From: Fusobacterium sp.
Lineage (GTDB): Bacteria > Fusobacteriota > Fusobacteriia > Fusobacteriales > Fusobacteriaceae
DNA: 33,763 nt
Direction of reading: 5' to 3'
Assembly (NCBI RefSeq): GCF_030528405.1
Contig: NZ_JAUMYY010000018.1
Span: 1 to 33,763 of the forward strand
Shown: one piece after another, positions 1-33,763 of the stretch
How positions within the stretch are numbered: the stretch's first letter is position 1
How the letters are laid out: each line of letters begins with the position of its first letter
The notes under the pieces: model-generated
What the model was told of the DNA's origin: nothing
Databases searched by the model: none
What the model saw: the letters and a program-made list of their open reading frames with translations, nothing else
Program-made: the position numbers and the translations under genes

Positions 1-1286
1 TAGAAGGAGATAATTCTTGGGCTATAGGTTCATATAATAAAATAGCAGCAGGCTCAAATAATAATCATATATTAGGAAATAATGTAAGCATAGGAACTTC
101 TAGCGAAACAATAATTGATTCAGTAGTATTGGGAAATGAATCAACAGTAGAGGAAAGCCAAGTGGTATCTGTTGGGTCTGATACTAAGAGAAGAAAGATA
201 GTTCATTTAGCAGCAGGAACAAATGATACAGACGCAGTCAATAAAAAGCAAATGGAAGATGCAATAGCAGCGGCTTCACTTGGTGGAGGAGTTGTTGATG
301 CCTATACTAAGGCACAGACAGATGCTAAGCTAAATGTAAAAGCTGCAAAAGACGGAAGCAATCTATCAGCAACAGATATAACGGCATGGAAGGCTAAGCT
401 TGCAGTTGCAACAGTTAGCGGAATAGCAAACACAGCAACAGGCACAAACAGTACAGGTCTTGGTAACGGCAATGTAGTAACAGGAAATGAATCAACAGCA
501 GTCGGATATAAAAACCAAGTAAGCGGAAATAATTCAGGAGCTTTTGGAGATCCGAATATAGTAACAGGTAATCGTTCATATGCCTTCGGTAATGATAATA
601 CAATAGCGGGCGATGATAATTTTGTAATGGGTTCTAATGTAACTATAGCAGCAGGAATAACAAATTCAGTAGCACTTGGAAATAATTCGGCAGTTACATC
701 TTCTAATGAGGTGTCAGTCGGTTCTGCAACTTTAAAAAGAAAGATAACTAATGTTGCAGATGGAGAATTGTCAGCTACATCAACAGACGCGGTAACAGGA
801 AGACAACTTTATAATGTAATGCAAAACTCAGGAACTGTGGGAATACAAAATTTAAGAAAAGAAGTAAGAGATGCTAAAGATGAAATGAGAGGAATAGGCT
901 CACTTTCAGCAGCACTATCTGCTCTACATCCTATGCAATATGATCCGCAAGCGCCAAATCAAATAATGGCAGGAGTGGGTACATATAGAAATAAGCATGC
1001 CATAGCAGTAGGACTGACACATTACTTTAAGGAAAATGTAATGATGACGGCAGGAGTAGCTCTTAGCAATGAGAGAAAGACAAATGCAATGGCAAATGTA
1101 GGTTTAACTTGGAAGCTAGGTAAGGGTGGAAGTACATCAGCGACTAATACACCTAGTTATATAATGCAAGAGGAAATGAGAAGACTTACAAGAGAAAATA
1201 ATCAGCTGAAGGCTCAAGTTAATTCACAAGCTTTAGAACTTAAGGAAATAAAAGAACAATTAAAGTTTTTATTAGAGAAAAAATAA
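1..1286 (+). CDS. YadA-like trimeric autotransporter adhesin, 3' part (5' end outside window)
   Basis: Surface adhesin of the type Vc (YadA) family; three chains make one outer-membrane barrel and an external stalk and head. The frame is open from base 3 with no start codon, so the gene begins upstream. Short head repeats with AxG/SxG cores and N-rich turns are visible (for example STAVGYKN, SYAFGNDN, SVALGNNS). There are two neck-like segments (VSVGSDTKRRKI and VSVGSATLKRKI, each followed by TDAV). The membrane anchor runs from about GVGTYRNKHA to NVGLTWKLG. Unusually the chain does not stop at the last barrel strand: about 54 more residues (1122-1283) follow, with a Gly/Ser/Thr linker and a Leu/Ile-rich heptad-like helix. 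The TTG at 129 lies inside the frame and is not the start. The ligand is unknown. Confidence 0.9.
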   Translation, partial: EGDNSWAIGSYNKIAAGSNNNHILGNNVSIGTSSETIIDSVVLGNESTVEESQVVSVGSDTKRRKIVHLAAGTNDTDAVNKKQMEDAIAAASLGGGVVDAYTKAQTDAKLNVKAAKDGSNLSATDITAWKAKLAVATVSGIANTATGTNSTGLGNGNVVTGNESTAVGYKNQVSGNNSGAFGDPNIVTGNRSYAFGNDNTIAGDDNFVMGSNVTIAAGITNSVALGNNSAVTSSNEVSVGSATLKRKITNVADGELSATSTDAVTGRQLYNVMQNSGTVGIQNLRKEVRDAKDEMRGIGSLSAALSALHPMQYDPQAPNQIMAGVGTYRNKHAIAVGLTHYFKENVMMTAGVALSNERKTNAMANVGLTWKLGKGGSTSATNTPSYIMQEEMRRLTRENNQLKAQVNSQALELKEIKEQLKFLLEKK

Positions 1287-1292
1287 TTTTAG

Positions 1293-1320
1293 TATGGGAG
1301 AAATTTTCTCCCATATTTTT
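1293..1320 (+). terminator. Rho-independent terminator of the adhesin gene
   Basis: Arms TATGGGAGAAA (1293-1303) and TTTCTCCCATA (1305-1315) are perfectly complementary; in practice the central A/T bases form the loop. A run of T follows. It sits 6 bases after the adhesin stop codon. Confidence 0.85.
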
Positions 1321-1440
1321 ATAAATATGCCCTACTTTTCCAATCGTTTGCTCTAAATGTATAAAGTATAAAGATTTATATAAAATTGATATAAGCTTTG
1401 CGACTTAAAGTTTTTTCTGATTAAGAAAATTTCAGTGCAT

Positions 1441-1480
1441 AAAAGGCTTTTTGTTACTTTTTCGCCTTTTGAAAAAGTAA
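1441..1480. repeat. Nested inverted repeat with pseudoknot-like pairing
   Basis: TTACTTTTTC (1454-1463) and GAAAAAGTAA (1471-1480) are perfect 10-base complements around the loop GCCTTTT (1464-1470). That loop is itself the perfect complement of AAAAGGC at 1441-1447. The two pairings could form an H-type pseudoknot or compete. It may be one half of a larger palindromic dispersed repeat whose right side has decayed. Confidence 0.55.
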
Positions 1481-1591
1481 GATATATTTATAAAAAAAAC
1501 AAAATTTTATTATAAATTTTAATATAAGGGAGGTATAATATTCACATAATCCTATTAAAAATAAAATTAAAAAATTATTAGGAGGTATAAT

Positions 1592-2086
1592 ATGAATACA
1601 AAGAATGTAATTTTTGAAATTTTAAGAAATAAAATAGGAGAGTATGCAAGTGCAAAAAAACTTCAAGAAAATTTAGGTTTAAGTTTAACTTTAATTTATA
1701 TGTTAGTTAAAAATGAAAATATAAAATCAAGATTTAAGTATGGAAGAAAGGAATATGAACTTTCTTCTTTTTTAAATAGCTTAAATTTTAGCACCAATAT
1801 GTATCCAATATCAAATCCTCTTACACAAGAGGATTTTTATATTAATAATTTTTTTAACTGGTCGCCTAAAAATGAAATAGAAACATTTTTAGAAAATATG
1901 CTTTTGGATAACTTAGGTGAGTTCTGCTCCACAAAGGATTTAGTTCAAATGTTTGGCATAAGCAAGACAAGCTGGTATGACTTAATGGAAAGAGGAGCTA
2001 TAATGTGCTTAAATATAGAGAGCAGAAAAATTGTTGTAACTCGTTCACTGCTTCCATTTTTAAGAGAATCTATGCAAGAAATTTGA
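1592..2086 (+). CDS. Small protein with two tandem HTH/excisionase-like units
   Basis: I do not recognise a named family. The 164 residues fall into two similar units, about 13-64 and 106-157, which align without gaps. Both show GE-(Y/F), then S-x-K-x(1)-L, G-(L/I)-S, a Y two residues before L, an RK pair and a final SxL motif. This looks like a helix-turn-helix followed by a small wing, as in MerR/excisionase-type domains. There is no signal peptide or membrane segment, so it is cytosolic. GGAGG at 1581-1585 lies 6 bases before the ATG. It stands 70 bases upstream of the ABC importer on the same strand, so a local regulatory role is possible but unproven. Confidence 0.75.
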   Translation: MNTKNVIFEILRNKIGEYASAKKLQENLGLSLTLIYMLVKNENIKSRFKYGRKEYELSSFLNSLNFSTNMYPISNPLTQEDFYINNFFNWSPKNEIETFLENMLLDNLGEFCSTKDLVQMFGISKTSWYDLMERGAIMCLNIESRKIVVTRSLLPFLRESMQEI

Positions 2087-2097
2087 AATATTATAAA

Positions 2098-2137
2098 TTG
2101 ACTTTTAATATTATTTGTGTTATTTATAAATTATAAT
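2098..2137 (+). promoter_or_regulatory. Possible promoter of the ABC importer operon
   Basis: TATAAT occurs at 2132-2137, eight bases before GGAGG. TTGACT at 2098-2103 is 28 bases upstream, too far to pair with it; paired at 17 bases it would face TATTTA (2121-2126). TTATAAATT occurs twice, at 2091-2099 and 2125-2133. The region is probably regulatory, but the exact promoter is unclear. Confidence 0.3.
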
Positions 2138-2156
2138 ACTAAATTGGAGGGATATT

Positions 2157-3212
2157 ATGAAAAAGAAAATTTTAGGACTTATGTTATCTGTAATGGTATT
2201 ATTTTTAGTTGCATGTGGTGGAAATAAAGAAAAAACATCAGAGCCAAGCAACTCTGGAAACGCAGAAATAACAGGGAAAATAGTGATTTATACTTCTATG
2301 TATGAGGACATAATAGACAATGTTAGTGAAAAATTGAAAAAAGAATTTCCTAATTTAGAAGTAGAATTTTTCCAAGGTGGAACAGGGACTTTACAATCTA
2401 AAATTATAGCTGAATTACAAGCTAATAAATTAGGCTGTGATATGTTAATGGTTGCAGAACCTTCTTATTCACTGGAATTAAAAGAAAAAGGAATCTTGCA
2501 TGCATATATTTCTAAAAATGCTGAAAATATAGCTTTGGACTACGATAAAGAAGGTTATTGGTATCCTGTGCGTCTTTTAAATATGATTTTGGCATATAAT
2601 CCTGAAAAATATAAAAAGGAAGATTTAGCATTGACATTTGCTGACTTTTCTAAAAAAGAAAATTTAAAAGGAAAAATCTCTATTCCTGATCCATTAAAAT
2701 CTGGAACTGCTTTAGCTGCTGTATCAGCACTAACTGATAAATATGGAGAAGAATATTTTAAAGATTTGGCTAATCAAAAGGTTGTTGTTGAATCAGGTTC
2801 AGTTGCAGTTACAAAATTAGAAACTGGAGAGGCTGCTCAAATTATGATACTTGAAGAATCTATATTAAAGAAAAGAGAAGAAGAAAATTCTAGTTTGGAA
2901 GTAATCTATCCTGAAGATGGAATAATTTCAATTCCAAGCACTATAATGACAGTTAAAGAAGAAATGTCAGCTAATAAAAATACTAAGGCAGCAGAACTAT
3001 TAACAGATTGGTTTTTATCTCCAGTAGGTCAAGAAGCAATAGTTCAAGGTTGGATGCATTCAGTGTTAAAAAATCCTGAAAAAATGCCTTTTGATGCTAA
3101 AGCGACAGCTGATATATTAAAACAAGCTATGCCAGTTGATTGGCAAAAAACATATCACGATAGAGAAAGCTTAAGAAAGAGTTTTGAAACAAACATAACA
3201 AAGGCAAAATAA
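2157..3212 (+). CDS. ABC transporter substrate-binding lipoprotein, ferric-iron type
   Basis: Captures substrate in the periplasm and delivers it to the permease encoded next. A lipoprotein signal ends in the lipobox LVAC with the lipidated cysteine at residue 20, followed by a Ser/Gly/Glu-rich linker. The mature part begins with the beta strand IVIYTSMYED and then FFQGGTGTLQSKI, typical of the AfuA/FbpA-like type 2 periplasmic-binding family. The length of 351 residues is normal. GGAGG lies 6 bases before the ATG. I do not see the adjacent tyrosine pair that binds Fe(III) in classical FbpA, so iron is the family-level guess; phosphonate, polyamine or another ligand is possible. Confidence 0.8.
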   Translation: MKKKILGLMLSVMVLFLVACGGNKEKTSEPSNSGNAEITGKIVIYTSMYEDIIDNVSEKLKKEFPNLEVEFFQGGTGTLQSKIIAELQANKLGCDMLMVAEPSYSLELKEKGILHAYISKNAENIALDYDKEGYWYPVRLLNMILAYNPEKYKKEDLALTFADFSKKENLKGKISIPDPLKSGTALAAVSALTDKYGEEYFKDLANQKVVVESGSVAVTKLETGEAAQIMILEESILKKREEENSSLEVIYPEDGIISIPSTIMTVKEEMSANKNTKAAELLTDWFLSPVGQEAIVQGWMHSVLKNPEKMPFDAKATADILKQAMPVDWQKTYHDRESLRKSFETNITKAK

Positions 3213-3241
3213 TAAAAACTTAGACTTAGAAAAGGGGAAAT

Positions 3242-4924
3242 ATGGGTAATCAGAAAAAGTTTAGGCTTGATATTAAATGGATAGTTATTTTAACTATAGT
3301 AGCTTTTCTTTTGATATTTGAGGTTCTTCCATTATTTTATCTGTTGATAAAATCATTACTTCCAGGAGGGAAATTTTCTTGGGAAGCTTACCAAAGAGTT
3401 TACACTTATGATTTAAACTGGATAGCATTAAAAAATACTATGATAACTGCTAGTTTTACAACAATATTGGGTGTGGCAATAGCCTTTCCCCTAGCATTCT
3501 TAGTGGGAAGAACAAATATATATGGTAAAAAATTTTTTAGAACACTGTTTGTAGTTACTTATATGGTACCACCGTATGTAGGAGCTATGGCTTGGTTAAG
3601 ACTTTTAAATCCTAATGCGGGGGTTTTGAATAAATTTTTAATGAATTTATTTAATTTAAGTTCAGCACCTTTTAATATTTATACTACTTCAGGCATAATA
3701 TGGGTTTTAACTTGCTTTTTTTATCCCTATGCTTTTATAACTATTTCAAGGGCAATGGAAAAAATGGATCCATCACTAGAAGAAGCCTCAAAAATATCAG
3801 GAGCTTCTCCATTAAAAACGCTTTTAACAGTAACAATTCCGATGATGACACCTAGTATAATTGCTGCTGGTTTACTAGTATTTGTTGCTTCAGCATCTTC
3901 TTATGGTATACCTTCCATTATAGGTGCACCAGGACAAATTTATACAGTAACAATGAGAATAATAGATTTTGTGCATATAGGTTCAGAAGAGGGGCTTACA
4001 GATGCAGTTACTTTGGCTGTATTTTTGATGATAGTATCAAATATAATTTTATATATTTCAACATTTGTTCTTGGTAAAAAACAGTATATTACAATGAGTG
4101 GAAAATCTACTAGACCTAATATTGTTGAGCTGGGAAAATGGAGATTGCCATTTACGATAGCTCTTTCAATTTTTTCATTTATTGTAATAATATTACCTTT
4201 TGTTACAGTTGCACTAACATCATTTACAGTAAATATGGGGAAACCTTTAACTATTTCAAATTTATCATTGAAGGCTTGGGAAAAAGTTTTTTCAAGAGCT
4301 TCAATTATAAGTTCAACTACAAATAGTTTTATAACTGCTGGTATTGCAGCATTTTTTGGAATTTTAATATCTTGTGCAATGGCTTATTTATTGCAGAGAA
4401 CTAATGTGAAAGGAAAAAGAATCCCTGACTTTTTAATAACTTTAGGTTCAGGAACTCCTAGTGTAACAATAGCTTTAGCACTCATAATTTCAATGAGTGG
4501 GAAATTTGGAATAAATATTTATAACACACTTACAATAATGGTTATAGCCTATATGATTAAATATATGTTGATGGGAATGAGAACTGTAGTTTCAGCGATG
4601 AGTCAAGTCCATCCTTCACTTGAGGAGGCAGCTCAGATTTCGGGAGCTAATTGGCTTCGTATGTTAAAAGATGTAACATTACCATTAATTGGTGCAAGTA
4701 TTGTAGCGGGAATATTTTTGATATTTATGCCATCATTCTATGAGTTGACTATGTCGACACTACTTTATTCATCAAATACTAAGACCATTGGATATGAACT
4801 TTATATCTATCAAACTTATCATAGTCAACAGGTTGCCAGTGCATTAGCGACAGCTATTTTATTATTTGTTGTATTAGTTAATTATATTTTAAATAAATTA
4901 ACTAAGGGACAATTTTCAATATAG
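3242..4924 (+). CDS. ABC transporter permease, fused two-domain (FbpB-like)
   Basis: Inner-membrane channel of the importer. The 560 residues contain two binding-protein-dependent permease domains in one chain. Each carries an EAA loop that docks on the ATPase: EEASKISGAS from residue 180 and EEAAQISGAN from residue 461. Each half has about six hydrophobic segments. A single fused permease is usual for the ferric (FbpB/SfuB) branch, whereas most importers use two separate chains. AGGGGAAAT lies just before the ATG. It starts 29 bases after the lipoprotein gene and ends 15 bases before the ATPase gene, so the three genes are surely one operon. Confidence 0.88.
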   Translation: MGNQKKFRLDIKWIVILTIVAFLLIFEVLPLFYLLIKSLLPGGKFSWEAYQRVYTYDLNWIALKNTMITASFTTILGVAIAFPLAFLVGRTNIYGKKFFRTLFVVTYMVPPYVGAMAWLRLLNPNAGVLNKFLMNLFNLSSAPFNIYTTSGIIWVLTCFFYPYAFITISRAMEKMDPSLEEASKISGASPLKTLLTVTIPMMTPSIIAAGLLVFVASASSYGIPSIIGAPGQIYTVTMRIIDFVHIGSEEGLTDAVTLAVFLMIVSNIILYISTFVLGKKQYITMSGKSTRPNIVELGKWRLPFTIALSIFSFIVIILPFVTVALTSFTVNMGKPLTISNLSLKAWEKVFSRASIISSTTNSFITAGIAAFFGILISCAMAYLLQRTNVKGKRIPDFLITLGSGTPSVTIALALIISMSGKFGINIYNTLTIMVIAYMIKYMLMGMRTVVSAMSQVHPSLEEAAQISGANWLRMLKDVTLPLIGASIVAGIFLIFMPSFYELTMSTLLYSSNTKTIGYELYIYQTYHSQQVASALATAILLFVVLVNYILNKLTKGQFSI

Positions 4925-4939
4925 AATGGGAGGAAAAAT

Positions 4940-6010
4940 ATGTCTTCAGTAACAATAAAAGGAGTAACAAAATCTTTTGGTAATGTAAAAGTTTTGCAGG
5001 AATTTAATCAAAAATTTGAAGATGGAGAATTTATAACTCTGTTAGGACCATCTGGCTGTGGAAAAACAACCATGCTTAGACTTATAGCTGGTTTTGAAAA
5101 ACCAAGCAGTGGTGAAATTTATATAGGGGATAAATTAGTATCAAGTGATAAGGACTTTGTGCCACCTGAAAAAAGAGGAATAGGAATGGTATTTCAATCC
5201 TATGCTGTTTGGCCACATATGAATGTTTTTGATAATATAGCTTATCCATTAAAAATTCAAAAGCTTGCTAAAGATGAAATAGAAAAAAGAGTTTTAGAAG
5301 TTTTAAAAATAGTACATTTGGAACAATATCGTGATAGATTTCCATCAGAGCTATCAGGAGGTCAGCAGCAAAGAGTTGCCCTAGGTAGAGCTTTAGTAGC
5401 TCAACCAGAAATTCTTCTTTTAGATGAGCCTTTGTCAAATTTGGATGCGAAGCTAAGAGAAGAAATGAGATATGAAATAAAAGAAATAACAAAGAAGTTG
5501 AAAATTACTGTTATTTATGTAACTCATGATCAGATTGAAGCGATGACTATGAGTGATAGAATTGTTCTTATAAATAAAGGAGAGGTACAGCAGGTTGCAA
5601 GTCCTCAAGATATATATTCTAAGCCTAGTAATATGTTTGTTGCAAACTTTGTTGGAAAAGTTGACTTCTTTAAAGGAAGGGTTGAAAATGATAGAATTTT
5701 ATTAAATAATGGAAATGGACAATCACTGGCTAATACAAGTAAGTTTAAAGGAAATGTGGTTGTTGCAATCAGACCTGAGAATGCAATTCTTGCAGAAGAT
5801 GGAGAGATCGTGGGAAGAGTTTTTTCTAAATTCTATTTGGGAGATTCTAATGACCTGAGAGTCGAAATAGGAAAGGGCAATATATTGAGAGTTATTGCAA
5901 GAGCTTCTACTTATAATACATTAAAAGAAGGTGATGAAGTAAGAATTAAAATTTTAGATTACTTTGTTTTTGAAGATGATGGAAGAGATCAAACAAAAAT
6001 TATAACATAA
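4940..6010 (+). CDS. ABC transporter ATP-binding protein (FbpC/PotA-like)
   Basis: Drives the importer by ATP hydrolysis on the cytoplasmic side. All nucleotide-binding motifs are present: Walker A GPSGCGKTT (36-44), the Q-loop glutamine in VFQSY (86), signature LSGGQ (138-142), Walker B ILLLDE ending at E163, and the switch histidine in VTHD (196). The C-terminal third matches the TOBE-like regulatory domain of the CUT1/FbpC/PotA group (VVAIRPENAIL). The length of 356 residues is normal. GGGAGG lies just before the ATG. Last gene of the transporter operon, followed by a long hairpin. Confidence 0.9.
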   Translation: MSSVTIKGVTKSFGNVKVLQEFNQKFEDGEFITLLGPSGCGKTTMLRLIAGFEKPSSGEIYIGDKLVSSDKDFVPPEKRGIGMVFQSYAVWPHMNVFDNIAYPLKIQKLAKDEIEKRVLEVLKIVHLEQYRDRFPSELSGGQQQRVALGRALVAQPEILLLDEPLSNLDAKLREEMRYEIKEITKKLKITVIYVTHDQIEAMTMSDRIVLINKGEVQQVASPQDIYSKPSNMFVANFVGKVDFFKGRVENDRILLNNGNGQSLANTSKFKGNVVVAIRPENAILAEDGEIVGRVFSKFYLGDSNDLRVEIGKGNILRVIARASTYNTLKEGDEVRIKILDYFVFEDDGRDQTKIIT

Positions 6011-6018
6011 AACTTAGA

Positions 6019-6089
6019 GGAACTGTTAAGCAATTTGCTGTTAGGTTTATATTTATAAACTTAATGATTTTAACAGTTCCTTTTCTTTT
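6019..6089 (+). terminator. Long-loop terminator hairpin after the ABC operon
   Basis: GGAACTGTTAA (6019-6029) pairs perfectly with TTAACAGTTCC (6070-6080), followed by TTTTCTTTT. The 40-base loop can form an inner stem (GTTTATA with TATAAAC). It most likely ends the transporter transcript. Confidence 0.7.
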
Positions 6090-6094
6090 AAAAC

Positions 6095-6123
6095 TAGACA
6101 ATGAATGAAACATAATGTAAAAT
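6095..6123 (+). promoter_or_regulatory. Promoter of gatCAB
   Basis: TAGACA (6095-6100), a 17-base spacer and TAAAAT (6118-6123): five of six matches in each sigma70-type box. It lies between the preceding terminator and gatC. Confidence 0.65.
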
Positions 6124-6160
6124 ATATAAGATAATAAATTTTTGAAGGGGGCTATAAAAA

Positions 6161-6451
6161 ATGGCTTTAACAAGAGAAGAAGTTTTAAAAATAGCAAAAT
6201 TATCAAAGCTAGAATTTAAAGAAGAGGAAATTGAAAAATTTCAAATTGAATTAAATGATATTTTAAAATATATTGATATATTGAATGAAGTTGATACAGA
6301 AAATACAGAACCTTTGATGTATATTAATTCTGATGTAAATAATTTTAGAGAAAAAGAAAACTTATCTTCTTTAAAGTTAGAAAAGGTCTTATTGAACGCA
6401 CCTGAAAGTGCAGAAAATGCAATAGTAGTTCCTAAGGTAGTTGGGGAGTAG
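6161..6451 (+). CDS. gatC: Asp-tRNA(Asn)/Glu-tRNA(Gln) amidotransferase subunit C
   Basis: Small belt-like subunit that holds GatA and GatB together in the enzyme converting mischarged Glu-tRNA(Gln) or Asp-tRNA(Asn) to the amide form. The 96 residues open with ALTREEVLKIAKLSKL, the typical GatC start, and carry LNDILKYIDILNEVDT and the family's EPL segment. AAGGGGGC precedes the ATG. Its TAG stop overlaps the first in-frame GTG of gatA by one base, which implies translational coupling. First gene of gatCAB. Confidence 0.95.
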   Translation: MALTREEVLKIAKLSKLEFKEEEIEKFQIELNDILKYIDILNEVDTENTEPLMYINSDVNNFREKENLSSLKLEKVLLNAPESAENAIVVPKVVGE

Positions 6452-6459
6452 TGATTAAG

Positions 6460-7917
6460 ATGAAACAGACATATAAATTATCAGCAAGTGAGATAAGAAA
6501 TAAATTTATTTCAGGTGAGTTATCAGCAAGCGAGATAGTCAATTCTATTTTTGAGAGAATAGAGAAAGTTGAAAATAAAGTTAATAGCTTTGTGAGTTTA
6601 AGAAAGGAAAGAGCATTACTAGAAGCTCAATCACTAGATGAAAAAAGAAAAAATGGCGAAAAATTAGGAGCACTTGCAGGGGTTCCAGTTGCTATAAAAG
6701 ATAATATGCTTATGAATGGTGAAGGAAGCACAGCCTGCTCTAAAATATTGGAAGGCTATGTTGGAATATACGATGCAACGGTTGTAAAAAAGTTAAAAGA
6801 AGCTGGAGCTATAATAATAGGCTCTACAAATATGGATGAATTTGCAATGGGCTCGACTACTAAGAGCTCTGTACATAAAATGACAGCTAATCCATGGGAT
6901 CTAGAAAGAGTTCCCGGAGGAAGTAGTGGTGGTGGAGCAGCAGCGGTTGCAGCACAAGAAGTTCCTTTATCACTTGGTTCGGATACAGGAGGTAGTATAA
7001 GGCAACCAGCAGCATTTTGTGGTATAGTTGGTTTAAAACCAACTTATGGTAGAGTTTCAAGATATGGGCTGATGGCATTTGCTTCATCTCTTGATCAAAT
7101 AGGACCCTTCGCAAAGTCTGTAGAAGATATTGCACTTTCAATGAATGTTCTAGCTGGAGCAGATGATTTTGATGCTACTGTAAGCAAAAGAGAAGTTGAA
7201 GACTATACTCAGGTTTTAAATCAAGATATTAAAGGTATTAAAATTGGTCTACCAAAAGAATATTTTATAGAAGGCTTAAATCAAGATATAAAATTAATGG
7301 TTGATAAAACTGTTGAAAATTTAAAAGAGTTGGGAGCTGAAATTGTAGAAGTATCCTTACCTCACACTAGATACGCTGTTCCAACTTATTATGTTTTAGC
7401 TCCAGCAGAAGCAAGTTCAAATCTTGCAAGATTTGACGGAATAAGATATGGATATAGGGCAAAAAATTATGATAACCTTGAAAATTTATATGTTAAAACA
7501 AGAAGTGAAGGTTTTGGTGCTGAGGTAAAAAGAAGAATAATGATAGGGACCTATGTCTTAAGTGCAGGTTTCTATGATGCTTATTTTAAGAAAGCACAAA
7601 AAGTTAGAGCTAAAATTAAGCAAGACTTTGATAATGTTTTTAAAGAAGTAGATTTAATATTAAGTCCTGTATCTCCGACGGTAGCCTTTAAGTTATCAGA
7701 TGTTAAGACGCCGCTTGAGTTATATTTAGAGGATATATTTACAATACCAGCAAATTTAGCAGGGATACCAGCAATTTCCTTGCCTGTGGGATTAATCAAT
7801 AAATTACCTGTGGGTATGCAATTTTTAGCTAAGGCTTTTGATGAGGCAACTCTTATAAAAGTGGCTTCTGCCTTGGAGAAAAAAATTGGGAAATTAGAAT
7901 TACCTAATTTAGAATAA
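6460..7917 (+). CDS. gatA: Asp-tRNA(Asn)/Glu-tRNA(Gln) amidotransferase subunit A
   Basis: Amidase subunit: hydrolyses glutamine and feeds ammonia to GatB. The Ser-cisSer-Lys triad is complete: K80 in VAIKDN, S155 in PGGSSGG and S179 in GSDTGGS. Each is one position later than in Staphylococcus aureus GatA, as I recall its numbering. The frame is open from GTG 6451, but the Shine-Dalgarno GGGGAG (6443-6448) is only 2 bases from that GTG and 11 from ATG 6460, so I prefer ATG 6460 (485 residues). Full length, and linked tightly to gatC and gatB (21-base gap). Confidence 0.95.
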   Translation: MKQTYKLSASEIRNKFISGELSASEIVNSIFERIEKVENKVNSFVSLRKERALLEAQSLDEKRKNGEKLGALAGVPVAIKDNMLMNGEGSTACSKILEGYVGIYDATVVKKLKEAGAIIIGSTNMDEFAMGSTTKSSVHKMTANPWDLERVPGGSSGGGAAAVAAQEVPLSLGSDTGGSIRQPAAFCGIVGLKPTYGRVSRYGLMAFASSLDQIGPFAKSVEDIALSMNVLAGADDFDATVSKREVEDYTQVLNQDIKGIKIGLPKEYFIEGLNQDIKLMVDKTVENLKELGAEIVEVSLPHTRYAVPTYYVLAPAEASSNLARFDGIRYGYRAKNYDNLENLYVKTRSEGFGAEVKRRIMIGTYVLSAGFYDAYFKKAQKVRAKIKQDFDNVFKEVDLILSPVSPTVAFKLSDVKTPLELYLEDIFTIPANLAGIPAISLPVGLINKLPVGMQFLAKAFDEATLIKVASALEKKIGKLELPNLE

Positions 7918-7938
7918 TTTTAACAAGGAGAAAATGAA

Positions 7939-9384
7939 ATGATAAAAGAATGGGAATCAGTTATAGGGCTTGAAGTTCATTTGCAATTAAAAACAGGGAC
8001 AAAAGTTTGGTGTGGATGTAGTTCTGAATATGATGAACAGGGAATAAATCTGCATAGTTGCCCTATATGTTTAGGTCATCCGGGGACGCTACCAAAACTT
8101 AATAAAAAAGTTGTAAATTATGCATTGAAGGCAGCACTTGCACTTAACTGTGAAATAAATAAAGAGAGTGGTTTTGATAGAAAAAATTATTTTTATCCAG
8201 ATGCTCCTAAAAACTATCAAATAACTCAATTTGAAAAATCCTATGCAGGAAAAGGTTATATAGAGTTTAAACTAAATTCTGGAAGAGAAGTTAAAGTGGG
8301 AATAACTAAAATACAGATAGAAGAAGATACAGCAAAAGCGATCCATGGAAAAAATGAGTCCTATTTAAATTTTAACAGGGCATCTATTCCTCTGATAGAG
8401 ATTATATCTGAGCCTGATATGAGAACTTCAGAGGAGGCATACGAATATTTAAATACATTGAAGAACATTATTAAATATACAGGTATTAGCGATGTATCAA
8501 TGGAATTAGGCTCGCTTAGATGTGATGCAAATATATCTGTTATGGAAAAAGGATCAAAAATTTTTGGTACTAGAGTTGAGGTTAAAAATTTAAATTCTTT
8601 TAAAGCTGTTGCAAGAGCTATAGACTATGAGGTTGGAAGGCAGATAGAGCTTATTCAAAATGGAGGAAAAGTAGAGCAGGAAACAAGGCTTTGGGATGAA
8701 GAAAATCAAATTACAAGACTTATGAGGTCTAAGGAAGAGGCAATGGATTATAGGTATTTTCATGAACCTGACCTTCTTAAGTTAGTAATAAGTGATGAAG
8801 ATATAGAAAGCATAAAAAAAGATATGCCTGAAACAAGAGCTGTAAAAGTAGAAAGATTTAGTAAGAATTATGGAATAGAAGAAAAGGAAGCACTTATTTT
8901 AACAGAAGACATAGAACTTTCAGAGTATTTTGAAGAAGTTGTTATAAAATCTGAAAACCCAAAAACTAGTGCTAACTGGATTTTAACTGAAGTTTTAAGG
9001 GTTTTAAAAAATAAAAATATTACAATAGAAAAATTTTCAATTTCTGCAGATAATTTAGCCAAGATTATAAAACTTATAGATAGCAAGATAATTTCTTCAA
9101 AAATTGCAAAAGATTTATTTGAAATTGCTTTAGAGGATTCAAGAGATCCCGAAATAATTGTTAAGGAAAAATCTATGGCACAGGTTTCTGATAGTTCTGA
9201 GATTGAAAAAATGGTAGACGAAGTTTTAGCAGCTAATCAAAAAATGATAGAAGATTATAAAAATGCTGATGAGGGAAGAAAGCCAAGAGTTTTAAAGGGA
9301 ATAGTTGGTCAGGTTATGAAGCTTTCTAAGGGAAAAGCTAACCCTGAATTAGTAAATGAGTTAATAATAAATAAAATTTCTTAG
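7939..9384 (+). CDS. gatB: Asp-tRNA(Asn)/Glu-tRNA(Gln) amidotransferase subunit B
   Basis: Binds the mischarged tRNA, activates its acyl group and transfers ammonia. The N-terminus EWESVIGLEVHLQL is the family hallmark. A zinc-type cysteine set follows (C25, C27, C41, C44), then FDRKNYFYPD and ISEPDMR of the catalytic cradle. The C-terminal helical/YqeY-like tail ends near KGIVGQVMKLSKGKANP, which contacts the tRNA elbow in known structures. The length of 481 residues is normal. AAGGAG precedes the ATG. The complete gatCAB set suggests the organism makes Gln-tRNA and/or Asn-tRNA by the indirect route. Confidence 0.96.
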   Translation: MIKEWESVIGLEVHLQLKTGTKVWCGCSSEYDEQGINLHSCPICLGHPGTLPKLNKKVVNYALKAALALNCEINKESGFDRKNYFYPDAPKNYQITQFEKSYAGKGYIEFKLNSGREVKVGITKIQIEEDTAKAIHGKNESYLNFNRASIPLIEIISEPDMRTSEEAYEYLNTLKNIIKYTGISDVSMELGSLRCDANISVMEKGSKIFGTRVEVKNLNSFKAVARAIDYEVGRQIELIQNGGKVEQETRLWDEENQITRLMRSKEEAMDYRYFHEPDLLKLVISDEDIESIKKDMPETRAVKVERFSKNYGIEEKEALILTEDIELSEYFEEVVIKSENPKTSANWILTEVLRVLKNKNITIEKFSISADNLAKIIKLIDSKIISSKIAKDLFEIALEDSRDPEIIVKEKSMAQVSDSSEIEKMVDEVLAANQKMIEDYKNADEGRKPRVLKGIVGQVMKLSKGKANPELVNELIINKIS

Positions 9385-9426
9385 TAATTAAGAGAAAATT
9401 AAACAATATTTCTTGAATAGCACAAT

Positions 9427-9474
9427 ATACTATATATTGTGTTATTTTATTTTTTATACAACAATATATTGTAT
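9427..9474. promoter_or_regulatory. Two NrdR boxes upstream of nrdD
   Basis: Box 1 is ATACTATATATTGTGT (9427-9442); box 2 is CAACAATATATTGTAT (9459-9474). Both carry the conserved core of the known NrdR motif (acaCwAtATaTwGtgt). They are 16 bases apart, 32 centre to centre, or about three helix turns, the usual NrdR layout. Box 2 covers the -35 of the nrdD promoter, so repression by NrdR when dATP is plentiful is expected. Confidence 0.82.
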
Positions 9475-9497
9475 TTTACAGAAAAAAGTGCTATAAT
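9469..9497 (+). promoter_or_regulatory. Promoter of nrdDG
   Basis: TTGTAT (9469-9474), a 17-base spacer and a perfect TATAAT (9492-9497). The -35 lies inside NrdR box 2. The predicted leader is about 130 bases and very A/T-rich, with no clear structure. Confidence 0.72.
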
Positions 9498-9635
9498 GAA
9501 TTTACACTTTTAAAGTTTTTTTGGTTAAAGTTTTGAAATGGAAAAAATTTTTCAAAAATAAACAAAAAAATTAAAATTAAAAGAAAATTAATTTTTTGTT
9601 AAGAAAAAAATATAGTTTAAATGAATGGAGGCAAA

Positions 9636-11828
9636 ATGAAAAAAGTTATTAAAAGAGATGGAACGGTTGTGGATTTTGATAAAAATAGAATTATAAAAGC
9701 TATTACTATGGCATTTGAAAAGCACTCAGATCATATAAATAAAGACTTAATAGAAAAAATTGCCTCCCAAATAGAAAATATAGAGGAGAAAATTTTATCA
9801 GTAGAAGAAATTCAGGATATAGTTGTAAAGAAGTTAATGGCATCTTCTGAAAAAGATATTGCTATGGCATATCAAAGTTATAGAGCTTTAAAAGCTGAAA
9901 TAAGGGAAAAAGAAAAGAGCATATATAAGCAGATAGCTGAGCTTGTTGATGCTTCTGATGAAAAATTACTTTCAGAAAATGCAAATAAAGATTCTAAGAC
10001 AATATCAGTACAAAGAGATTTACTAGCTGGAATTTCATCAAGAGACTATTATTTAAATAAAATAGTTCCAAATCATATAAAGACAGCTCATATTAAGGGA
10101 GAAATTCATTTGCATGATCTAGATTACTTGCTTTTTAGAGAAACTAACTGTGAACTTGTGGATATAGAAGTTATGCTTAAAGGCGGTTGCAATATAGGAA
10201 ATGCAAAAATGCTTGAGCCAAATTCAGTAGATGTGGCTGTTGGTCATATTGTACAGATTATAGCTTCTGTTTCTTCTAATACTTATGGAGGTTGCTCAAT
10301 ACCATATTTGGATAGGGCTCTTGTGCCTTATATTAAGAAAACATTTAAAAAGCATTTTTTAAAAGGTTTAAAATATATTGAGCAATTAAGTGATGAAGAA
10401 ATTGAAAAAATAAAAAATAAATATGAAAATATCGAGAAATCAAATGAAGAATTAGAAAAAAAATATCCTAGAACTTTTATTTATTCTATGGATATGACAG
10501 AAGAATCTGTAAAACAAGCAATGCAAGGTTTAGAGTATGAGATAAATTCCCTATCTACAGTTAATGGGCAAACTCCTTTTACAACAGTGGGAATAGGGAC
10601 AGAAACTTCTTGGGAAGGAAGAATGGTTCAGTTCTATGTGCTTAAAACTAGAATGGCAGGTTTTGGTGCAAAAAAAGAGACAGCAATTTTCCCTAAAATA
10701 GTTTATGCTATGAATGAAGGTTTAAATTTAAATCCAGAAGATCCTAACTGGGATGTATCTCAACTAGCTTTTGAATGTATGACAAAATCTATATATCCAG
10801 ACATTTTATTTGTAAGTGATGAGCAGATTAAAAATGGTACAGTTGTTTATCCAATGGGCTGCAGAGCTTTTTTAAGTCCTTGGTTTGATAAGGATGGAAA
10901 GGAAAAATATTCAGGAAGATTTAATTTTGGAGCAACAACAATAAATCTTCCAAGAATAGCTATAAAAAATAAAGGAGATGAAAAGGGCTTCTATAAAGAA
11001 CTGGATAGAGTTCTAGAAATATGTAAAGATAATTGTCTGTTTAGAGCTAGATATTTAGAAAAAACTACAGCAGAAGTGGCACCTATTTTGTGGATGTCTG
11101 GTGCCTTAGCACAGAAACAAGCTAAGGAGACAATAGCTGATTTAATATGGGGAGGTTATGCAACTGTTTCCATAGGTTATATAGGTCTTAGTGAAGTTTC
11201 TCAGTTATTATACGGTAAAGATTTCTCTGAATCTGAAGAAATTCATGAAAAGGCTTTTAATATACTAAAATATATGAAGGAGAAATTAGAAAAATATAAG
11301 GCTGAGTACAATCTAGGTTTTGCACTATATGGCACTCCTTCAGAGTCGCTTTGTGATAGATTTGCAAGAATAGATAGAGAAGAATTTGGAAATATAGAAG
11401 GTATAACTGATAAAGGCTACTATGACAATTCTTTTCATGTGTCTTCAAAGCTAAATATGAATCCATTTGAAAAACTAAAGCAGGAAGCACTGGGTCATAA
11501 ATATTCAAGTGGAGGTCATATAAGCTATATAGAAACGGATTCATTAACAAAAAATATAGATGCTATTCCAGATATATTAAGATATGCCAGAATGATAGGA
11601 ATACATTATATGGGTATTAACCAACCTGTTGATAAATGTCATATTTGTGGTTTTAAGGGAGAATTTACAGCAACAAAAGAAGGGTTCACATGTCCACAAT
11701 GTGGAAATTATGATGGAAATCAAATGAGTGTAATAAGGAGAGTATGCGGCTATCTATCTCAACCTAATTCAAGGCCTTTTAATAAGGGGAAACAGAAGGA
11801 AATAATGAGTAGAGTAAAGCATAATTAG
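9636..11828 (+). CDS. nrdD: Anaerobic ribonucleoside-triphosphate reductase (class III)
   Basis: Reduces NTPs to dNTPs without oxygen using a glycyl radical. The N-terminal ATP-cone (KVIKRDGTVVDFDKNRI onward, about residues 1-95) is the allosteric site. The large barrel contains NGQTPFTT and VYPMGCRAF. A zinc site near the end has two CxxC pairs (CHIC and CPQC), followed by the radical site RVCGYL with the glycine at residue 705. The frame opens at ATG 9621, but GGAGG (9627-9631) is downstream of that codon and 4 bases before ATG 9636, so the latter is chosen (730 residues). NrdR boxes and a promoter lie upstream; nrdG follows after 4 bases. Confidence 0.96.
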   Translation: MKKVIKRDGTVVDFDKNRIIKAITMAFEKHSDHINKDLIEKIASQIENIEEKILSVEEIQDIVVKKLMASSEKDIAMAYQSYRALKAEIREKEKSIYKQIAELVDASDEKLLSENANKDSKTISVQRDLLAGISSRDYYLNKIVPNHIKTAHIKGEIHLHDLDYLLFRETNCELVDIEVMLKGGCNIGNAKMLEPNSVDVAVGHIVQIIASVSSNTYGGCSIPYLDRALVPYIKKTFKKHFLKGLKYIEQLSDEEIEKIKNKYENIEKSNEELEKKYPRTFIYSMDMTEESVKQAMQGLEYEINSLSTVNGQTPFTTVGIGTETSWEGRMVQFYVLKTRMAGFGAKKETAIFPKIVYAMNEGLNLNPEDPNWDVSQLAFECMTKSIYPDILFVSDEQIKNGTVVYPMGCRAFLSPWFDKDGKEKYSGRFNFGATTINLPRIAIKNKGDEKGFYKELDRVLEICKDNCLFRARYLEKTTAEVAPILWMSGALAQKQAKETIADLIWGGYATVSIGYIGLSEVSQLLYGKDFSESEEIHEKAFNILKYMKEKLEKYKAEYNLGFALYGTPSESLCDRFARIDREEFGNIEGITDKGYYDNSFHVSSKLNMNPFEKLKQEALGHKYSSGGHISYIETDSLTKNIDAIPDILRYARMIGIHYMGINQPVDKCHICGFKGEFTATKEGFTCPQCGNYDGNQMSVIRRVCGYLSQPNSRPFNKGKQKEIMSRVKHN

Positions 11829-11832
11829 AAAA

Positions 11833-12342
11833 ATGAATTATTCAGGAATTAAATATGCGGATATGATAAATGGAATAGGTATAAGAGTAAGTCTTTTTGT
11901 AAGTGGTTGTAATCACGCTTGTAAGGATTGTTTTAATGCTGAAACATGGAATCCTAAATACGGGGAAGAATTTACTGTAAAGCAAGAAGATGAAATTATA
12001 GAGTTTTTTAAAAAATATGGAAAAACTATAAAGGGTTTATCAATTTTAGGAGGAGATCCTACATATCCACAAAATATAGAGCCTTTAATCAAATTTTTAA
12101 AAAAGTTTAAAGCTGAACTGCCAGATAGAGATATTTGGATATGGTCTGGTTTTACTTGGGAAGAGATAATGCAAGATAAGAAAAAGAAAGAGCTAATTTC
12201 TCTCTGTGATGTTTTAATAGATGGAAGGTTCATAAGAGAGCTAAAAGATTTAAATTTAAAGTGGAGAGGTAGTTCAAATCAAAGAGTAGTAGATATAAAA
12301 AAGAGTTTAGCTTGTAAAGAGGTACAACTTTTAGAGTTTTAA
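11833..12342 (+). CDS. nrdG: Anaerobic ribonucleotide reductase activating protein
   Basis: Radical-SAM activase that puts the glycyl radical on NrdD. The iron-sulfur motif CX3CX2C is visible in SGCNHACKDCFN, and the SAM-binding glycine-rich LGGDPT follows. The length of 169 residues is typical. The ATG is 4 bases after the nrdD stop and lacks a clear Shine-Dalgarno, so translation is probably coupled to nrdD. A terminator follows 24 bases after the stop. Confidence 0.95.
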   Translation: MNYSGIKYADMINGIGIRVSLFVSGCNHACKDCFNAETWNPKYGEEFTVKQEDEIIEFFKKYGKTIKGLSILGGDPTYPQNIEPLIKFLKKFKAELPDRDIWIWSGFTWEEIMQDKKKKELISLCDVLIDGRFIRELKDLNLKWRGSSNQRVVDIKKSLACKEVQLLEF

Positions 12343-12366
12343 AAGGGAATTTTTAATATATTTTAG

Positions 12367-12402
12367 AAAATAGCTTCAAAAAATGGAGCTATTTTTTATT
12401 TT
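12367..12402 (+). terminator. Rho-independent terminator of nrdDG
   Basis: AAAATAGCTTC (12367-12377) pairs with GGAGCTATTTT (12385-12395), with one G-U pair, over a 7-base loop, and runs into a T-rich tail. Confidence 0.85.
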
Positions 12403-12413
12403 TTAAAAAATAA

Positions 12414-12442
12414 AAGACAAAAGTATGAAAATTTGATATAAT
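12414..12442 (+). promoter_or_regulatory. Likely promoter of glyA
   Basis: AAGACA (12414-12419; four of six matches to TTGACA), a 17-base spacer and a perfect TATAAT (12437-12442), about 27 bases before the Shine-Dalgarno. Confidence 0.55.
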
Positions 12443-12481
12443 TCTTGAAAATTATTTAATAAAAGTAAAGAGGTGAATAAT

Positions 12482-13723
12482 ATGATAGAAAATTTAAAAA
12501 ATGTAGACTTAGAAATTTATAATGCTATTATTTCTGAAAAGAGAAGACAGGAAGAAGGAATAGAGCTAATAGCTTCAGAAAATTTTGTTTCAAAAGCTGT
12601 AATGGAAGCAGCAGGCTCAGTTCTTACAAATAAGTATGCTGAAGGTTATGCAGGAAAAAGATATTATGGAGGCTGTGTCAATGTAGATATTGTTGAAAAT
12701 TTGGCAGTGGAGAGATTGAAAAAACTTTTTGGAGCAAAATTTGCAAATGTCCAAGCACATTCAGGTTCACAGGCAAATATGGCAGTCTATGTGGCTCTGC
12801 TTGAGGCTGGAGAAAAAATATTAGGTATGAGTTTGAATGCAGGAGGACATTTAACACACGGTTATAAAATTAATTTTTCTGGAAAAAATTATATAGGTTT
12901 GGAATATGGTTTAAGTATAGAAACAGAGAGAATAGATTTTGAAGAAATCAGAAAGATTGCTTTGGAGGAAAGACCTAAAATAATAGTTGCAGGAGCAAGT
13001 GCCTATTCAAGAATAATAGATTTTAAAAAATTTAGAGAGATAGCTGATGAGATAGGAGCATATTTAATGGTAGATATGGCACATATAGCAGGTTTAGTTG
13101 CGGCAGGGGAACATCCAAATCCTTTAGAGTATGCAGATGTAGTGACATCTACAACTCATAAAACTTTAAGAGGTCCTCGTGGTGGAGTTATTTTAACTAA
13201 CGATGAGGAAATAGCAAAAAAGATTGACAGAACTATTTTTCCAGGAATACAAGGAGGACCTTTGATGCATATAATTGCAGCCAAAGCTGTAGCTTTTAAA
13301 GAGGCATTGAGTTCGGAATTTAAAGAATACCAAAGACAAGTTATAAAAAATGCTAAAGCTATGGCAGATGAATTGGTTAAATGTGGTTTAAGAATAGTCA
13401 GTGGAGGAACTGACAATCATTTAATGCTTGTTGATTTGAGAGCAAAGAAAGTCACAGGAAAATTAGCAGAAGAAATATTAGAAAAAGCTGGAATCACATG
13501 TAATAAAAATGCAATTCCAAATGATCCAGAAAAACCTTTTATAACTAGTGGAATAAGATTGGGAAGCCCTGCTATTACTGCAAGAGGTATGAAGGAAGAG
13601 GAAGCTAGGCAGATTGCAAGAATGATAGTAAAAGTTTTGGAAAATTTTAATGATGAAAAGAAAATCTTAGAAGTGAAATCAGAAGTTTTGGAACTGACAA
13701 AAAAATATCCTCTATATAATTAA
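12482..13723 (+). CDS. glyA: Serine hydroxymethyltransferase
   Basis: PLP enzyme that interconverts serine and glycine and charges tetrahydrofolate with one-carbon units. The PLP lysine is K227 in [15 protein letters not shown]198 and H201 in MVDMAHIAG bind the cofactor ring. The N-terminal block IELIASENF and the YYGGC motif are intact. The frame opens at GTG 12473, but that GTG is part of the Shine-Dalgarno AAGAGGTGA; ATG 12482 has correct spacing (413 residues). Its promoter lies just upstream, and it converges on the serine dehydratase gene across a shared long hairpin. Confidence 0.96.
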
Positions 13724-13727
13724 AAAT

Positions 13728-13810
13728 AAGGCTATTGCAAAGTTTATAAATGTTTGCTCGATATTTTATAACAATAACAAGCAATATAAATTTAATGCAA
13801 TAGCCTTTTT
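13728..13810. terminator. Bidirectional long hairpin between glyA and sdaA
   Basis: AAGGCTATTGCA (13728-13739) pairs perfectly with TGCAATAGCCTT (13796-13807). T follows on the plus strand and an A/T-rich tail on the minus strand. The 56-base interior can pair further (TTTATA with TATAAA, TTGCT with AGCAA), giving an extended rod. It serves two convergent genes. Confidence 0.75.
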
Positions 13811-13811
13811 A

Positions 13812-15032
13812 TTATTTACTTAAAAGAATTTTTTCATAGTATTTTGCCAAACCTCCATCGGAAGTTTCTTTATATGCTGAACACATATCTTTTCCAGTTT
13901 CTTTCATTGTTTTTACAACTTCATCAAAACTTATAGTATGTGATCCATCAGTTGAAAGACAATAAGTAGCAGTATTTAGTGCTCTGACAGAACATATTGC
14001 ATTTCTTTCAATACAAGGTATTATTACAAAGCCACCTACAGGGTCACAAGTCATACCTAGGTGATGTTCCATTGCACTTTCTGCAGCATATTCTATTTGA
14101 TCTATATTGCCACCCATAAAATATGTTGCCATAGCTGCTCCCATGGAACAAGCTGAGCCAACTTCTGCCTGACAACCACCTTCAGCACCAGATATGGTAG
14201 CATTATGTTTTATAAGGTTTCCAATAATACCAGCTATTGCTAGACCTTTTAAAATTTCATCTTCCTTTAGTTCATATTCTTCTCTCATAGCTCTTAAAAG
14301 CCCTGGGATTACACCAGAAGCACCACAGGTAGGAGCAGTAACAACCTGCCCGATACTAGCATTTTCCTCGGAAACAGCAAGGGCATAGGCAAAAATCTTA
14401 TTTGTAAGTAAAAGTGAAGCCCTTTTAGTTAAGGCTTTTTCGTACATTTCTTTAGCCTTTCTTGGATATTTTAAGGGACCAGGAAGTAAGCCTTCTCTAT
14501 TTAAACCTCTTGTAACAGCCTCATCCATAGCATGATAAATTTTTTTCAAATGTTCCCATATTGAAGGATCTTCAAATTCATCTACATATTGCCAGAGTTC
14601 CTTATTGTTATCTTTACACCATTCCATAATATCTTTCATTGTGTTTAGAGGATAGACTTCAGTTTTGGGGCTTTTATCTAAAAGCTCATCCAAATCTTTA
14701 ATGGTTCCTCCACCCACAGAGAATACAGTATATTCTCCTATATTTTTTTTATCTTTGTCAAAGGCAATAAATTTCATACCGTTAGTATGTAATTCATGAA
14801 CAAAATTGGGCAGCCATTTTATTTCAACTTCCATGGGTTTGAAAGTTTCTACAATAATCCAGTCAGTGAAATGCCCTTTTCCAGTGGCAGATAAGCTCCC
14901 CCAAAGCTCGACAATAAAGCTATCAGCATTGGGAAATTTTTCTTTAGCTCTTCCTACAGCTCTTTGAGGACCAATTGTGTGCGAACTTGAAGGACCACAA
15001 CCAATTTTAAATAACTCTTTTAAAGTATCCAT
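13812..15032 (-). CDS. sdaA: L-serine ammonia-lyase (serine dehydratase), iron-sulfur type, single chain
   Basis: Deaminates L-serine to pyruvate and ammonia. The beta domain comes first (FKIGCGPSSSHTIGP at residues 8-22), then the alpha catalytic domain with GGCQAEVGSACSMG and CDPVGGFVIIPC, whose cysteines carry the 4Fe-4S cluster. The fused form has about 406 residues. The frame is open from TTG 15053, but ATG 15032 gives the usual family start MDTLKELFKIG and has AAGG/GGGG just upstream. It is the last gene of a minus-strand run and lies 46 bases after the thioredoxin-like gene. It probably supports serine fermentation. Confidence 0.93.
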   Translation of the reverse strand: MDTLKELFKIGCGPSSSHTIGPQRAVGRAKEKFPNADSFIVELWGSLSATGKGHFTDWIIVETFKPMEVEIKWLPNFVHELHTNGMKFIAFDKDKKNIGEYTVFSVGGGTIKDLDELLDKSPKTEVYPLNTMKDIMEWCKDNNKELWQYVDEFEDPSIWEHLKKIYHAMDEAVTRGLNREGLLPGPLKYPRKAKEMYEKALTKRASLLLTNKIFAYALAVSEENASIGQVVTAPTCGASGVIPGLLRAMREEYELKEDEILKGLAIAGIIGNLIKHNATISGAEGGCQAEVGSACSMGAAMATYFMGGNIDQIEYAAESAMEHHLGMTCDPVGGFVIIPCIERNAICSVRALNTATYCLSTDGSHTISFDEVVKTMKETGKDMCSAYKETSDGGLAKYYEKILLSK

Positions 15033-15078
15033 TTTCCTTAACCCCTTTCTCAAAACAATAATTAATTTCTACTTTTTT

Positions 15079-15552
15079 CTACAAAATTTCTTCTAATATC
15101 TCATCAGTTTTTAAACCGTTAAAGTAATCAGTAGCATCTTTTCCTAAACCTGTTTCAGAATATTTTTTAGGAAATCCTATAAAAGATTTTTGGAAATTAA
15201 ATTTCTCATCTAATATTAGGGCTGTTGGTACAACGAAATCATCCTCATCTATTTCTAAAAAGTCAGCTATTTCCATAAAACCTCGTCCCATAGTTATAAA
15301 AGATAAATTTATTTTTGGATTAAGTTCATTTATTTTTTTTACTGTGGCAACGAAAGCTCTGGCATAGGGACACCAAGTTTCAACACTTGCAACAATGTAT
15401 AATTCTTTATTGACGCTTTTAATTCTCTTTATATTTTCATCTGAAAATTTTATATTTTTTTCTGTTTCGAAAAATTTTTCTCTTTCACCTTCACTTGCAA
15501 TTTCTATAAAATTTTTTAAATTAAATCCATCGAAAAAAATTTCTTTTAACAT
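15079..15552 (-). CDS. Thioredoxin-fold protein with a monothiol CPYA site
   Basis: The 157 residues show a thioredoxin-like centre: strand LYIVASVETW, then C61-P-Y-A64-R, and the cis-proline segment DDFVVPTALI. The second cysteine of the usual CxxC is replaced by alanine, so it cannot do a normal dithiol exchange; a monothiol, binding or peroxidase-like role is possible. There is no signal peptide, so it is cytosolic. The Shine-Dalgarno GTGGAGG lies inside the last codons of ruvA, and the ATG starts one base after the ruvA stop, so the two are translationally coupled. The substrate is unknown. Confidence 0.78.
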   Translation of the reverse strand: MLKEIFFDGFNLKNFIEIASEGEREKFFETEKNIKFSDENIKRIKSVNKELYIVASVETWCPYARAFVATVKKINELNPKINLSFITMGRGFMEIADFLEIDEDDFVVPTALILDEKFNFQKSFIGFPKKYSETGLGKDATDYFNGLKTDEILEEIL

Positions 15553-15553
15553 C

Positions 15554-16138
15554 TTAAGCCTCCACTTTAATTTTCTTTAAAACTTCTTTTATTGCATCTT
15601 CTATTGAAGAAAATTTATCTAAATCTGTTTTTTGTAAAATTTTGTCAATATCTTTTTTAGCATAGCCCAAAGCTTCCAACGCTAAAATTAAATCATCTAA
15701 TAGATATGAAGAAATTTTTGTTTCTCTTATTACATCTATATTTTTTAATTTTTTCTTCAAATCAAGTATAATGAGTTGAGCTTTTTTTTCACCAAGCTTG
15801 GGAACTTTTTTCAAATTTTCAACATCTTCAGAAATTATTAATTCCACAACTCTATTGTATGAAAAAGTAGATAGAATTGCCAAAGCTAAAGATAGACCTA
15901 TTCCTTTAACATTTAGTAACATTTCAAACAGTTTTCTTTCTTTTTCCTCCAAAAATCCTATTAATTTATTAGCATCCTCTCTTATATAATTAAAAATAAA
16001 TAGCTTATATTTTTCTCCAGCCATTAATTTTTCATATTCCCTAAGAGAAATATAAATTTTATAGCCTACACCATTTAAATCTAAGGCTATATATTCCAGT
16101 TTTTTATAGCTAACGGTACCATATAGATATTCAAACAT
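15554..16138 (-). CDS. ruvA: Holliday junction branch migration protein RuvA
   Basis: Tetrameric DNA-binding subunit that loads the RuvB motor on Holliday junctions. The N-terminal OB fold (MFEYLYGTVSYKKLEYIALD, then NGVGYKIYIS) is followed by two helix-hairpin-helix motifs (LLNVKGIGLSLALAIL and VPKLGEKKAQLIILDL). The C-terminal RuvB-contact domain is ALEALGYAKKDIDKIL. The 194 residues are a full-length protein. CAGGAG precedes the ATG. It lies 17 bases after uvrA. ruvB is not in the window. Confidence 0.95.
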   Translation of the reverse strand: MFEYLYGTVSYKKLEYIALDLNGVGYKIYISLREYEKLMAGEKYKLFIFNYIREDANKLIGFLEEKERKLFEMLLNVKGIGLSLALAILSTFSYNRVVELIISEDVENLKKVPKLGEKKAQLIILDLKKKLKNIDVIRETKISSYLLDDLILALEALGYAKKDIDKILQKTDLDKFSSIEDAIKEVLKKIKVEA

Positions 16139-16155
16139 TTTTACTCCTGTTATAT

Positions 16156-18987
<2,832 letters not shown>

Positions 18988-19036
18988 TTCTTAATTTGTC
19001 CTTTCAAAGTGTAGAAATAAATTTATGAAGTATATT

Positions 19037-19783
19037 TTATTTTCTTTTTAATGTTAATATATTTTCTTTATCTTCTTTAGTTATTCGTAGAGATTCTCTA
19101 ATTTTTTGTATTGATTTATTAACAGTCCAATTATCAAGCTTACATCCTTTCAAAAAGCTATGTGTCTGTTCTTTAAATTTTATATAGCAAATAGATAAAA
19201 GCCAAGCTTTTGCCATTTTTACATAGTAATGTTCATTTTTTATATGTTCACAAATTCTAAAAATATCTTCTAAATATTTGTCCTCGACATAATATTCAAG
19301 AAGGCTCACTAAAATGAATCTAAGTTCCCAAGGATTTTCAGAATCAATTTTAGGTAAAAGAAAGTCATAGAAAGCGTCCTTATTTTTTCTTACAAATTTT
19401 GCAGAGCTTAAAGCACAATCACACAATGCCCAATTATCAATAAGGTGTATAACTTTATCAATTTTATCAAGCTTATCTTTAAAGTCTTCCTTTATTTCAC
19501 AACAAACTATAGAATAAATAAGCTTCTCTTCAAAGTATAAAATCTTATTTTTTTTTAACATTTTTTCAAAAATTTTCAAATAATTTAAGTAATCACCTTT
19601 AACTATTTCTTTTGCTATTTTTCTAATTATAGGAACTCTAATACCTATTAGGGAATTTATGTCAATAGCTATTATTTTTGCATTAAATTCTCTATATTTT
19701 AAATCTTGTTCTTGAAATAAAAATTTTATAAATTTGGAATATTCTTCTTCATTTTTTATGTTTTTAAGAAAATTTTCTTCCAT
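19037..19783 (-). CDS. DNA alkylation repair protein, AlkD-like
   Basis: HEAT-repeat DNA glycosylase family that removes bulky or cationic alkylated bases. In Bacillus cereus AlkD, as I recall its numbering, W109, D113, R148 and W187 line the active site. Here W118 and D122 (NWALCD), R155 (PWELR) and W194 (KAWLLS) keep that spacing within two residues. The 248 residues are all helical in appearance. GGAGGCTAAGAA precedes the ATG. It sits 49 bases upstream of uvrA, so a shared repair transcript is likely. Confidence 0.87.
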   Translation of the reverse strand: MEENFLKNIKNEEEYSKFIKFLFQEQDLKYREFNAKIIAIDINSLIGIRVPIIRKIAKEIVKGDYLNYLKIFEKMLKKNKILYFEEKLIYSIVCCEIKEDFKDKLDKIDKVIHLIDNWALCDCALSSAKFVRKNKDAFYDFLLPKIDSENPWELRFILVSLLEYYVEDKYLEDIFRICEHIKNEHYYVKMAKAWLLSICYIKFKEQTHSFLKGCKLDNWTVNKSIQKIRESLRITKEDKENILTLKRK

Positions 19784-19803
19784 TTCTTAGCCTCCTTGAG
19801 AGC

Positions 19804-21348
19804 TTACCAAATATCATTTGCAAAACTAGTGAAGCCAGCAGATGTTGAAAAATATTTAGCATCTATTGGTCTATCAGAATGTATAAGAATTTGACTTTCA
19901 GTTTCTTCAATGGCTTTAGTAGCATCTTCATTTTCAACTTGATTATTATAAACTTGACTTTCAACAGTATCTTTTATGTGAAAACCATATTGGGCATATT
20001 TTTGCTTTTGAATATCGCTTACCGCATAAGTACGAGCTGCAACAGCTTGAGCCTTTAAGGCTTCTAAACCGAAACTTCTTGGCATTTCACTTGGTACGAC
20101 CTGCAAAAGATATTTTTCAATATCAAGACTATTAATAACTCTAAGTGCTTTCCCTACAGCAGAAATAGTCAAAGTTCCACGATATTTCGGAGCAGATGTA
20201 TGACCTTTTACAACTGGACTAAGTGTCAGATAGTAACCTTTAGCATAGAAATTTAGTGGTTCATTTGTAGAATAATTTTTTCCTTTTGAAGTGCTTATAT
20301 TTATTTTTCCACCTTTATTAGCTATATCAACTTTTTGATTTTCATCAAGGCTTATATCAATATCTCCATTAAAGATTCTTAATTTTCCAGAACTTGAAAC
20401 AGTAAGTTTATTGTGATCCAAATTTCCATTGGATGAAGAAGTTATACCAACTTTAATTTCTGTATTTTTACCTAAAATTTTAGAAACATTTACAAGTTTA
20501 GCATCTTTATAGTATCTCTTAAGTATATCTTTATAATCATTTCCTCTTTGAGATAGAGTATATGCTGCATATTGAGGCATTCCTGCTCCATGACCATAGC
20601 CTGCACCATAAATATTTATATATCCATTTTCTTCTTCTAAAGCAAGATGTGCAGAAGGTAAAGAAACAACAGAATTTACAAGAGGTTTAGATGAATATTC
20701 ATTAGTTGTTCCCTTTGCACCTAAAAGTTGATTATTTGTAGCTAATAATCTTCTGACATTGTACTCTTTAGTAAGAAGATATTTACCATTTGAACTTGTG
20801 ATAAGAAGGTGAGTGATAATACCTGAAACACCTCTTGCAACAACTTCAACATTCTTTACTTTTCCAACCTTGGAAATAGGCTTTTGCACCCAATTATTAT
20901 TTTCCAAAGTGAATACATTTCTATGATTAGCTTTTGAAATTTCAGCTAATTTAGTTTCAATTTTAGAATAAAGTTCAGCCTTTTTTATACTTGTCTTCCA
21001 TCTCCAATAAGAAGAGGAGTCACCAAGACCTCTTAAATTTAAATTTTTGTAATATTCTAATACTTTTTTTTCATTGAACTTTTTAAAAAGTGAAAAATTT
21101 ATAGAACTATCATCATTGTCATTAACAGGAACCAAATAGTCTATCATATTACCGTAATTATTTACTGGAAGAGGTAGACCAAGTTCTTTAAAAGCAGAAT
21201 ATTCTAAATCAACTTTTTTCTTAACAGTTTCACTAGAACCCTTAGGTATATAGACATTTTTTGGTTTTCCTTTAGGTTTTACTGGAGCTTTAGAGCAAGC
21301 AAAAAGGAAAAAACAACAAATAATGACATAAAAAATATTTTTTTTCAT
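19804..21348 (-). CDS. SpoIID/LytB-family lipoprotein with circularly permuted domain order
   Basis: Probable lytic transglycosylase acting on peptidoglycan in the periplasm. A lipoprotein signal ends at the lipobox LFAC (Cys18). Residues about 66-290 resemble the second half of classical SpoIID: DYLVPVNDND, a WRW segment, then GAGYGHGAGMPQY (248-260) and ILKRYYKDAKL. Residues about 297-514 resemble the first half: IKVGI, YRGTLTI, VVPSEMPRS with the probable catalytic Glu421, AARTYAV, VESQVYNN and FSTSAGFTSFANDIW at the extreme C-terminus. In Bacillus SpoIID the PSEMP half comes first. GGGAGG lies about 11 bases before the ATG. It lies 18 bases after kdsB and 20 bases before the AlkD-like gene. 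Confidence 0.88.
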   Translation of the reverse strand: MKKNIFYVIICCFFLFACSKAPVKPKGKPKNVYIPKGSSETVKKKVDLEYSAFKELGLPLPVNNYGNMIDYLVPVNDNDDSSINFSLFKKFNEKKVLEYYKNLNLRGLGDSSSYWRWKTSIKKAELYSKIETKLAEISKANHRNVFTLENNNWVQKPISKVGKVKNVEVVARGVSGIITHLLITSSNGKYLLTKEYNVRRLLATNNQLLGAKGTTNEYSSKPLVNSVVSLPSAHLALEEENGYINIYGAGYGHGAGMPQYAAYTLSQRGNDYKDILKRYYKDAKLVNVSKILGKNTEIKVGITSSSNGNLDHNKLTVSSSGKLRIFNGDIDISLDENQKVDIANKGGKINISTSKGKNYSTNEPLNFYAKGYYLTLSPVVKGHTSAPKYRGTLTISAVGKALRVINSLDIEKYLLQVVPSEMPRSFGLEALKAQAVAARTYAVSDIQKQKYAQYGFHIKDTVESQVYNNQVENEDATKAIEETESQILIHSDRPIDAKYFSTSAGFTSFANDIW

Positions 21349-21366
21349 TTAAATTAGAACCTCCCT

Positions 21367-22107
21367 TTATTCTAGAACAATATTATTTTTTTCTATATAT
21401 GTTATAACATCTTTTAAATTTTCTTCCGTATCTACACCAATTAATCTATGTTGAGTTTCTAAGACCTTTATTCTATAACCATTCTCTAAAACTCTCAATT
21501 GTTCAAGTGATTCTGTTTTTTCAAGACTGCTCATAGGCATATTAGAATATTCTATGACGAAATTTCTTTTGTAGGCGTATATTCCAATATGTTTAAAATA
21601 ATTTATGCCCTCATTTTCTCTGGGAAAAGGTATGACAGCTCTTGAAAAATATAAGGCATAGTCATTTTTATCACATATTACTTTTACATTATTTGGATTT
21701 TCAATTTCGTTTTTATCAGTTAATTTATGTTTTAAAGTAGCCATAAGTAAGGAGTTATCTTCTTTGAAAGCATCTATTAAGCAGTTAATCATACTAAATT
21801 CTATAAGAGGTTCATCACCTTGTATATTTATAATTACATCAAAATCAGCTAATTTTTCGCAGACTTCTGCTATTCTGGAAGTTCCGTTACTATGTTCTGG
21901 ACTTGTCATAATGGCTTGACCTCCAAAAGATATGACTTCATCATAAATTCTTTTATCATCTGTGGCAACAATTAAAGCATCTAGATTAGATTTTTTAGCT
22001 CTTTTATAAACCCATTCTATCATAGTGTGTCCGTGAATTTTTTTTAATGGTTTGCCCTCTAAGCGTGTTGATAAATATCTTGCAGGAATGACACCTAAAA
22101 ATTTCAT
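21367..22107 (-). CDS. kdsB: 3-deoxy-manno-octulosonate cytidylyltransferase
   Basis: Makes CMP-Kdo for the lipopolysaccharide inner core, a marker of a diderm envelope. The start MKFLGVIPARYLSTRLEGKPL carries the nucleotide-binding motif. MIEWVYKRAKK, VATDD, SPEHSNGTSRIAE and VIINIQGDEPLIE are all conserved. The frame also opens at an ATG 12 bases upstream (22119), but the Shine-Dalgarno GGGGG lies after that ATG and 5 bases before 22107, so 22107 is chosen (246 residues). First gene of the long minus-strand run. Confidence 0.95.
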   Translation of the reverse strand: MKFLGVIPARYLSTRLEGKPLKKIHGHTMIEWVYKRAKKSNLDALIVATDDKRIYDEVISFGGQAIMTSPEHSNGTSRIAEVCEKLADFDVIINIQGDEPLIEFSMINCLIDAFKEDNSLLMATLKHKLTDKNEIENPNNVKVICDKNDYALYFSRAVIPFPRENEGINYFKHIGIYAYKRNFVIEYSNMPMSSLEKTESLEQLRVLENGYRIKVLETQHRLIGVDTEENLKDVITYIEKNNIVLE

Positions 22108-22139
22108 ATATACCCCCATAACTTTTAAAACTAAATTAA

Positions 22140-22168
22140 ATAAAATTTAGTGCTTATTTTAAAATCAA
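22140..22168 (-). promoter_or_regulatory. Possible promoter of the kdsB run
   Basis: On the minus strand: TTGATT (22163-22168), a 17-base spacer and TTTTAT (22140-22145), the latter matching four of six positions. It lies about 30 bases before the kdsB start. Confidence 0.4.
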
Positions 22169-22176
22169 TTTTTTTT

Positions 22177-22185
22177 TGCTATACT
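22177..22185 (+). promoter_or_regulatory. Extended -10 promoter of the phosphatase-trmL-aldolase genes
   Basis: TGCTATACT is an extended -10 (TGnTATAcT). A second TATACT follows at 22185-22190. No good -35 is visible; a T-tract precedes it. Confidence 0.45.
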
Positions 22186-22227
22186 ATACTTAAATAATTA
22201 TAACAAAATATATGGAGGCTTACAACA

Positions 22228-22848
22228 ATGGAAATTTATTTTGTAAGACATGGAGAGACAGTTTGGAATACAGAAAAAAGATTTCAGGGTTTATCAGACT
22301 CTCCTTTAACTGAAAAAGGAATAAAGCAAGCAAAGCTTTTAGGTGAAAAATTAAAAGATATATACTTCAATAAATTTTACTCAAGTTCTCTTAAAAGGGC
22401 AAATGATACTGCAAATTATATTAAGGGTGACAGAGAACAAGAAGTAGAAATTTTTGAAGAGTTTAATGAAATTTCAATGGGTGAAATGGAAGGTATTCAG
22501 CAGGAGGAATTTAAAAAAATCTTTCCTCAGCAACAAGAAGACTTTTTTATTAATCCTGTAAACTACGATCCCAGTCCTTATAAGGGTGAAAGTTTTTTGG
22601 AGCTTAGGGAGAGAGTTAAAAGAGGTCTAGAAAAATTTATTGAATTAAATAAGAACTGTGAGAGAGTTTTAGTAGTGAGTCATGGAGCAACATTAAAAAC
22701 TCTATTTCATTATTTGAGTGGAAAGGATATTTCTGAATTTAAAGATGAAAAAATTCCTAAGAATACAAGTTATACAATAGTGAAATACGAAAATCAAAAA
22801 TACAATATAATAGATTTTTCAAATATAAGTCATTTGGAAGAACTGTGA
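22228..22848 (+). CDS. Histidine phosphatase family protein (phosphoglycerate mutase-like)
   Basis: Phosphatase or mutase that works through a phosphohistidine. The N-terminal motif VRHGETVWN (phosphorylated His8) and GLSDSPLTEKG are typical; EISMGEMEG and the second catalytic histidine in VVSHGATL complete the site. The 206 residues fit the CobC/PhoE/GpmB group. The exact substrate cannot be told from sequence. GGAGG lies 9 bases before the ATG. Its TGA overlaps the GTG that opens the trmL frame. Confidence 0.9.
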   Translation: MEIYFVRHGETVWNTEKRFQGLSDSPLTEKGIKQAKLLGEKLKDIYFNKFYSSSLKRANDTANYIKGDREQEVEIFEEFNEISMGEMEGIQQEEFKKIFPQQQEDFFINPVNYDPSPYKGESFLELRERVKRGLEKFIELNKNCERVLVVSHGATLKTLFHYLSGKDISEFKDEKIPKNTSYTIVKYENQKYNIIDFSNISHLEEL

Positions 22849-22859
22849 AAAGAGGAAAA

Positions 22860-23312
22860 ATGAATATAGTATTACTTAATCCTGAAATCCCATATAATAC
22901 AGGAAATATTGGTAGAAGTTGTGTTTTAACAAATACTAAGCTTCATCTTATAAAACCGCTTGGGTTTTCTTTAGATGAAAAGCAGATAAAAAGATCAGGT
23001 CTTGATTATTGGCACTTAGTAAATCTAAAAATATGGGAATCTTATGAAGAGTTTTTAGAAGCGAATAAAAATGCAAATATTTATTATACTACAACGAAGA
23101 CAAAACAAAATTATTCAGATATCAAATATAGTTCAGACGACTTTATTATGTTTGGTCCAGAGTCAAGAGGGATACCAGAGGAAATTTTGAATAGAAATAA
23201 GGAGAATTGTATTACCATACCTATGATAAAAATGGGTAGATCGTTGAATTTATCAAACTCTGCAGTAATAATTCTATATGAGGCTTTTAGGCAGTTAGAT
23301 TTCAAATTTTAA
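22860..23312 (+). CDS. trmL: tRNA (cytidine(34)-2'-O)-methyltransferase
   Basis: SPOUT-class enzyme that methylates the ribose of the wobble base of certain leucine tRNAs. MNIVLLNPEIPYNTGNIGRS is the family start. FGPESRGIPEEIL and RSLNLSNSAVIILYEAFRQL form the C-terminal knot that binds SAM. The frame opens at GTG 22845, but GAGGA lies 3 bases before ATG 22860, which gives 150 residues and the normal family start. It follows the phosphatase directly and is probably co-transcribed with it and with the aldolase 27 bases on. Confidence 0.92.
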   Translation: MNIVLLNPEIPYNTGNIGRSCVLTNTKLHLIKPLGFSLDEKQIKRSGLDYWHLVNLKIWESYEEFLEANKNANIYYTTTKTKQNYSDIKYSSDDFIMFGPESRGIPEEILNRNKENCITIPMIKMGRSLNLSNSAVIILYEAFRQLDFKF

Positions 23313-23339
23313 ATATTAAAAATAAGGGTGGTGTATCTT

Positions 23340-24371
23340 ATGTTGAATTTCGTAAATGATTATAGTACAGGAGCACATCAAAAAATATTGGATACTCTAA
23401 TTAGTACAAATCTTATTGAAACAGAGGGCTATGGAGAGGATAAGTTTTGTATTGAAGCTAGAGAGTTGATAAAGAAAAAATTTAATTGTAAATCAGCAGC
23501 TGTTTATTTTATACCTGGAGGAACTCAGACTAATTTAATAGCTATATCTCATTCTTTAAAACAACATGAAGCTGTCATAGCCTGTGCAACAGGACATATT
23601 TCTGTTCATGAAACTGGTGCTATAGAAGCTACAGGTCATAAGATAATAGAAGTTAAGGGAAAAAACTATAAAATAAGTCCTGAAGAAATAAAGTTTGAAT
23701 GTGAAAGACACTGTGATCATCATATGGTAAAGCCAAAGATGGTTTATATATCTAATGCTACAGAGATGGGGACTGTTTATACTAAAAAAGAATTAGAAGC
23801 GATAAAAAAAGTTTGTGAAGAGTATGGACTGTATCTATATCTAGATGGAGCAAGGCTCGCTTCTGCAATTTGTTCTGAAAAAAATGATTTAAATTTAGAA
23901 GACTATGCTAAGTATTGTGATATTTTTTATGTTGGTGGAACTAAGTGTGGACTTTTATTTGGAGAAGCTCTTATCATAGTAAACGAAGAAATAAAAAAGG
24001 AAATAGAGTATACAGTAAAACAAAAAGGAGCTCTCTTTGCAAAAGGAAGACTTTTGGGTTTACAATTTTTAGAAATGTTTAAGGGAAATTTATATGAGGA
24101 AATTGGAACATATTCAAATAAAATGGCAAGAAAAATATCTTCAGCTTTTAAAGAAAAAAAATTTGAATTGCTTGTGGATGATGGAACAAATCAAATATTT
24201 GTAAAAATGAATGATGAAGAAATTAAAAAATTAGAAAAATATGTTGCATTTTCAACTTTTCCTCCAGAAAATATGAATGACAAATTTAAGATAGTAAGAT
24301 TTGTATGTTCGTGGTCTACAAAAGAAAATGATGTAGAAGAGTTTGTAAAAATCATACATAAAATCTTTTAA
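23340..24371 (+). CDS. Low-specificity threonine aldolase / beta-eliminating lyase family
   Basis: PLP enzyme, probably splitting threonine or allo-threonine to glycine and acetaldehyde. YFIPGGTQTN, TGHISVHETGA, LYLDGARLA and the PLP lysine in YVGGTKCGLLFGEA are visible. The length of 343 residues is typical. The frame opens at GTG 23328, but that GTG is part of the Shine-Dalgarno AAGGGTGGTG; ATG 23340 is preferred. A terminator lies 21 bases after the stop. A related PLP lyase activity cannot be ruled out. Confidence 0.87.
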   Translation: MLNFVNDYSTGAHQKILDTLISTNLIETEGYGEDKFCIEARELIKKKFNCKSAAVYFIPGGTQTNLIAISHSLKQHEAVIACATGHISVHETGAIEATGHKIIEVKGKNYKISPEEIKFECERHCDHHMVKPKMVYISNATEMGTVYTKKELEAIKKVCEEYGLYLYLDGARLASAICSEKNDLNLEDYAKYCDIFYVGGTKCGLLFGEALIIVNEEIKKEIEYTVKQKGALFAKGRLLGLQFLEMFKGNLYEEIGTYSNKMARKISSAFKEKKFELLVDDGTNQIFVKMNDEEIKKLEKYVAFSTFPPENMNDKFKIVRFVCSWSTKENDVEEFVKIIHKIF

Positions 24372-24392
24372 AAAAATAAATATAATTTAAAT

Positions 24393-24427
24393 AAGAGGGG
24401 CTGTGTGTGTACTGACCCCTCTTTTTT
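24393..24427 (+). terminator. Rho-independent terminator after the threonine aldolase
   Basis: AAGAGGGG (24393-24400) pairs with CCCCTCTT (24416-24423) over a 15-base TG-rich loop, followed by T. Confidence 0.87.
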
Positions 24428-24547
24428 AGTGTTTAAGAAATCATAAATTGAATTTAAAAAAATATTGTAAAGCAAAGCTTTTAATATGCTTTATATAAGT
24501 TTAGAAGTAAATAAAGTTAAAATTTAAAAATATTTTTCTAAAAAAAT

Positions 24548-24579
24548 TTGACAAATAAAATAATCCTATCTACTATAGG
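24548..24579 (+). promoter_or_regulatory. Promoter of the TonB receptor operon, with dyad over the -10
   Basis: A perfect TTGACA (24548-24553), a 17-base spacer and TACTAT (24571-24576). CCTAT (24565-24569) and ATAGG (24575-24579) form an inverted repeat that covers the -10 and could be an operator. The regulator is unknown. Confidence 0.6.
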
Positions 24580-24617
24580 TTGATAAAAATAAAATAGAAA
24601 ATTTTAAAATATAAAAA

Positions 24618-24644
24618 GTATTCTTATTTAAGAATATTTTTTTT
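24618..24644 (+). terminator. Terminator-like hairpin in the leader of the TonB receptor gene
   Basis: GTATTCTTA (24618-24626) pairs with TAAGAATAT (24629-24637, one G-U pair), followed by eight T (24637-24644). It lies after the promoter and before the gene, so it could act as an attenuator. The stem is A/T-rich and the 2-base loop would open in practice. Confidence 0.5.
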
Positions 24645-24675
24645 AAGTTAAGATTTTTAAGAAAGAGGAGAAGGG

Positions 24676-26907
24676 ATGAGAAAGAAATTTTTTAGTTTGT
24701 TATTATTTTCAATTCATTTTTTAGCTAGTGCAGAGGAAACTATAAAATTAGAAAAATCAAATATCAATGCAGTTGGTATTGATAAACCCATTGTAAGGGA
24801 AAATAAAAATGTTCATATTATAACTCAAGAAAAAATAAGAGAAAAAAAATACAGAAATGTGGAAGAAGTATTGAGAGATGCACCTGGAATTACAGTTCAA
24901 AGCACAGCTTTTGGTCCAGTTATAGATATGCGTGGTAGTGGAAATAGAGCACTTAGTAGAGTAAAAGTTATGGTTGATGGAGTTTCTATAAATCCAAACG
25001 AAGAAGCTATGGCGTCAGTTCCTATAAATTCTATCCCAGTTGAAGCTATAAGAAAGATAGAAATAATTCCAGGAGGAGGTTCAACTCTATATGGTAGTGG
25101 CTCAATGGGTGGTGTTATAAGTATAAGTACTAATTCCAATGCAACTAAAAATAATTATTTTCTGGATTTAAATTATGGCTCATATGATAACAGAAGTATA
25201 GGATTTGCTGGAGGGCAAAATTTAAATAAAAAACTTTATATAAATTATGGATTTAGTTATACAAATAGTGAAGCTTACCGTATAGGTGAATCAAAAGATG
25301 AAAAAAGTATAATAGGAGGTTTCGATTATAAGCTTAGCCCTCAAGATAGAATAAGATTTCAAGTTAGAGCTAGTAAAAATATTCATGATGGAACTACTGA
25401 ATTGTACAAATCAGATCTTGCTTTTAACAGAAGAGGAATGGGGTTGAATTTAGATACAGAAACAAAAAATAATAGTCAGATGCTTGATTATGAACATAGA
25501 TTTAATGATAAATTTACTTTTCTTGCAACTCTGTATAAACAAGAAGAGGAAAGAAAATTAAATACAGAGAGTATAGATGATGTTTTTATACATATATATG
25601 GCTTGGGAGCTACAGCATTGGAATACAATTTCTATAATGTGCACTCGCATATGTTTGCAACTTTTAATGAAACTAAAAAGGGAGCGAAATTGAGAGGTAA
25701 ATATGACTATGCTAAAGGAGAGTTAGTGATTGGCTATGATTATTTAAAGGCAAATATGAAAAGAGATTCAGATGTAAGTTCAGATGTTTTAAAAACTTAT
25801 ATTGATCAATATGGTACAATTTCACCTTTAAATAGAGATAGTTCAGCAGTTACAAATAAAATAAACATAAATATGACTAAAGAGATTCATGGTATTTATG
25901 CCTTCAATAAATTTAATGTTACGGATAAGTTTAACATAACCACAGGTCTTAGAGGAGAGTTTACTAATTTTCAAGGTATTAGAAAAAATGGTCCTAATAA
26001 AGTTCCAGGTATAACATCGAAAGAAAATATTATAAAGACAGATAGAAGTATGGAGAACTACTCAGGAGAAGTAGGAGCTCTATATAAATACAGTGATTTA
26101 GGTAATATCTATGTAAGATATGAAAGAAGTTTTGTAAGCCCATTTCCTTCTCAATTGACAGATAAAGTTCCAGATACAGATTTGGTGAGAAAAAACCAGG
26201 CAGGAACAGCAATAGGAAAAGAGGAAGAAAAGAAAATAAAAAAACCAGTTGCAAATATAGCTTCTATATATGAGGATAACAATTTAAAAGCTGAAACTGT
26301 TGATACCCTTGAGTTGGGAATAAGAGATTATATATTTGGAACTTTTTTAAGTGCCTCAGCTTTTATGACAGATACTAAAGATGAAATTGTATTGTTGGAA
26401 AGTGGAGTAACAAATCCAGCCATTAAGAGATGGCAATATAAAAATATAGGAAAAACTAGAAGAATGGGTTTTGAAATAGGAGCAGAACAGAAATTTGGAA
26501 ATTTAAGCTTAAGCCAATCTTTTACTTATGTAGATGCGAAAGTAAAAGAAGGAAATACAAAAGCAAATATTAAGAGCGGAGATAGAGTTCCTTTGACTCC
26601 TAAAACTAAATTTACTTTGGGTATAAAATATGATTTCACTGAGAGATTTTCTTTAGGTTTGACCTATGTTTACACTGGAGAAAAGGAAATAAAAGAGATG
26701 ACAGCTAAAGATGAAAGTATAAAATATAGAGTTCCTTCTTACGGAATAATTGATGCTGTAGCGACCTATAAAACAGATGCCTATTCAACATTTAGAGTGG
26801 GAGCAAAAAATTTAACAGGAAAAAAATATAATTTAAGAGAGAGTACTTATCAAGCTCTTCCAGCAGCTGAAAGAAGTTTTTATATGGGCTTTACTGCTAA
26901 ATTTTAA
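24676..26907 (+). CDS. TonB-dependent outer-membrane receptor
   Basis: Imports a scarce ligand such as iron chelate, heme or cobalamin across the outer membrane using TonB energy. A signal peptide ends near LASA. The plug domain (about residues 40-150) shows NVEEVLRDAPGI, DMRGSGNR, VMVDGVSINP and IEIIPGGGSTLYGSGSMGGVI. A 22-strand-type barrel follows, with NLTGKKYNL near the end and a terminal phenylalanine (MGFTAKF). The 743 residues are typical. GAGGAGAAGGG precedes the ATG. It has its own promoter and leader hairpin and is followed 35 bases later by a large barrel protein. I cannot tell the ligand from sequence. Confidence 0.92.
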   Translation: MRKKFFSLLLFSIHFLASAEETIKLEKSNINAVGIDKPIVRENKNVHIITQEKIREKKYRNVEEVLRDAPGITVQSTAFGPVIDMRGSGNRALSRVKVMVDGVSINPNEEAMASVPINSIPVEAIRKIEIIPGGGSTLYGSGSMGGVISISTNSNATKNNYFLDLNYGSYDNRSIGFAGGQNLNKKLYINYGFSYTNSEAYRIGESKDEKSIIGGFDYKLSPQDRIRFQVRASKNIHDGTTELYKSDLAFNRRGMGLNLDTETKNNSQMLDYEHRFNDKFTFLATLYKQEEERKLNTESIDDVFIHIYGLGATALEYNFYNVHSHMFATFNETKKGAKLRGKYDYAKGELVIGYDYLKANMKRDSDVSSDVLKTYIDQYGTISPLNRDSSAVTNKININMTKEIHGIYAFNKFNVTDKFNITTGLRGEFTNFQGIRKNGPNKVPGITSKENIIKTDRSMENYSGEVGALYKYSDLGNIYVRYERSFVSPFPSQLTDKVPDTDLVRKNQAGTAIGKEEEKKIKKPVANIASIYEDNNLKAETVDTLELGIRDYIFGTFLSASAFMTDTKDEIVLLESGVTNPAIKRWQYKNIGKTRRMGFEIGAEQKFGNLSLSQSFTYVDAKVKEGNTKANIKSGDRVPLTPKTKFTLGIKYDFTERFSLGLTYVYTGEKEIKEMTAKDESIKYRVPSYGIIDAVATYKTDAYSTFRVGAKNLTGKKYNLRESTYQALPAAERSFYMGFTAKF

Positions 26908-26942
26908 TCTTATATAAAATTGTAATCGGAGGAATATTGAAA

Positions 26943-29900
26943 ATGAAAAACTACAGATATAAATTATTTTTTATAACATCTTTATTAATAAGTACAAACC
27001 TACTAGCAAGTTACAAGGTTGAGAGAACTTATGAGAATGGAGCTTATGAAGATGTATTATTAAAAAATAAAGGCATAAATAATTTTACTAAAACAAGTGA
27101 GGAGAGAATAGATCCTTTAACAGGAAAGAGAAAGCCTCTTTTATCAGAAGCAAATTTTATTCCTATGGCTCAGTTGGACGAAGAAAAAAGATTAGTAAAA
27201 GCCAATAAAAAGAAATTTTATAGTATAAATGAGCTTGAAGATTTAGATTCTGAAACTAAAAATACTATAAATAAAGAGCTTAGAACAGCAGATAAAAGAT
27301 TTTATTTTGGAAATGGTAACAGAATGTTGAACTTAATTTTTCTTGATACAAACGCTTTTGAAGAAGAAACTAAGAAAAATAAAGGAACATTAGTCGATGG
27401 AGGATATATATTTCAAGAAAAAATAAAGGGAACAAATGAAAATGCTTATACTTCAATAAGTAAGGAAGAATATGAAAAAAATTATAAAGGTAAGACTAAT
27501 GATGAAATTGTAAAACATTTAAAAAATCATTTGAAAGATAAAATGAAAATAGATAGTGTAATAAAAAATGGTAAACTGTATGATACAGATGGTAATGAAA
27601 TTTTTTGGAATGTTAATATAGATGAGCGTGGTGAAGTTTTCACTGAAATAAGCTTATATGAAGAATTTAAAAATAGTAAAAGATATCCTTATTTTTTAAG
27701 TACAGATGGAAGTATCTATGTAGACAATAAGAAGTCAGTGATAGAAAAAGGAGTACTCGTACAAGGTAAAAAATTAACAGATACAAAGGAATGGCAGAAC
27801 TATAATAAAAAAATAGAAGCTGAAATTAAAGCAGGAAAATCTTTAGAGGAAGCAAAGAAAAGTTATTCTAAACAAGCTTTCGAAGAAGATTTAAAAAAAT
27901 TAGAGAAAGCTTCTTCTGTCCCAGCTGAGGTGAAAGAAAAAAGAATAAAAGAAATAGAAGGAAAATTAAGAGGCATTGATAGATGGTTTGACTATGACAT
28001 ATATATAAGTCGTCATAAATTATCATTAGGTTTAGATTATGCAAAAATAAATGGTAATCCAAAGTACAAGGCTATATTAGCAGAAATAGAAGAACTTTAT
28101 AAATTAAAAACAGAGGTAGATCCGAGAGTAGCCTTTGATAAAAAATGGGAAGGTTTATACATAAAAGAAGATGGACATGGAAGTGGTATATACGCAGAAG
28201 GAAAACTTAGTTTAATTGAAGAGGCTAAATATATAGAATTTCGTGGAAAAGGAAGAGTTGAAGGAACTGTAGACTTAGGAGAGGGTTATAATATTTTATC
28301 TATAAGAGAGGCAGTTACGGGTGAGGGAACAAATATTGTTTTTGCTCCTTCTGCAAAGTTAAAAAATGTAACAAAGTTATTAGTAGGAACTCATTTTAAT
28401 GATGATGTAAAGACCTCTCGTTCAGGGAGATATTCGGTTGCCTTTGAAGTTGAAAAAAATGATACAGAAACACAGAAAGCCAGAAATGAAAAAGGTGAAT
28501 TAATTCACCATGCTCTTTATAATTCAGATCAAAAAATGCTTTTTAATGATGTGACAAAAGGTTCAGAAAAAACTAAGGATAGGGCTTTACAGTTTATGGT
28601 AGCTAACTTTAATAAAGATGAAATTATAAATTTGGGAAGAGCTATGGAATATACTTATTCAACGGATACAGGAATGAGAACGGATATTATGCAAGTAGTT
28701 TCTGATTCTATAGCACATGAAATAACAGTTCCTACAAGAAAAGCAAGTCCAGAGGAAATAAAGGCAGGCAAGGCGAGCTTTGAAATAAAAGAAGGACTCT
28801 TTAATGATAGGCAAGAGAAGGATTTGATAACAATAAAATCTGATGAATATTGGAAGAATAAAAAAGCCACAAAAGATGGAAGTAATTCAATAGCGATAGT
28901 TAAAATAAAAGATAGTATAGAAGGACTAGATCAAAAATATGAGGAATTTTATAAGAGCTTAAAAAACAGTGATTCTTTAGGAACTTTTGCAAGAACATTT
29001 ACAACAACTAATAAAAAAACACTACAAGGTGGCACAAGAGAAGAAGAAGCACTGTTAGAGTTTAAGAAGATGGCAAAGCAATATACTGAAAAAAATATCT
29101 ACAGTCGTTTAAATAAATTTGCCAGAGATGAAATGCAATTGTTTTCTATGATAGCATTTCACAATGAAGCAAATATGCTTGGGCAAGGGAATATGCACTA
29201 TGGAGGTTCTCTTACAAATAGAATAGTGAAGAAAGATATCAAAGGAAATATATCTGGTATGTATATGTTAGTAAGTAGAGATTTAGATTACGATCTACAG
29301 GGAGGAATTATTTTTGGGGGTTTTGGAACAAAACTGAATGAAGGTCCTCTTGAATCAACTGCTTCCAAGAATGATACTGTTTACTTAGGAACTTACTTAA
29401 ATAAAAAATTTGCTTCTTCATTTAATCTTATAGGTGGAATGGCAATACAAAATGGAAGATATGAAGTGAGTAGGATAGCTAAAAATAAATATCAAACATT
29501 AAAATTTACAGGTAAAGGAAGAATAAAAGGACTGGATAGCTATTTAGGTTTTGTATACAGTTATCAACTTCCTCGAGAAATTTCATTGAGACTTAAATCT
29601 AAATTGTCATATCAATATATAAATCAAGGAGCTATGAAAGAAAATTCTGAAACAGGAGCAGATATCAGTGTAAATAGGCAAAATTTCCAATACCTAACTG
29701 CAGAAGTTGGACTGGATTTAACAAAAAAATTATACGAATATGGTATGTTAAGTCAGATGAGAGGAGGAATATCCGTAGTAAGAGGTTTACATGGATATAA
29801 TAATAAGGATTTAGTTGGAAAGATTAATAACTCAACAAGTTCTTTTAAAATAAGTGGAGATAAGGAAAAAAATAATTTTATAAAAATATCCTTAGGTTAT

Positions 29901-30008
29901 GATGTAATAAGAGATTCAGGGATATTATATGGAATAGAAGGTGGATATATGAAAAACTCTGCTACTGATAATATAGAAATAGGAGCCAAAGTTGGGTATA
30001 AATGGTAA
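26943..30008 (+). CDS. Large autotransporter-like surface protein, partner of the TonB receptor
   Basis: I do not recognise a named family. A signal peptide ends near NLLAS. Residues to about 360 are highly charged with helical, coiled-coil-like stretches. A short beta-rich part (about 390-450: GIYAEGKLSLIEEAK, KGRVEGTVDLG) resembles autotransporter passenger repeats. The last 275 residues look like a type V-like beta-barrel with alternating strands, ending in GAKVGYKW with a C-terminal tryptophan. The frame opens at TTG 26937; CGGAGGA (26927-26933) has better spacing for ATG 26943 (1021 residues). It follows the receptor after 35 bases with no terminator between. A role in capturing or releasing the receptor's ligand is only an inference. 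Confidence 0.75.
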   Translation: MKNYRYKLFFITSLLISTNLLASYKVERTYENGAYEDVLLKNKGINNFTKTSEERIDPLTGKRKPLLSEANFIPMAQLDEEKRLVKANKKKFYSINELEDLDSETKNTINKELRTADKRFYFGNGNRMLNLIFLDTNAFEEETKKNKGTLVDGGYIFQEKIKGTNENAYTSISKEEYEKNYKGKTNDEIVKHLKNHLKDKMKIDSVIKNGKLYDTDGNEIFWNVNIDERGEVFTEISLYEEFKNSKRYPYFLSTDGSIYVDNKKSVIEKGVLVQGKKLTDTKEWQNYNKKIEAEIKAGKSLEEAKKSYSKQAFEEDLKKLEKASSVPAEVKEKRIKEIEGKLRGIDRWFDYDIYISRHKLSLGLDYAKINGNPKYKAILAEIEELYKLKTEVDPRVAFDKKWEGLYIKEDGHGSGIYAEGKLSLIEEAKYIEFRGKGRVEGTVDLGEGYNILSIREAVTGEGTNIVFAPSAKLKNVTKLLVGTHFNDDVKTSRSGRYSVAFEVEKNDTETQKARNEKGELIHHALYNSDQKMLFNDVTKGSEKTKDRALQFMVANFNKDEIINLGRAMEYTYSTDTGMRTDIMQVVSDSIAHEITVPTRKASPEEIKAGKASFEIKEGLFNDRQEKDLITIKSDEYWKNKKATKDGSNSIAIVKIKDSIEGLDQKYEEFYKSLKNSDSLGTFARTFTTTNKKTLQGGTREEEALLEFKKMAKQYTEKNIYSRLNKFARDEMQLFSMIAFHNEANMLGQGNMHYGGSLTNRIVKKDIKGNISGMYMLVSRDLDYDLQGGIIFGGFGTKLNEGPLESTASKNDTVYLGTYLNKKFASSFNLIGGMAIQNGRYEVSRIAKNKYQTLKFTGKGRIKGLDSYLGFVYSYQLPREISLRLKSKLSYQYINQGAMKENSETGADISVNRQNFQYLTAEVGLDLTKKLYEYGMLSQMRGGISVVRGLHGYNNKDLVGKINNSTSSFKISGDKEKNNFIKISLGYDVIRDSGILYGIEGGYMKNSATDNIEIGAKVGYKW

Positions 30009-30028
30009 GAAATAAGCAGTTATAAATT

Positions 30029-30096
30029 AAAAAGCCATTGCATATATTTTTAATTTTATAAAAATTTAATTAATAATATGTAATGGCTTTTTAAAT
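30029..30096. terminator. Bidirectional long hairpin between the barrel protein and the S9 peptidase
   Basis: The 17-base arm starting AAAAAGCCATTGCATAT (30029-30045) pairs with the arm at 30077-30093, with one G-U pair. The 31-base loop is A/T-rich and can pair further. T-runs on both strands serve two convergent genes. Confidence 0.8.
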
Positions 30097-30098
30097 TT

Positions 30099-32078
30099 TT
30101 ATTTTAGATATTTTTCAAACCAATTTGTAATTTCTTGAAGTCTTTTAATTCTATGTTTAGGTTTTCCACTTCTTGAAAGTTCATGATTTTCACCTTTAAA
30201 CATACAAAGTCTGGCATCAATTCCGTGATATTTTAGTGCTGTAAACATCTGTAGCCCCTCTGGAAGCCAACATCGGTAATCTTCTTCCGAGTGTATAAAA
30301 AGAGTAGGAGTTTTAGCTTTATCTGCATATTTAAGTGGAGAATGCCACCAAAGTTTATCGTGGTTTATCCACGGTGTAGATTGATTTTGATCTGCATTAA
30401 AATAGTAGCCTATATCAGTTGTTCCAAATTTTGAAATCCAGTTGGAGATAGACCTTTGTGAAGCAGCACAGCTAAATCTATCAGTATGCCCTATAATCCA
30501 GTTGGTCATAAAACCGCCATAAGAACCGCCTGTTACTCCAATTCTATTCTTATCAACAGGATATTTTTCTAGGACTAAATCTGTAAAATTCATTAGATCC
30601 TCATAATCGATGGTACCATATTTACCTCTTATATCAGCAAAGACATTGCCTTTTCCATCACTGCCATGTGGATTAGTAAAGAAAACAAAGTATCCCATAT
30701 TTGCCCAAACCTGCATTTCATGATAGAAAACATAACCATAAACAGTTTTTGGACCTCCATGTATATCAAGTATAGCAGGATAGTTTTTCCCAACCTCAAA
30801 ATTTACAGGCTTAATTACAAATCCTTCTGTCTTATCTCCATTAGTTTCAAAAATAAATTTTTCAGGCAAAGAAATTTTAAAATTTTCTAAAATTTTATCA
30901 TTGAAAGTGCTTAGTTTTTCAGATTTTTTATCCTTTAACTCATAAATCTCCTGTAATCTATAGTTATGCATACCTATATATACAACTTTATCATCTACTA
31001 CATCAAAACAATCTATAGAACCTTCATCCTCAGTTAATATTTTATGCATACCCTGAAGAGAAAGAGAATTTAGATAGGAGCTGTCATTTAAAGTTGAAAT
31101 AAAATAAAGTTTATCTTTAACTATTTTGAAATTTTTACCTCCACCCAATCTACAGTCACTACCGACAGTATTAGCAAGCCAAGTATCATTTGCATGTAGC
31201 AGTTCCAAATTCCCCTCATTAAAAATATAAAGCTGATGATTTTCATTTATTCCAAATTTTTTCATATCAGAAAGAGCCAAAATTATTTTATCCTCTATAA
31301 AATTGGCATAACTAAAATTATATCTTCCATCTTCAAAAATATATTTAAATTCTTTGCTTTCTAAATTATAGCTTGCTACATAATTAGTACTTTGTAATTT
31401 GTCCTTATATCTTTCAGCAATAAAAATTATTTTTTTATCCTTTAAGTTAAATAAATCAACATTGGTTAATTCGTCAGTAATTGCAGTAAGTTCATTATTA
31501 AGTGAGTTGAAGTGATATAATCTATTTCTTTTTTTATTAATAAATCCCTGTCCGTTAAACCAAAATGGAATTTCATCAATTATTTCATAGTCCTTGTTTT
31601 CTTCAAATGTTTTGATTGCTTTCTCTCTCTCTTCCCCTTTCAAATTATTTATATTTAAAGAGTTGTTATCAAAGCTTGCAGTCAATATAAAATTATTCTC
31701 ATCAATCTTTTTTATAGCACTTACTTGCACAGGAATTTTCATATACTCATAAGCTTCTCCACCATTTGCTATATCTATTGCAAAAAAACTAGTCCAAGTT
31801 TCTCCAGATTTAATTTTAGTCTGTAAATTTTCATTTCTGTCGGAACTGAAAAGTATTATATCATTATTTAACCAAATAGAATTTTTTTCTTTATTTGTAT
31901 GAGTAATTTTTCTAAATTTTTTAGTTTTTAAATTATATGTCCAGATGGAATGCCTATAGTTATTTTTTTCTAAATCTGCTTCAGCCAGAGTGAAAGCAAA
32001 TATTGTTCCCTCTGGATTAAAGTCTAAATTAGAAAGAAATTTATAGTCTAAAAAAGTATTTATTTCTATATTTTTCAT
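30099..32078 (-). CDS. S9 family peptidase (prolyl oligopeptidase / acylaminoacyl-peptidase type)
   Basis: Serine peptidase of the alpha/beta-hydrolase fold that cuts short peptides. The catalytic triad is complete: Ser519 in GVTGGSYGGF, Asp600 in HSEEDYRC and His632 in GENHELSR. The first 400 or so residues are WD-like beta-propeller blades (FNPEGTIFAF, SIWTYNLKT) that filter substrate size. There is no signal peptide, so it is cytosolic. GGGAGG lies 6 bases before the ATG. The length of 659 residues is normal. It fits a peptide-using metabolism. Confidence 0.93.
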   Translation of the reverse strand: MKNIEINTFLDYKFLSNLDFNPEGTIFAFTLAEADLEKNNYRHSIWTYNLKTKKFRKITHTNKEKNSIWLNNDIILFSSDRNENLQTKIKSGETWTSFFAIDIANGGEAYEYMKIPVQVSAIKKIDENNFILTASFDNNSLNINNLKGEEREKAIKTFEENKDYEIIDEIPFWFNGQGFINKKRNRLYHFNSLNNELTAITDELTNVDLFNLKDKKIIFIAERYKDKLQSTNYVASYNLESKEFKYIFEDGRYNFSYANFIEDKIILALSDMKKFGINENHQLYIFNEGNLELLHANDTWLANTVGSDCRLGGGKNFKIVKDKLYFISTLNDSSYLNSLSLQGMHKILTEDEGSIDCFDVVDDKVVYIGMHNYRLQEIYELKDKKSEKLSTFNDKILENFKISLPEKFIFETNGDKTEGFVIKPVNFEVGKNYPAILDIHGGPKTVYGYVFYHEMQVWANMGYFVFFTNPHGSDGKGNVFADIRGKYGTIDYEDLMNFTDLVLEKYPVDKNRIGVTGGSYGGFMTNWIIGHTDRFSCAASQRSISNWISKFGTTDIGYYFNADQNQSTPWINHDKLWWHSPLKYADKAKTPTLFIHSEEDYRCWLPEGLQMFTALKYHGIDARLCMFKGENHELSRSGKPKHRIKRLQEITNWFEKYLK

Positions 32079-32178
32079 TTTTACCTCCCTAATAAATTTA
32101 ATAATTAAATAGTAACATCTTTTTAGAAAAAATAAAAGTTGATATAAAATTTTTATAGTAGTGTACTAACTTATTTTG

Positions 32179-32187
32179 TGGTATACT
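32179..32187 (+). promoter_or_regulatory. Possible extended -10 promoter of smc
   Basis: TGGTATACT (TGnTATAcT) lies about 105 bases before the smc start; no good -35 is seen. The rest of 32079-32292 is A/T-rich and divergent, with nothing else recognisable. Confidence 0.35.
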
Positions 32188-32292
32188 ATATTGCTAATTA
32201 TTAAAAAATAAGGTTTTTTGTTAAATTTATTTATCTGATCTTGATATTGGACAGAGTTTTGTTAGATATTTGAAATAAAAAGTGGAGTTTAA

Positions 32293-33763
32293 ATGTATTT
32301 AAAGGCAGTTGAGATAGACGGTTTTAAATCTTTCGGTGAGAAAGTATATATAGATTTTAACAGAGGAATTACATCTATTGTTGGTCCCAATGGTAGTGGG
32401 AAATCTAATATTCTTGATGCTGTACTTTGGGTTTTAGGTGAGCAGTCATACAAAAATATTAGGGCAAAAGAAAGTCAAGATGTAATTTTTTCTGGTGGAA
32501 AAGAAAAAAAAGCTATGAATAAGGCAGAAGTTTCACTTTATATAGATAATGAAGACAGATATTTAGATATAGACAGTGAAACAGTTAAAATTACAAGAAG
32601 AATAAATCTTTCTGGTGAGAATGAATATCTAATAAATGATATCAAATCTAGACTTAAGGATATAGGCAGCCTATTTTTAGATACGGGGATAGGAAAAACT
32701 GCATATTCTGTTATAGGGCAAGGCAAAGTAGAAAGAATAATCAACTCCTCTGCTAAGGAAGTTAAAGGTATTATAGAAGAGGCAGCAGGAATAAAAAAAT
32801 TGCAGGCTAATAAAACTGAAAGTCTTAAAAATTTAATGAATATTGAGAATGAATTGGATAAAGTAGAAATTATTCTCAATGAAACTAGGGAAAATAAGAA
32901 TAAGATAGAGAAGCAGGCTGAACTAGCTCAAAAATTTTTAAATTTAAGAGAAGAAAAAAATTCTCTAGCTAAAGGTATATATTTAACTGAGCTTGTAGTA
33001 AAAGAAAAACAGGCTAAAGATAATGAAGAATTTAAAAGCAAGCTTGAAATATCTTGTAGTGAAATAAGAGAAAAATTTGAAAAAACTAAAAATAGATTAA
33101 ATTTTATTGAACTTGAAAAAGAAGAAGTCAGAAAAGAAATAAGTAATATAAGCTTAAGAAATAAAGATTTGAGAGATATAATCTCTGAAAAGGAAAAAGA
33201 AAAGGCAATAAGTTCAGAAAGAATAGAGAATTTTAAAAAAGAAAGAAATTCAAAAGAAGAGACTAGAAAGAATATAATTCTTAAAATAGAAGTTAAAAAA
33301 AGTGATTTAGAGGAAGCTTTTCTCAATCAAGAAAGTCTTAAAAAAAATATAGCAGAAATGGAAATTGAAAATAAGGACTTTGAAGAAAATATATCAAAAC
33401 TTGAAGAAGAGAAAAAGAAAATTGAAATTTCAATTGAAAGTAAAAACAAGAAAAGAAGAGATTTGGAACTTCAAAAATTGAATGTAGTAAATGATATAGA
33501 AATAACAAATAAAAGGATTGCAAGCAGCCAAAGTGAAATAGGGAATTATAGACAGGAATTAGATTTATTAAATCAAAAATATTTGGAAGTTGATGAAAAT
33601 AAAAAGAATACTAAAAAATTATTAGAAGAAAAAGAAAAAGAACTTTTAAGTATAGAGGAAAGAAATGAATTTTTAGAGAGTCAACTGAGTGAGATTAGTA
33701 TAAAAATTAATAGAATAGCAGAGCAGATGAGGAACTTGGAGTATGATGAAAAAAGATATTCTG
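32293..33763 (+). CDS. smc: Chromosome segregation protein SMC, N-terminal part (runs off window)
   Basis: ATPase that organises and segregates the chromosome. The start MYLKAVEIDGFKSFGEKVYI is the family hallmark. Walker A GPNGSGKSN lies at residues 31-39, VIGQGKVERI and EEAAGIKK follow, and then a long coiled coil rich in Lys and Glu fills the rest. GTGGAG lies 5 bases before the ATG. The frame stays open to the last base (490 codons seen); hinge, second coil and Walker B domain lie beyond the window. Confidence 0.95.
   Translation, partial: MYLKAVEIDGFKSFGEKVYIDFNRGITSIVGPNGSGKSNILDAVLWVLGEQSYKNIRAKESQDVIFSGGKEKKAMNKAEVSLYIDNEDRYLDIDSETVKITRRINLSGENEYLINDIKSRLKDIGSLFLDTGIGKTAYSVIGQGKVERIINSSAKEVKGIIEEAAGIKKLQANKTESLKNLMNIENELDKVEIILNETRENKNKIEKQAELAQKFLNLREEKNSLAKGIYLTELVVKEKQAKDNEEFKSKLEISCSEIREKFEKTKNRLNFIELEKEEVRKEISNISLRNKDLRDIISEKEKEKAISSERIENFKKERNSKEETRKNIILKIEVKKSDLEEAFLNQESLKKNIAEMEIENKDFEENISKLEEEKKKIEISIESKNKKRRDLELQKLNVVNDIEITNKRIASSQSEIGNYRQELDLLNQKYLEVDENKKNTKKLLEEKEKELLSIEERNEFLESQLSEISIKINRIAEQMRNLEYDEKRYS

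What the first reader, a model, noticed from the sequence alone, without database searches (positions are those of the whole stretch)
19804..21348. SpoIID-family protein with its two halves swapped (circular permutation)
In Bacillus SpoIID the order is PSEMP, ARTY, SQVY, FSTS-x-G-x-T...W, then PYL...WRW-like, GHGxGMSQ and HYY. Here, after the lipoprotein signal, the block from YLVP through WRW, GHGAGM and RYYKDAKL comes first (about 66-290). The block IKVGI, YRGTL, PSEMP (Glu421), ARTYA, SQVYNN, FSTSAGFTS follows, and the protein ends exactly at the tryptophan where the classical halves meet. The junctions fit a clean circular permutation with all conserved motifs kept, so the enzyme may still fold and act. 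The organism appears to be a non-sporulating diderm, so a role in ordinary wall remodelling is likely.
Basis: partly seen in the sequence, partly recalled or inferred. Interest (0 to 1): 0.8.

Follow-up and report, generated by a model that had tools for sequence, protein, structure and literature searches.

The report
Circularly permuted SpoIID cell-wall enzyme
A cell-wall-cutting enzyme (SpoIID family) in Fusobacterium and its close relatives is made with its two halves in swapped order, yet keeps every catalytic motif; it arose once and took the place of the normally ordered version, so it is a natural example of an enzyme re-wired by circular permutation.

Summary
Confirmed. The 514-aa lipoprotein at 19804-21348(-) is a true circular permutant of the SpoIID/LytB fold, cut between the conserved Trp that ends the catalytic half and the Gly that opens the GHGxG half. 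Rotated, it is 37% identical over 451 residues to a normally ordered Brevibacillus protein, with 86% secondary-structure agreement; AlphaFold2 gives pLDDT 86, pTM 0.83. It is not an assembly error: of 77 SpoIID-bearing Fusobacteriota genomes, 44 (8 genera) carry only the permuted form, 33 only the normal form, none both. On an rpoB tree the permuted genomes form one clade (99/97). Their permuted gene sits behind kdsB; the ancestral site (mltG-DUF4080-spoIID-tilS-ftsH) survives without spoIID. The permuted protein groups with a long 'YFRWK' Bacillota subfamily (100/99), not with the displaced fusobacterial SpoIID (AU p = 0.002). So a permuted enzyme displaced the ordinary one. Most likely it is an active lipid-anchored lytic transglycosylase (Glu421) of vegetative wall turnover; activity is inferred, and the Glu421-GHG contact was not measured. 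In passing: Mycobacteriales SpoIID proteins show a second, differently cut permutation. No paper in the searched library joins SpoIID with circular permutation.

The parts
19804..21348 (-). Permuted SpoIID/LytB protein, 514 aa, lipoprotein
   Evidence: ORF; PF08486 94.6 bits; TIGR02669 176.1 bits; AF2 model pLDDT 86
21289..21348 (-). Lipoprotein signal peptide and first mature residues (1-20), lipobox Cys18 (LFAC-S)
   Evidence: Sequence; a Cys in a lipobox-like context is found in the first 60 residues of all 41 distinct permuted proteins aligned
21157..21288 (-). Disordered tether and short ordered linker, residues 21-64 (SxFKxxxLPxP)
   Evidence: AF2 pLDDT below 50 at 16-46, 88 at 51-60; not detectably a remnant of a first catalytic half
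20479..21156 (-). Swapped GHG half, residues 65-290 (GN..YL, YWRWK, GHGAGM, RYY): equivalent to the C-terminal half of normal SpoIID
   Evidence: 228-293 to 4rwr 260-325; half-profile search; rotation alignment
20455..20478 (-). New joint between old C-terminus and old N-terminus, residues 291-298
   Evidence: Alignment with normal-order L077
20182..20457 (-). IKVGI beta domain, residues 298-389
   Evidence: Shared with the MRVGIMT..DH domain of Bacillota relatives
19807..20181 (-). Catalytic half, residues 390-514, PSEMP Glu421, ending at Trp514
   Evidence: PF08486 400-489; Glu421 aligns to chain position 77 of 5i1t = C. difficile Glu101 by my numbering (PMC6221140)
21367..22119 (-). kdsB (CMP-KDO cytidylyltransferase), conserved upstream neighbour of every permuted gene whose neighbourhood was examined
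   Evidence: PF02348 200 bits; neighbourhoods; F. animalis annotation
19037..19783 (-). DNA alkylation repair-like protein, downstream neighbour in close relatives only
   Evidence: PF08713 51.9 bits

Best explanation
This is a genuine circular permutant of the long ('YFRWK') subfamily of SpoIID/LytB peptidoglycan enzymes. A normally ordered gene of that subfamily was permuted once, at the Trp|Gly bond between its two halves, probably by tandem duplication followed by loss of the first catalytic half and a stop codon directly after the second Trp (inferred). The permuted gene, placed behind kdsB in the ancestor of crown Fusobacteriaceae, displaced the ordinary fusobacterial spoIID, which was then lost from between the DUF4080 radical-SAM gene and tilS. 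The product is exported, lipidated at Cys18, folds into the same compact two-half structure, and most likely works as a lytic transglycosylase: Glu421 acts as the general acid/base on MurNAc-GlcNAc bonds of glycan strands stripped of peptides by AmiC-type amidases, during ordinary growth and division rather than sporulation. Shown here: permutation, conserved motifs, predicted fold, single origin, displacement. Inferred: enzymatic activity, substrate, cellular role, route of permutation.
For: Reversed segment order against three solved SpoIIDs. Rotation restores a continuous family match and gives 36.6% identity over 451 columns to Brevibacillus L077, with secondary-structure agreement 86% against a shifted-baseline mean of 34%. 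AF2 pLDDT 86, pTM 0.83. Sequential Foldseek sees only half of SpoIID in the permutant (5i1t TMt 0.35, 171 columns) but the whole in normal L077 (TMt 0.73, 377 columns). 44 genomes permuted, 33 normal, none both. Permuted genomes form one rpoB clade, 99/97, one change. kdsB adjacency in the permuted loci examined, mltG-DUF4080-spoIID-tilS-ftsH in the normal ones, and that cluster without spoIID in 12 of 12 permuted genomes, including the window's own. Permuted + long Bacillota proteins one clade 100/99; permuted + fusobacterial normal rejected, AU p = 0.002. Catalytic SEM motif in 61 of 61 permuted ORFs, GHGxG motif in 58; 57 of 61 end in Trp with the stop next. A two-module tandem in Alkalihalobacillus L101 shows that the duplication intermediate can exist. 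Amidase_3 in 14 of 14 genomes, SpoIIP in none. C. difficile E101A abolishes activity (PMC6221140); a SpoIID homologue of a non-sporulating diderm is a septal lytic transglycosylase (PMC6635528).
Against: No activity data for any permuted protein. Catalytic-site geometry across the two halves was not measured. Long branches: the catalytic-half-only tree does not recover the permuted group as one side of a branch (3 changes, few columns), although the combined trees and the species tree do. A search for a remnant of the duplicated first half in the linker was negative, so the duplication route is not shown. A divergent second copy in genus g2 lacks the terminal Trp (L039).
Confidence: 0.82

Rival explanations
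1. The protein is a domain-shuffling chimera: a GHG half from one SpoIID-like gene fused to a catalytic half from another, rather than a permutation of one gene.
For: The halves are separable HMM units; the route of origin is not documented by an intermediate in Fusobacteriota.
Against: Both halves best match the same long Bacillota subfamily: catalytic half about 125-182 bits and nearly full-length GHG half about 100-213 bits in the same proteins. The cut falls at the same bond for both ends. Rotated full-length identity is 37% with one normal protein. The product has exactly one copy of each half.
Confidence: 0.1
2. The protein folds but is no longer catalytic: a glycan-binding lipoprotein or an amidase enhancer, as B. 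subtilis LytB is described (LytB function from general knowledge).
For: Relationship to the LytB-type branch of the family; no assay exists.
Against: Catalytic Glu kept in 61 of 61 and the GHGxG motif in 58 of 61 ORFs; invariant positions include the TSxG loop and SQxYN; displacement of ordinary spoIID suggests a shared task.
Confidence: 0.15
3. The swap is an artefact of assembly or of a single rearranged strain.
For: The window genome is a 76-contig, 91% complete assembly.
Against: Same order in 44 genomes of 8 genera, including single-contig genomes (G002, G007, G019, G074-G076) and a finished F. animalis replicon.
Confidence: 0.01

Closest known systems
Bacillota long SpoIID/LytB-domain proteins (e.g. 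Brevibacillus laterosporus L077, 618 aa; TIGR02669)
   Same: Same catalytic half, same MRVGI..DH domain, same long GHG half with GYDxxSxYFRWK and GGGxGHGVGMSQ; one clade 100/99; 37% identity after rotation
   Different: Halves in normal order; an extra N-terminal domain that the permutant lacks; an insert of about 10 residues at the Trp-Gly joint in many
SpoIID of endospore formers (B. anthracis 4rwr, C. difficile 5i1t; lytic transglycosylase)
   Same: Catalytic Glu motif, TSxG loop, GHGxGM, HYY; fold (foldseek probability 1.00)
   Different: Normal order; short GHG half; sporulation role with SpoIIP; the C. difficile zinc site is particular to that species (PMC6221140)
Ordinary fusobacterial SpoIID (basal Fusobacteriaceae and other families of the phylum)
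   Same: Same enzyme family, one per genome, non-sporulating hosts
   Different: Normal order, about 300-400 aa, mltG-tilS-ftsH locus; grouping with the permuted proteins rejected (AU p 0.002)
Mycobacteriales SpoIID/LytB proteins (Tsukamurella, Rhodococcus, Nocardia)
   Same: Also circularly permuted, GHG segment first
   Different: Cut just before the GHG strand (about residue 270 of 4rwr) instead of after Trp; a separate event
SpoIID of Waddlia chondrophila (Chlamydiae)
   Same: SpoIID acting in a non-sporulating diderm, at the division septum (PMC6635528)
   Different: Order of its halves not examined here; highly divergent sequence

Membership tests
SpoIID/LytB domain family (PF08486 / TIGR02669) | Score above the curated cut-off | tested here: met
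   PF08486 94.6 vs 23 bits; TIGR02669 176.1 vs 83.3
SpoIID/LytB domain family (PF08486 / TIGR02669) | Catalytic Glu in xEM motif followed by EALKAQ and ARTY | tested here: met
   Glu421 invariant in 15 and 16 aligned proteins; SEM in 61/61 ORFs
SpoIID/LytB domain family (PF08486 / TIGR02669) | Catalytic half precedes GHGxG half | tested here: not met
   Order reversed in all permuted proteins of 44 genomes; hence filed as a permuted variant, not an ordinary member
SpoIID/LytB domain family (PF08486 / TIGR02669) | Same three-dimensional fold | tested here: inconclusive
   AF2 pTM 0.83; top PDB hits are SpoIID with probability 1.00 but only half aligned, as a sequential aligner must for a permutant; no permutation-aware superposition was possible
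SpoIID/LytB domain family (PF08486 / TIGR02669) | Lytic transglycosylase activity on denuded glycan | not testable with these tools
   Needs purified protein
Stage II sporulation protein D, equivalog (TIGR02870) | Score over the equivalog cut-off 234.75 bits | tested here: not met
   137.8 bits, and 152.4 after rotation
Stage II sporulation protein D, equivalog (TIGR02870) | Sporulation partners present (SpoIIP, Spo0A) | tested here: not met
   SpoIIP absent in 14 genomes; Spo0A model below cut-off everywhere
Circular permutant | Rotation restores colinearity with normal homologues without loss of the conserved core | tested here: met
   451 aligned columns, 36.6% identity, secondary-structure agreement 86%
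Circular permutant | Single copy of each half in one chain | tested here: met
   One GHG-half and one catalytic-half match per protein

The most novel reading that the evidence does not exclude
SpoIID is a fold that nature permutes repeatedly: once at Trp|Gly in crown Fusobacteriaceae, where the permutant replaced the ancestral enzyme outright, and independently just before the GHG strand in Mycobacteriales. In the fusobacterial case the permutation re-sites the membrane anchor from the beta domain to the joint between the two halves, which may set how the enzyme reaches glycan strands from the outer membrane.
Probability: 0.5. Interest if true: 0.75.

Novelty: new variant of a known kind. Interest (0 to 1): 0.62.

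Why it matters
Natural circular permutation at one exact bond, placed on one branch of a tree, with the displaced ancestral gene visibly missing from its old site, is rare evidence of how an enzyme can be re-ordered and win. The protein is in the Fusobacterium nucleatum complex (F. animalis, F. vincentii), where it is labelled only 'SpoIID/LytB domain-containing protein', so domain annotation and search tools that assume one order see half of it. It makes testable whether permutation changed the anchoring, activity or partner needs of a wall enzyme. The second, differently cut permutation in Mycobacteriales points to a general property of the fold.

Tried and rejected
Assembly artefact: rejected by the 44-genome survey. 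N-terminal linker (residues 44-66) as a remnant of a duplicated first catalytic half: hhalign gave no alignment better than shuffled columns (74 of 200 shuffles scored as high); by eye a YFS..G pattern recurs, but I do not claim it. In-place replacement of the old spoIID: rejected, because the loci differ. Inheritance from the ordinary fusobacterial spoIID: rejected by AU test, with the caution that long branches are present. Permuted forms in Bacillota: none seen in 399 evenly drawn genomes (the best listed matches are split halves; weaker matches were not listed) nor among the Bacillota loci in the best 80 of the genome-contig scan. dN/dS could not be computed (numerical error). Literature: no paper in the searched library holds both 'SpoIID' and 'circular permutation', or SpoIID with Fusobacterium nucleatum and peptidoglycan; many subscription papers, including the SpoIID structure paper, are not held.

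Full report
WHAT IS THERE. The gene at 19804-21348 on the minus strand encodes 514 residues and stops directly after Trp514. It has a lipoprotein signal (Cys18), a disordered tether, then the GHG half (about 65-290), a short joint, an IKVGI beta domain (298-389) and the catalytic half (390-514). Pfam sees only the catalytic part (PF08486, 400-489). NCBIfam TIGR02669 hits in two stretches, the best being 404-514 = model 2-111. Against solved SpoIIDs the order is reversed: query 392-514 fits 4rwr 50-183 and query 228-293 fits 4rwr 260-325; a profile of 15 permuted relatives reaches E = 2.6e-41.

PERMUTATION TEST. Moving residues 66-298 behind residue 514 raises TIGR02669 from 176.1 to 198.7 bits and makes the best stretch continuous across the joint (model 2-178). 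After rotation the protein aligns over 451 columns at 36.6% identity with the normally ordered Brevibacillus laterosporus protein L077; Glu421 falls on Glu271, Trp514 on Trp364, GHG on GHG, Tyr280 on Tyr607. Predicted secondary structures of the two independently modelled proteins agree at 86% of columns, against a mean of 34% and a maximum of 47% for shifted strings. AlphaFold2 gives pLDDT 86.0 and pTM 0.83 for the window protein and 79.1 / 0.76 for L077. Foldseek, which keeps chain order, finds SpoIID first for both (probability 1.00), but covers only 171 columns with TMt 0.35 for the permutant and 377 columns with TMt 0.73 for L077. That is the signature expected of a permutation. I could not measure the distance from Glu421 to the GHG loop.

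EXACT CUT. In normal fusobacterial proteins the Trp is followed by GN..PYL, GT..PYL or GG...PYL. In many permuted proteins the catalytic half ends with that Trp and the N-terminal half begins GN/GK/GS/GT..YL. So the cut lies at the Trp|Gly bond. Of 61 permuted ORFs (46 distinct), 57 end in Trp with the stop codon next; the exceptions are two records of one genome with an internal stop a few codons earlier (the reading frame continues to ...SYVW) and two records of a divergent second copy.

DISTRIBUTION. Of 98 Fusobacteriota genomes, 77 have SpoIID. I classified every one by half-profiles: 44 genomes, 8 genera of one family, are permuted; 33 are normal; none has both. Named permuted members include Fusobacterium gastrosuis, F. 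mortiferum and Cetobacterium, and F. animalis and F. vincentii. In a tree of rpoB the permuted genomes form one clade (99/97; one change of state), nested within genera that keep the normal form. In Bacillota, 399 evenly drawn genomes gave only separate half-matches among the listed results; where I checked genes with both halves listed, they are in normal order, and all Bacillota loci of the 80-locus scan are normal.

DISPLACEMENT. Normal fusobacterial spoIID lies in mltG - (DUF4080 radical SAM) - spoIID - tilS - ftsH. Permuted genes lie directly behind kdsB. In 12 of 12 permuted genomes examined, the mltG - tilS - ftsH cluster is intact and spoIID is gone; DUF4080 is kept in six of them (genera g2, g4, g8, g10, g13) and is also lost in the other six (g1, g6, g11). 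The window's own genome shows the same (L259), so the missing gene is not explained by incompleteness.

ORIGIN OF THE SEQUENCE. Bacillota carry a short SpoIID type and a long type with GYDxxSxYFRWK. The GHG half-profile matches the long type over nearly its whole length (about 100-213 bits in most) but the short type and the normal fusobacterial SpoIID only over the last 60-100 positions. In a 63-protein tree the permuted proteins are one group (96/92) and join the long Bacillota type at 100/99; grouping them with normal fusobacterial SpoIID is rejected (AU p = 0.0023). Transfer from Bacillota is likely, but its direction is inferred. One Bacillota protein (Alkalihalobacillus, L101) carries two complete modules in tandem, which is what the duplication-and-trimming route to a permutation needs; a remnant of that route in the linker was sought and not found.

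HOW IT LIKELY WORKS. Glu421 aligns without a gap to chain position 77 of 5i1t; with a 330-residue chain ending at 354 (my numbering) this is Glu101, whose mutation abolishes C. difficile SpoIID activity (PMC6221140). The surrounding motifs are invariant. SpoIID needs glycans denuded by an amidase; SpoIIP is absent from 14 Fusobacteriota genomes, but an AmiC-type Amidase_3 is present in all. Spo0A scores below cut-off in all. A SpoIID homologue in a non-sporulating diderm acts at the division septum (PMC6635528). I therefore infer a lipid-anchored lytic transglycosylase of vegetative wall turnover. The residue after Cys18 is Ser, which by the E. coli rule (general knowledge, untested in Fusobacteriota) would send it to the outer membrane. 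Shown: order, conservation, predicted fold, phylogeny, displacement. Inferred: activity, substrate, place, route.

VERDICT. The finding is correct and larger than stated. It is a new variant (circular permutant) of a known enzyme family with one origin and clean replacement of the ancestral gene. No paper in the searched library reports it; a subscription paper could.

Noticed in passing
L268:2303-4447 (Tsukamurella), L273:1749-3296 (Rhodococcus ruber), L269 (Nocardia farcinica): Mycobacteriales SpoIID/LytB proteins carry a different circular permutation: the GHGxG...HYY segment comes first (Tsukamurella fragment residues 7-52 = 4rwr 273-318, residues 146-344 = 4rwr 53-268). The Tsukamurella gene lies next to glf; the Nocardia copy seems to lack the rest of the GHG half.
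   Followed up: partly
L101:3779-7648: Alkalihalobacillus pseudalcaliphilus ORF of 1290 aa with two complete SpoIID modules in tandem.
   Followed up: partly
L022/L075, L039/L076 (genus g2): A second, divergent permuted copy in two genomes; in L039/L076 the terminal Trp is replaced by ...SDQIIK although the catalytic motifs are kept.
   Followed up: partly
L066 about 5383 and L013: In one genus-g11 genome the permuted gene has an in-frame stop about 17 codons before its usual end (PADA*YFSASSGFIESASYVW): a real nonsense change, recoding or a sequence error.
   Followed up: partly
L228-L234, L255-L266: Conserved mltG-DUF4080-spoIID-tilS-ftsH cluster in Fusobacteriota, from which spoIID, and in genera g1, g6 and g11 also DUF4080, has been removed.
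   Followed up: yes
Genera g17, g18, g20, g24, g26 of family f4: These genomes (Leptotrichia-like by size and kinship, my guess) have no SpoIID of either order.
   Followed up: no
window 26937-30008 and 129-1286: An autotransporter (about 1021 aa, Autotransporter beta-domain) beside a TonB receptor, and a YadA-type trimeric adhesin at the window edge.
   Followed up: no
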